Positions 1 to 64,000 of a DNA stretch of 64,000 nucleotides are shown here, piece after piece; within the stretch, counting starts at the first letter, position 1; each line of letters begins with the position of its first letter. Source of the DNA: Bacillota bacterium (lineage in GTDB: Bacteria; Bacillota; Bacilli; Bacillales_A; Planococcaceae). The stretch lies in NCBI GenBank assembly GCA_018816185.1, contig JAHIWI010000081.1, positions 21,730 through 85,729 on the forward strand, given 5' to 3'. The notes beneath the pieces are model-generated. The model was not told where the DNA came from and did no database searches. It was given only the letters and a program-made list of their open reading frames with translations. The translations under genes were made by a program, and so were the position numbers.

Positions 1-22
1 CGAATTAATTCGTCAGCTTTTT

Positions 23-1138
23 TCATTCCGAAATATATTCAATCCACTTCAATTCTTCCCTACTATTCAAATTAATGATCGTGAACAAACCTTCTCCCTT
101 TAAACAGTACTCCCCATTTGGTGAGCAAATCAATTGAACATATCCTTCATCAAATTCAACACGTTCGTTTTCGGATTTAAAACTAAATTCCACTAACTCT
201 AATCTACTTTGATTTACATCTAAAAGACCAGGATTAGGTGAAATATAAGTTAAAAATGATTCTTGATTTGTCCAAATAATTTCCGGAATAAACCACTGTG
301 AATAATTACTGATTGCAGGAGTTTCGAATATTTTCTCCGTTTTATTTTTCAAATCAGAAAGTTTGTAAATGAATAGTTCCCTATCTTGATCAATTTGAAC
401 GGTTAATGATAATTCTTCATAGTAATCAACAAATATATAGTTACTCTCCTCAGACTTAGAAATTGAACCATCCGCTATAGAAATTGTTGTTAGTGGACCT
501 CCGGATAACGCATCATTTTCCTTCCACTCCACCCCCACTAATTCATTAACCGATGCCCATTCTAAAAACGGCTGAGAAGATGAAATTAATTCTAATATTT
601 GAGTTTTACTCGAATACATAAAAGTATCGAACGTCCAATCTTCATAAAAAGCAGTTACCGTCATCAATTCAACTTGAGATGGATGCCACTCAAATACAAT
701 TTCAGAAGACTCTATAGTTAATTCATCTACCTTAGTACCGCCCATTTCATATATCCCAATTATTGCTTGAAGTGAATTTTCTGACATGAGTAAAGTAAAG
801 TGAGATTTTGAAGGATGTATAATCACATCATTTATAGGCATTTCAACAGTTGCATGATGTGTCTTTTTATTGGAATTCAAATCGTATGTATAAACATGTG
901 ACCCTTCCATATTTTTCTCCAAAAACATTATTTCTGTTTCAGAAATCCAACCAATGACACGGTCGAATTCTTCACTTTTCGCAAAATATTGTGAAGGGAT
1001 CTTTACTTCTTTGACGTCATTTGAAGTTTTAGGACTTTCCACTGGAGGTAGTTCTGTTGAAACAACCACATTAGATTCATCTTCTTTACATCCATATATA
1101 AACAGAATTCCTACCAAGATTATTATTAACCGTTTCAA
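23..1138 (-). CDS. putative lipoprotein, TolB/beta-propeller-like
   Basis: ORF; N-term MKRLIIILVGILFIYGC looks like a lipobox signal peptide; the TTG at 1136-1138 has better RBS (AGGAGG) spacing than the listed GTG at 1147. Confidence 0.6.
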   Translation of the reverse strand: MKRLIIILVGILFIYGCKEDESNVVVSTELPPVESPKTSNDVKEVKIPSQYFAKSEEFDRVIGWISETEIMFLEKNMEGSHVYTYDLNSNKKTHHATVEMPINDVIIHPSKSHFTLLMSENSLQAIIGIYEMGGTKVDELTIESSEIVFEWHPSQVELMTVTAFYEDWTFDTFMYSSKTQILELISSSQPFLEWASVNELVGVEWKENDALSGGPLTTISIADGSISKSEESNYIFVDYYEELSLTVQIDQDRELFIYKLSDLKNKTEKIFETPAISNYSQWFIPEIIWTNQESFLTYISPNPGLLDVNQSRLELVEFSFKSENERVEFDEGYVQLICSPNGEYCLKGEGLFTIINLNSREELKWIEYISE

Positions 1139-1283
1139 ACAGACCACCTCCTCTTATAAAGTAGTACGTTTAAAATCAAATTTTGTTTCAGACAATTGCA
1201 TATTTATTTCGTTTTAGTATTTAAATGAAGAGAAAGGCGAATAATTAATATTGATTCTAAACAGATTCACTAAAATACTAAAA

Positions 1284-1327
1284 AAACCGTTTGTAATAAG
1301 CAATACTCTGCTCATCACAAACGGTTT
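1284..1327 (-). terminator. intrinsic terminator downstream of LtaS-family gene
   Basis: AAACCGTTTGT...ACAAACGGTTT stem with T-tract in the - direction. Confidence 0.75.
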
Positions 1328-1333
1328 ACATTT

Positions 1334-3235
1334 TTATTTAGATTGATTCGCTTCATCAATTAATAAATTACCAGTTTTCACATCGTAAAATCTGAGTAAA
1401 TCACCATTGATAATTTGATCTGAGTAGCCTAGTTCTTCAGCTGCGCGCTCTGTATAAGGAGCACATGATGCTGCATCAGTTGCTAAGCCTGTTTCTTTCT
1501 CATAGCATGTATTTCCAGCATAAACAAAATCTTTAGTTACAAAACGGCCATCTCTAAACACAACAAATTCTTCGTGATCTTCAGAGAAAACATCTGCACC
1601 AAGTTGCATATCTTTACTTGTTTCAATACCAAGCAAATGTAGTAATGTTGGTCGAATATCAATCTGTCCAGATACTTCTTCAACGACTTGACCTTTATCA
1701 GATCCAGGAACGTGAATGAAGAATGGTACGCGTTGCAATTGAGCACTTTCAAAAGGAGTAATTTCTTTTCCTAAATATTGCGCCATTGCATCATTATGAT
1801 TTTCAGAGATACCATAGTGATCTCCATACATAACGATAATTGAATTTTCGTAAAGACCTTTTTCTTTTAGATCTTCAAACAAAAGTTTAACCGATTCATC
1901 CATATAACGTGCAGTCTGGAAATAACGATTTAACGTTCCTGAATTGGAATCGTACTCCGGAATGAATTGATCTGGTTCATCTAAATGGAAAGGATAATGA
2001 TTCGTTAAAGTGATTAAACGAGAGTAAAAAGGTTGTGGCATTTCTGTCATATGTTCGACAGATTGCTCAAAGAAAGGAATATCTTTTAAACCCCAGTTTA
2101 CAGCATCACCATCTTCAACTGTGTAGCTATCAACATCGTAAAACTTATCAATATTTAAAGCATTATACATCATGTCACGATTCCAGAAACTCTTGTTATT
2201 AGCATGCATTACATTCGTAAAATAACCGTTGTCTCCAAGTCTTTCAGCCATAGAGTTATAAGTATTCCCACTATGAGTAAAGAATACAGCTCCACCGCCT
2301 AATGGATATAATCCATTTTCAACTAGGAATTCAGAATCGGAAGTTTTGCCTAATCCTGTTTGATGATAAAAGTTTGGGAAGTAGAAAGTATCTTTATCGC
2401 TAGAAAGCTCATTTAAGAAAGGTGTAACAACTTGACCGTTCATTTCTTCATTCATCACAAATGTTTGAAGTGATTCAAGTGAAACAACAATCACGTTTTT
2501 ACCTTCAGCTAATCCGAAGACTTCCACATCCGGTTCTGCTTGATTAGAACGAACAAAGTTATTTACTTCGACAAGTTCACTACCATCAGCTAAAGCCCGT
2601 TGAGCATGAGATTTTGACTGAATATAAATATCATAGATATGGTAGTTATATGTTCCAATATTTTTAACTAATAACTCACGATCAAAACTACGTGTTAAAA
2701 GTTGTGGACGTTCTGTTTCAGATAATCCTAAATTTAAAAATAATACTGCTGCTGCTAAAACAAAGTAAGCTTTGCGAATAGCAGGTTTAATAACGCCAAA
2801 TTCTTTTTCAACCACAATAAATTTCATAACGATGAAAAGTATCACAACATCTGCAAAATACAATACATCTGTTAAGAAAATACTTTCTGCAGCAGAAGCT
2901 CCTAAATCACCAAAGTTGCTCGTTTGAAATAATACCGGCAACGTAATGAAATCGCTAAAGAAACGATAGAAAGCTACGTTTGCATATAAAATAACTGCAA
3001 GAACGCTGCTGGTAATCAGTAAATATCGATTTCTAGCTTTCACGGATTTAAAGAAAAGTGAAACTCCATAAATAAACAATAGAAAACTAAGTGGATTCAA
3101 AAACAATATTAATTGTTGCATAACATTTTCAATTTTCATGTCAAAACTTATATGATAAACAACATATGTTTTTATCCATGTCAATACTATGGCAATTGCC
3201 AGAATCGAATGTTTTGGCCAATTAAAGGTCTTCAT
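1334..3235 (-). CDS. yqgS: LTA synthase family protein (YqgS-like phosphoglycerol transferase)
   Basis: five N-terminal TM segments plus sulfatase-like domain (VVSLESLQ, YGDHYGISENHN). Confidence 0.85.
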   Translation of the reverse strand: MKTFNWPKHSILAIAIVLTWIKTYVVYHISFDMKIENVMQQLILFLNPLSFLLFIYGVSLFFKSVKARNRYLLITSSVLAVILYANVAFYRFFSDFITLPVLFQTSNFGDLGASAAESIFLTDVLYFADVVILFIVMKFIVVEKEFGVIKPAIRKAYFVLAAAVLFLNLGLSETERPQLLTRSFDRELLVKNIGTYNYHIYDIYIQSKSHAQRALADGSELVEVNNFVRSNQAEPDVEVFGLAEGKNVIVVSLESLQTFVMNEEMNGQVVTPFLNELSSDKDTFYFPNFYHQTGLGKTSDSEFLVENGLYPLGGGAVFFTHSGNTYNSMAERLGDNGYFTNVMHANNKSFWNRDMMYNALNIDKFYDVDSYTVEDGDAVNWGLKDIPFFEQSVEHMTEMPQPFYSRLITLTNHYPFHLDEPDQFIPEYDSNSGTLNRYFQTARYMDESVKLLFEDLKEKGLYENSIIVMYGDHYGISENHNDAMAQYLGKEITPFESAQLQRVPFFIHVPGSDKGQVVEEVSGQIDIRPTLLHLLGIETSKDMQLGADVFSEDHEEFVVFRDGRFVTKDFVYAGNTCYEKETGLATDAASCAPYTERAAEELGYSDQIINGDLLRFYDVKTGNLLIDEANQSK

Positions 3236-3507
3236 TCAACATCCTCCTCTAATCTCCCTTATCTTTAGTAAGATAATCGAGAGAACATTATTATATCTTA
3301 ATACTTTTTTTACAATATCGCAACTTACAGTTCATATGCGTGAGTTATCATATACAAATGTCTCAACATTTCACATACCCTTTATTAGACGGATAAAACA
3401 TAAAAAAGTTTCAAATTTTATCTATTTATTTTTAATCTCTTGAAAATGCCTTTATTCCAAAAAAAAATGATAACCAGTAAGATTATCAATTCCTCCTATT
3501 TAAATGG

Positions 3508-3699
3508 TTATTTATGCTTCGCAGCTTCCTGTCTAAGGATTAGAATGGCCATTTGAAAATCTTTTAAATCCAAAACACCGGCATTATATAATTCTCGAAC
3601 TTCATCTTCCATTAACATGGCATCCGAAAGTCGATCTTTCGTATAAATATATGTCCCATATTTTTTTAGTAATTGCATAACATCGTATAAGTTTTTCAT
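3508..3699 (-). CDS. yqgQ: YqgQ family protein
   Basis: 63 aa ORF, YqgQ-like sequence, located next to yqgN as in B. subtilis. Confidence 0.75.
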   Translation of the reverse strand: MKNLYDVMQLLKKYGTYIYTKDRLSDAMLMEDEVRELYNAGVLDLKDFQMAILILRQEAAKHK

Positions 3700-4277
3700 G
3701 ACTTACCTCTTTGCGCATGACATATCCATTTATTTTGATCTGTTAAAATGATGTCCACTGGCAAATCATGATGTTCTTTTGGCACTGAGGGAACCACTTG
3801 TTCATCAAATGCTAATGAAATTGTTGGCCCTATATATTTCTGTAAGAAGCGATCATAATAACCCCCACCAAAACCAACTCTATATCCTAAAGCATCAAAA
3901 ACAACACCAGGAACAATAAGGTAAGATATGTCTTCCGCATTTATTTTATTCGTAATTTCAGGTTTCGGTTCATGTAATTTCATATAGACAATTTCTAATT
4001 GATCGAACGAAGTAATTTCGTAAAATTGCATATCTCTTGTTTTAACATGACATTTTGGCACTGCTACACGAATGCCAAGTGACCAAAGATGTTCAATTAA
4101 ACGCCAAGTATCAACTTCAGGAAATGAGGAAATGGTAATTCCGATGATTTTTGATTGAAGGATTTGTTCCTCATTCAGCAAACTTTGCGTAATTTGAGCA
4201 GAACGAGTTTGATATGTTTGTGAGTCCATTTCTTTTAATATAGCTAAGACTTCATTACGCATGATTGTTTTATCCAA
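3696..4277 (-). CDS. yqgN: 5-formyltetrahydrofolate cyclo-ligase
   Basis: ORF with VPGVVFDALGYRVGFGGGYYDRFL motif. Confidence 0.9.
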   Translation of the reverse strand: MDKTIMRNEVLAILKEMDSQTYQTRSAQITQSLLNEEQILQSKIIGITISSFPEVDTWRLIEHLWSLGIRVAVPKCHVKTRDMQFYEITSFDQLEIVYMKLHEPKPEITNKINAEDISYLIVPGVVFDALGYRVGFGGGYYDRFLQKYIGPTISLAFDEQVVPSVPKEHHDLPVDIILTDQNKWICHAQRGKS

Positions 4278-4298
4278 TTAATAACCCTCCATGAAAAA

Positions 4299-4324
4299 AA
4301 CCAAAACCTCGCAAGGTTTTGGTT
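4299..4324 (-). terminator. rpmG terminator
   Basis: perfect 11-bp stem AACCAAAACCT/AGGTTTTGGTT followed by T-tract on the - strand. Confidence 0.85.
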
Positions 4325-4332
4325 AAATGTTA

Positions 4333-4482
4333 TTATTTTGTTTCACGGTGAACAGTCATTTTCTTTTCACGTGAGCAATACTTTTTCATTTCAAGACGTT
4401 CCGGGTTGTTACGCTTGTTTTTCTTAGAAATGTAGTTGCGCTCGCCGCAATCTGTGCAAGCTAGTGTAATATTAACGCGCAT
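4333..4482 (-). CDS. rpmG: 50S ribosomal protein L33
   Basis: 49 aa translated by hand: [49 protein letters not shown]; absent from the ORF track because of its length. Confidence 0.93.
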
Positions 4483-4653
4483 CTTTATCCCTCCCATTTA
4501 ATCAGGATTCAAGTTATCATTTTTGAGCATGATTTATACGACTAACCTATTATAGCATAGCTACTGAAAAAATCTAGTATGAAATTAAACATTTCATTCA
4601 AAACTTCGTGTTTATGCTAAAATAAAATAAAGAAGCTAATTGAGGTGAGAAGT

Positions 4654-5001
4654 ATGACACTAGAAATAATGATTATGGCAATAGGCGTGATATTAATTGT
4701 TTTTTCTTTTTTTATGAAGAGTCCGGTGAAACGCTTAGAAAAAGAAATTGAAGATTTATCAATTGATTATTATCAAGATATCAATCAACTGAAAAGACGA
4801 CTAAAAGTTGTAGAAGAAGAACTGATGATTGATCCTAAAATTAGCTTGAAATCGAGTAAAGCACAAAAAAAGCCGATACATGAAATTTTGGTTAACCAAG
4901 TACTTGCACTTCATCAACAAGGATATAATGATGAGGAAATTAGTAAACGTTCAGCCCTTTCTATCGAACAAGTACATTCGGTAATCGGGGGTAAACGCTA
5001 A
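4654..5001 (+). CDS. hypothetical membrane-anchored protein
   Basis: N-terminal TM plus C-terminal helix-turn-helix-like repeat; GAGGTGAG RBS before ATG 4654. Confidence 0.55.
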   Translation: MTLEIMIMAIGVILIVFSFFMKSPVKRLEKEIEDLSIDYYQDINQLKRRLKVVEEELMIDPKISLKSSKAQKKPIHEILVNQVLALHQQGYNDEEISKRSALSIEQVHSVIGGKR

Positions 5002-5474
5002 TGTCATCTATAATGAGAGGTCTTGGTATTGGATTATTTACTGCTGGCATTTTATTTACATTTATCTCGGTTCCGAATTCTTCTGACGGTAGTACTACTG
5101 CACCTAACGGATATGAGCTAGTTAAGTCAGAAGAATTAAAGTCTTTACAAGAAGAGCTATCTACTTCAAAAGAACAACTGGCTCAAATACAGCTTGATTT
5201 AGAAGCTATGTCTAAAGAAAATAATACAGACGAACAAGTTGAAGAAGTTGATGATCCTTCATCTGATCAAGTAAAAACAGTTCTTATTATACGTTCTGGA
5301 ATGACATCAACTGATATTAGCTCGATATTGGAACAAACGAATATTATTAAAAACCGCAAAGATTTTGATCAATATCTAGAAGACAAAAAGTTGTCAGAAG
5401 GTATTCAAATTGGCACATATGAACTCAATTCATATATGACAATTGCAGAAGTAGCGAACCTTATAACGAAATGA
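5001..5474 (+). CDS. hypothetical protein with MltG/YceG-like C-terminal segment
   Basis: signal-anchor, coiled coil, then IIRSGMTSTDISSILEQTNIIKNRKDFDQYL...GTYELNSYMTIAEVANLI, resembling MltG. Confidence 0.6.
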   Translation: MSSIMRGLGIGLFTAGILFTFISVPNSSDGSTTAPNGYELVKSEELKSLQEELSTSKEQLAQIQLDLEAMSKENNTDEQVEEVDDPSSDQVKTVLIIRSGMTSTDISSILEQTNIIKNRKDFDQYLEDKKLSEGIQIGTYELNSYMTIAEVANLITK

Positions 5475-5478
5475 CGAT

Positions 5479-5509
5479 AAAAGGCTTATCCAATTTGGAT
5501 AAGCCTTTT
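5479..5509. terminator. bidirectional terminator between convergent genes
   Basis: AAGGCTTATCC AATT TGGATAAGCCTT with A/T tracts on both sides. Confidence 0.8.
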
Positions 5510-5511
5510 GC

Positions 5512-6171
5512 TTAATTGTTTAAGTCGTAATGGCGACCTTTTACTAAGTAGAATAATTGCTCTGCAATGTTCGTTGCGTGATCAGCTGAACGTTCTAAGT
5601 ATCTACAAACAAATGATAATTGAGTGATTTGACTTAATTTATCAGGATGTTCTGCACCAACACTTAATAATTGCTGGATCGTTTCCCCATATAAGCTATC
5701 TACCTGATCATCAAGAGCTGCGATTTCTCTCGCTTTCTCCACATTTTCCTCAGTGAATGCTAGCATCACTTGTTCAAGCATGACAATTGTTTTATCTCTC
5801 ATTTGTTCGATATTGCGTATTGGGTAGACAAATTCTGACTTCCCTACTCGAATTGTCTCTTTTGCAATATTCACCGCATAGTCCCCTACACGTTCCATAT
5901 CATGAGCTGCTTTAAGCATAACAATCAATCTACGTAGATCGGTTGCTACGGGTTGTTGCTTAGCTAGTAACAAAATCACTCGATCATTAATTTCTTCTTC
6001 CATTCGATTAATATACATGTCATTTTGAATAATTGATAAGGCGATATCAACGTCTTGATTCAAAAGAGCTGTAATTGATTTATCCAATGTCGAGATGGAA
6101 AGCTTACTAAGTGCTATAAACTGTTCTTGAACACCACGAAGATCATTTTCAAATTTCTCTCTTACTACCAT
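5512..6171 (-). CDS. phoU: phosphate transport system regulator PhoU
   Basis: PhoU helical repeats, last gene of pst operon. Confidence 0.93.
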   Translation of the reverse strand: MVVREKFENDLRGVQEQFIALSKLSISTLDKSITALLNQDVDIALSIIQNDMYINRMEEEINDRVILLLAKQQPVATDLRRLIVMLKAAHDMERVGDYAVNIAKETIRVGKSEFVYPIRNIEQMRDKTIVMLEQVMLAFTEENVEKAREIAALDDQVDSLYGETIQQLLSVGAEHPDKLSQITQLSFVCRYLERSADHATNIAEQLFYLVKGRHYDLNN

Positions 6172-6190
6172 TATTCATTCTCCTCCTTAA

Positions 6191-7015
6191 TCAACCAAAT
6201 CGTCCCGAAATATAATCTTCTGTACGTTTGTCAGAAGGCGTAGAAAAAATGGTATCCGTTTGGTCAAATTCAATTACTTCACCGTTTAAGAAAAATGCAG
6301 TTTTATCTGAAATTCGAGCTGCTTGTTGCATGTTATGCGTCACGATAATGATTGAGTAGTTTTCTTTTAATTCTTGCACTAATTCCTCTACTTTTAAAGT
6401 TGAGATTGGATCTAAAGCAGATGTAGGCTCATCCATCAAAATGACATCTGGTTCGATTGCCAAAGCACGCGCAATACAAATCCGTTGTTGTTGCCCACCT
6501 GAAAGACCATATGCATTTTCGTGTAAACGGTCTTTTACTTCATCCCAAATAGCTGCACCTCTTAAGCTTTTTTCTACTATTTCATCTAACGTTTTCTTAT
6601 TCTTGATACCATGAATTCTTGGTCCATAAGCAATGTTATCGAAAATAGACTTTGGAAAAGGATTCGGCTTTTGAAAAACCATGCCTACTCTTGTACGAAG
6701 CTCTTCTACATTATAATCACTATCAAAAATATTGCGATCTCGATAAATGATTTGCCCAGACGTTTTCACAGATGGGACTAATTCCACCATACGATTTAAC
6801 GTTTTAATATATGTCGACTTTCCACACCCTGATGGTCCGATAATTGCTGTCACTTCGTTTTCTTTAATAGCAAGATCGATATTTTTTAATGCGTGATGAT
6901 TCCCATACCATAAATTTAATTGTTTTGTATCATACACGATATTATTCATATTTACATTTTGATTTGAATCAGTTGTTTCTTTAAGTTGTGGTTTATTTAA
7001 GTTTACTTGAACCAT
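6191..7015 (-). CDS. pstB: phosphate ABC transporter ATP-binding protein
   Basis: Walker [18 protein letters not shown] signature, operon context. Confidence 0.95.
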
Positions 7016-7042
7016 GTTGAAACCCTCCCATGCCGCTATGGC

Positions 7043-7921
7043 TTAATACCTTTTTTGGAATTTATTACGAATCACTACTGCAATTGAATTCATGATTAAT
7101 AAAAACATCATTAATACGATAATTCCAGCAGCAGCTACACTTTGAAATGCTTCCTGTGGTCTTTTCGCCCAGTCAAATATTTGCATTGGCAATGCAGTAA
7201 ATTGACTTAGTAAGTTGTCAGGTAGGAATTGAATTATAACAGGAATCCCGATTACAACTAGTGGAGCAGTTTCTCCTATTGCTCGTGATAATGCTAATAT
7301 TCCACCAGTTAAAATACCTGGAATAGCTGATGGTAATACGACTTTAGAAATCGTTTGCCATTTTGTTGCACCCATACCATATGAAGCTTCTCGTAATTCT
7401 TTAGGAACTGCCCGAATAGCTTCTTGTGATGCTACGATAATAACTGGCAAAATTAACAAACTCATTGTAAATCCTGCAGCTAAAATACTATTACCTAACG
7501 CTAACGCTCGTACAAAAATCGTTAAACCTAAGAGCCCGAATACTACTGAAGGAACACCTGCAAGGTTTGCTATATTCATTCGAATAAAATCATTTAGTTT
7601 ATTCTTCTTTGCATATTCTTCTAAATAAATGGCTGAGCCAACTCCTAATATTAAAGAAACAGGAGCGATTACCGCCATCATCCAAAGGGAACCGACTAAT
7701 GCAGCAACTATCCCTGCATTTTCAGGTATACGAGAACCAAAGTTAGTAAAGAAATCTATGGATATAAAGCCAATTCCTTGGCTGACAATTCGATAAAATA
7801 GTATCGCTAATGATAAAAGCGCGAATAATGTGGCCATGAAAAAGATGGCTTTAAAAGTTTTATTCAATATCATTCGGCTTCCCATACGCTTAACGACATT
7901 TTTATGATCAATATGACGCAT
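7043..7921 (-). CDS. pstA: phosphate ABC transporter permease PstA
   Basis: permease motif, operon context; likely start MRHIDHK. Confidence 0.93.
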   Translation of the reverse strand: MRHIDHKNVVKRMGSRMILNKTFKAIFFMATLFALLSLAILFYRIVSQGIGFISIDFFTNFGSRIPENAGIVAALVGSLWMMAVIAPVSLILGVGSAIYLEEYAKKNKLNDFIRMNIANLAGVPSVVFGLLGLTIFVRALALGNSILAAGFTMSLLILPVIIVASQEAIRAVPKELREASYGMGATKWQTISKVVLPSAIPGILTGGILALSRAIGETAPLVVIGIPVIIQFLPDNLLSQFTALPMQIFDWAKRPQEAFQSVAAAGIIVLMMFLLIMNSIAVVIRNKFQKRY

Positions 7922-7922
7922 T

Positions 7923-8870
7923 TTAATATTCCTCCCTAAACCGTTTTGAGATAGCATGAGCTAACCAGTTCATGAGAAGTGTAAATAAGAATAATGTGAA
8001 TCCGACTGCGTAAATGGAATAATAGATTGTTGTGCCAAATCCTGCATCACCAGTTGAAACTTGAACAATATAAGCTGTCATGGTTTGAATAGAATCTGTC
8101 ATATCTAAATCGAAACGAGGTGTTGATCCACCTGCTAACGAAACAATCATTGTTTCACCTATTGCTCTTGACACAGCTAAAACAATTGACGCCATAATTC
8201 CTGAAAGTGCAGCTGGTAATACTACTTTAACAGCAACTTCAAGTTTAGTAGCCCCTAAAGCTAATGCGCCATCACGAATTGAATTCGGAACAGATGTCAT
8301 TGCGTCCTCAGATAATGAAGCAATCATTGGTAATATCATAATACCAACTACAATACCAGGGCTTAATGCATTGAATATCTTTAAGTCCGGTATGAATTGC
8401 TGTAATAATGGTGTCACAAAAGTTAAAGCAAAGAAGCCGTAAACAATTGTAGGAACACCAGCAAGAACTTCTAGAATAGGCTTAATGATTCTTCGTGTGT
8501 TATCACTAGCATATTCACTCAAATAAACAGCCGAAGCAAGTCCAAATGGTACCGCAACCACTACCGCAATAGCTGTTACTTTCAAAGTACCTGCAATTAA
8601 AGGAAGAATTCCAAATAACGGTTCCTTATTTGAAAACGGAAGCCATTCTTTCCCAAAAATGAAATCTAAGAATGGTACGCGTTGAAAGAACTCAATAGTT
8701 TCAAAAATCAGTGTAAACACGATCCCAAATGTCGTTAACACCGAAATAGATGCAATAAGAAATAATATAATAGGAATTGACTTTTCAATTCGTTTTTTTG
8801 CTTTTTTGCCTCTTTGCTCTTCAATCATTTGTTGAATCGATAATTTTTCAGTTTGTTCTGATGTAGCCAT
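7923..8870 (-). CDS. pstC: phosphate ABC transporter permease PstC
   Basis: permease motif, operon context. Confidence 0.93.
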   Translation of the reverse strand: MATSEQTEKLSIQQMIEEQRGKKAKKRIEKSIPIILFLIASISVLTTFGIVFTLIFETIEFFQRVPFLDFIFGKEWLPFSNKEPLFGILPLIAGTLKVTAIAVVVAVPFGLASAVYLSEYASDNTRRIIKPILEVLAGVPTIVYGFFALTFVTPLLQQFIPDLKIFNALSPGIVVGIMILPMIASLSEDAMTSVPNSIRDGALALGATKLEVAVKVVLPAALSGIMASIVLAVSRAIGETMIVSLAGGSTPRFDLDMTDSIQTMTAYIVQVSTGDAGFGTTIYYSIYAVGFTLFLFTLLMNWLAHAISKRFREEY

Positions 8871-8944
8871 TTGAAATCCCCCTTTACCTAAAAAGAGAAG
8901 AGAGTAGCACCGCTGCTACTCGCCTCTTACACGCATATAACGTC

Positions 8945-9874
8945 TTATTTTAATCCTTCAAGTGCTTCTAAATCTTCTTTATAAGTCTCTTCTGGTGATC
9001 TTACGTATCCAACAGCTTCAGCCATATCGCCAGCGTTTTCAAGTGTGAATTTCATGAAGTCATAAACTGCTTCGTTTTCTTTTACAGAATCATTTTTCAC
9101 ATAAACGAACAATGGACGTGATAATGGTGAATATTCACCTGATTCAATTGTTTCGTTCGTTGGTTCTACTCCATCGATTGTTACAACGTTCATCGAATCT
9201 TTGTTTGCTAGGTAATAAGCATATCCAAAGAATCCAATGGCGTTTTTATCTCCTTGTACACCTTGCACTAAAACATTATCATCTTCAGAAAGCGTTGCTG
9301 CTTTAACAATATCTTCATCTTCAAGGATAATTTCATTGAAATAATCAAATGTTCCTGAATCTGTACCTGGTGAGTAAAAAACAACTTCTTCATCTGGCCA
9401 TTCCGGATTAATATCTGACCATTTCTTTGTTGTTCCATCTTCAACCCATAATTTTTTTAAATCTTCTACTGTTAAATCTTTAGCCCAATCATTTTCTGTG
9501 TTTACAACGATTGATAATCCATCATAAGCTACTTCTAGCTCTGTATATTCAATTCCTGCTTCTTTTAATTTTGCAGCTTCTTCTTCTTTAATTGGACGTG
9601 ATGCATTTGAAAAATCAGTTTCACCAGCGATGAATTTTTCAAAACCTCCACCAGTTCCTGATACACCTGCAGTTACTTGTACATCTGGTTGAACTCCTGC
9701 ATATTCTTCAACTAAAGCTTCTGTAATTGGCGCTACTGTTGATGAACCGTCACCAGTTACCGAGCCAGATAAATTTTCTTCCCCATTATCTTTGCTGTCA
9801 CCATTTCCACAAGCACCTAATAGTAGTGCTGATCCGATCATTGTTGACATCATAACGAATTTAAATTTTTTCAT
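8945..9874 (-). CDS. pstS: phosphate ABC transporter substrate-binding lipoprotein
   Basis: lipobox LLGACGN, GSSTVAPI motif; start MKKFKF downstream of an AGGGGG RBS. Confidence 0.95.
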   Translation of the reverse strand: MKKFKFVMMSTMIGSALLLGACGNGDSKDNGEENLSGSVTGDGSSTVAPITEALVEEYAGVQPDVQVTAGVSGTGGGFEKFIAGETDFSNASRPIKEEEAAKLKEAGIEYTELEVAYDGLSIVVNTENDWAKDLTVEDLKKLWVEDGTTKKWSDINPEWPDEEVVFYSPGTDSGTFDYFNEIILEDEDIVKAATLSEDDNVLVQGVQGDKNAIGFFGYAYYLANKDSMNVVTIDGVEPTNETIESGEYSPLSRPLFVYVKNDSVKENEAVYDFMKFTLENAGDMAEAVGYVRSPEETYKEDLEALEGLK

Positions 9875-9935
9875 CTGACGAGTTCCCCCTAAGAATGGTT
9901 GTTTTTGCCTTACAAACACTACTATAAAGGTCCTA

Positions 9936-9974
9936 TGTTGAGGACATATAAAGCTAATGTAAAGAGATTGTAAA
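9936..9974 (-). promoter_or_regulatory. putative Pho box (PhoP-binding direct repeats) upstream of pstS
   Basis: minus strand: TTTACA-N5-TTTACA-N5-TTTATA-N5-TCAACA, exact 11-bp period, then TATAGT -10-like. Confidence 0.75.
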
Positions 9975-9980
9975 TAGAAA

Positions 9981-10009
9981 AAGCCATGATATTAAAATTA
10001 TCATGGCTT
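9981..10009 (-). terminator. terminator downstream of pbp2-like gene
   Basis: AAGCCATGATA...TATCATGGCTT. Confidence 0.75.
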
Positions 10010-10021
10010 AAAATTAAAATT

Positions 10022-12235
10022 CTATTCAATTGTTTCTTCCGTTTCTTCTTCTATCTCTTCTTTAACAAATACTGGTTTGATTGTTTGAATGGTTTTTGAA
10101 GCTTCTTCGTTCGTCTCACCATTTTTTTGCTTTATTTCAAAATAGGCATCTACTACTTCTCGAGCTAGAATCGTACCTGTACTTTCATATACACCGTTGA
10201 AATAAGGAGCATAAGGAATCATGACCGCATAGGCAATTTCAGGATTATCAAATGGGGCAAATCCAATATGTGTTGAATTGATCGCAGCTGTAATCTTTCT
10301 TGTCTCAGTATTGTAATGTATAGCTTGTGCAGTTCCGGTTTTCCCTGCTGCTTGAAATGGCAAATCACCAAAGTAAGATCTTGCTGATCCATTGTCACCA
10401 AAATACACTCGTGCCATCCCTTTTTTAATGTGTTCAATTTGAGTTTGTGTATTCTGAATTCGATTCAATACTGTCGGACCAATTTCTGTTACGAGCGGTC
10501 CCATCGTTACTCCATCTAGTGAAGGTTCTCTAATTTCTTTTACAACATGTGGTTTTACTCGATTGCCTCCATTAGCAATGGTTGAAACGTATTGTGCCAT
10601 TTGAAGTGGTGTATACGTATCGTACTGACCAATGGTTAAATCCATTAGATTACCAGGTAGTCTGCCTGTTCCTGTTACTCCGGATACTTCACCAGGGAGA
10701 TCAATTCCCGTGCGAACACCAAGGCCAAATTGAGCATATGAATTTCGTAAAATACTAAATGCCGCGAAATCATTATAATTTACTCTCATACTCTGTTCAT
10801 ATTGATAAACGGCATTCGCTAGTCTGAAGCCCACTTTAAACATGTAAACGTTGGAGGATTGTTCAATCGCTTGCAAATCACTCATCGCAATTCTTGACGA
10901 CCGATTAAAAATGGAACTTTTGATTTTACCTTGTGCACCAATTTTTATTGGTTCATCGATTAAGGTTTCACCCATATCTATAACACCTTGTTCATATCCG
11001 GTTAACAATGTGGCAGGTTTAATGGTAGAACCAATCTCATATGCTGATGTGAATGTTCCATAAGCATAATCTAAAATTTCTTGTTTACCGGTTTCTTTAT
11101 TCGTGCTTAATTGTTTTCCTACCATCGATAAAACTTCACCAGAGTAAGGATCCATCATCACAACAAATGCACGATCCAATAAATTAGAACCTTGTTTTTG
11201 CTTCATTTCTATTAATTTCGTCTCTACTAAATCTTCAATTTTAGCTTGGATTTCACTATCAATCGTTAGAACCAGATCCTTTCCAGGTTCCCCTTTGAAA
11301 ACAGTCTCAGTGGACGTTACACTTCCCTTTCCATCTGTAATGTTTTTAACGACTGATTTTTGGCCTTGGAGGATTTCTTCATATTGTTCCTCAATATAAC
11401 TTTTCCCGACCCGATCATTTCTTGTATAATCCCTCGCAATAAAATAATCTATACTTGAACGAGGTATCCCTTCTTTTGGTGAAGTTGTTCGACCTAAAAT
11501 TGCGAGATTTGATTTAGGAACACGGACCCAATCCGTTGTTGTATTGACACCTTTTAAATCTCCCAATCTCTCTGAAACTCTCGCAAATTCTTCTGGACTT
11601 ACCGTATCACTTTTAATAATTTGTGGAGACAAGGCATACCCTGAAGACATTTCACGAAAAATAGCTAATACTTCAAGCTCTTCATCAGAAAATGAATTTA
11701 ATTCTTCTGGTGTTATTCGATCGCGAACAAGTTTATCAATTTGTTGTTGCTTTTGTGAAGTTGTTAAATCTACATTTTTATTAATAGCGTCTTGTTCTTT
11801 TTTAGATACTTTTTTATACGCATCTTCTGTGTTATTCATAATCCAAAAATCTTGCTGATCCCTTAAGGTAATATCATCTATCGATTTATCGATTAACGTG
11901 GCTAATTTTTCGGCTATTTCCATCATTTCTGATGATTTTGTTGTTTGCATTTTCGTATATGTAATGGCATTTTTAGGTTCATTATCGACTAAAATCCGAC
12001 CAACACTATCATAAATTCTTCCTCTAGGAACACTTGAATTAACTGGTACTTCTTCCGTCCGTTCTAATGCACGTTTATATTCTTCGCCTTCTACTATCTG
12101 TAAATAACCCAATCTCAAAATGAGTATTGTAAAAAGTAAAAAGATAGAAAAAAAGAGGATATTCATTCGAAATGCGACATTTGCGCGAAGTTTGGCTTTG
12201 ACACTTGCGGAGCGTTTTTTATTAGGTTTACGCAA
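10022..12235 (-). CDS. pbpA: class B penicillin-binding protein 2 (PbpA/PBP2a-like)
   Basis: transpeptidase motifs STIKPAT (SxxK), SSN, KTGTA; location next to pst/sodA. Confidence 0.88.
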   Translation of the reverse strand: MRKPNKKRSASVKAKLRANVAFRMNILFFSIFLLFTILILRLGYLQIVEGEEYKRALERTEEVPVNSSVPRGRIYDSVGRILVDNEPKNAITYTKMQTTKSSEMMEIAEKLATLIDKSIDDITLRDQQDFWIMNNTEDAYKKVSKKEQDAINKNVDLTTSQKQQQIDKLVRDRITPEELNSFSDEELEVLAIFREMSSGYALSPQIIKSDTVSPEEFARVSERLGDLKGVNTTTDWVRVPKSNLAILGRTTSPKEGIPRSSIDYFIARDYTRNDRVGKSYIEEQYEEILQGQKSVVKNITDGKGSVTSTETVFKGEPGKDLVLTIDSEIQAKIEDLVETKLIEMKQKQGSNLLDRAFVVMMDPYSGEVLSMVGKQLSTNKETGKQEILDYAYGTFTSAYEIGSTIKPATLLTGYEQGVIDMGETLIDEPIKIGAQGKIKSSIFNRSSRIAMSDLQAIEQSSNVYMFKVGFRLANAVYQYEQSMRVNYNDFAAFSILRNSYAQFGLGVRTGIDLPGEVSGVTGTGRLPGNLMDLTIGQYDTYTPLQMAQYVSTIANGGNRVKPHVVKEIREPSLDGVTMGPLVTEIGPTVLNRIQNTQTQIEHIKKGMARVYFGDNGSARSYFGDLPFQAAGKTGTAQAIHYNTETRKITAAINSTHIGFAPFDNPEIAYAVMIPYAPYFNGVYESTGTILAREVVDAYFEIKQKNGETNEEASKTIQTIKPVFVKEEIEEETEETIE

Positions 12236-12294
12236 TTTTCATCCTCCTATTAACTAAAATCCTGTCTAACAGTATACCATTAATTGCAATAAAA

Positions 12295-12331
12295 AAGCAC
12301 ACCCCTAAATGACGATTTAAGGGTGTGCTTA
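12295..12331 (-). terminator. terminator downstream of sodA
   Basis: AAGCACACCCTTAAATCG...TTTAGGGGTGTGCTT stem (minus strand). Confidence 0.75.
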
Positions 12332-12349
12332 GTTTCATGTTTAGTAAAA

Positions 12350-12958
12350 TTATTTAGCAGATTCGTAACGTTTTGAAACTTCGTTCCAGTTAACAACGTT
12401 CCAAAAAGCGCCAATGTAATCTGGGCGACGGTTTTGGTAGTTTAAGTAGTATGCGTGCTCCCATACGTCTAAACCAAGTAAAGGTGTTTTGCCTTCCATG
12501 ATTGGTGAATCTTGATTTGGCGTAGATGAAACTTCAATTTCACCATTGCTCACTGATAGCCAAGCCCAACCAGAACCAAAACGAGTTGTAGCTGCTTTTG
12601 TAAATTCTTCTTTGAAAGCGTCGAAGCTACCAAATTTCGCATCGATTGCTTCAGCTAGTGCACCAGTTGGCGAACCGCCACCATCAGCAGATAATAATTC
12701 CCAAAATAATGAGTGGTTAGCATGACCTCCACCATTGTTACGTACTGCTGTACGAGCAGCTTCAGGTACTGCGTCTAAATTAGCAATTAACTCTTCAACT
12801 GATTTACTTAATAAGTCATCATGTCCTGCAAGTGCATTGTTTAAGTTTGTAACATATGCATTGTGATGTTTTGTGTGGTGAATGTTCATCGTTTCTTTAT
12901 CAATATGAGGTTCAAGTGCGTCATACGCGTAAGGTAATTGTGGTAATTCATAAGCCAT
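12350..12958 (-). CDS. sodA: superoxide dismutase (Mn/Fe)
   Basis: [23 protein letters not shown] signature. Confidence 0.96.
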
Positions 12959-13079
12959 TTGTCATTTCCTCCTAAGCGATTATAAGAATTGTTTTTACAA
13001 TGTCTAGCGTATCAAACTTATGTCATACGTTCAAATATTAAAGACTCAATTATGCAAATTCAGTCTTTTGTCTGAACCG

Positions 13080-13559
13080 TTATACAACCCAAAGGAAAAT
13101 AACAATCATGACAATCTGAACAATCCCTTTTGTAAGAACAGATGTTAAAAATCCCACAACTGATCCCACCCCTGTTTTAAGTGCCTGTTTAATAGAAGTT
13201 CTAGTAATCAATAATTCTGCGATTATAGCTCCAACAAAAGGTCCGATTAGGATCCCAAAGAATGGAATGATAAAGGGCCCAACCAGTAAACCAATGGTAC
13301 TCCCCCAGATTCCGGCTTTACTTCCTCCATACTTTTTAACACCAAACGCGTTCGCCATCATATCTGCACCAAAAAGTAAAATCACAAATAAAATTTCGAT
13401 TAACCAAAACCACCAAGGTAAATCCGAGAATGTAAAGAATAGTCCATACAATAAAAATCCACCCAGAATGAAAATGACTGCTGGTATAATCGGATAAACT
13501 AAACCGATGAATGCAATAATGAAACATATAATAATAAGTGCCCAACCAAGATATTCCAT
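13080..13559 (-). CDS. yqgC: DUF456 family membrane protein (YqgC-like)
   Basis: hydrophobic DUF456-like protein, located next to sodA as in B. subtilis; start MEYLGW after GGGGGAAG RBS. Confidence 0.75.
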   Translation of the reverse strand: MEYLGWALIIICFIIAFIGLVYPIIPAVIFILGGFLLYGLFFTFSDLPWWFWLIEILFVILLFGADMMANAFGVKKYGGSKAGIWGSTIGLLVGPFIIPFFGILIGPFVGAIIAELLITRTSIKQALKTGVGSVVGFLTSVLTKGIVQIVMIVIFLWVV

Positions 13560-13600
13560 CTTCTTCCCCCATAAAACAATTTTTAATTGCAAATAAAAAA

Positions 13601-13651
13601 CTCCTCTATATCGTGCCTTACATCATCTGAGATGTAAAGACACTAGAGGAG
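13601..13651 (-). terminator. long-stem terminator of nptA
   Basis: minus strand CTCCTCTA-GTG.CTTTACATC...GATGTAAG.CAC-TAGAGGAG followed by TTTTTTA. Confidence 0.8.
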
Positions 13652-13661
13652 AAATTTTGGT

Positions 13662-15293
13662 TTATGCTCTTTTTCCTAGAACTGCTTCGGCAATATTTAC
13701 TGCGTGATCACCAATACGTTCTAAGTTACTTACTAAGTCAACAAAAACAATTCCAGCTTGAGGAGAACAAACGCCCTCATTTAAACGCATAATATGCTTT
13801 TTGCGGAATTTGCGTTCCATTTTGTCGATTAAATCTTCTTGTTCTGCCACTTCACGTGCCAGTTCTGAACTTCCGATATCAAGAGCTTCTAGCGCTTTTT
13901 CTACCGTTTGTATCGTTAATACAAACATTTCAGTGATATCTTCCATCGCTTGATCAGTTAATTTCACACGATTACCAATTTGATAGTCGATTAACTCTAA
14001 AATGTTTTCAAAATGATCTCCAACTCGTTCAATATCACGCACAGTTTCCATTAACATGATATGTCGACCTGAATCGGCATTTGAAATTGATTCAGCTGAA
14101 ATTTTAACGAGATAGTCTGTAATTTTATGATCTAAATTATTGATCGCATCTTCGAGTTGGTAACCCGTTTCTGCATGTTTTTTATTATTCGTTTTCAAAT
14201 ACTCAAATGATTCTTTTAATCCTTGCACACTAAAGTGACCCATACGAAGAATTTCTTCTTTCGCTTGCCCTATGGCAATAGATGGTGCCGTTTCAATAAA
14301 GTGTGGATCTAAATGTTTTGGTTTATATTCAATTGTTACTTCTTCACCTGGGATAAACTTCGTAACCAGGTAAGCCCAAGCACCAATTAAAGGGAACTGA
14401 ATAATGGTATTAGCTACATTGAAAGTACCATGCGCAAAAGCAATTTGCATTTTTTCCTCTAGTCCTAAGATACCCGTTAACCATTCAATGTAAATGGTAA
14501 AAGGAGTTAATAGAACAAGGAATAGTATAGAACCTACCACATTAAATAACACGTGCGTTGCAGCGGCGCGACGAGCAGCAATTGATGCACCAATTGAAGC
14601 TAAAATTGCTGTAATGGTGGTACCGATATTGTCACCAAATAATACTGGAAGAGAAGCATCTAAATTTAAGATACCTTCTGAGTATAGACCTTGTAAAATC
14701 CCTACTGTTGCACTAGAGCTTTGTACAATTACTGTAAACACTGTCCCGACTACTACACCTAATATAGGATGCTCACTCATATTGATCGTTAAATCAATAA
14801 AGGCAGGTAATTCTCGAAGTGGTTTCATTCCTCCACTCATTAATTCCATCCCTAAGAATAAACCACCAAAACCAAAAATAACTTCTCCTAGGTTTTGAAT
14901 TTGATTTTTCTTAAAGAAGAATATCAGGAATGCACCTAAAGCCATGATTGGTAATGCTGCTTCACCAACATCAAATCCAATGATAAATGCTGTTACGGTT
15001 GTACCAATATTGGCTCCCATGATTACACCAATTGCTTGGCGCAAAGTCATAAAACCAGCACTTACTAAACCAACAGTAATAACTGTGGTACCTGAACTCG
15101 ATTGAATCAAAATAGTTACGATTATACCGACTAATACACCCATAAAAGGATTTGTCGTAAATCGATCTAAAATTTCACGTAATCGATCACCTGCTGCTTT
15201 TTGCAGACCATCGCCCATGTATTTAATAGAGAACAAGAAGATCCCTAGACCTCCAATGAATTGAAACAGCATTTCCTGCCAATTTAATTCCAT
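13662..15293 (-). CDS. nptA: Na/Pi cotransporter family protein with C-terminal PhoU domain
   Basis: two QSSSxT/G repeats (NaPi-II signature) plus PhoU-like tail RDIERVGDHFENI / SNLERIGDHAVNIAE. Confidence 0.9.
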   Translation of the reverse strand: MELNWQEMLFQFIGGLGIFLFSIKYMGDGLQKAAGDRLREILDRFTTNPFMGVLVGIIVTILIQSSSGTTVITVGLVSAGFMTLRQAIGVIMGANIGTTVTAFIIGFDVGEAALPIMALGAFLIFFFKKNQIQNLGEVIFGFGGLFLGMELMSGGMKPLRELPAFIDLTINMSEHPILGVVVGTVFTVIVQSSSATVGILQGLYSEGILNLDASLPVLFGDNIGTTITAILASIGASIAARRAAATHVLFNVVGSILFLVLLTPFTIYIEWLTGILGLEEKMQIAFAHGTFNVANTIIQFPLIGAWAYLVTKFIPGEEVTIEYKPKHLDPHFIETAPSIAIGQAKEEILRMGHFSVQGLKESFEYLKTNNKKHAETGYQLEDAINNLDHKITDYLVKISAESISNADSGRHIMLMETVRDIERVGDHFENILELIDYQIGNRVKLTDQAMEDITEMFVLTIQTVEKALEALDIGSSELAREVAEQEDLIDKMERKFRKKHIMRLNEGVCSPQAGIVFVDLVSNLERIGDHAVNIAEAVLGKRA

Positions 15294-15371
15294 TATTCAA
15301 CTTCAGCTCCTAATTCGACAATTTTCAACATTCCCCATTATGAAGAATTCGACACCACATTGTAAAGGACC

Positions 15372-15410
15372 TTCACATAAAATTTACAATAACTTAACAA
15401 TCAGTGCAAA
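15372..15410 (+). promoter_or_regulatory. putative Pho box in nptA/DUF1189 divergent intergenic region
   Basis: TTCACA-N5-TTTACA-N5-TTAACA-N5-TGCAAA at exact 11-bp period, followed 8 bp later by TATAGT (15419-15424). Confidence 0.65.
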
Positions 15411-15490
15411 TTTGGTCTTATAGTTTTCACATTTCTATTTAATATAGTTATTTAATAGTAGTATGATTAGTTGTATAAGGAGTGATGTAG

Positions 15491-16003
15491 TTGTCTTTTA
15501 CAAAATTATTTTTTGCTTCACTTTATGAACCTAAAAAAATGGCTGCCTTCAGGCTGCTTTCTATTGGTAAAGTTATTCAATATATCTTTATATTTATATC
15601 TCTCATCACGATTTTTTCTTTCATACAATTTGTTTTTGGTATAAATAATCAATCCTCTTCTATTGTTGGGTTGATTGAATATATAGAAGGAATGGCCTGG
15701 ATTCTCTATCCTTTTGCTTTTATTTTACAATTTGTGATGTCAACATTGTTTGTATTTAGCCGCATTAGTATATTAGCCTTAGTTGGATTCTATCTATTAA
15801 AATTGATAAAGCGTCGCGGGGATTATCGTCATGTTTGGCGTACAGCAGCATTTGCCTACACGGTTCCTACTATCCTTTCTTTTGTCTTATTGTTCTTGGG
15901 AATGGGAGATACAATTATTTTCCTGGTGACACATTCTATTAGCTTCATCTACTTATATCTTGCATTAACCTATTATCCCGCCAAAAATCATAATCTCTCT
16001 TGA
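15491..16003 (+). CDS. DUF1189 / YqgB-like membrane protein
   Basis: TTG start after AAGGAG RBS; N-term SFTKLFFASLYEPKKMAAFR..GKVIQYIF typical of DUF1189; syntenic position of yqgB. Confidence 0.7.
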   Translation: MSFTKLFFASLYEPKKMAAFRLLSIGKVIQYIFIFISLITIFSFIQFVFGINNQSSSIVGLIEYIEGMAWILYPFAFILQFVMSTLFVFSRISILALVGFYLLKLIKRRGDYRHVWRTAAFAYTVPTILSFVLLFLGMGDTIIFLVTHSISFIYLYLALTYYPAKNHNLS

Positions 16004-16016
16004 TTCAACATATAAG

Positions 16017-16376
16017 TTGATAAAGGGGGATTTTCTTATGCGCATTATTGGACTAGCTACTTTAATATTACTTGTTTCCTATATAATAAAAGTTGATTTA
16101 CTCGACGGAACAATTTCTCTTGCGGCATTTACACAAGAGGAACCTATATGTACTGAAAACGTCTATTATGATGTCTTTCCTGTTCAAACAGTAGAAAATG
16201 ACACCATCTTTTCTTTATTTGCCGTCTATCCTTCTGAAACTTGGGTCAGTTTTCCTGAACGCTTAGAAGCTTTTTATCAAGAGAATCCACATTATCGAAA
16301 TCAATCTTTACAATCTTTTGAAACAGTGCAAATTCCGATCTTCAAAAAAGAGTTATCCGCATGTTCTGAAAAGTGA
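16017..16376 (+). CDS. hypothetical secreted/anchored protein
   Basis: 119 aa ORF with N-terminal hydrophobic segment. Confidence 0.45.
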   Translation: MIKGDFLMRIIGLATLILLVSYIIKVDLLDGTISLAAFTQEEPICTENVYYDVFPVQTVENDTIFSLFAVYPSETWVSFPERLEAFYQENPHYRNQSLQSFETVQIPIFKKELSACSEK

Positions 16377-16463
16377 AGTAACGTTTCTTCCTTGTCATTT
16401 CCTTTTCAAGACTGCTAAAATGTAGAGTAGTGAAGGCGTAATGCCTGAAAAGGAGAGAATCTA

Positions 16464-17570
16464 ATGAGTGAACTAATACACCGTTCTAAAACTCGCCCCG
16501 TTCGTGTTGGGGATTTAACTATTGGTGGAAGTAATGAATTATTTATTCAAAGTATGACTACTACAAAAACACATGATGTTGAAGCAACTGTTGCAGAAAT
16601 ATTGCGTTTAGAGGAAGCAGGTTGTCAAATTGTACGCGTAGCATGCCCTGACGAACGTGCAGCAGATGCCATCGCGGAAATAAAAAAACGGATTAATATA
16701 CCTCTAGTAGTAGATATCCATTTCGATTATAAATTAGCTTTAAAAGCAATCGAAAACGGAGCTGACAAAATTCGAATTAACCCAGGGAACATTGGACGTC
16801 GTGAAAAAGTTGAAGCGGTTGTCAATGCGGCAAAAGCTAAAAACATTCCGATTCGAATAGGTGTTAATGCTGGATCACTTGAACGTAAAATTATTGAAAA
16901 ATACGGCTACCCTACAGCTGATGGAATGGTTGAAAGTGCCCTACACCATATTAAAATACTCGAAGACCTAGATTTCCATGATATTATCGTTTCATTAAAA
17001 GCATCAGATGTAAGTTTAGCTATTGAAGCTTATATTAAAGCGTCACAAGCATTTGATTATCCATTACATTTAGGGATAACTGAATCAGGAACTTTAGTAA
17101 ATGGTTCTATTAAGAGTGCCGCTGGTTTAGGTGCACTTTTAAGCCATGGAATTGGGAACACCCTTCGAGTTTCATTAAGTGCAGATCCAGTCGAAGAAAT
17201 TAAAGTGGCGAGAGAATTGCTGAAAGTATTTGGTCTTTCTTCAAATGCAGCAACATTAATTTCTTGTCCAACTTGCGGACGAATTGAAATTGATTTAATT
17301 TCAATTGCCAATGAAGTTGAAGAATATATTTCTACAATCAAAGCACCTATTAAAGTAGCTGTACTTGGCTGTGCTGTTAATGGACCAGGTGAAGCTCGTG
17401 AAGCAGACATCGGGATTGCTGGAGCACGTGGTGAAGGTTTGCTGTTCATGAAAGGGAAAACTGTTCGAAAAGTGCCTGAAGCAACGATGGTCGAAGAATT
17501 GAAAATTGAAATCGATAAAATTGCTCAAGAATATTTCGATAAGCAAGAATTAGAAAAACAAAACGTATAA
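16464..17570 (+). CDS. ispG: 4-hydroxy-3-methylbut-2-enyl diphosphate synthase (flavodoxin)
   Basis: LISCPTCGR and [18 protein letters not shown] motifs. Confidence 0.96.
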
Positions 17571-17584
17571 AGGAGTCATTGCAT

Positions 17585-18163
17585 ATGTCTAACATTCGAT
17601 TCGGTATCGATATTGATGGTACCGTCACATGCCCTACTTCTTTATTACCACATATCAATAAGCAATTTTCCTGCAATTTAGTTTTAGATGATATTAAGGA
17701 ATATGATTTAACCAAGGCATTTCCTATTACACCAGATGAATTTTATCAATGGTTTCGAAAAGCCGAACCTGAAATTTATGCCACTTCCCCTATTCAAATT
17801 GACGCTCATTCAATTTTGACAAAGTGGAAAAAGGACTTTGAATTATATTTCATTTCAGCTCGTGGCCAAAATGTGAAGGATGTAACGTTTGAGTGGTTTT
17901 TAAACCAGAACCTAGAATACGATCACATTGAATTAATTGGTTCTCACGATAAAATTCAAACAGCAAAAAATTACAATATCGATGTATTTTTTGAAGATAA
18001 GCACGATAATGCAGTTGGACTCGCAGAAGAGCTTAATATCCCAGTTATTCTTTTTAATACACCTTACAATCAACAGCCTGTTCCAAATGGCGTTGTAAGG
18101 GTAGATAATTGGTTAGAAGCCGATACATGGATACAACATCATTTTATTAAAAATAAAGCGTGA
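17585..18163 (+). CDS. yqfW: HAD-superfamily putative nucleotidase (YqfW-like)
   Basis: FGIDIDGTVTCP motif; AAGGAG RBS before ATG 17585. Confidence 0.75.
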   Translation: MSNIRFGIDIDGTVTCPTSLLPHINKQFSCNLVLDDIKEYDLTKAFPITPDEFYQWFRKAEPEIYATSPIQIDAHSILTKWKKDFELYFISARGQNVKDVTFEWFLNQNLEYDHIELIGSHDKIQTAKNYNIDVFFEDKHDNAVGLAEELNIPVILFNTPYNQQPVPNGVVRVDNWLEADTWIQHHFIKNKA

Positions 18164-18179
18164 GGACCCTTCCTCGCGC
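18158..18179 (+). terminator. terminator overlapping the yqfW stop codon
   Basis: GCGTGAGG-ACCCTT-CCTCGCGC followed by TTTTT. Confidence 0.75.
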
Positions 18180-18220
18180 TTTTTACATGCTACATAAAGT
18201 AAAGAAAAGGTTGTGAATAA

Positions 18221-18424
18221 ATGAAACGCTTCAAAGTAGTTATTCCTCTCATGGTTATTGTTGCGATTTTAGCTACATGGATTCTAGGAAAAGACCATAG
18301 TGCGGTTCCTCTTGAATCCAGAATTCTCATCACAATTGGTGGAACTTTAATATCTGGAATTATTTCATATTTTTTGTTAAGCAATAAAGAAGATCAAATT
18401 GATCCAAAACCAAAACAAAAATAA
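18221..18424 (+). CDS. small two-TM membrane protein
   Basis: 67 aa ORF with two hydrophobic segments, own terminator. Confidence 0.5.
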   Translation: MKRFKVVIPLMVIVAILATWILGKDHSAVPLESRILITIGGTLISGIISYFLLSNKEDQIDPKPKQK

Positions 18425-18430
18425 GTTAAA

Positions 18431-18462
18431 AGAGACCATTCACAGAAATGTGAATGGTCTCT
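18431..18462 (+). terminator. intrinsic terminator
   Basis: AGAGACCATTCACA...TGTGAATGGTCTCT TTTT. Confidence 0.85.
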
Positions 18463-18553
18463 TTTTATAAATGCTCCGAATACCACAAAAGAGTTACGTT
18501 TTGATGTTTCAATGGTAAGGAGCGTTGTAATCAGAAAAAATTTTCCCAGTTTA

Positions 18554-18967
18554 TTAACCTATACATTCAGGGCATTTACCGTAAATCTCTAATTTATGAT
18601 TATCAATTTGATACGCTGGCAGTTTTTCTTGAACAGCATCCATTGGACAAATATGAATCTCTTTTATTTTTCCACAAGACATACAGATGAAATGGTGATG
18701 ATGATGGTCTGTTTCACACTGCATACGAAAGTGTCTTTCCCCCGATAACTCGGTTTCTTCTAATATACCGAGTTCCACAAATGTACTTAAATTTCGATAG
18801 ATCGTATCAAAACTCATCCCCGGATAATCTTTTTTCATCACGTTCAATAAATCTTTAGCTGTTAAATAGCGATCATTTTCTTCAAATAACTCAAGAATTT
18901 GTTCTCTTTTATCCGTTTTTTTAAAACCTTCATTTTTTAAAACTTCCCAAGCTTTCGTTAAATTCAT
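18554..18967 (-). CDS. zur: Fur-family zinc uptake regulator (Zur-like)
   Basis: [17 protein letters not shown] and CxxC motifs; ATGA overlap with znuB; Zur box upstream of the operon. Confidence 0.85.
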
Positions 18968-19845
18968 GAAGTAACAACTCCTTCGTCCTTCGTGACAACT
19001 TTTAGCCAAATCTTTTTACCAATTAATACGATTAAAAGAATACAGATAGAAGTGACAACTATTGTCCCACCCGGTGCAATATTTAAATAGAAAGCAGTAA
19101 CCAATCCAATAATGACAGCCGTTTCACCGAATACCACGGCCAATAAAATGGCTTGTTTAAAACCTTTAGCTAAACGCATACTCGCAGCGACTGGCAACGT
19201 CATTAAAGAAGATACAAGTAATATCCCCACAATTCTCATACTTGCCGCTATAACCAATGCGGTAACAATCATAAATAAGATATGAATCCATTTCGCAGGT
19301 AGACCAGAAGCACGGGCGTATTCTTCATCAAACGAAAGAACAAATAGCTCTTTATAGAAGAAACGCAAAAACAAGATGACAATTAGTGCAATAATGACCA
19401 CAATCCATAAGTCTTGTCGACTTACGGCAGACACAGAGCCAAACAAATAGCCAAAAAGATCTGCACTAAAGCCATTTGCAAGTGAAATGAAGATTGCACT
19501 GATTCCTATTCCCGCTGACATAATAATTGGAATGGCTAACTCTTCATAATGTTTATACAATCTACGAAGTCTCTCGATTAAAACAGAACCACTAACAGCA
19601 GACAATATTCCTAAATATAGTGGATTTAACATCGCAAACAAAGGAACCGTTTGGCTTAAATATAAACTTCCAGCAATACCAGCCAATGTAACATGACTTA
19701 GAGCATCGGCAATTAATGATAATCTTCGAACAACAATAAAAACGCCTAATAAAGGAGCAATAAGACCAATTATTAGGCCAGAAGCAAATGCATTTTGTAA
19801 AAATTCATAATTCCATAAAGCTTCAATCATGATTGCACGCCTCAC
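18964..19845 (-). CDS. znuB: zinc ABC transporter permease
   Basis: ABC-3 permease family, operon with znuC/zur. Confidence 0.9.
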
Positions 19846-20602
19846 CTTTCACATGATGAATTTTCCGAACAGAATGACCATACCAAGCCTCTCGGTCTTC
19901 ATCACTCATTTCCTCAAATTCTTGTTTGAATCCGTGAAAATGAATGGTTTGATTTAGACAGGCAACATGGCTTATTCGATTTGAAACGGTATCCACATCA
20001 TGTGTGACTAAAATCAGGGTAATATTTCGTTCACTGTTTAACCGCGAAAGCATATCATAAAACGATTGCACATGTTTATGGTCGATTCCAACAGTGGGTT
20101 CATCTAGCACAAGACATTTCGGATCGCTAACTAATGCCCTAGCAATAAAAACTCGTTGTTGCTGTCCCCCAGATAATTCTCCTATGGATTTGGAAGCAAA
20201 CTTTTCCATGCCAACGGATGATAGAGCTTCTTGAACAAGATGATCTTTGCTGTTTGGTAATTTCTTAAACAATCCAGTCTTTTTAGCTAACCCGCTAGCC
20301 ACTACTTCAAATACTGTTGCAGGAAATCCAGTATTAAAAGAATTGGATTTTTGAGAAACATAGCCAATCCACTCACGTTGTTTAAATTCTTTTGCTTCTT
20401 TGCCAAATAAATGAACAGTACCAGTAGATGGTTTAAGCAATCCTAAAATGATTTTCAATAAAGTCGATTTACCAGAACCATTAGGTCCTAAAATTGCTAA
20501 GAAGTCTCCTTGTTTCACTTGCAAAGATATATTTTTTAAAACAGCTGTTTGATCATATTGAAATGATACCTGCTGTAATTCAATGTCATATGGCGTTGAC
20601 AA
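19823..20602 (-). CDS. znuC: zinc ABC transporter ATP-binding protein
   Basis: Walker [19 protein letters not shown] signature. Confidence 0.9.
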   Translation of the reverse strand: MSTPYDIELQQVSFQYDQTAVLKNISLQVKQGDFLAILGPNGSGKSTLLKIILGLLKPSTGTVHLFGKEAKEFKQREWIGYVSQKSNSFNTGFPATVFEVVASGLAKKTGLFKKLPNSKDHLVQEALSSVGMEKFASKSIGELSGGQQQRVFIARALVSDPKCLVLDEPTVGIDHKHVQSFYDMLSRLNSERNITLILVTHDVDTVSNRISHVACLNQTIHFHGFKQEFEEMSDEDREAWYGHSVRKIHHVKGEACNHD

Positions 20603-20622
20603 ATCGATCGCCTCTTTCTAAT

Positions 20623-20637
20623 TCAAAATCATTACGA
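20623..20637 (-). promoter_or_regulatory. putative Zur box
   Basis: minus strand TCGTAATGATTTTGA vs consensus TCGTAATNATTACGA (12 of 14 defined positions). Confidence 0.65.
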
Positions 20638-20705
20638 TTTACAAATGATTAGTATAGCGGACATTTGATTGATTGTAAACTCTAATATCTTGAAAGGAAG
20701 ATGGA

Positions 20706-20945
20706 ATGGATTTACTTGAATTTATTCAAAACTTGAAAAGTAAAAGTGATGATGAACTTGCAGAAATGTCAAAGGTCCTCCCCGTTTCTCTATCTAAAAA
20801 TGAAATAAAAGGACTTAGACCTCTCTTAGATAAGGCATCCATTCATTGGGCATTTACTGGAATTCCTTCGTCTTTTAAAAAAGAAATTGCTAAAGTCATT
20901 GGCAAAACTAAAGCGAAAACATTATTCAACTTTTATAATGTTTAG
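20706..20945 (+). CDS. yqfT: DUF2624 family protein (YqfT-like)
   Basis: 79 aa ORF, syntenic location next to nfo; GKTKAKTLFNF motif. Confidence 0.65.
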   Translation: MDLLEFIQNLKSKSDDELAEMSKVLPVSLSKNEIKGLRPLLDKASIHWAFTGIPSSFKKEIAKVIGKTKAKTLFNFYNV

Positions 20946-20970
20946 AAAACGTGAATCAATGAAAGCAAAA

Positions 20971-21006
20971 AAAGAGATTCAAGCATAATTCTGCTTGAAT
21001 CTCTTT
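20971..21006. terminator. bidirectional terminator
   Basis: AAAGAGATTCAAGCA...TGCTTGAATCTCTTT between convergent genes. Confidence 0.85.
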
Positions 21007-21011
21007 CATCT

Positions 21012-21899
21012 TTAAACTCTTAATGCATCTATTCGGTCAGGTGTAAATGTTTTAGTTTTTAACATCTCAATCTCATATAAATATGGAGCAGTTTTATTCT
21101 TAGCATCTAGCCCTACAAAAGGTGTCTCAAGAATCTTTGGAACTTGTGTAAGACTTGGATGATGAACGATATAGGATAAAGCATCAAATCCAATTTCACC
21201 AAATCCAATATTCTCGTGGCGATCTTTACCCGCACCACGTAAATTTTTACTATCATTGATATGCAAAACTTTTAAACGGTCAATGCCAATTAACTGATTG
21301 AATGAAGCCAATACACCGTCAAAATCATTTACAATGTCGTAACCAGCATCATGTGTATGACAAGTATCAAAACAAACGGATAAACGCTCGTTATTTTTAA
21401 CTCCGTCAAAAATTTGAGCTAATTCCTCAAATGACCTTCCGCATTCAGTGCCTTTTCCTGCCATTGTTTCTAATGCAATTTGTACCGGGTAGTCTTGAGA
21501 AAGGACTTCATTCAAACCTTCAACGATTTTAGCGATTCCTTCTTCTGTACCCGCTCCGACATGTGCACCTGGGTGCAATACAATTTGAGTTGCTCCAATA
21601 GCGGCTGTACGTTCTATCTCTTTTTGAAGAAACTCGACGCCAAGAGCGAAAGTCTCTGGTTTAAGAGAATTACCAATATTAATGATATATGGCGCATGAA
21701 CAACAATATTTGACATGCCGTTTTCTTGCATGTGAGCTTGTCCTGCAGCAATATTCAAATCTTCAATTGGTTTTCTTCTTGTATTTTGAGGAGCACCTGT
21801 ATAGATCATGAAGGTTGTTGCTCCATATGACTTTGCTTCTTCGCTAGCAGCTAAAAGCATATTCTTTCCACTCATTGAAACGTGTGAACCTAGTAACAA
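21012..21899 (-). CDS. nfo: deoxyribonuclease IV (type IV AP endonuclease)
   Basis: [12 protein letters not shown] motif and [12 protein letters not shown]-term. Confidence 0.95.
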
Positions 21900-21913
21900 A
21901 ACAAAAAACCCCT

Positions 21914-23218
21914 TTACTTTTTACGGTTTTTAATGCGTCGCTCTCTCTTTTTCACTTTGTCCATTTCCCATCTCATATTGCGTTTATATCCCGGTTTAAC
22001 CTTTTTAGGTTTGCGGACCATTGATTTTGCTTTTGCATCTATTTCATCTGCCACTTTTTCAGTTTTACGATTTTTACGTGTGTGACGTTCTTTAAGTTCA
22101 GACCATTCGCCATCTTTTACATCTTTATGAACAAAAGGAATTCCCATTTTTTCAATACGAACAATCGCATCTTCATCTGTTGGTTCATATAATGTAATAG
22201 CTGTTCCCTCAAGACCAGCGCGCGCAGTACGGCCAACACGGTGGATGAAGAACTCTAAATCCTCAGGAAGTTCAAAGTTAATAACATGACTCACACCTTG
22301 AATATCAATCCCACGTGCAGCTAAATCAGTTGCTACAATGTATTGGTATTCTAAGTCGCGCACTTGTTTCATCATACGAGTACGTTCGCGAGGAGATAAA
22401 TCTCCATGGATACGTCCAACACGATATCCTGCTTCAGCTAAATAATTAGCAACAGAGTCTGCATTCGATCTCGTATTTGTAAAAATAATAGCTAAGTAAG
22501 GATTTATTCCTTCCATAACTTCTAATAAACGTTTCTTCTTCGATTTACTTCTAACCGGAACAAGTGTGAAGTCAATGCCTTCAGCAGCTGGTTTTTTTAA
22601 ACCGATTTTTATATGGACTGGTGATTCCATATATTTTTTCAAGAAAGGTTGCAATCTTTCTGGAATCGTTGCAGAAAAGACATACATTTCTAATGAATCT
22701 GGCATCTTCCCAGCAAAAGCATCAATTTCTTCAATAAAACCTAAATCAAAAGCAAGATCGGCTTCATCTACTACTAATATTGGAGCAGTGTGAACGAGTA
22801 AAGCATTCTCTTTTACAAGGTCACGAATACGTCCAGGAGTACCCACAACAATATGAGGTTGTGTTTTTAATTTATCAATCGAACGTTGTTTATCAGTTCC
22901 GCCGATAAATAGTTTCGATTGAATTTCAGTACCTTCTGTCAGACGATTCAATTCTTCAAAAATTTGTGAAGCCAGTTCTCGAGTCGGAGAAGTAATAATA
23001 GCTTGCAACTCTGCTTTCTCACTAATAATTCGTTGCACAATTGGAATTAAAAAACTGTGTGTTTTCCCTGTACCCGTATGTGCTTGACCAATTGCGCTTT
23101 TCCCTTTTAAAATTACGGGAATCATTTCTCTTTGAATAGGTGTTGGTTCAGTAAAACCTAATTTGCTAATTGCTTTTTGCAAAAAGGGTTGAAAATCATA
23201 ATCTGCGTATTTGGACAT
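21914..23218 (-). CDS. cshB: DEAD-box RNA helicase CshB
   Basis: [12 protein letters not shown]-type [21 protein letters not shown]; start MSKYADYD after GGAGGG. Confidence 0.92.
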
Positions 23219-23337
23219 TTGAGTCCCTCCTAACATACCTTTATATTACCACGTTTTTTGTTGTGAAGACCATTTGACAATGATAGTTGTTTCAAGACGT
23301 TACGTCAAATAACAGTTAATTTAGAAAGGAGGATATT

Positions 23338-23754
23338 ATGCGTTACGAATCATTTTACCCATTTTCTCAAGGACAATATCAACAACCTCAAAATCCATTT
23401 TCATTTCCCCAAAATCGATTCTCAGGAGGTCCTCCCATTAGACCTGGTGGCTTTGGAAATAATAGATTTTTAAATTCACCACAAACTCAAATTCCCGGTG
23501 GATTACCTTCACGAATGGAACAATACTTACAAACCGCTGAAAGGTTCATGTCAACAGCCCAACAATTAACTCCCATGGTTAAGCAAGTAGCACCTATGGT
23601 TCAAAACCTTCCCGCTCTTTGGAAAATCTATAGAGGCTTTCAAAACATGCCCGATGTAGCGTCAAACGCTTCAGCAGCTAGAAGTGTTGCTAATGCCGCT
23701 AGCTCACTAGCAAACGGCGCATCTCAACCACGTATTTTCCAACCACCTGTATGA
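23338..23754 (+). CDS. yqfQ: YqfQ/VrrA-like protein
   Basis: P/Q/G-rich N-term then MEQYLQTAERFMSTAQQLTPMVKQVAPMVQNLPALWKIYRG. Confidence 0.75.
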   Translation: MRYESFYPFSQGQYQQPQNPFSFPQNRFSGGPPIRPGGFGNNRFLNSPQTQIPGGLPSRMEQYLQTAERFMSTAQQLTPMVKQVAPMVQNLPALWKIYRGFQNMPDVASNASAARSVANAASSLANGASQPRIFQPPV

Positions 23755-23821
23755 GTTTTGAATTAAACTCTTCTCTCCGTTATAATAGAAGTATTACTCT
23801 TGAGAGGAGTGCTCATTCACT

Positions 23822-24799
23822 ATGCAAGTACTCAAAATTTCACCCCGTGGATACTGTTACGGAGTGGTAGATGCCATGGTAATCGCTCGTAATGCTGCGA
23901 TGGATCAATCACTACCACGACCTATTTATATATTAGGAATGATTGTTCACAATAAACATGTAACAGATGCCTTTGAAAGAGATGGCATTATCACATTAGA
24001 TGGTGATAACAGAAAAGAAATATTAGAGAAAGTTGATGGTGGAACTGTCATCTTTACGGCTCACGGAGTTTCACCTGAAGTTCGTGAATTAGCCAAACAA
24101 AAAGGGTTAGTATCGATCGATGCAACTTGTCCCGATGTAACTGTAACGCATGATTTAATTCGAGAAAAAACGAATGATGGTTTTCATGTAATCTACATTG
24201 GGAAAAAAGGACACCCTGAACCTGAAGGTGCGGTAGGTGTTGCACCAAACGCAGTCCATTTAGTTCAAACGATTGAAGATGTTGAACAATTAAATATTGT
24301 TGCTGACAAATTAATCGTAACCAATCAAACGACAATGAGCCAGTGGGACGTTGCAGCTTTAATGGAAAAATTAAAAGCCAAGTTTCCACATATTGAAGTT
24401 CATAAAGAAATTTGTTTAGCAACTCAAGTACGACAAGAAGCAGTAGCCGAACAAGCTGGAGCTGCTCAACTTCTTATCGTCGTTGGAGACCCGCTAAGTA
24501 ATAATTCTAATCGTTTAACACAAGTGTCTGAAGAAATTGCAAACACCCCTTCTTATCGAATCTCAGATCTTTCTGAACTTAAACTTGAATGGCTTGAAGG
24601 TATCGATAATATTGCGGTAACGGCTGGTGCCTCTACACCAACTCCTATTGTTAAAGAAGTGGTTCAATTTTTAGAAAAGTATGATCCACTTAACCCTGAA
24701 ACACATAGTCTAGCTCGAACAGTAAGTATTGATAAGATTTTACCTAAAATTAAAACACCTAAACCGGTAGATCGAATCGAGCCATATCCTATTTCATAA
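23822..24799 (+). CDS. ispH: 4-hydroxy-3-methylbut-2-enyl diphosphate reductase
   Basis: [37 protein letters not shown] motifs. Confidence 0.96.
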
Positions 24800-24805
24800 C
24801 AAACA

Positions 24806-24835
24806 AGAGGCTATCCAATTATTTGGATAGCCTCT
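24806..24835 (+). terminator. ispH terminator
   Basis: AGAGGCTATCCAATTATTTGGATAGCCTCT followed by T-rich sequence. Confidence 0.85.
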
Positions 24836-24857
24836 TTGATTATAGAAAAATATAAAG

Positions 24858-24985
24858 TGTTGATTTCCATTGCTGCGGACGCTTTCCGGAGGGCAAGGCT
24901 TTAGCCGCTTCCTTCGCAAGGCTCAGTCCAGGGTCTAAAACTCTTGCTAATCCTCTCGGAGTCGCCGCCTCCATTTCAATCAACA
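24858..24985 (+). repeat. dispersed ~128-bp structured intergenic repeat, copy A
   Basis: near-identical length and sequence to the reverse complement of 47852-47978; TGTTGATT...AATCAACA inverted termini. Confidence 0.85.
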
Positions 24986-25054
24986 GAACTTCATATGAAT
25001 TTGAAGATATTAAATTTTTATTCGAATTTAGATATAAACATTTGATTTAACTAC

Positions 25055-25090
25055 GTCCTACATTGACTAATGGAATAGTCATTGTAGGAC
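25055..25090. other. 15-bp stem / 6-nt loop hairpin without T-tract
   Basis: GTCCTACATTGACTA-ATGGAA-TAGTCATTGTAGGAC (14/15 paired). Confidence 0.75.
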
Positions 25091-25115
25091 ATGAAACTTT
25101 AATGTCTACAATCGA

Positions 25116-25146
25116 AGAGGGTATCCAACTTTTTGGATACCCTCTT
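25116..25146 (-). terminator. terminator of Nif3-family gene
   Basis: AAGAGGGTATCC...GGATACCCTCTT; gene on minus strand. Confidence 0.85.
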
Positions 25147-25148
25147 TT

Positions 25149-26267
25149 TTATATAATTTGAAAAGGTTCCGTGGAAATAGTTGAAGGAATAAATGTGCAT
25201 TCAAAATTTTTACTAATGCATAGTTCATTCATTTTTTCAGACACACCTTTTTTCATAATTGATTCAACATGATGTCCAGGATCAACAATGGATAAACCTG
25301 CGGCTAGTGCATCTTGGGCGATATGGAAGTACATATCACCTGTAACAAAGACGTCTGCACCTGCTCTTTTTGCTTTATGAATATAACTATTCCCATCTCC
25401 ACCAAGAACAGCCACTTTATGAACAAACGTTTTTGAATCCCCCACCATTCGAACAAAGGGCACGGATAGTCTTTCTTTAACAAGCTTTGCAAATGACTCC
25501 AACTCCATTTTTTCTGACAGCACACCAATACGTCCGATTCCTTGAACATTGGTCTTAGTCTCAAGAAGCCAAATATCGAATGCTACCTCCTCATATGGAT
25601 GATTTTCTTTCATGGCTTTAACAATTTTGGACTCTCTTGAAGAGGGAAAAACTACTTCTATTTTTACTTCATTGACCATTTCTAAACGATTCCTTTGACC
25701 AATCGTCGGATTCGCCCCATTTAATGGCTGAAATCTACCTTCTCCACTTGTTGAAAAACTACAACTATCATAATTCCCTATTTGACCAGCTCCGGCAGAA
25801 GCTAGTGCCACTCTTAGCATCTCTGAATGACTTTCTGGCACGAATACAGCTAATTTCATAAGTTTTTCAGAATATGTCTCTTCGAGAATTTGAATGTTTT
25901 GTAGTTGCAATGCTTCAGCTAATAAATCATTTACCCCACCTTGAGCAACATCCAAATTTGTATGGGCTGCATATACCGTTATATCATGCTTTAAACAAAG
26001 CTCAGCAATCTTCCCTGCAAAGGTGTCTGTGCGAAGGCTTTTTAATGGTCTAAAAATCGGAGGATGATGTGCAATAATTAGTTCACATTTTTTATCGATT
26101 GCTTCTTGTACAACTTCAGGAGTGACATCTAATGTGACAAGAACTTGATTGACAGACCTATTCAACTGTCCAATTTGTAAACCAACCGGATCTTCATCAA
26201 GTGCAAAAGCTTTCGGTGACCATGACTCAAGTAGTTGAATCAATTCATGACCATTTACTTTTTTCAA
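25149..26267 (-). CDS. yqfO: Nif3-like dinuclear metal center hexameric protein (YqfO)
   Basis: IAHHPPIFRPL, HTNLD, DPGHH motifs. Confidence 0.92.
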   Translation of the reverse strand: MKKVNGHELIQLLESWSPKAFALDEDPVGLQIGQLNRSVNQVLVTLDVTPEVVQEAIDKKCELIIAHHPPIFRPLKSLRTDTFAGKIAELCLKHDITVYAAHTNLDVAQGGVNDLLAEALQLQNIQILEETYSEKLMKLAVFVPESHSEMLRVALASAGAGQIGNYDSCSFSTSGEGRFQPLNGANPTIGQRNRLEMVNEVKIEVVFPSSRESKIVKAMKENHPYEEVAFDIWLLETKTNVQGIGRIGVLSEKMELESFAKLVKERLSVPFVRMVGDSKTFVHKVAVLGGDGNSYIHKAKRAGADVFVTGDMYFHIAQDALAAGLSIVDPGHHVESIMKKGVSEKMNELCISKNFECTFIPSTISTEPFQII

Positions 26268-26962
26268 GTTGATATAGCCTCCTTTACAATTTGTAATTTC
26301 ATTTCTAGTTCTTCTTTTTTCATTTTCACTTCTTGAGATAACTCAGCATCTTGAATTGCTTCTAGAATTCTTGTCCATTCTTGTGATTCTTTTTGCCATT
26401 TAGAAAGAAATACCTCTTTTTTTGATTCCATTAAGAATGGTCCTAAAAGAAGTTGACTTTGTGTTAAAGACATTTCACCTTTTTCAAGGACTAATATTTC
26501 GTATATTTTATTATCTTCTCTTAAAATATCTTCTGCAATAAGCTTCCATTCATTTGTGATGGCCCAATCTCGGATCGCTTTCGCATGAATATTTGGCTGT
26601 AAAATAAGTCGCTTAACAGTAGCTAATCGATCCAAATCATTATTTAAGATGGTTGCGATTAAGGGTCCACCCATCCCGGCAATCGTCACTGTATCAACCG
26701 AATCTTCATTTTCGATCGCTTTCAGTCCATTTGCAAACCTAACTGAAATATACTCTTCTAATTGCTCTTCTCTTACATGAGCTAAGGCAGAATCATATGG
26801 CCCTTTTGCTACTTCACCAGCAATCGCTTTTGAAGCGAGATTATTATGAATTAAATAACAAGGTAAGTATGCGTGATCACTTCCAATATCAGCCACAATA
26901 GATGCTTTTGGAACATAATGAGCAACTCTTGATAATCGCTCTGAGAGACGTTGTGCGTTCAA
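26264..26962 (-). CDS. trmK: tRNA (adenine(22)-N1)-methyltransferase TrmK
   Basis: LSERLSRVAHYVPKASIVADIGSDHAYLPCYLI; TTG start at 26960-26962 behind AAAGGGGAG is favoured over the long N-terminal ORF extension. Confidence 0.9.
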   Translation of the reverse strand: MNAQRLSERLSRVAHYVPKASIVADIGSDHAYLPCYLIHNNLASKAIAGEVAKGPYDSALAHVREEQLEEYISVRFANGLKAIENEDSVDTVTIAGMGGPLIATILNNDLDRLATVKRLILQPNIHAKAIRDWAITNEWKLIAEDILREDNKIYEILVLEKGEMSLTQSQLLLGPFLMESKKEVFLSKWQKESQEWTRILEAIQDAELSQEVKMKKEELEMKLQIVKEAIST

Positions 26963-27149
26963 CGAAATTCTCCCCTTTCTTTTACTTAGACTTTGAAAAC
27001 TAGTAGTGATTTTTATTTTAATAAGTTCTGAAATGTTGCTCTTGTTAATAATTAGTGGTGACAGAAGGACTTTCGACAAATGCCAACCTATTAATAGCAC
27101 CATTTTAGACAGATTTCCTATATGGAATTGTACCACAAACATGAAAAAA

Positions 27150-27176
27150 CCCCTTGTCCTTTAAAAGGATAAGGGG
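27150..27176 (-). terminator. cccA-side/convergent hairpin upstream of trmK region
   Basis: CCCCTTGTCCTTTTAAAAGGATAAGGGG with T-tract on minus strand. Confidence 0.75.
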
Positions 27177-27183
27177 AGATTTC

Positions 27184-27552
27184 TTATTTCAATGTTAAAA
27201 TGTATTCAGCCATTTGCTCTTCTTGTCCTGGTAATAGACCACCAGGCATACCTGAACCTTTACCATTTGTAATGATTTCAGTTAATTCTTCTTTTGATAA
27301 AGAAGTACCAACTAAAGCAGGTCCAACGCCACCGCCTAAATCGCCGCCGTGACATCCGATACATTTACCTTGAGCAACTTCAGGGTCAAATTCTGAAGCA
27401 TCACCTTCAGTTTCTTCTGTTTTAGCTCCGCCTTCTTCATGACCTTCAGCAATTTCAGCTTTTTTCTCTACACCCATAATTGATAGGAAGAAAATTAGTC
27501 CAATCCCGAAAGCAAAAATTAAAATGAAAGGAACTATTGGATTTTTTTGCAT
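27184..27552 (-). CDS. cccA: cytochrome c-550 (membrane-anchored)
   Basis: N-terminal TM; heme motif CIGCHG. Confidence 0.92.
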   Translation of the reverse strand: MQKNPIVPFILIFAFGIGLIFFLSIMGVEKKAEIAEGHEEGGAKTEETEGDASEFDPEVAQGKCIGCHGGDLGGGVGPALVGTSLSKEELTEIITNGKGSGMPGGLLPGQEEQMAEYILTLK

Positions 27553-27694
27553 TGTGAAACCTCCCTCTTTTCGCTCATTCTTTTTCTAAAATAGAATCAG
27601 TCAACATAGTTATTGTACTGCATTCCTCTAAAAACGAAAAGTGTTTACACAGTTGTTTTTAATGATTGTGCCAATTTCGACAAATTCCCGAATA

Positions 27695-28834
27695 TTAGCA
27701 ACCAATTTCTCGGGCAATAACCATACGTTGAACTTCTGAAGTTCCTTCACCAATTTCAAGTAATTTCGCATCGCGCATATAACGTTCTACTTCATATTCC
27801 TTCATGTAACCATATCCACCATGAATTTGAACTGCTTGATCTGCGATTTGCATAGCAATTTCTGATGCATATAGCTTACACATTGATGCTTCTTTCGTAA
27901 ATGGACGTCCTTGATCTTTTAACCAAGCAGCTTTATGAACCATCGTACGAGCTAATTCAATCTTCATTGCCATATCAGCTAATTTAAATTGAGTAATTTG
28001 AAACTCTGAAAGGGACTTACCAAATTGCTTGCGCTCTTTTGAATATTTTAATGCCTTGTCAAAGGCTGCTTGTGCAATACCAACTGCCATTGCCCCAATA
28101 CCAATACGTCCACCATCTAAAGTTACTAGGAACTGGCGGAAACCTTCCCCACGCTTACCTAATAGATTAGCTTTAGGAACTCTTACATTCTCTAAAACTA
28201 ATTCGGTAGTATTTGATGCATGTAAACCCATTTTTTCATAGTTATCAATTACTTTAATACCTTCTGCATCAGTTGGAACAATAATTGCACTGATTTCTTT
28301 TTTGCCATCTTTAATATCTGTGATTGCAGTAATAGCTAAATGTTTTGCGTAACTAGCATTCGTAATATATACTTTGCTGCCGTTAATGATGAAATCGTCG
28401 CCATCTTCAATTGCACGTGTTTGAGTGCCACCAGCATCTGAACCTGCATTTGGTTCAGTTAATCCAAATGCACCAAATGATTCACCCGTACTAATTGGTG
28501 TTAAATATTTATGTTTTTGCTCGTCTGTACCAAATAAGTTTAGTGGAGCTCCACCTAACGAAATGTGAGCAGAATATGTAATCCCTGTTGAAGCACATGC
28601 ACGACTTAATTCTTCCGTTACGATTGCGAAACTAACTGTATCAGCTCCGGCACCACCGTACTCTTCACTAAAAGGTAAGCCCATCATCCCCATGTCGGCT
28701 AATTGTTTAAAAATTTCTTTAGGAAATTCTTTCGTACGGTCACGCTCTATCGCTCCTGGTGCAACGACTTTATCCGCAAATTCACGCATGGATTTGCGAA
28801 TCATTTGATGTTCTTGCGATAAATCAAAATTCAC
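27695..28834 (-). CDS. acyl-CoA dehydrogenase
   Basis: FGLTEPNAGSDAGG and QIHGGYGY motifs; GTG start. Confidence 0.92.
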   Translation of the reverse strand: MNFDLSQEHQMIRKSMREFADKVVAPGAIERDRTKEFPKEIFKQLADMGMMGLPFSEEYGGAGADTVSFAIVTEELSRACASTGITYSAHISLGGAPLNLFGTDEQKHKYLTPISTGESFGAFGLTEPNAGSDAGGTQTRAIEDGDDFIINGSKVYITNASYAKHLAITAITDIKDGKKEISAIIVPTDAEGIKVIDNYEKMGLHASNTTELVLENVRVPKANLLGKRGEGFRQFLVTLDGGRIGIGAMAVGIAQAAFDKALKYSKERKQFGKSLSEFQITQFKLADMAMKIELARTMVHKAAWLKDQGRPFTKEASMCKLYASEIAMQIADQAVQIHGGYGYMKEYEVERYMRDAKLLEIGEGTSEVQRMVIAREIGC

Positions 28835-28855
28835 TTATTTCAACCCCTTTAATTT

Positions 28856-28869
28856 TTAAAACGTTTACA
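28856..28869 (-). promoter_or_regulatory. cre-like site (CcpA) over the predicted start region of the acyl-CoA dehydrogenase promoter
   Basis: TGTAAACGTTTTAA vs TGWAANCGNTNWCA (one mismatch); TATAAT -10 at 28876-28881. Confidence 0.5.
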
Positions 28870-28910
28870 TTATTCATTATATCTGAAATATTCAAACAAA
28901 CAAAATAAAA

Positions 28911-28937
28911 ATCGGTCAATCCTATTGGACGACCGAT
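28911..28937 (-). terminator. terminator of the 28941-29495 gene
   Basis: ATCGGTC...GACCGAT with A/T tracts both sides. Confidence 0.75.
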
Positions 28938-28940
28938 TTT

Positions 28941-29495
28941 TTAAGAGAAAAATAGAAACAGAATGACTAATATAAAGCCAACTGCACCGGATAATGTGAA
29001 ATAAGGTAATTTCAATAAAAGTCCTGAAACTAGCCACATTAAACAATTAGAAGCTACTAACCCTAGTAGAATAAAAGGATTTTCAGAAAAATAACTTAGC
29101 CAAATTTTAAATGAAAGGCCTAAAATGATGAGAGCATTACTAATATAGAGAAAAGGGATTAAAATTTTTTTCTTCCTAGATAGTTTTACCGCACTAATTA
29201 ATAGAATAATGGCAAGAATACTGGCGATTATAAATGGAATCCAAACATAAGTGTCCATGATAAATAACATGACTAAAGTGATTATGGGTAACCCTAAGAT
29301 GAAAAGAAGTTGAATTATTTTCCCCTTTTTTTCTTTAGCTAGTAAGGACTTTGATTGTTTATTTTCAAGCTCTACATCTGTTTCACCTTGTGCATAAAGT
29401 GCTGTTAAAAAGTCACAATACCGTGCTGGAAGCAAGGAATTGTGTTTCCAAAACTGTATTTCATTTAATATAATTTCTTTTCTATGTGTACTCAG
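28941..29495 (-). CDS. hypothetical membrane protein, probable CTG start
   Basis: ORF track starts at TTG 29435, but the frame is open upstream and encodes STHRKEIILNEIQFWKHNS before LLPARYCDFLTALY; AGAGGGGTG RBS lies 5 nt before CTG 29495. Confidence 0.6.
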   Translation of the reverse strand: MSTHRKEIILNEIQFWKHNSLLPARYCDFLTALYAQGETDVELENKQSKSLLAKEKKGKIIQLLFILGLPIITLVMLFIMDTYVWIPFIIASILAIILLISAVKLSRKKKILIPFLYISNALIILGLSFKIWLSYFSENPFILLGLVASNCLMWLVSGLLLKLPYFTLSGAVGFILVILFLFFS

Positions 29496-29559
29496 ATTGA
29501 CACCCCTCTAATTGAGAGCTTTTTACTTACGATTATACCATTTCATGACATAAAGAAAA

Positions 29560-29580
29560 GACATCCTTTTACAGGATGTC
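29560..29580 (-). terminator. sigA terminator
   Basis: GACATCC-TTTTACA-GGATGTC. Confidence 0.7.
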
Positions 29581-29588
29581 TCACGTTT

Positions 29589-30719
29589 TTATTCTAAAAA
29601 GTCTTTTAATCGCTTACTTCTAGAAGGATGACGAAGTTTACGTAACGCTTTTGCTTCGATTTGTCGAATACGTTCTCTCGTTACCCCAAATACTTTCCCA
29701 ACTTCTTCAAGCGTTCGAGTTCTTCCATCGTCAAGACCAAAACGCAAACGTAGAACATTCTCTTCACGATCAGTTAACGTATCTAAAACGTCTTCTAACT
29801 GCTCCTTAAGTAGTTCATACGCAGCATGATCTGAAGGCGATTGAGCATCCGAGTCTTCAATAAAGTCGCCTAAGTGTGAATCATCTTCCTCACCAATAGG
29901 AGTCTCAAGTGAAACTGGTTCTTGAGCAATTTTGAGAATTTCACGTACTTTCTCTGCTGGTAATTCCATTTCTTCCCCAATTTCTTCTGGTGAAGGCTCG
30001 CGTCCTAAATCTTGAAGTAATTGTCTTTGCACACGAATAAGTTTATTAATGGTTTCAACCATGTGAACTGGAATACGAATCGTACGTGCCTGGTCAGCAA
30101 TCGCACGAGTGATAGCTTGTCGAATCCACCATGTTGCATAGGTACTAAATTTAAAGCCTTTTCTAAAATCAAATTTCTCAACCGCTTTAATTAAACCCAT
30201 ATTCCCTTCTTGAATTAAATCCAAGAAAAGCATACCGCGACCAACATAACGTTTTGCGATACTTACAACTAATCGTAAATTGGCTTCAGCTAAACGTTTT
30301 TTAGCTTCCTCATCTCCATTTTCGATGCGTTTTGCCAATTCTATTTCTTCGTCCGCTGATAATAAATCCACACGACCGATTTCTTTTAAGTACATGCGAA
30401 CAGGGTCATTAATCTTAACACCTGGTGGCACACTTAAATCATTTAAATCAAATGTTTCTGTTTCCGAGCTTTTTTTCATTAACTTTTCTAAATCCTCTTC
30501 GTCGCCATCTTTACGACCAAGTTCAATACCTTTCGTTTCAAGCTGTTCGATAAATTCTTCGATTTGATCGGATTCTAACTCAAATACGGATAATTTCTCA
30601 GCTATGTCAGCAAAAGTTAATTCGCCATTTTTTTTACCTGTTTCAACAAGAGATTTTTTTGCTTCCTCTAATGTAACCTCTGTCTCGACCTCTTTTGTAC
30701 GTTCAGACTTGTCCGCCAT
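29589..30719 (-). CDS. sigA: RNA polymerase sigma factor SigA (RpoD)
   Basis: regions 1.2-4.2: [48 protein letters not shown]. Confidence 0.98.
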
Positions 30720-30748
30720 AAGTCTTCCTCCTTTTAAACCACATCAAT

Positions 30749-32560
30749 TTACAATGTCGATAACGATTTTTTCAAATCGATAATTTCTCTGGCAATCTCT
30801 AGTGCGCGTTTCATATCTTGAAGTTTTTCAGCTTCTTTTGATTCGTGCATTTTCAATTGTATTTGAAGCTCTATACGATGCTTATTTATTTGACGAAGAC
30901 AGTCAGAAACCTCTTCCCGAGCATGCTCAGGATCTCGTTCTGTCAACGTTGCTTCCATCACTAATTTACGTAACTCATTGTCATTTAAGCTTTCAAGAAA
31001 TCGATGTGTATCTGCCTGAGCAAATTCATCATAAAAACCAATGAGACGTACAAATATTGCTTCATAAGGATCATGTATAAAAACATGTAATCCGTGCTCT
31101 TGATGTATTTGATCAACGATTTCTGCTTGATGTAGCATATGAGAAAGTAATAATTTCTCTGCTCGATCAATTGCTTGTAGCTTTTTGTTTTTAACAGGAG
31201 TCATCTCTTCCATCTTTTTAGAAGATGGTTTGGACTGCTGTCTCAGAGATTTGCCTTCAATTTTTCTAAATTGCTGATAAATAGCATCTTCAGAAATATT
31301 GGTTTCTTTAGAGAGTTGTCTTATATATAAATCTCTCTCAAGTGGTGAAGACTTCACTATTAAATGTTCTAACACTTCTTGAACATATTGAAGTGTATCA
31401 TTTTCATATTGGAAGTTTTTATTTTTACGAGCTGCCATCATCATGAATGCTAAGTAAGCATGAGGACGGTCTATAATTTGAGTCTGAAAAGCTTCTGGTC
31501 CATATGTTTTCACATAATCATCCGGATCTAATTGATCCGGTAACAAAGCAATTTCAGTTTTGACATTTTCACTCATTAACAATTCGGAAGCACGTTTAGC
31601 AGCTTCCCAGCCTGCAGAGTCTCCATCATAACAAATGGTGACGGAATCTGTTAGTCGTTTCAACTTACTTACATGTTGTTGGGTCAAAGAAGTACCCATA
31701 GTACCTACCGTATTAGTTATACCCGCTTTTGCAGCAGCCATAACATCCATAAAACCTTCCATCACAATGACTTTGCGTTTTTTTCGAATGATTGGTCGGG
31801 CTACATCTAAGTTGTACAAAATTTTGCTTTTTTGGAAAATAGGAGATTCTGGACTATTCATGTACTTTGCGTCTTGAGAATCTTTCTTTAAAACTCTTCC
31901 TGAAAAGCCTATTACGTGTCCAAATTCATTTTTTATAGGGAACATAATTCGCTCCCTGAACCTGTCGAAATATTCATCCTTATTCTCTTTTCGAATAATA
32001 AGTCCACATTTCTCCATCTCTGCAAGATCAAAACCCTTACGAGCTAATAAAGTCGTTAAGGAATCCCATCCTGGTAAAGCCCACCCTATACCATACTGTT
32101 CAATAAGAGCTTTCGAAAATCCTCTTTCTTCTAAATAATGAAGAGCTTGTTCGCCCTCTTCTGTATTTAAAAGAAGATGATGATAATAGTCCATTGCAAA
32201 TGTATGGGCTTCTTTCATATGACTTTCTTCTTTTGAAACAGGTTCTACAGAAACTGTAGATTGTTCAACTTCTAATTCTATTCCGACTCTGGCACCTAAT
32301 TTGCTAACTGCTTCTTGAAACGGAATTTGTTCAATATCCATAACAAAAGTAATCGCATTGCCTCCAGCTCCACAACCAAAACAATGAAAAATTTGCTTAT
32401 CTTGTGTTACAGAAAAGGAAGGTGTTTGCTCTCCATGAAAAGGACATAAACCAAACCAGTTTCGACCGCGTTTGGTTAACTGAACATATTCACTTATAAC
32501 ATCGACTACATCGTTAGCCGAACGGATTTGTTCGATCATTTCTTCAGGAATTCGTTGCAT
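30749..32560 (-). CDS. dnaG: DNA primase
   Basis: CHC2 zinc finger CPFHGEQTPSFSV...HCFGCGAGG; TOPRIM EGFMDV; start MQRIPEE. Confidence 0.96.
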   Translation of the reverse strand: MQRIPEEMIEQIRSANDVVDVISEYVQLTKRGRNWFGLCPFHGEQTPSFSVTQDKQIFHCFGCGAGGNAITFVMDIEQIPFQEAVSKLGARVGIELEVEQSTVSVEPVSKEESHMKEAHTFAMDYYHHLLLNTEEGEQALHYLEERGFSKALIEQYGIGWALPGWDSLTTLLARKGFDLAEMEKCGLIIRKENKDEYFDRFRERIMFPIKNEFGHVIGFSGRVLKKDSQDAKYMNSPESPIFQKSKILYNLDVARPIIRKKRKVIVMEGFMDVMAAAKAGITNTVGTMGTSLTQQHVSKLKRLTDSVTICYDGDSAGWEAAKRASELLMSENVKTEIALLPDQLDPDDYVKTYGPEAFQTQIIDRPHAYLAFMMMAARKNKNFQYENDTLQYVQEVLEHLIVKSSPLERDLYIRQLSKETNISEDAIYQQFRKIEGKSLRQQSKPSSKKMEEMTPVKNKKLQAIDRAEKLLLSHMLHQAEIVDQIHQEHGLHVFIHDPYEAIFVRLIGFYDEFAQADTHRFLESLNDNELRKLVMEATLTERDPEHAREEVSDCLRQINKHRIELQIQLKMHESKEAEKLQDMKRALEIAREIIDLKKSLSTL

Positions 32561-32625
32561 ATTTTCATCACCATCTTTGTAGTCTAAGTATTGAATTCGA
32601 GATAACCGATGAAAATCCTGCAAGA

Positions 32626-32632
32626 TTCGACA
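32626..32632 (-). promoter_or_regulatory. candidate Spo0A box upstream of dnaG
   Basis: minus strand TTTGTCGAATC contains core TGTCGAA. Confidence 0.4.
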
Positions 32633-32741
32633 AAAAAATAGAATTTCTCTTTAAAAAACCACGTTCTTAAACATTTTTACCACAATTTTTTATTATAAAA
32701 CGTTTTTTATGAAAAATCTATCTATTTATTTGAAATCAAAA

Positions 32742-32773
32742 GAAAAAACCCTCCCTAACCGGGATGGTTTAAA
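32742..32773 (-). terminator. terminator of ppsR
   Basis: AAACCATCCCGGTTAGGGAGGGTTTTTT (minus). Confidence 0.8.
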
Positions 32774-32774
32774 C

Positions 32775-33578
32775 TTACTGAATCTTGCTGAGAATAAGAT
32801 TAGCCGTTTCTTCAACTGCTCGATTTGTTACATCAATAACATGACAACCAATTTTTGATACAACTTTATCAAAATGAACAATTTCTTGTTTAATCCGATC
32901 CAGTTTAGCGTAATTAGCATCATCATTTAACCCTAGTGCGATTAAACGTTCTTTTCTAATTGAATTTAATTTATCTGGCGAGATGACTAAACCGAAACAT
33001 TTAGCTGGGTCTACTAGGAAAAGTTCTTCGGGAGGTTCCACTTCAGGTACTAGCGGAACGTTAGCTACACGGTATCTTTTATGAGCTAAATATTGAGATA
33101 AAGGTGTTTTAGATGTACGTGATACACCAACTAAAACAATATCTGCTTTTAAGAGTCCTCTGGGATCTCTACCATCATCATATTTAACAGCAAATTCAAT
33201 CGCTTCTATTTTTTTAAAATAATCATCATCTAATTTCCGTACTAATCCTGGTTCCTCAAAAGGAGTTTCGGACAAATCGTCTTCTAGTGTATCGAGTAAC
33301 GGACCCATTAGATCAATCGAACGAATTCCTGTTTTTGCTGATTCATTCAATAAGTAAGAGCGCATTTGTTTTCTTACTAACGTATATAAAATCATTGCGT
33401 TTTGTTCTTTTGCTAAATTCACTATTTCTTTCAAGTGATCAAACGTTTCAATATGAGAAAAACGCTTTAAAGAAGTATCCTGTAGCCCAGGTCGGAATTG
33501 GCTAACGGCTGCTTTTGCAACTAATTCTCCAGTTTCTCCAACTGAGTCAGAAACAATAAATATATTGAGTCTCTTCAT
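32775..33578 (-). CDS. yqfL: pyruvate, phosphate dikinase regulatory protein family (PSRP, YqfL)
   Basis: [29 protein letters not shown] motifs; start MKRLNIF. Confidence 0.9.
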
Positions 33579-33591
33579 TTTATTCATCACC

Positions 33592-34254
33592 TCAAATATC
33601 ATGATTTTCTGCAAGCGACAGAAAAGCACCTGTTATATTCGTTTTAGTTAATCTGCCAATTACCTCATACCCATCAGAATGCTCGTGAACGATTGGTAAA
33701 GCATCAATTTGTTTATCAATTAACATTTTTGCTGCATGAATTAACGAATCGTGTTTAAAGCAAAATGTAATATTCGGCATTCTCGTCATAATAATATGAA
33801 CAGGAATTTTGTTAAGATCTTGCTGACCTAAGCTTGTACGAAGCAAATCTTTTCGTGAAAGCACTCCGGTTAAGTAAGCATTCTTATCTACAACAAATAA
33901 TGTGCCGACATCTTCCAAAAACATTTGACAAATCGCATCGTACACAGTCATATCTTCAGCCACTACAACCGGAATCGATTGAAAGTCGCGAACCTTCATA
34001 TTCATCATACTATCTTTGACAGCTTGACCTGTCTTTTTACCAGAATAGAAATAACCTACGCGTGGTCTTGCATCTAAAAAACCAGCCATTGTTAGTATGG
34101 CTAAATCTGGTCTTAATGTAGACCTTGTTAAATGTAATCGCTCTGCAATTTGTTCACCAGTAATGGGACCATTGCCTTTAACGATTTGTAAAATATCTTC
34201 CTGACGTTTATTGAGTTCGATCGGACTCACCGCCTCAAAAAGTGTTATACTCAA
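33592..34254 (-). CDS. ccpN: transcriptional repressor CcpN
   Basis: N-terminal HTH plus paired CBS domains, location next to yqfL. Confidence 0.9.
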
Positions 34255-34349
34255 TGTTCAATATTATATACTAATTAAGTACAGTTATCTAGTGCCTAGC
34301 TCATGTAGCGAAAATGATTTTATTATGATACAATAGAAGCAATTAAATA

Positions 34350-34545
34350 AGACGAAGATGAGAAAATAAGTAAGGTTCTACCAAAGCGAGCAGTGTCGGT
34401 GAAAGTCTGCAAACGAACTTGAAAAGGCGTCTCGGAGTCATGATTTATGAAAGTGGATTGCTTTTTGCAATCAACTGGGGTGGAACCGCGGGTATTATGC
34501 ACTCGTCCCCGGACATGTAACAATGTCCGGTGGATGGGTGCTTAT
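34350..34545 (+). promoter_or_regulatory. T-box riboswitch with terminator upstream of glyS
   Basis: GGTGGAACCGCGGG T-box at 34480-34493; terminator GCACTCGTCCCCGGACAT...ATGTCCGGTGGATGGGTGC + T-rich tail. Confidence 0.92.
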
Positions 34546-34567
34546 TTTATTTTTTGGAGGGATTTTA

Positions 34568-35950
34568 ATGTCAATTTCAATGGAACAAGTAGTTAGTTTA
34601 GCTAAACATAGAGGATTTGTATTTCCTGGCTCTGATATTTATGGTGGTTTAGCAAATACGTGGGATTACGGTCCTCTTGGTATCGAATTAAAAAACAATA
34701 TTAAAAAAGCATGGTGGCGTAAATTTGTTCAAGAGTCTCCTTATAATGTAGGTCTTGACGCAGCCATTTTAATGAACCCAAAAGTATGGACTGCTTCAGG
34801 TCATGTTGGAAACTTTAATGACCCGATGATTGATTGTAAAAAATGTAAAGCCCGTCATCGTGCTGACAAAATCATTGAAGATGCGTTAGATAAAAAAGGC
34901 ATTGAAATGATCGTCGATGGGTTATCATTCGAGAAAATGGAAGAACTTATTAAAGAACATGATATTAAATGTTCAGAATGTGATGCTCAAGACTTCACAG
35001 GTATTCGTCAATTTAATTTAATGTTCAAAACTTCTCAAGGTGTTACCGAATCATCATCAAATGATATTTACCTTCGCCCTGAAACAGCTCAAGGAATCTT
35101 CGTAAATTTTAAAAATGTACAGCGTTCTATGCGTAAGAAAATGCCTTTTGGTATTGCTCAAATCGGTAAAAGCTTCCGTAACGAGATTACTCCTGGTAAC
35201 TTCACATTCCGAACGAGAGAATTCGAACAAATGGAACTCGAATTTTTCTGTAAACCAGGTGAGGATTTAGAATGGTTCTCTTACTGGAGAGAATATTGTA
35301 AGAACTGGTTGTTAAACTTAGGCATGAACGAAGACAATATGAGATTACGTGATCATGATGAAGATGAATTATCTCATTATGCGTCAGCAACTACTGATGT
35401 TGAATATAAATTCCCATTCGGTTGGGGCGAGCTTTGGGGTATTGCAGACCGTACTGATTTTGATTTAAAACGTCACATGGAACACTCTGGAGAAGACTTT
35501 AATTACATCGACCCGATAACGAATGAACGCTATGTTCCCTATTGTATCGAACCATCATTAGGTGCGGACCGCGTGACACTAGCATTCTTATGTGATGCTT
35601 ATGCTGAAGAACAATTAGAAGGAGATGACAAGCGTACGGTTTTACGTTTCCATCCTGCAATTGCACCAGTGAAAGCAGCTATTTTACCTCTATCGAAAAA
35701 ATTAGCTGAAGGTGCTGGCGAAGTTTTTGCTGATTTGAGTAAATCCTTCATGGTGGATTACGATGAATCTCAATCCATCGGTAAACGCTACCGTCGTCAA
35801 GATGAAATTGGGACACCATTCTGTATTACGTACGACTTCGATTCGGTTGAGGATGGCCAAGTAACAGTTCGTCATCGTGATTCAATGGAACAAACTCGTA
35901 TGGCAATTACAGAAGTAAAAGCTTATATTGAGAAACATTTAGAATTTTAA
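34568..35950 (+). CDS. glyS: glycyl-tRNA synthetase, single-chain (alpha2) type
   Basis: class II aaRS motifs, [20 protein letters not shown]; start 34568 after GGAGGG (upstream ATG in track lies in the T-box terminator). Confidence 0.95.
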
Positions 35951-35964
35951 TCTTCACAACAAAA

Positions 35965-36008
35965 AACGCCAGGTCAGTCTTCCGATTTAGGAGACTGGTC
36001 TGGCGTTT
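35965..36008. terminator. bidirectional terminator between convergent glyS and recO
   Basis: AACGCCAGGTCAGTCT...AGACTGGTCTGGCGTT; overlaps recO 3' codons. Confidence 0.85.
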
Positions 36009-36768
36009 CTTTTTCAGGAAATAGAAGCGGAGTTCGTTCAAGTTGATCTAAAAAGGAACGTGATTTTAACCGTATTCCTGTTTGTTCATCATAAATAGTC
36101 CGAACTATTTTTTTAATAAACATTTTGGTTTCCTTTTTTAACGTAAGCTTACCTACTTGATCGATTGGAACCGTGTAAAATGTTCGAATTAACTTAACTT
36201 GTGATGGTGTCAAACGAATTATATACGGGTCAATTTCAAAACAACGATGGCAAAGGAAACCAATTTGTTGAAATGAAAATGCAAATTCTCCATCTGTCGC
36301 TTTACAGTTTGCGCATTCGTGTAAGGTTGGATAAATACCGGTTACTGGCAACATTTTCCACTCGACAAACAACGCAATTGCCTCCGGGTCATATTCTTCG
36401 GAAATCGCATGTAAAGAATTTTTCAATAAATTAAAAATAGCTGCCTGTGGAGTTCGGTCCTCTACTGCTCGATCAATTAATTCCACAATAAAGCTGGCAT
36501 AAGCAGTCGCTTCGATATTTTCTCGAATATGCCGATACGATTCGACTTGCTCTCCCTGCTGAATTGTCCCCATCCCATTCCCCTGCTGAATCAAAAAAGA
36601 CCCATGAGTAAATGGTTGTGTAACGGATGCTAACCGACTTGCAGGTTTTTTAGCACCTCTTGCCATCGCAGTGATTTTACCCGTTTCACTTGATAAAAGT
36701 GTAATAATTTTATTTGTTTCTCCATAATCACGTGTTTTTAAGACAATGCCTTCTACTCGATTTAGCAC
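35974..36768 (-). CDS. recO: DNA repair protein RecO
   Basis: MLNRVEGIVLKTRDYGETNKI, zinc-finger-like CANCK...CHRCF. Confidence 0.94.
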   Translation of the reverse strand: MLNRVEGIVLKTRDYGETNKIITLLSSETGKITAMARGAKKPASRLASVTQPFTHGSFLIQQGNGMGTIQQGEQVESYRHIRENIEATAYASFIVELIDRAVEDRTPQAAIFNLLKNSLHAISEEYDPEAIALFVEWKMLPVTGIYPTLHECANCKATDGEFAFSFQQIGFLCHRCFEIDPYIIRLTPSQVKLIRTFYTVPIDQVGKLTLKKETKMFIKKIVRTIYDEQTGIRLKSRSFLDQLERTPLLFPEKETPDQSPKSED

Positions 36769-36786
36769 TGAACAACACGCCTTTCT

Positions 36787-38098
<1,312 letters not shown>

Positions 38099-38107
38099 TC
38101 AAACACC

Positions 38108-38482
38108 TCAATTAAATATTTCCATCCACTTTGGTAAAAAGATGAGTATTCCGATTATAGCACTTGCACAGGCAAATACAAGAACAGCAGCAGCGCTCAT
38201 ATCTTTTGCATGCTTAGCTAAAACATGTACCTCAGGTGAAGCTAAGTCTACGACACGTTCTAATGCCGAATTTATTAATTCAAGGCTTAACATTCCAGCG
38301 ATGCAAAGCACAATGACCGTCCACTCAACTAAAGTTATTTTGCTCAATATACCTGCAAATATAACGACAACAGCTGCTATTAAATGAAAACGAAAATTTC
38401 GTTCATATTTAATAACTTGTTTAAATCCTTGAAATGCAAAGCCAAATGAGTCAAAGAAATTATTGCTTTTCATCCAAATCAC
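38108..38482 (-). CDS. dgkA: diacylglycerol/undecaprenol kinase family protein
   Basis: [28 protein letters not shown]. Confidence 0.93.
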
Positions 38483-38948
38483 GACTCAATCCAAAAGACA
38501 GCAAAATCTCTTCTTGTTTCTCGTTCATTTCCTTTTCTTCTTCTGTCTCCATATGATCATATCCGAGCAAATGAAGGAAACCATGAACTGCTAAAAAACC
38601 AATTTCCCTTTCATAACTATGGCCATAATCTGATGCTTGTTCTTTTGCCCGTTCCACTGATATTAAAATATCACCGAGTAGTCTTGGTGCACCAACTGCC
38701 TTAATCTCCATTTCACCCTCTCCGAGTTCTTCCATTGCGAAGGAAATGACATCCGTAGGCATATCTTTTCCACGGTAATCACGGTTAATCTCTTGGATTT
38801 TGTTATTGGTAATGAAACTTACAGAAAGCTCACTGCCTTCTTCTATTCCTTCTGAAACTGCAGCATGATTAAGCATGCGTTCAATTAGTTCTAACGTTTC
38901 TTTTGATAATGATTCAGTTTCGTCAAGTAAATCTAATTCTAAATGCAT
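38460..38948 (-). CDS. ybeY: rRNA maturation RNase YbeY
   Basis: [11 protein letters not shown] motif. Confidence 0.96.
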
Positions 38949-38959
38949 AAGTTGCCTCC

Positions 38960-41065
38960 TTATTGTGGGTATTCTATACGAGAATGGAAAATTCCGTTTA
39001 ACGTCTCACAAAGAACTCGTTCAACCGTTTTTAATTCTTTTATCGTTAAATCACATTCATCGAATTGGCCATCGTGTAATTTGTCTTTAATAATTGCATG
39101 CACAATCCCTTGTATCTTTTCTTGAGTAGGTTCTTTCATCGAACGAACAGCTGCTTCGACACTATCAGCAATCGAAATGATTGCCGTTTCCTTTTTTTGA
39201 GGCTTCGGACCAGCATATCGATAGTCTGCTTCATTAATGTCATGGCCTTCTTCTTTCGCTTTGATGTAAAAATATTTTAACAGACTTGTACCATGATGTT
39301 GTTCGGCAATATCAACAATTTCTTTTGGCATCTTGTGTTTTTGAAGCATATTCGCACCGTCTGTACCATGAGCAAGGATAATATCTCTACTCGTTTCTGG
39401 AGGAAGAGAATCATGCGGATTTGCGTGACTCATCTGATTCTCGATAAAGAATCCAGGGCGTTTCGTTTTGCCAATATCATGATAGTAACAACCTACTCGA
39501 GCTAATAATCCATCTGCACCGATCGATTCGCATGCTGCATCAGCTAAGTTAGCTACCATGACACTGTGATGATAAGTCCCTGGTGTTTCCGTTAATATTT
39601 TCTTTAATAACGGATGATTAGGATTGGATAATTCAATTAACTTCATGGCAGATATTAGTCCGAAAGCAGACTCGAAAAATGGTAATAGACCAATCGTCAA
39701 AGCACCTGACAATAAACCAGACGTAAATGCTGCGATCCCATAAAATAATAACTCAGACAACCCATAAACCGTTTGATTCATTAGTAGATAAAATGCCATG
39801 AACACTAAATTCACAACAGCTACGGCCATACTCGTTTGAAGCAAATGAGACCGCTTATCTATTCCCTGAATGACATAAAGCCCAGCTAATCCACCAAACA
39901 AAATATACAAAGCGATTTCCATTTGTAGCACAGACGAGTATCCTTCTTGGAAAATAATGCCCGCCACTGCAGCTGTTAAAAATGCCATTAATACACCAAA
40001 TCGTTCGTTTATTAATGATCGAACTAACATTGGAGCTAGAGCGGTGGGAAATAAAAAGGCAATCGTAAGATCAAAATTCTCTGACACGAGACTTATTAAT
40101 TTCATACCTGTCACAGATAGGATAAAGATCAGCATAGACACAATTAGGACGCGTTGTTTTTCATCTTTATCAGCATTCCATTTTTTTAATTGGACATAAA
40201 ATAGCCACATGCATAATGCAATAAATAAAAATAACCCAATTGCAGGTTTTAACGAAGACTGATTATCCAACATGCCGACAAGTTTTAACTGACGATATAT
40301 TTCTCGATCAACAATTTGTCCTTCACGAACGATAACTTGTCCTTGCAAAATTTTCGTCGGTTCCACACTCGCCTTTACCTGTTCAACTCTTTCTTCAGTT
40401 AATTCTTTATTAAGAACTTCGTTTTCAACAATGCTAAATCTTCCAATAAATACGACCGTGGGCAAAACATTCTCGGGAATCGATAAATCTCCTCTTAACC
40501 GTCTTTCAATGTCATTTTTAGCCGTTGCCACTTCTTCTACTCTTATCGGATCACTCATAATCATTGATACGGTAGAAGTTACTGAATTTCGTAATTCCAT
40601 CAAGTCATTGTTTTCCATTAATAATAGAGAGCTTATTGCGTCATCTGAGAAACGGAGACCTTCCCCTTCTGTTCCTAGCACACTTAAGTTCTCTCGGACT
40701 TGTGAAATATTTTCTTCCATTAATTCAGAATCATATGTATCTGAAGTTTTGACATCTTGAATTAAATCAAAAATGGACGTAACAAGAGCTGCACTCTTTT
40801 CGCCGCTTTGTTCAGAAAACTGATAAACATTTTCTACTTCTGATGCAATTCGGTTACGTTCTTCTTCCGTTTTAATCGGATCTTCTACAGTTTTTACCGA
40901 GCGAATCGTTTCATTTGAAGGTTGTAATAAAGCAATGTCATACTTTTCTGGACTGACACCTGTCAACATGAGTAAATAGACAATAATACCTGTAAGAATA
41001 AGGGCAGAAAATGTAAAAGTTCGATACCCAATCTTTCCTTGTATTTTTTTATTCCAGGTTTGCAT
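38960..41065 (-). CDS. pgpH: 7TMR-HDED / HD cyclic-di-AMP phosphodiesterase (PgpH/YqfF)
   Basis: 7TM segment plus HD domain [24 protein letters not shown]. Confidence 0.93.
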
Positions 41066-41274
41066 TAATTCACCTCAATCTCTAGCTACTAGTTTACCAA
41101 GAATATTCAAACTTATCACACTTTATAAATCTAAACTTCCCAATGATGCATTTAAGAGCATACATACATCCTTATACGGAGAACCTATGGGATTAGATTC
41201 ATGTAACTTTTTAATTCATATAATTATTCTACCAATAAATTCTAATTAGTGAAAACAAAGAAAAACAGCGGTCC

Positions 41275-42237
41275 TTATTCAGACGGCTGTTCTTCGTATG
41301 CTTGTATTATTTTTGCCACTAATGGATGACGGACTACATCTCCCTGTTCGAGCATTTGGAAGTGGATTCCCTTTACGTGACCAAGTATTTTTTCAGCTAC
41401 AATTAAACCAGACTCGGCTCCACGAGGTAAGTCGATTTGTGTTTTATCCCCAGTAATAACCATTTTGGATCCAAAACCGAGGCGTGTTAAAAACATTTTC
41501 ATTTGAGCTTTTGTTGTATTTTGAGCTTCATCCAAAATGACAAAGGCATCATCTAAAGTTCTACCTCTCATGTATGCAAGAGGAGCAATTTCAATGGTTC
41601 CTCTTTCAATAAATCGAGTCGTTTGTTCAGTTCCTAAAATTTCATGCAAAGCATCATATAATGGGCGAAGATAAGGATCTACCTTTTCTTTTAAATCTCC
41701 AGGAAGAAAACCAAGGCTTTCACCAGCTTCAACTGCTGGACGAGTTAAAATAATTCGTTTTACATGACCATTTTTTAGGGCTTGAGTAGCGAGTACAACA
41801 GCTAAATAGGTTTTACCAGTACCGGCTGGACCAATACAGAATGTTAAGTCCTTATGACGAATAGCTTGAACATATTCTCGTTGTCCAATTGTTTTTGCCC
41901 GTATTGATTTCCCTTTTACATTGCGCGCAATTTCTTCATCGTAAAGTTCTGAAAAATATTCTAGCGTTCCATTCGTACTCATTTCAATAGCAGTACTCAC
42001 ATCACGTTGATTTATATTTATACCTTTACGTATCACCAAAAGTAATTGTTCGATCAGTTGTTTCCCAATTTTTTGTTTTGATGGATCACCCGTAATTCGT
42101 ATGGATTCGCCGCGAGTAATTATTTGAATATCAAGTTCCTGTTCAATTACTTTCATATTTCCATCGGATATCCCCAATAACTGAATTGCTTCATTAGGGT
42201 CTTGAACGTGTAATTCTGTCAGTTGATCTTCCTGCAT
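41275..42237 (-). CDS. phoH: PhoH-family ATPase
   Basis: GPAGTGKTYLAV, LDEAQNTT. Confidence 0.95.
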   Translation of the reverse strand: MQEDQLTELHVQDPNEAIQLLGISDGNMKVIEQELDIQIITRGESIRITGDPSKQKIGKQLIEQLLLVIRKGININQRDVSTAIEMSTNGTLEYFSELYDEEIARNVKGKSIRAKTIGQREYVQAIRHKDLTFCIGPAGTGKTYLAVVLATQALKNGHVKRIILTRPAVEAGESLGFLPGDLKEKVDPYLRPLYDALHEILGTEQTTRFIERGTIEIAPLAYMRGRTLDDAFVILDEAQNTTKAQMKMFLTRLGFGSKMVITGDKTQIDLPRGAESGLIVAEKILGHVKGIHFQMLEQGDVVRHPLVAKIIQAYEEQPSE

Positions 42238-42239
42238 GC

Positions 42240-43367
42240 TCAGTCTCCTTGGTGGATCGGTCGTTTTTGTGCAATATTATCATTTATGTAATACAATACT
42301 TTCCCTTTTACTTTATCATTTGACCAGGCGATGTGTAAAATCTTTTCCTGTTTAATCTGTCCATTTGATGATAAGGAAGCATTAGATTTTATTTGAAGCA
42401 ATGGTAAAAATGAATTTTGAATCCACTCCTCATCTACAATTTGAGTTTTGTTTTCATATATCAAATGCGTATCCACTTTAAAAACATTTCTTAAAAATTG
42501 AACAAACGAAGGTATAGAACGTTTTTCATTATAAACTTCCCAAGCATGTTTCACGTTAAAAAATGTGACTTCTTTTCCTTTTAACTCTTTATATTTGATC
42601 GTTTTTGGTAATTCAAACGAGACTTCCATCCAGTAATCAGCAAATACTCTACCTTCAGCACCTACCACTTTTTCTATGTTTCCTTGTTTAATGATTCCTG
42701 AAGCCAGTAAATCTCCTTTTTGGACCGTTTCATGAATTTGAACTACTCTCTCACCTGATTGCAAATCGTAATACGTAATGACCCCTTTGCGCGTTGCTAT
42801 CAAATCTGATGGCGTCTTTTTTGGCGCATATTTAATTTCATTCACAGGAGCAGGAACTACCTCAAAATGGATTGAACTACCTTTGCGATTAATGTGAATC
42901 CAAGATAAATCTTTATTATTCGCTAGTAAAGATTGTCTTATTTCTCCATCACTTGGAATGTCATTTTTAAGAGTCTGTTCTTTTACATTTAATTTTAATA
43001 GCTCGGATTGAATTTTTGCTTTTCGTTCTTCTGAAACATCTTCAATTCCAACTTCCCAAACTACATGGGAAAACAAGTATGGAACTAGAATAAACAGCAT
43101 TATTCCTAGCCATATATAAGTTTGAAATTGAATAATATGAATGGCATCAGGACGAGACATGTTCAACTTAATGCCATATTTTTTTCTAATGTTTTTTATT
43201 TTTTTCAAGTGAATTTCATGAAAGGAGAATTTCAGTTCTTCTTCGTTAGATGATAATTTAATTATGTCAACTTGTTGTTCTCTTAGTGCTTGTAGAAATG
43301 TAAAAACACGAGGTCCTTTTTTCACACGACAAACAATTAACCGTTTCTGTGAAATTTTTTTACTCAT
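42240..43367 (-). CDS. yqfD: sporulation protein YqfD
   Basis: family sequence and synteny (phoH-yqfD-yqfC). Confidence 0.9.
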   Translation of the reverse strand: MSKKISQKRLIVCRVKKGPRVFTFLQALREQQVDIIKLSSNEEELKFSFHEIHLKKIKNIRKKYGIKLNMSRPDAIHIIQFQTYIWLGIMLFILVPYLFSHVVWEVGIEDVSEERKAKIQSELLKLNVKEQTLKNDIPSDGEIRQSLLANNKDLSWIHINRKGSSIHFEVVPAPVNEIKYAPKKTPSDLIATRKGVITYYDLQSGERVVQIHETVQKGDLLASGIIKQGNIEKVVGAEGRVFADYWMEVSFELPKTIKYKELKGKEVTFFNVKHAWEVYNEKRSIPSFVQFLRNVFKVDTHLIYENKTQIVDEEWIQNSFLPLLQIKSNASLSSNGQIKQEKILHIAWSNDKVKGKVLYYINDNIAQKRPIHQGD

Positions 43368-43605
43368 TTTCTTTGCTCTTTCTTATTTCTACATGTTGAA
43401 TATTGCTAACTTCAATCCTAAGTTCGCTTCGATTCATTGAAAGGACTCGAATTTCTCCAGCCTTGAGGAATATATCAAATCCTTCACCATGAAAATGACC
43501 TGAATGATCGGTTAACTGGAGTAATTCGAAAGGTCCCTTAAAAGATAAATGTTGAAAATTTTCCATTTGTATAATTGGAATCAGCTCTAAGTGTTGATTA
43601 ATCAA
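43360..43605 (-). CDS. yqfC: sporulation protein YqfC
   Basis: YabP/YqfC-like; TTG start 8 nt from AAGGAGG. Confidence 0.85.
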   Translation of the reverse strand: MINQHLELIPIIQMENFQHLSFKGPFELLQLTDHSGHFHGEGFDIFLKAGEIRVLSMNRSELRIEVSNIQHVEIRKSKENE

Positions 43606-43650
43606 AAAAAGACCTCCTTATCTTCAGCTTATGCTGAAAAGAAGAAGGTC
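43604..43650 (-). terminator. terminator-like hairpin containing yqfC Shine-Dalgarno
   Basis: minus strand GACCTTCTTCTTTTCAGC-ATAA-GCTGAAGATAAGGAGGTC-TTTTTTTG (17/18 paired incl. G-T). Confidence 0.8.
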
Positions 43651-43655
43651 ATGAG

Positions 43656-44102
43656 TTAACGTTTAGATTTTGGTGGAGCTAATATTTCTGAAAACACAAT
43701 GGCCTGAATCACTTCATGACCTGTTTTAGGTAACAAAGATGGTGCTGCTATTTTCTGATTACGCACAGTTTTAGTTTTTTGATGTACAGATAATCTTCCA
43801 GTTGATTTTCTAGCAGTGTCTTCGCCCACTTTAGTTGGATTGATTTCAGACATTGCTGGGTTAGTTCGCTCAACTGGTGGTGACATTGGTATACTTTGAC
43901 GAGAACTCTCTCGATTTGGCGACCTTTGCTTCTGTACTTCTTGAAACACTTCTTTCGCATAATCTTCAATTCTTCTCGCAGACTTCTGATCCAGGGGTTT
44001 TGACATAAAGGGTTTAGTTTTGCCATCTGTATCCTCAGTGTTTTTACCTTTAGTAATCATACCGATTACCAGCATAATGATTGCAAAAATGATTCCTTCC
44101 AA
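43656..44102 (-). CDS. hypothetical protein (YqfB position), N-terminal TM
   Basis: ORF between floA and yqfC, hydrophobic N-term. Confidence 0.6.
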   Translation of the reverse strand: MEGIIFAIIMLVIGMITKGKNTEDTDGKTKPFMSKPLDQKSARRIEDYAKEVFQEVQKQRSPNRESSRQSIPMSPPVERTNPAMSEINPTKVGEDTARKSTGRLSVHQKTKTVRNQKIAAPSLLPKTGHEVIQAIVFSEILAPPKSKR

Positions 44103-44137
44103 TGTCTCATCCCTCCTTCAAGAGTTAATAATCACTA

Positions 44138-45148
44138 CTAGTCTTGAGTGATATCATTCTGCGTTTTATCTTTGCCGATTTTACTAATTGAATCTCTCAT
44201 GCTTGTATCAGCTTGAACATTTTTATAATTCATATAATCCATTACGCCAATATTACCTTCGCGTAAAGCTTCTGCCATTGCTAATGGTATTTCAGCTTCA
44301 GCACCAACAACTTTCGCACGCATCTCTTGTACTTTTGCAATCATCTCTTGCTCTGTTGCAACAGCCATTGCACGACGTTCTTCTGCTTTTGCTTGCGCTA
44401 TTTTCTTATCAGCTTCTGCTTGCTCAGTTTGAAGTTCAGCACCGATATTTTTGCCGATATCTACATCCGCAATATCAATCGATAAGATTTCAAAAGCCGT
44501 ACCCGAATCAAGGCCTTTTGATAAAACAGTTTGTGAAATCATATCGGGATTTTCAAGGACTTTCTTGTGATTCGTACTCGAACCAATCGTAGATACAATA
44601 CCTTCACCAACACGAGCAACGATCGTTTCTTCACCTGCACCACCAACTAAACGGTCGATGTTTGCACGCACTGTAATTCGTGCTTTCGCTTTTACTTCAA
44701 TACCATCCATTGCCACACCAGCAATAAATGGAGTTTCAATAACTTTTGGATTTACAGACATTTGAACTGCTTCTAACACGTCACGACCTGCTAAATCAAT
44801 AGCAGCTGCGCGTTCAAAAGGTAATTCAATGTTTGCACGATGAGCTGCAATCAACGCATTCACAACACGGTCAACGTTACCACCAGCTAAGTAATGACTT
44901 TCCAGTTGATTATTTGTAACCGTTAAACCCGCTTTATGTGCTTTAATTAATGGGTTCACAATACGAGATGGAATTACTCGACGTAACCTCATACCTACTA
45001 ATGTAAAGATACTGATGCGAACTCCTGCAGCTAATGCTGAAATCCATAATGCAACTGGTACAAATGTAAAGAATATTGCTAGTAATATAAATGCAGCAAC
45101 AACCAATAAAATAATACCGATTGTGCCTCCTGTAATGCCTTCTATCAT
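44138..45148 (-). CDS. floA: flotillin-like protein FloA
   Basis: SPFH/YqfA family sequence, adjacent to NfeD. Confidence 0.95.
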
Positions 45149-46473
45149 ACTAATTCCTCCCCTTCTTTCATTTCTCTAACCACTGTTCGAGATCCTTCGA
45201 CTTTAATGATTTTCACCATTTTCCCACGATCAACATAGCCACCCTCAGTAACGGCATCAATTCTTTCCCCGTCAAGCATAATGGTTCCAGAAGGACGCAA
45301 AGGTGTCATACTTTCTGCAAACTTTCCGAGTAATTCAACACGATTTACATTCGAAACGTAGCCGTGTTCCGTGTCGGTTGCGTCTGTAAGAATAATCTTG
45401 TTGAAAAGTTTTAAATTCTTTCCAAAGAATTTCATGATAATCACCATTCCCACTATTGCGACCAATAATGCAATCAACACAGAAATACCCATGTGAATCA
45501 CATTTCCTCCCGCAAGAATTATACCACCAATAATTAGTGCTAGTCCTATTATACCAGCAATGGCACCAGGTAAGAAGAACTCTGCAATAACAAATCCAAC
45601 ACCAACTATAAATAGCAATAATGATTCATACCCAGCTAAACCTGCAACCATATGTCCAAAGAAGAATAAACCTATTGCGCTCAGACCCATGAATCCTGCT
45701 ACCCCAAAACCTGGGGAATACAATTCAACTATCAACCCTAGACTAGCAATTGATAATAGAATGGGCACAATAATTGGGTTCGTTATAAACCTCGCCACTT
45801 TTTCAGCAAAAGTTTCATTAACTGAAACAATCGTTGAATCTGATAAGCTAAGCTTCTCTAATAACTCATCGAATGAGTTAACAGTCCCTTCAGAGTATTT
45901 TACTGCTAAAGCTTCTTTAGCTGAAAGAGTTAACAGCTCTCCTTTAGGTGCTCGGTATTCCGGCATATCTACAGAATCATCTGCCATAGCGAGGGCATAT
46001 TGAGGATCCCTTTCAGATGATTCAGCAGCTGTTATCATCGACGTCGACCAAGCGCTTTTCGCTTTGACATCAGCAGCATTTCCTGCTCCATCAATTACTG
46101 CAGCAGCACCAATTCGACCGTTAGGAGACATATAGATTTCGTCCGCATGTAACGCGATAAATGCTCCAGCAGACAACGCATCATCATGGATATATGCTAT
46201 TGTTCGTAACGAAGTTTCATCCATTAACTTTGCAATATCTGCAGCAGAATCTACAAAGCCTCCTGGTGTATCAATATCTAATATAACCAGTTCCGCTCCA
46301 GCTTCTTCTGCTTCATCAAAAGCTCGTTCAAGAAAAGCATATAACCCTTTTTCAACTTCGTTTTGTATGGGTATGCGATAAACTTCGGCCGCATTTACGG
46401 GCAAACTTGGTAACAACAATAAAAAAGACATAACGAGCAGTAAAATTCCACTTATACCTCGAGTCCTCTTCAT
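45145..46473 (-). CDS. yqeZ: NfeD family ClpP-like membrane protease (YqeZ)
   Basis: SppA-like [11 protein letters not shown] plus NfeD C-terminal domain. Confidence 0.92.
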
Positions 46474-46604
46474 AATGATCCCCCTTATTTTATGACAAAA
46501 CGTCGTCCATTAGTATGTACGGATGAATAGATAAAAAGATTCATTTATTTCACAATAAATTTATAGATAAAATCTACTTTACACATTTTTCATCCCAATA
46601 AAAT

Positions 46605-46635
46605 AAGCCAGAAAATCAAAAAGATTTTCTGGCTT
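46605..46635 (-). terminator. terminator downstream of rpsU
   Basis: AAGCCAGAAAATC-TTTTT-GATTTTCTGGCTT. Confidence 0.85.
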
Positions 46636-46703
46636 ACATATAGGCTTTCTTAGTCATCAAGTAGTACGTGTTAAGAACGCAGGGAATATGGGAATTTGTC
46701 CAC

Positions 46704-46755
46704 TTACGTTTACGCGCAGCTTCTGATTTCTGTTACGCTTTACGTTTGTTTCTTC
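46704..46755 (-). pseudogene. partial duplicate of rpsU 3' end
   Basis: TTACGTTTACGCGCAGCTTCTGATTTCTG-TTACGCTTTAC matches the rpsU end at 46797-46836 almost exactly (1-nt deletion, 1 substitution). Confidence 0.8.
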
Positions 46756-46788
46756 AAAATCATGAGCAAAATATTGGTAAGTCGAAAA

Positions 46789-46986
46789 TTAGAATTTACG
46801 TTTACGCGCAGCTTCTGATTTCTTTTTACGCTTTACACTTGGTTTTTCATAAAACTCGCGTTTTCTTACCTCTTGAATTGTACCACTTTTAGAAACAGTA
46901 CGTTTGAAGCGACGAAGAGCATCTTCAAGCGATTCGTTTTTGCGAACGACAGTTTTTGACATCTCTCTTTCCCTCCCTCCGAACAC
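46789..46986 (-). CDS. rpsU: 30S ribosomal protein S21 (annotated start 46986; M at 46962 '[12 protein letters not shown]' is the likely start)
   Basis: [26 protein letters not shown]. Confidence 0.95.
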
Positions 46987-47064
46987 ACATCAATACACGA
47001 CCTAGTGTCATGTACTCTAGAATTATATCGTAAACTCTTAATTAGGTCAATACGGTATATCTAA

Positions 47065-47736
47065 TTAATAGTCAGAATTTGAAGTTAAACCTTGCACGAT
47101 TTGTACGCCTGAACTAGCTCCAATACGAGTAGCTCCTGCTTCAATCATTTTTTCAACGTCTTCTAGGCTTCTAACTGCTCCAGAAGCTTTAACGCCTAGG
47201 TCCGGTCCAACAACTTCACGCATTAATTTCACGTCTTCTACTGTTGCCCCACCTGTAGAAAAACCAGTTGACGTCTTAACGAAATCCGCCCCAGCATCTT
47301 TAGAAAGTTGACTAGCAACTTTTATTTCTTCTTTTGTCAATAAGCAAGTTTCTAAAATTACTTTTACAATTGCTTTACCTTTTGCTGCTTCTACAACAGC
47401 TTCAATATCACGTTTAACTAGTGCAAGATCTTCAGATTTTAATGCTCCTACGTTTAGGACCATATCTATTTCTCCAGCACCATTTTGAATAGCATCTTTT
47501 GTTTCAAACGCTTTCGTTTCAGGAGTTGATGCACCTAGTGGGAAACCAATAACTGTACATACTTTTACTGGAGTTCCAGTTAATAGTTCAGCAGAAGTCT
47601 TTACCCAAGTTGGATTAACACATACTGAAGCAAATACATATTCTTTCGCTTCTGCACAAAGTTTTTCTATTTGTTGTTTTGTAGCATCTTGTTTTAATAA
47701 TGTATGATCGATCATTGACGCGATATTTTTAGTCAA
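47065..47736 (-). CDS. deoC: deoxyribose-phosphate aldolase
   Basis: [33 protein letters not shown]. Confidence 0.96.
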
Positions 47737-47851
47737 TTAGTTTCACCCTTTCGGAAGTTGTCCGTACCTCTTCATTTTAACATGCAGTTGTAATAAAAGT
47801 AAAAGTGTTAATTCGATTAGGAGCATACATGTATTTTTTACAGGGATTACC

Positions 47852-47978
47852 GTTTATTGGAATGGAGACGACGACTCCGAGGGGAATAGCAGGAGCTTTA
47901 GACCCTGGACCAAGCTCGCAAGGGAAGCGGCTAAAGCCATGCCCCCCCGGAAAGCGACCGTCGCAATGAAAATCAACA
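47852..47978 (-). repeat. dispersed ~128-bp structured intergenic repeat, copy B (inverted relative to copy A)
   Basis: reverse complement aligns end-to-end with 24858-24985. Confidence 0.85.
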
Positions 47979-48060
47979 CTTTTTATTCGTCTACAAGCAT
48001 ATCTTTCCCTATAGTAAAAAGTTATATAAGTCATATAGTAAAAATTAATGAAAACCTTTG

Positions 48061-48798
48061 CTATTCCAATTCATACGAAATTGCTGAAAGAACATATAAA
48101 GGAGCCGTTTCAGCTCTTAAAATCCGAGGACCAAGAGAAATGGAATGGAACCCCTTCTCATGTAATTCAGAAATTTCTCTTCTAGATAAGCCACCCTCTG
48201 GACCGAAGACGACTAGTATTGAATCAAACTTCAACGCTTCTTTTAATTGATCAACCAGCCTTTTTCTATCGGTTAGTTTTGCCTCTTCTTCATCAGCTAC
48301 ATAAAGACAATCGTATTTTGACGACATACTGAGAAGTTGCTTAAATGATAACATGTCACTTATTTGTGGAATTTTATTTCGGTGTGATTGTTCAGCAGCT
48401 TCTTTCGCGATCTTTTGCAATCTCTGCTGCTTTTTCAGACCTTTTGAAGAATCCCATTTTACAATTGAACGTTCTGCATCAAAAAGTACTAACTCATCCA
48501 TACCAAGTTCTGTGCCTTTTTGTGTAATTAAATCGAGTTTTTCACCTTTTGGTAAACCACAACAAATCGTGATTTTTTTCGGTAACTCATTACTCTTTAA
48601 AGGACCTTCAATCATTTCAACTTGAACATCTTGTCCTTCAAAGCCGATAATGACAGTCTTATATGCAACCTTTTCCGTAACGATGATGATTGAATTACCT
48701 TCTTGCATCCGCATAACTTTTTGAATATGTTTGGCATCATCACCTGAAATAAGTAATCGATTATTAATAAATGGAAGTGAACTAAAATACCGTTGCAT
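48061..48798 (-). CDS. rsmE: 16S rRNA (uracil(1498)-N3)-methyltransferase
   Basis: VVFGPEGGLSRREI, LGPRILRAETAPLYVLSAI. Confidence 0.96.
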   Translation of the reverse strand: MQRYFSSLPFINNRLLISGDDAKHIQKVMRMQEGNSIIIVTEKVAYKTVIIGFEGQDVQVEMIEGPLKSNELPKKITICCGLPKGEKLDLITQKGTELGMDELVLFDAERSIVKWDSSKGLKKQQRLQKIAKEAAEQSHRNKIPQISDMLSFKQLLSMSSKYDCLYVADEEEAKLTDRKRLVDQLKEALKFDSILVVFGPEGGLSRREISELHEKGFHSISLGPRILRAETAPLYVLSAISYELE

Positions 48799-48804
48799 CC
48801 TCTT

Positions 48805-49761
48805 TTATTCCTTTGCCGGTTTCTTCGAAAGAATTGTTACCCAGTCTTCCATCATCATTACTTCGTCAATAATGAATCCAGCTTCAATAAGTGACTGTTT
48901 TACATCCTCTTTCTTAGCACCGATAATTCCGGATGTAATATACATTCCACCGTCTTTTACCACCTTAAATGCATCATGAGTAAATGACATAATTATTTCT
49001 GCCAAGATATTAGCAACGACTACATCTGCTGGTTCCTTAACGGTATCTAATAAGTTTCCATGAACAACTTCCGTTGTACCTTGGACTTTATTTAATTTCA
49101 CATTAATTTTTGCAGATCTTACAGCCACTTCATCTAAGTCAAGGGCATGAACATGCTTTGCTTCAAGTAAGGCAGAACCAATTGCTAATACACCTGATCC
49201 CGTACCGATATCAATTACAGTGTCTCCTGGTTTAACCGTTTTCTCCAAAGCTTGTAGACACATAACGGTTGTTGGATGTGTACCAGTTCCAAAAGCCATC
49301 CCTGGATCAAGTTCAATAATCAGTTCATCCGTCGATACTGGTTCATATGTTTCCCAAGTAGGAACGATGGTAAAGCGTTCTGAAATTTTGACTGGGTGAT
49401 AATACTTTTTCCATGCTGTCGCCCAATCTTCTTCATTGACTTCACTTATAGTTACGACATTATGACCTAAATTAATATCAAAGTTAACAAGGTTATCAAT
49501 CGCGAGCTTTATTTCTTCAACAGTTTCACCTAAAAAGCTGTTTAAAGGTAAGTAAGCTTTTACAATAACTCCTTCTTTAGGGAAGTCATTCGGATTAAGC
49601 TCATATATTTCACCAAAAATATCTTCACGATCACGACTTAATTCTTCTGAATCCTCAATTACCACTCCACTTGCGCCTGCTTCATGAAGAATATTTGATA
49701 TCGCTTCAACAGCTTCGTTTGTTGTATGAATCGAAAGCTCCGACCATTTCACCTGCGTCAA
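48805..49761 (-). CDS. prmA: ribosomal protein L11 methyltransferase
   Basis: [23 protein letters not shown]. Confidence 0.96.
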
Positions 49762-49765
49762 CTCC

Positions 49766-50875
49766 TTAATCGCCTTTTATTGTACGTTTAATTTTGTCGA
49801 ATAATGAACTACTTTGTTCTTCAGGAATATCCCCACTAACTTCAGCAAAATCACGTAATAATTGTTTTTGCTTTTCTGTTAATTTTGAAGGTGTCATTAC
49901 TTTTACAATGACGTGCTGATCACCCATGCCATACCCATGAACATTTTTAACACCTTTTCCTTTTAATCGGAATTTTGTTCCAGACTGTGTGCCTGCAGGG
50001 ATTTTTAATTTTACTTTCCCATTAACAGTCGGTACTTCGATTTCGTCACCTAGCGATGCTTGAGGGAAGGTTAAACGAAGTTCGAAATAAATATCGTCTC
50101 CATCTCTTTCAAAACGTTCATGCGGACGTACACGGAATACAATATATAAGTCACCAGCTGGACCGCCGTTCTTACCTGGTTCACCTTGACCGGTTACACG
50201 CAATTGTTGTCCATCATCTACACCTGCTGGAATTGATACTTTAATTTTTTTACGCTTCGTAACTGTTCCTTGACCATGACAGGTTGAGCATTTGTCTTTA
50301 ATCAATTTTCCAGTTCCTTGGCAGTGATGACAAGCTCTTCGATTCACCATGCGACCGAATGGTGTATCTTGAGTTACGTTTAATTGACCAGTTCCTTGAC
50401 AATGTGAACAAGTTTCTGGTGTCGTACCCGGTTTTGCTCCATTACCATGACATGTGTCACACGTTTCATCTTTAGGAATTTCGATTTCTGTCTCTTTACC
50501 AAAAACAGCTTCTTCAAAGTCAATCGTCATGGAGTATTGAAGATCTTCACCTTTTCGAGGTGCATTTGGATCTCTACGACGAGAACCGCCGCCAAAGAAT
50601 GAACTGAAAATATCTTCAAAACCAAATCCATCTGCTCCTCCACCAAAACCTTGGTTTGGATTTGCATGTCCGAATTGATCATATTGTGCTTTTTTCTGAT
50701 CATCACTCAATACTTCATAGGCTTCCGAAATTTCCTTGAATTTATCCACGGCATTGTCATCTTTATTAATATCAGGATGATATTGTTTTGATAATTTTCG
50801 ATAAGCTTTTTTAATTTCTTCTTTAGAAGCGCCTTTTGTTAAACCAAGGACTTCATAGTAATCTCGTTTATTCAT
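49766..50875 (-). CDS. dnaJ: chaperone DnaJ
   Basis: J domain HPDINKD, four CxxCxGxG zinc motifs. Confidence 0.98.
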
Positions 50876-51012
50876 TTTCCACTCTCCGTTAGCCTAAAAT
50901 TAATCGTTCATATTGCAATCAAGATGTAATTTTCTCCACGAAAAAACACCCTTATAATTGCGGGATAAGGTTAATTGTAGCATGTAGACTACGTCAATGC
51001 CAAAGACATTGA

Positions 51013-51048
51013 AAAAGCCAAAGCTGGAGTTCCAGACTTTGACTTTTC
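51013..51048 (-). terminator. terminator-like hairpin between dnaK and dnaJ
   Basis: minus strand AGTCAAAGTCTGGAACTCCAGCTTTGGCTTTTT (one bulge, G-T pairs). Confidence 0.65.
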
Positions 51049-51055
51049 GGTTGTC

Positions 51056-52897
<1,842 letters not shown>

Positions 52898-52933
52898 TTA
52901 TAATTTCCTCCTAGATATATGAAAATATTAATT

Positions 52934-53518
52934 TTATTCGTTTACTTTAACCATTGAAGGTCGAAGTACACGATCTTTGTACTTGTACCCTTTTTGGAGC
53001 TCTTGTAACACGACACCAGATTCTTTCGAATCATCCGTCTCTGTCATCACTGCTTGATGCAAATTAGGATCAAAAGATACCCCTTCAGCATCAATCACTT
53101 GCAAACCTTCTCGCTCAGTGGCTTCGACAAGTGTTTTATAAACCATTTCTAACCCTTTTCGCAGTGACTGCGATTCTTCCGATACAGTCTCTACTTGCAT
53201 AGCACGTTCGAAATTATCTAAAACGGGCAATAAGTTAGAAAGAATTCCTTGCGATTTATACTTCTCCGCAGATTCACGATCTAGCTGTGCACGACGTTTA
53301 AAGTTCTCATAGTCTGCACGTAGACGTAAATGTCGGTTAGTTTCTTCATCTAACTGCTTTTGAAGCAATTCTAATTCAGAAGGTGCTTCGTTTGTCATTT
53401 CGTCATTTGATTGAGTTTCATCTTGATTAACAACTTCATTGTCTTCTACAGACTCTTCTTCTAAGTTGTTTACTACTTCTTTTTCTTCTGATTGTGACAA
53501 GTTTTGTTCCTCCTTCAT
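52934..53518 (-). CDS. grpE: nucleotide exchange factor GrpE
   Basis: acidic coiled-coil N-term; FDPNLHQAVM, GYKYKDRVLRPSMVKV. Confidence 0.96.
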   Translation of the reverse strand: MKEEQNLSQSEEKEVVNNLEEESVEDNEVVNQDETQSNDEMTNEAPSELELLQKQLDEETNRHLRLRADYENFKRRAQLDRESAEKYKSQGILSNLLPVLDNFERAMQVETVSEESQSLRKGLEMVYKTLVEATEREGLQVIDAEGVSFDPNLHQAVMTETDDSKESGVVLQELQKGYKYKDRVLRPSMVKVNE

Positions 53519-54552
53519 TATCCTGAACCTCTCAGTATTCGAGTAAGTTCACGAGACAAATCGCTACTCATAACATCTAACAGAGTAACAACCCGTCGAT
53601 AGTCCATTCTTGTTGGTCCAATTATAGCAATAGAACCCATTTGTTCTTCCCCAATGGTATAGGATGCGGTAATGACACTACAGTCTTCCATTTCCAAAAG
53701 GGTATTTTCAGAACCAATACGAATATGAATACCCGCTTGATTCGGTGAAAACAAAGTTGAAATTTGATTTGCTTGGTCCATCATCGTAATAAGGCCACGA
53801 GCTTTTTGTAAATCACTAAACTCAGGATGATGGAGCAGTTTGGATTTGCCGCCGTAAAACACTTTTTCTTCTTGAGGACTCAAAATTGCAGCTCCAAATG
53901 AAGACATAAGCTCGCCATATCGACCGATATGTTGTTTTAACAGTGCGGATGTTTCTTTTTCAAGCGCATGGTGTAATTCATGTAAATGAACACCTATAAG
54001 TTGTTCATTTAAAATGTTTACCATTTTTTCGATATCTGACGCTGTTAAACCTTTTGGCAATTGGAATAGTCGATTCTCTACGTGGCCAGAATCTGTAATG
54101 ATTATGGCCACCGCCGAATCATTTGTTAAAGGCACAATCGAAAATCGCTTCACGCGATGCTTGCGAACATCAGGTCCTAACAATATCGATGTGTAACTTG
54201 TTAATTCGGATAAAATCATAGCTGTTTTTTGAATGACTTGTTCCGTTTCAACCATTCGTTCTTTAAATACAGATTGTATTTGCAACATATCATCGGATGA
54301 TGCAAGTTGAGGCGTTAGTAAATGATCAACATAGAATCGATACCCTTTTTCTGAAGGAATTCGACCTGACGAAGTATGCGTTTTTTCCAAATAACCTAAC
54401 TCTTCAAGGTCAGCCATTTCATTTCGAATTGTTGCAGGACTATACGGAACTTCCTCTTTTTTAGAAAGCTGTCGTGACCCCACTGGCTGAGCTGTGTGAA
54501 TAAAGTCATCAACTGTTACTTGAAGTATAAGCAATTGTCGGTTCGTTAACAT
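53518..54552 (-). CDS. hrcA: heat-inducible repressor HrcA
   Basis: MLTNRQLLILQ N-term HTH; start corrected from 54576 because that start lies in CIRCE. Confidence 0.95.
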   Translation of the reverse strand: MLTNRQLLILQVTVDDFIHTAQPVGSRQLSKKEEVPYSPATIRNEMADLEELGYLEKTHTSSGRIPSEKGYRFYVDHLLTPQLASSDDMLQIQSVFKERMVETEQVIQKTAMILSELTSYTSILLGPDVRKHRVKRFSIVPLTNDSAVAIIITDSGHVENRLFQLPKGLTASDIEKMVNILNEQLIGVHLHELHHALEKETSALLKQHIGRYGELMSSFGAAILSPQEEKVFYGGKSKLLHHPEFSDLQKARGLITMMDQANQISTLFSPNQAGIHIRIGSENTLLEMEDCSVITASYTIGEEQMGSIAIIGPTRMDYRRVVTLLDVMSSDLSRELTRILRGSG

Positions 54553-54565
54553 AATATCACCTCTG

Positions 54566-54592
54566 TTAGCACTCATCTCTTGAGAGTGCTAA
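54566..54592. promoter_or_regulatory. CIRCE operator
   Basis: perfect TTAGCACTC-N9-GAGTGCTAA. Confidence 0.97.
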
Positions 54593-54645
54593 TACTCATA
54601 CATAAATTATCAAATTCAAGGAGGAAAGTCAACGAATACGACACG

Positions 54646-55794
54646 TTATTTTTCTAAAAAAGTTTGAAAAATTTCATTTCCAATAAATCGACCTTGTTTT
54701 GAAATAGCAATGGACTCTTCTGTACTTATCATTGTGCCATTAGAAATATGTTTAGAGATGACTTCGCCATACACTTCGTCCAGTGTAACTCCAAACTTTT
54801 CATTGAAATGGATCCGATTGATTCCGTCAACTTTTCTCAACCCTAAAAACATTTCTTCTTCCATTTGTTCAGTTGGTGTTACTTCATGAGAGGACTGAAT
54901 TGGGAATGCACCTTCACTAACCGTATCAATATACTTTCGAATAGGACCGATATTTGCATATCTGATTGTTTCTACATACCCATGTGCTCCAGCTCCAAAT
55001 CCCGCATAGTTCACATTTTCCCAATACAAATTATTATGTTGAGAGTGATAACCTGTCTTAGCAAAATTACTGATTTCATATTGATGAATTCCTTTAGATG
55101 CCATCTGATTTATTAACCAGTCATACATATCAGCTTCTAAGTCTTCACCTGGTAACATCAACTTACCTTTTGTCATTAAATTATAAAAAACTGTTTTCGG
55201 TTCAACTATTAGCGAGTACGCAGAGTAGTGTGGCAAATTCAAATCCAAAGCTTTTTGTAGCGTATCTTTCCATTGATCCATCGTTTGCCCCGGCAAGCCA
55301 TACATTAAATCAATACTAATGTTCTCAAATCCGATATCTTTCGCCATTTCAAGTGTCTTATAAACATGATCAGTCGTATGGGTTCTTCCTAAGCGTTCCA
55401 AAATGTCTGAGTCAAAGCTTTGAACACCTATACTTAATCGATTGATTCCATTCTTTTTCATAACAACTAATTTCTCGAATGTAAGTTCGTCTGGGTTAGC
55501 TTCTGAAGTGAATTCTTGAAGATGATCGAGTGGAATATATTGTTGAATTAAATCAAAAAGTCTTTGTAATTGTGCGGGACTTAATGCAGTTGGGGTTCCC
55601 CCACCGAGAAATATCGTTTTTACATGTAATAAATGTCGGTATTTTTCAACAAACATTTTCATTTCAAGACCTAAGGCTTCAATATAAGCATCAACTGGTT
55701 GGTTTTTAAAAAAGACTTTATTAAAATCACAGTAGTGACAGATTTGATGGCAAAAAGGAATATGTATATAAATACCTTTAATCACAAGATCCAC
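54646..55794 (-). CDS. hemW: radical SAM heme chaperone HemW
   Basis: IHIPFCHQICHYCDFNK cluster motif. Confidence 0.93.
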   Translation of the reverse strand: MDLVIKGIYIHIPFCHQICHYCDFNKVFFKNQPVDAYIEALGLEMKMFVEKYRHLLHVKTIFLGGGTPTALSPAQLQRLFDLIQQYIPLDHLQEFTSEANPDELTFEKLVVMKKNGINRLSIGVQSFDSDILERLGRTHTTDHVYKTLEMAKDIGFENISIDLMYGLPGQTMDQWKDTLQKALDLNLPHYSAYSLIVEPKTVFYNLMTKGKLMLPGEDLEADMYDWLINQMASKGIHQYEISNFAKTGYHSQHNNLYWENVNYAGFGAGAHGYVETIRYANIGPIRKYIDTVSEGAFPIQSSHEVTPTEQMEEEMFLGLRKVDGINRIHFNEKFGVTLDEVYGEVISKHISNGTMISTEESIAISKQGRFIGNEIFQTFLEK

Positions 55795-55883
55795 TCCTTT
55801 CTTTTTGATGTGTTATTTATCAATATTAAGTACTAGGACATTGTAGGCAAAACATCATTCATTAAATTGAGCTTTCTTACACA

Positions 55884-55912
55884 AAAAAGAGGCTAAATTG
55901 CAGCCTCTTTTT
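55884..55912 (-). terminator. terminator upstream of hemW
   Basis: AAAAAGAGGCTGCAATTTAGCCTCTTTTT. Confidence 0.8.
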
Positions 55913-55967
55913 CTTTGATCTAAATAATAAAGTACAAGTTTTGTAAAAACAGTATAAGAAAATCATA

Positions 55968-55992
55968 GCTTGCACCATTTTTGGTGCAAGCT
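55968..55992 (-). terminator. lepA downstream hairpin
   Basis: AGCTTGCACCA-AAAAT-GGTGCAAGCT. Confidence 0.65.
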
Positions 55993-56011
55993 TTGTTTTT
56001 CTAATATGAAA

Positions 56012-57835
56012 TCAATCTTCGTCCATTTTCAATACAGCCATAAATGCTTCTTGAGGAACTTCGACTGACCCGACTTGTTTCATACGTTTTTTACCTTCTT
56101 TTTGCTTGTCCAATAATTTACGTTTACGTGATATATCTCCACCATAACATTTAGCTAATACATTTTTACGTATCGCACTAATTGTTGATCGAGCGACAAT
56201 CTTCTGACCAATCGCTGCTTGGATTGGTACTTCGAATTGTTGTCTAGGAATTAATTTCTTTAATTTCTCAACAATAATCTTTCCACGCTCATAAGCAAAA
56301 TCATTATGAACAATAAAGCTTAATGCATCAACTTGTTCAGCATTCAGTAGAATATCCATTTTCACAAGCTTAGATGGTTTGTAACCAATTAACTCATAGT
56401 CGAAAGAAGCATATCCTTTTGTACCAGACTTTAATTGGTCGAAGAAATCGTAAACCACTTCAGAAAGCGGAACTTCATAAATAATACTTACACGCGTTTT
56501 ATCAATGTAATCCATGGTCATGAAATTCCCGCGTTTCTTTTGGCAAAGCTCCATGACAACACCTACAAAATCGTTAGGAACCATAATGGTTGCTTTAACA
56601 TAAGGCTCTTCAATGCGGTCGATTTTTTGAGGATCAGGCATCATAGAAGGATTATCAACTTTTTTAATTTGTCCATCTGTCATATGCACGTCGTAAATAA
56701 CACTTGGTGCGGTTGTGATAAGGTCGATATTAAATTCTCGTTCCAAACGTTCTTGAATAATCTCCATATGAAGAAGACCCAAGAATCCACAGCGATAACC
56801 AAATCCTAATGCTTGTGATGATTCAGGCTCAAATTGAAGAGCAGCGTCATTAAGTTCAAGCTTCTCTAATGCATCACGTAAATCATTATATTTTGATGTA
56901 TCAATTGGATACAATCCACAATAAACCATTGGGTTTAATCTTCTGTAACCCGGTAAAGACTCTGATGCAGGGTTGCTAACACTTGTAATTGTATCCCCTA
57001 CTCGAGTGTCTCCCACATTTTTAATAGCCGCCGTTATAAATCCTACATCCCCTACAGTTAATTCCTCACGTAGAGTGGCTTTTGGCGTAAATACACCCGC
57101 TTCTATCACATCGAATTCTTTCCCAGTAGCCATCATTCGAATTTTATCTCCCGGACGAACAGTACCTTCCATTACGCGGACATATGCAATAACTCCACGG
57201 TATGGGTCATATAAAGAGTCGAAAATTAAAGCTTTTAATGGAGCCTCTGGGTCTCCAATAGGAGCAGGGACTTTCTCAACAATTTGCTCTAAAATTTCTT
57301 CGATACCGATTCCTGCTTTCGCAGAAGCTAAAACTGCTTCAGACGCGTCCAAACCGATAACTTCTTCGATTTCCCCGCGCACTCGCTCTGGATCAGCTGC
57401 AGGTAAATCAATTTTGTTGATAACAGGCAAGATTTCTAACTCGTTATCCAATGCTAAATAAACATTCGCTAGAGTTTGTGCTTCGATTCCTTGCGCAGCA
57501 TCTACAACTAAAATGGCACCTTCACATGCTGCTAAACTTCTCGACACTTCATATGTGAAATCGACATGTCCTGGTGTGTCAATTAAATGAAAAGTATAAT
57601 CTTCGCCATCTTTTGCACGATAAGTTAATTGAACCGCATTCAATTTAATTGTGATTCCACGTTCACGTTCTAAGTCCATTGAATCGAGAAGTTGTGCTTT
57701 CATTTCTCTTGAAGTCAATGCTTTTGTTTGCTCTAAAATTCGATCGGCCAATGTAGATTTACCGTGATCGATATGGGCAATAATTGAAAAGTTTCTAATG
57801 TTCTGTTGACGTTTATTACGTTCTTCTCGATTCAT
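56012..57835 (-). CDS. lepA: elongation factor 4 (LepA)
   Basis: [27 protein letters not shown]. Confidence 0.98.
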
Positions 57836-57897
57836 GTGATGTCCACTCCTAATTAAACTATTTCAAATTATAGCAGTGAACACACATTTCTTCAATG

Positions 57898-58713
57898 TTA
57901 GGTTGCTTTCGTATTTTCAAACGCGATAGAAATCGCTTTTGCAATGACTGCAATCGTTCTGTTAATCTCTTCTTCCGTATTTTCAATACCGCCTAGTTCA
58001 ATCAATATAGAATGTGGTGAAAGGTCTTGATTATAAATACCATTCCCACTATCCTTCGATTTCGTAATGACACCTCTTGAGATATTCGGAATAAGACGAT
58101 TCATCTCTTGTGATATGAGTTGTGCATAAGATTCATTCATTTTATAGCTCGGATGCTCTGTTCCGACAACTAAAGCAATACGAGCATAGCTTTCATTATT
58201 TGATGTAATCGTAGTCACTTTATGTTTGGCAGAATCCCGATGTACGTCAAGAACAAGATCATATGATTTAGTCCCTAGTTGTTTTTGTAAAACTGGACGT
58301 ATAGCAGAATACGCTTCGTGAAATTGTCGATTTGTGTTTTTCATTGCCGTCATATTGTCAAATGGTAAAACATCCACTTCTACATTATTTAATAAGAAGT
58401 GCTTTGTCACCAAATCACTAATATTGGTGATATTACTTGATGAATGATAATTGGCAATCACACCAATTTCTTTTTTGATGATGGGATGAAAAGCTTCGTG
58501 TGAATGTGTAAAAACTAATAAAGCTTGTAATGGAGCATTCTCTTCTTTTAGTGGAACTTCTTTTGTCACATTTGCTGCATAAGCAACTGGCCGCGTTTCT
58601 ACTTGTTCTTTTACTATAGGTTCAAATGCGAGAATTGGGATTTTAACAAATATTATGGGCAGTAAAAATAAAAAAAGATAAAAACTTATAGCTTTTTGAA
58701 CTGTTTTTCGCAT
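57898..58713 (-). CDS. spoIIP: stage II sporulation protein P
   Basis: VFTHSHEAFHP, LVLDVHRDSA, LIELGGIENTEEE. Confidence 0.93.
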   Translation of the reverse strand: MRKTVQKAISFYLFLFLLPIIFVKIPILAFEPIVKEQVETRPVAYAANVTKEVPLKEENAPLQALLVFTHSHEAFHPIIKKEIGVIANYHSSSNITNISDLVTKHFLLNNVEVDVLPFDNMTAMKNTNRQFHEAYSAIRPVLQKQLGTKSYDLVLDVHRDSAKHKVTTITSNNESYARIALVVGTEHPSYKMNESYAQLISQEMNRLIPNISRGVITKSKDSGNGIYNQDLSPHSILIELGGIENTEEEINRTIAVIAKAISIAFENTKAT

Positions 58714-58746
58714 TAATCACCCCTCCTTCCTACAGATTACGTAGGA

Positions 58747-59805
58747 TTAAGGAGTGATAGAACTAAAAACTTTCCCTTGAAGCCATTTTGATACACTAAC
58801 TTGAATAAGGTCTGCATGCTTAACAACCCATGAGTCAGACTCTTTAGGAGTTACAAATAATTGTTGATGCTGTGGAGGTAATACTTCTTGTAATAATGCT
58901 CGAATCTCTTCAGAAGACCATCCACTCCATTCGCCAAATATTGGCTTGATTGCTTCAACATCAATTGGGACATCCGTACTTCTTAACCATGAGCCAATTG
59001 AAAGAGCTGATGAAGGGTTGTTTGCAGCTCCGATTTGACTAGAAATTACTTTAAATACGGTTTCAATCGCGTCGACTACTAGGACTGGTGCGTCTACTAC
59101 CATCGGTACGCCGATTGCAGTAACAGGAACACCTAGTGATTCAAACGAAATTTCACTTCTAGCATTCCCTACACCTGACCCGGGGTGAATACCCGTGTTT
59201 GTTATTTGAATTGTTTTACACAGTCGGTCTTGATTTCTCGCGGCTAATGCGTCAATTACGATGATTAAATTTGGTTTTACATGTTCAGCCATCGCTCTAA
59301 CAAATTCGCTCGTCTCTAGCCCGGTTTGCCCTGTAACCCCCGGAGCATATACTACGACCTGTCCATGCTCAAAAGGCATAGTAAACATGTCCTCATGGAA
59401 GCGATCAATGGCGAATGGACCGATTGCATCTGGTGTGATTGTTCGATTACCTAGACCAATTATGAGTATTTTCGAATCAGCGGTAAGATTTAATTCTTCA
59501 TGGATATCTTGCAAAGATGAAACAAATTGTTGTTCTAGTTCTTTAAAGCCTTCCTCATCTTCTGCTGAAAGTGTTGGAACAGACAAAGTAATATACGTTC
59601 CAGCTTTCTTTCCAATACTGGCAGCTCCTTCAGGGTCAGTTTTAACTTCCGTAATATGAACTCTGCCTTTTCTCTCTTCATTCATCTCGATTCCAGGGGT
59701 TTCATATAAAGTGTCTTTCTCTTTTTTCGTTCGATGTTGAACAACTTCTGTGGCTTCATCAATCAAATCAGTTCTTAATAAACTTTGTGGATTCATAATT
59801 TTCAC
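58747..59805 (-). CDS. gpr: GPR endopeptidase (spore protease)
   Basis: RTDLIDEA...GIEMNEE propeptide and [14 protein letters not shown]. Confidence 0.96.
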
Positions 59806-60091
59806 CTCAAAAAAAGTTTGCCCAAGGTGTCAAGTAAATATTCTTTGCGTGAATCTATTGCAATTTAAGTTTTGGTTTGCTAAAATAATGCTTGTTGTAT
59901 TGAGAATTAAAATCTAATACGTAAAGCAAACAGCGCCTTATATTAGCGCAAAAGCTGATACACGAGAAACTCTGTATCTCGAATTCTTTTTAAAACAATT
60001 GCATGTTAAGTAAGTTATCAATAATTTTAGTGATACTGACCGATCAATGCCATGTGTTTTGAACAGAATGACTTTTTAGGAGGTGAAAGAT

Positions 60092-60340
60092 ATGCCAAAC
60101 ATTAAATCTGCGATTAAACGTGTGAAAACGAATGCTTCTGCAAACGTACAAAACGCTCACAACAAATCGACAATGCGTACAGCAGTTAAGAAAGCTGAAA
60201 CGGCTTCTCTTAATAACGAAGAAAACGCAAAAGACCTTATATTATCTGCTATCAAGCAAGTTGATAAAGCAGCTTCTAAAGGATTACTTCATAAAAACAC
60301 AGCAGCTCGTAAAAAAGCTCAGTTAATGAAAAAAGCGTAA
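60092..60340 (+). CDS. rpsT: 30S ribosomal protein S20
   Basis: MPNIKSAIKRVKTN; AGGAGGTG RBS before ATG 60092. Confidence 0.97.
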   Translation: MPNIKSAIKRVKTNASANVQNAHNKSTMRTAVKKAETASLNNEENAKDLILSAIKQVDKAASKGLLHKNTAARKKAQLMKKA

Positions 60341-60346
60341 TCATAC

Positions 60347-60379
60347 AAAAGACCAGATTCGATTATCGAATCCGGTCTT
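60347..60379 (+). terminator. rpsT terminator
   Basis: AAGACCAGATTCGATTATCGAATCCGGTCTT + TTTTT. Confidence 0.85.
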
Positions 60380-60417
60380 TTTTTCGTTCATAGGTGAATT
60401 AAATGATAAAGAAAAGG

Positions 60418-61428
60418 TTAAATTTTACTCATTAGTAAATACTCTAAAATCCGATCACGGTTACCACTACTCGTTTTTAGTTTCAAATCCGCATCAGCCA
60501 ATCGATGCATGACATGGAGTAGGCGTTTTTCATCAATGGGATTTCTACTTTCGACAATTAACTTTACTCGATACGGGTTAACTTTCAGTTGCTTGGCAAT
60601 GGCTTGTGCGTGATAGCCCTTTTTTCTTAAATACGTTACATTCGACATAAGTCGTATTTGGGAAGCTAATAAACCTGTTAGTTTAATCGGTTCCTCTTTT
60701 TGTCTTAGTAAGTCATGGTATACGCTTAGTGCAGTACTTGTGTCACCACGTAAATAAGCATTTAGCAGTTGAAAGGCATCCTGTTCCAGTGTTTTCGACA
60801 ACAATATTTCGATTATTGAAGTCGAGATTTCGGATTCTTCACCTAAATAAATGGCCATTTTCTTTATTTCAGATTGGAGTTGCACTAAATCATGTCCAAT
60901 TACTTCAATTAATAATTGAACCGCTTCTTCCCCTATTGTTTTCCCTTCATGTTGAACGGTAGATTGAATCCATACTCTTAAATCATTTCCTTCAAGAGAC
61001 TTTGCTTCTAAAAAAACAGCTTTTTCTTTCATCAATTTAGATATTTTCTTACGTTCATCCATCTTTTCATAAGGTGCTATAAAAATGACGATAGCCGTTT
61101 CTGATTGATGATTCATCCATTTTTCTAAAGCTTTTAAATCATGCTCTATTTTTTCTTTCCCTTTTTCTGTCGCTTTTAAAAAAGAAGCATTTTTTGCAAT
61201 GATTAATTTTCGTTCAGAAAAAAATGGAAGTGTGTCAGCTTCTTCTATTACGTATTGAACAGGTACTTCATCAAGATCGAACACGATTACATCTGTTTCT
61301 TCTTTTTGATTTAACGATTGTTTCATCCGACGAATCGTTTCATCAAAGAAGTAATGTTCTAAACCTACTAAAACATAAACGGAACTATAATTACCTTGTG
61401 ATATCTTCTTCCAGACAGCTGAAAACAT
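60418..61428 (-). CDS. holA: DNA polymerase III delta subunit
   Basis: family sequence (YeqN/HolA) and synteny. Confidence 0.92.
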   Translation of the reverse strand: MFSAVWKKISQGNYSSVYVLVGLEHYFFDETIRRMKQSLNQKEETDVIVFDLDEVPVQYVIEEADTLPFFSERKLIIAKNASFLKATEKGKEKIEHDLKALEKWMNHQSETAIVIFIAPYEKMDERKKISKLMKEKAVFLEAKSLEGNDLRVWIQSTVQHEGKTIGEEAVQLLIEVIGHDLVQLQSEIKKMAIYLGEESEISTSIIEILLSKTLEQDAFQLLNAYLRGDTSTALSVYHDLLRQKEEPIKLTGLLASQIRLMSNVTYLRKKGYHAQAIAKQLKVNPYRVKLIVESRNPIDEKRLLHVMHRLADADLKLKTSSGNRDRILEYLLMSKI

Positions 61429-61594
61429 AAAGAACCTCCCATTTATCGCTTCTTATGTTATTATACATGAAATCTTTCCTCTGCTGTCTTTGAACAAAAT
61501 GTGTCATAAAGTTGAAAACGCTGAAAAAATCTGCTTGTTTATAGATTTTTTACCGAGAATCGCTTATAATTAATTTGAATTAGGAGGGGTAGCA

Positions 61595-61729
61595 ATGAAC
61601 GAATTTGAAAAGAATGTCCAAACCCGACGTAATGATGTAACGGATTCAGGTGTTGGATTTGTTGTATCATTTGTTTTCTTTGCAACGATTTTCACCATTG
61701 CGACTGTAATTGACTTCATTACAAAATAA
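61595..61729 (+). CDS. yqzM: YqzM family small membrane protein
   Basis: 44 aa translated by hand MNEFEKNVQTRRNDVTDSGVGFVVSFVFFATIFTIATVIDFITK; AGGAGGGG RBS; not in ORF track. Confidence 0.9.
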   Translation: MNEFEKNVQTRRNDVTDSGVGFVVSFVFFATIFTIATVIDFITK

Positions 61730-61776
61730 GTGATTATCTAAGCACAGTGATTTTTGATGATAAGAATAACTGTTGA

Positions 61777-61808
61777 AAAGAGATTTGTCGTATAGACAGA
61801 TCTCTTTT
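61777..61808. terminator. terminator between convergent yqzM and comEC
   Basis: AAAGAGATTTGTC...GACAGATCTCTTT. Confidence 0.7.
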
Positions 61809-61815
61809 TCTACTT

Positions 61816-64000
61816 TTATTTAACCATAGTTGTTTCCGATCTCATGTTTCCATCCTCAAAATAAACGCTAATCGTTCCATACTCCGCAGTTGATAAAGTT
61901 GTTAAGGATAACTCATTAAAACGCAGTTGCACCTCTTTATGTGGATGTCCGTATCGATTATTTTTACCCGCTGAAAATACAGTTAGCTGTGGACTTAAAA
62001 CTTCAATGAATTTTTGGGAACTTGACGTTTTGCTTCCATGGTGCCCCGCTTTTAGCAAATGAATATTTTCAAGTCCTATTTCGTAAGACTTTAATACCTC
62101 TTCTTCCCCTTCTTTTTCTAAATCTCCTGTAAATAAAGCACGAAATCCTTTATGTTCAAGAAATAACACAAGCGAATCATTATTCCCTTCATATTGTGTA
62201 TCATTTGGTGATAAATAGTTTAAGGTCGTACCTCCAAGAATCCAGTTACGCCCTGCTATTTGTTCTTTGATTACGATTTTTTTCTGTTTAGCCGAATTTA
62301 ATGCATCAAATAACGCTGTTTCTTCCAATATACCTGGCGTAACATGAATCTCTTTTATGCGTACTTCTTCAATAATTTCCTCAGCACCTTCAATATGATC
62401 ACTATCAGCATGCGTCCATACAAAAGTATCTATTTTAGATATTCCTTTTCCTTTTAAAAACGGGACGACTACATTTCTTCCTATCTCAAACGGAGAAGTA
62501 GTACTCATCCAACTTTCTTGTTCAAACCTTAATAAACCACCTGAATCAATTAAGATAACTCCTCTTTCATGAGGCATTTGTATGACTGTCGAATCGCCTT
62601 GTCCGACATCTAAAAAACTGATTTCTAGACTCGAGTTGAACATAGGACTCACTTCAATTAACAATATTGGAATACCTAGAGATATAAACAACTTTAATAA
62701 ATTCTTGTTTTGTTCCAATAGAATAAATGACCAAAACACCCCAACGAAAGCCAATGTTAAGAGGAATAATGAAGGTTTTCCAGGGTTCCATAACTGATAA
62801 GGTATATCACTACAATACAGAATGATTTTTGTTATTGTCGTCCTCAAAGGTTCATATACAATGAAGAGATAATTAGCTACTGAAGGAACAATTGCAGAGA
62901 GAAATAAGAGCAGAACATTAATTGGCAAGATAATAAATGAAAAAAGAGGGACAAATAGTAGATTCATGATGAAGGAGGAAATGGAAACTTCATAGAAATG
63001 GTAAAGAAGGATTGGAAACACGCCGATTTGACACAGAAAGGTAATTAAAAAAGATTTCTGTAAGATTGAATATGGTCGAGCTAAGATCTTTGACGAAAAA
63101 ACTAATGCCATCGCTGCTGCATATGACAATTGAAATCCAACTTGTAGCAATACGCCAGGTTGAAAAAATAAAAATCCCAACAAGCTTAAACCAAGCGCAT
63201 CATCTGCAGAAATTTTCTTCTTAGCAAAAGTTAATAGTAATACGAGTTCCGATACAGAGACTGCTCGCCAAACCGATGGTGCCCCACCCGCTATAATTCC
63301 ATAGATAGGTAAGCCGATGATTAAAATAAATAAGACACTTTGCTTACGAAAATGTAGACGAATGAGCAATTCGTAAAAAATAAACGATAAAAACACAATA
63401 TGTAAACCTGAAATGGCAAACAAGTGTGTTATCCCTAGTTTTTGATAAGCTCTCTCCTCTTCTTGCGTGACATCATCTCTTAAACCAATTAAAAGTGCTT
63501 TCGCTTCTGGGGCTAGACTCCTTGGAAACGCTTTATCTATAAATTGTTCTGCTTGAAATCGTCGAGAACTGATTAACCCCAATACTCCATTTGGTTTGTT
63601 GTAGTTAGACCATTGAGTTACTTCAAACATTCCTATAGCGCCGTGACTCTTTAAATAGGTTTCCATACTAAATGCATATTCGTGCGGTGGATTTGGAACA
63701 TCTATTTCCTTTCCGATAAAATAAAATGTTGATCCTACGAGAAATTGTTTACTAAAACTTATCTTTTCTGCTTCTGAGCTAAACCGATATGAAATATACC
63801 ATTTCTCTCCTGAATCTGTCTTCGCATACCCTTTCAAGTTTCTGCCATTGATGGAGTAAGTGCTTGTCCAAGTGAAGTTAGATTCGGTTAAAGATTCGCT
63901 TTTCGTTATGTCCGTTTTATATAAGGCATTAAAGAAGAATGAGACACTAAGTAATACATACAAGCTAAGAAAAATATATGACCTTTTCTTAAAAATAAAC
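61816..64000 (-). CDS. comEC: DNA internalization competence protein ComEC/Rec2 (5' end beyond window)
   Basis: competence domain HLFAISGLHIVFL and metallo-beta-lactamase domain FLDVGQGDSTVI, HADSDHIEG, AGHHGSKTS; reading frame continues to window edge. Confidence 0.93.
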   Translation of the reverse strand, partial: FIFKKRSYIFLSLYVLLSVSFFFNALYKTDITKSESLTESNFTWTSTYSINGRNLKGYAKTDSGEKWYISYRFSSEAEKISFSKQFLVGSTFYFIGKEIDVPNPPHEYAFSMETYLKSHGAIGMFEVTQWSNYNKPNGVLGLISSRRFQAEQFIDKAFPRSLAPEAKALLIGLRDDVTQEEERAYQKLGITHLFAISGLHIVFLSFIFYELLIRLHFRKQSVLFILIIGLPIYGIIAGGAPSVWRAVSVSELVLLLTFAKKKISADDALGLSLLGFLFFQPGVLLQVGFQLSYAAAMALVFSSKILARPYSILQKSFLITFLCQIGVFPILLYHFYEVSISSFIMNLLFVPLFSFIILPINVLLLFLSAIVPSVANYLFIVYEPLRTTITKIILYCSDIPYQLWNPGKPSLFLLTLAFVGVFWSFILLEQNKNLLKLFISLGIPILLIEVSPMFNSSLEISFLDVGQGDSTVIQMPHERGVILIDSGGLLRFEQESWMSTTSPFEIGRNVVVPFLKGKGISKIDTFVWTHADSDHIEGAEEIIEEVRIKEIHVTPGILEETALFDALNSAKQKKIVIKEQIAGRNWILGGTTLNYLSPNDTQYEGNNDSLVLFLEHKGFRALFTGDLEKEGEEEVLKSYEIGLENIHLLKAGHHGSKTSSSQKFIEVLSPQLTVFSAGKNNRYGHPHKEVQLRFNELSLTTLSTAEYGTISVYFEDGNMRSETTMVK

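Follow-up and report, generated by a model that had tools for sequence, protein, structure and literature searches.

The repeat and its distribution

A structured repeat of about 128 bp is present twice, in opposite orientations, in the window, the whole stretch of 64,000 nucleotides of Planococcaceae DNA that was analysed here, and the question raised by this locus is what kind of element the repeat represents. An earlier note on this DNA had suggested a MITE, a REP-type element or a structured RNA. Copy A of the 128-nt core is located at 24858-24985 on the forward strand and scored 144.1 bits with R1, a covariance model built from the core alignment. Copy B is located at 47852-47978 on the reverse strand (124 bits), between a gene at 48061-48798 and another at 47065-47736, which we take to encode RsmE and DeoC respectively. 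The end-to-end similarity of the inverted copies that had been reported was recovered at 84% over 132 aligned columns (E 6e-32), and both copies are richer in G+C (53% in A and 55% in B) than the window (36%), as had also been noticed.

The window belongs to a draft genome near Paenisporosarcina (2.8 Mb in 382 contigs, 81.8% complete). A BLASTn search of this genome with copy A and its flanks returned 47 matching pieces, which represent at least 40 copies, so the repeat is not confined to the two copies of the window. None of 33 own-genome copies was found inside an open reading frame of more than 150 aa, in agreement with the non-coding character claimed earlier, and among the 27 copies with a readable strand, 24 have an upstream gene that points toward the core.

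With R1, the core was detected in 112 of 121 genomes of a family sample, where all 19 genera carried it, and in 191 of 200 genomes of an order sample which proved to be of the same family. Across the class it was found in 72 of 301 genomes, and in a phylum sample in three of 399; the samples hold one genome per species, the E-values are rough and the per-genome copy numbers are lower bounds. The suggestion in the earlier note that similar sequences are common in Bacillales intergenic regions is thus borne out. Named carriers include Sporosarcina, Psychrobacillus, Planococcus, Lederbergia, Filibacter and Paenisporosarcina, and no core match was found by BLASTn against plasmids and phages. The core was also observed on two contigs (L213 and L215) of a genome named Arthrobacter beigongshangensis (Actinomycetota), where contamination or misnaming appears likely.

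Anatomy of the insert

The borders of the 128-bp repeat were considered as the borders of the element and rejected, since the flanks are conserved and bracketed by hairpins. Many copies have common flanks, with TTGACTGTAGACAAATAgAAAA upstream and tGAAATCacTGTAAATAT downstream. The repeat described in the earlier note is real but is not the full element, which in copy A is a 278-bp insert (24837-25114, forward strand) within a duplicated terminator. The first copy of this host intrinsic terminator hairpin (AAGAGGCTATCCA..TGGATAGCCTCTT) is located at 24805-24836, after the gene at 23822-24799, presumably ispH, and the second copy (AAGAGGGTATCCA..TGGATACCCTCTT), which forms the target-site duplication, at 25115-25146. 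Between the two copies, a single stem pair has changed with compensation, and some bases of the loop differ. Inside the insert, the left terminal inverted repeat (24837-24849) is degenerate, reading TGATTATAGAAAA where the consensus of the copies is (CA)GACTGTAGACAAATA, and was placed by aligning it against the left end of IS1182 as well as against other copies. A second hairpin (GTCCTACATTGACTA / TAGTCATTGTAGGAC), read directly from the sequence, occupies the right part of the insert at 25055-25090, and the right terminal inverted repeat (TGTCTACAATC) was identified at 25103-25113. The general form of the ends is (CA)GACTGTAGACAAATA at the left and TTTGTCTACAGTC(TG) at the right, and they are degenerate in old copies. 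For copy B, a relic of the left terminal repeat (GCTTGTAGACGAATA) was read from the sequence at 47984-47998 on the reverse strand, and neither a right end nor a hairpin duplication was detectable in the flanks examined.

The core family is modular. In some cores, a second module (GGAAAGATTAGAACC..GGTTCTAATCTTTGCGACGAAGCTAGCGCAGCGATGCAGGAGCAG) is present in place of GGAGTCGCC (L018 1516-1708, L032, L033, L035, L039, L030 and L040), and in others a different module (GGAGGCCAACAGGATGTTGGTTTCACAGACGTTGCCACACGATGTGGCG..) takes the place of the inner 5' arm (L025 1396-1584, L031, L036 and L041). A large composite of core-like arms and both modules was observed downstream of the match in L262, at the site orthologous to L007. 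In addition, a recurrent structured piece (CTGAAGACTCCTGCGGAAAAACGAAA.ACGCTAGACCCCACAG) occurs in the right part of several inserts (downstream flanks of L003, L009, L025 and L035; L022). The BOX repeats are modular as well.

Terminator duplication and empty sites

A search for target-site duplications, which had been proposed as a check, showed that whole terminator hairpins are duplicated. The upstream and downstream flanks of each own-genome copy were aligned with each other, and in 11 of the 31 testable copies, among them copy A, the score exceeded those of all 930 mismatched pairings. The inserts of these duplicating copies are approximately 260-605 bp by local flank alignment, a range that varies with the end of the alignment, and the 278 bp of copy A was obtained from the sequence. 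No hairpin duplication was detectable in the remaining copies, about 20 of the 31, copy B among them.

Empty orthologous sites, whose existence had likewise been put forward as a check, were found in close relatives. At the site of copy A, six same-genus genomes (L090-L093, L095 and L096) have a single hairpin and no insert. L097 also has no insert and has a different hairpin, and L094 has a hairpin remnant together with another sequence. The eight other genomes of the genus lack the core of copy B at its orthologous site. Furthermore, nothing corresponding to two copies of the GCTGATT type was found at the orthologous sites of relatives, which are too diverged for exact borders to be drawn, and IS1182 ends were not found on copies of this type.

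Full-size IS1182 relatives

The ends of the window-type elements, CAGACTGTAGACAAA...TTTGTCTACAGTCTG, match an insertion sequence of the IS1182 family. As an example, the full-size element at L084 starts with CAGACTGTAGACAAA, which is the left-flank motif of the window family, and its transposase scored 466 bits against NF033551 (IS1182), with 358 bits for the transposase of L082. A search with the L084 transposase found 30 loci from 30 genomes. The order of parts in L084-like elements begins with the host hairpin, followed by CAGACTGTAGACAAAC.. together with its inverted copy and a run of T, then a promoter-like TTGCCT-N16-TAAAAT and the core; the transposase, a second hairpin ending in TTTTGTCTACAGTCTG and the same host hairpin again complete the element. 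In 21 of the 30 loci a core precedes the transposase match at a distance of 14-62 nt, and one partial core and one scar were found in addition. In the 25 L084-like elements with both ends found, these ends are CAGACTGTAGACAAA / TTTTGTCTACAGTCTG, small variations apart, and the hairpin is duplicated in 23 of the 25, each above every mismatched control.

Among the named genomes, 28 of 110 cores immediately precede a transposase, which belongs to IS1182 in 26 cases and to ISL3 in two, the ISL3 type being assigned through the L135 protein by NF033550. The IS1182 left-end motif is present within 150 bp upstream of 44 of these 110 cores and on the other side of one. Two further IS1182 subgroups with other ends (L082 and L141 types) also carry the core, and Paenisporosarcina TG20 has IS1182 copies with the core. 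Some close relatives among the IS1182 elements have no core, and it is therefore not needed for transposition. On the transposase tree, presence of the core changes five times, at least three of these changes being forced by well-supported branches, in a count that scored L268 and L272, whose cores are partial, as carriers. Identical sets of copies in G015, G102 and G096 have common flanks, and the G015 and G096 copies that were taken further sit in IS1182 (NF033551) elements. Such sets were considered as a sign of free mobility of the core and were rejected as such because they are transposon copies.

The own draft genome contains an IS1182 remnant (58 aa) with the CAGACTGTAGACAAAC end and without the core. 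An intact IS1182 is not present among the 382 contigs of this assembly, which is 81.8% complete, and for that reason the mobilising enzyme is deduced from relatives.

Several further arrangements were observed among the full-size elements. In L266, L268 and L272 the transposase gene is followed by a second, inverted core, and the two cores face each other. The core is located about 40 bp before an ISL3-family transposase in L135 (689-817), L194 (1288-1416) and L206 (562-690). Two insertions of the L082 type of IS1182 (L082 1858-1930 and L083) lie within another recurrent sequence (GTCTAGGC....CTCGAGGTCGCTTCGATCCCTCGGGCGAAAG). An apparent internal TGA in one transposase group proved trivial, as it lies before the likely start codon.

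Because the window copies are non-coding and multicopy, have terminal inverted repeats and a target duplication, are missing from empty sites in relatives and have an autonomous IS1182 relative, we regard them as MITEs, and this mobile character is well supported by the sequence comparisons. The repeat is very probably the core of non-autonomous IS1182-type MITEs that insert at terminators and carry the leader hairpin of full-size elements. The earlier note was right about the repeat; the terminal inverted repeats of the element, the terminator duplication and the link to IS1182 had gone unseen.

Structure of the core

The core can be drawn as a rod of 38 pairs, which was set by hand from the sequences and the RNAalifold result on 27 aligned copies. 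The inverted-repeat termini and pairing internal arms are present as described earlier. Within this alignment, 93.5% of the cells pair, 14 pairs have changed on both sides (5.9 expected) and 49 cells carry double changes (13.6 expected), so that differences between copies do keep the pairing. The base of the rod, for example, varies as GTTGATT/AATCAAC, GCTGATT/AATCAGC and GCAGATT/AATCTGC, and the inner arm as GCAAG/CTTGC, GCACG/CGTGC and GCATG/CATGC. None of 500 shuffles reached any of five pairing measures, in a control that leaves relatedness in, and all pair counts rest on related sequences. The signal was lost when the partner was slid by one to three columns; given this control and the many double changes, chance pairing is unlikely, and covariation is strong relative to background.

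No match to Rfam 15 was found in the window at the gathering score. At E-values up to 10 no relevant family was found, and one weak match lies beside the core. If a sense RNA were selected, G-U pairs would be expected to exceed A-C mismatches. We counted 75 GU against 62 AC in 118 rows, after removal of two columns fixed in non-Watson-Crick states, and 13 GU against 45 AC in 47 transposon-linked cores, where 23 of the 45 AC fall in one column. In our reading these counts show no preference for a strand, and a DNA hairpin or decay after insertion fits better than a conserved RNA. These counts speak against strand-specific RNA selection, and we consider a free-standing structured RNA unlikely; they may be compatible with a leader role in full-size elements. 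The likeliest role of the core is that of a hairpin used by the element, putatively either a leader that keeps transposase expression low or a DNA hairpin that aids transposition, rather than that of a host regulatory RNA.

Alternative explanations

The three readings proposed in the earlier note did not fare equally, as the MITE stands, the REP-type element falls and the structured RNA is weakened. A regulatory leader or small RNA kept by selection for the host or the element would account for the strong compensatory changes in both the 27 copies and the 118-row alignment. In addition, the promoter-like TTGCCT-N16-TAAAAT precedes the core in L084-like elements, and the core would therefore be the 5' end of the transposase mRNA. 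However, wobble pairs of the sense strand are not favoured, Rfam holds no match, and the free copies stand at the 3' ends of genes and are absent from the examined orthologous sites, which makes this explanation improbable. A REP- or BIME-like palindromic repeat spread by a RAYT (Y1) transposase would share the intergenic position, the palindromic form and the high copy number, but such repeats have units of 20-40 bp, and the unit here measures from 128 to more than 250 bp. The transposases linked to the core are DDE enzymes of IS1182 and a target duplication is present, both of which contradict a REP-type origin, and we give this reading almost no weight.

The core could also be an independent mobile hairpin, a MITE of its own with GTTGATT/AATCAAC ends, that inserts beside terminator-like hairpins, including those within insertion sequences, and travels with IS1182 only as a passenger. 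Its presence and absence between close IS1182 relatives (L282 against L283, and the five changes on the tree, at least three of them forced) would agree with this, as would its occurrence in ISL3 elements and in three IS1182 subgroups whose ends differ, and the GCTGATT-type copies without IS1182 ends, two of which lack a counterpart at the orthologous site. On the other hand, identical free cores with different flanks were not found, as the identical sets in G015, G102, G096, G137 and G130 have common flanks and those taken further carry IS1182 transposases. In L270 all but the tip of the core is gone, as would be expected after a deletion, and the terminal sequences are free to vary if pairing is kept, unlike ends that are bound by one enzyme. 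We hold an independent core to be a minority possibility. The related suggestion that the core is a hairpin module which passes from one insertion sequence to another, across three IS1182 subgroups and ISL3, as a transposon passenger or regulator, independent of the accompanying enzymes, is similarly tentative. The IS1182-type MITE with its leader hairpin remains our preferred explanation.

Comparison with known systems

The described case of an IS1182-family element that inserts at inverted repeats or stem-loops is IS1272 of Staphylococcus (Wan et al. 2017, PMC5678879). The same paper cites Siguier et al. for the targeting of palindromic sequences by some members of the family, so this preference was known before. 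The present elements resemble IS1272/IS1182 in their stem-loop targets and, in the full-size relatives, in a DDE transposase of NF033551. However, IS1272 replaces the stem-loop without a target duplication, which is discussed only as a possible pathway (PMC5678879), whereas here the whole terminator stem-loop is duplicated; our element fits the duplication pathway raised there. Unlike IS1272, the window elements also have no transposase gene, and many of their relatives carry the 128-nt leader core.

Compared with bacterial MITEs as reviewed in PMC10969869, the elements are alike in being short, non-coding and intergenic and in having terminal inverted repeats, a target duplication and an autonomous relative, and they differ in that the target is a whole terminator and that a conserved structured core is retained. 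The bcr1 repeat of the Bacillus cereus group and the Bhal-1 repeat of B. halodurans are likewise stem-loop repeats of Bacilli; in PMC2267715, Bhal-1 is listed as 74 bp and bcr1 as 147 or 167 bp, and our comparison with them is by description only. The title of a paper cited in that source attributes mobile element characteristics to bcr1. The BOX, RUP and SPRITE repeats of Streptococcus pneumoniae (PMC3049150) are similar in being small interspersed repeats; they belong to a different host group and are set beside the core by description only. Our literature searches found no description of this repeat family, of the leader core or of whole-terminator duplication by IS1182 elements.

Proposed mechanism and significance

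The elements have IS1182-type ends, are located at terminators downstream of genes and have the whole stem-loop on both sides. An IS1182 transposase acting in trans would recognise the ends of the element together with a hairpin or cruciform at the terminator and may join the element at the feet of the stem-loop, after which repair would duplicate the stem-loop. The MITEs could have arisen from elements that lost their transposase gene and left-end promoter but retained the leader core. As each copy would then lie between two terminators, its neighbours would hardly be disturbed and copies could persist.

In the sequences of this locus and its relatives, transposons that take intrinsic terminators as insertion sites, duplicate the whole stem-loop and leave copies insulated by two terminators are clearly recorded. 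This insulation would be a simple explanation for at least 40 copies in one genome without entry into genes. Hairpin-directed transposition of IS1182 becomes testable in a laboratory host, and the finding accounts for a repeat that is present in most Planococcaceae genomes without an Rfam entry.
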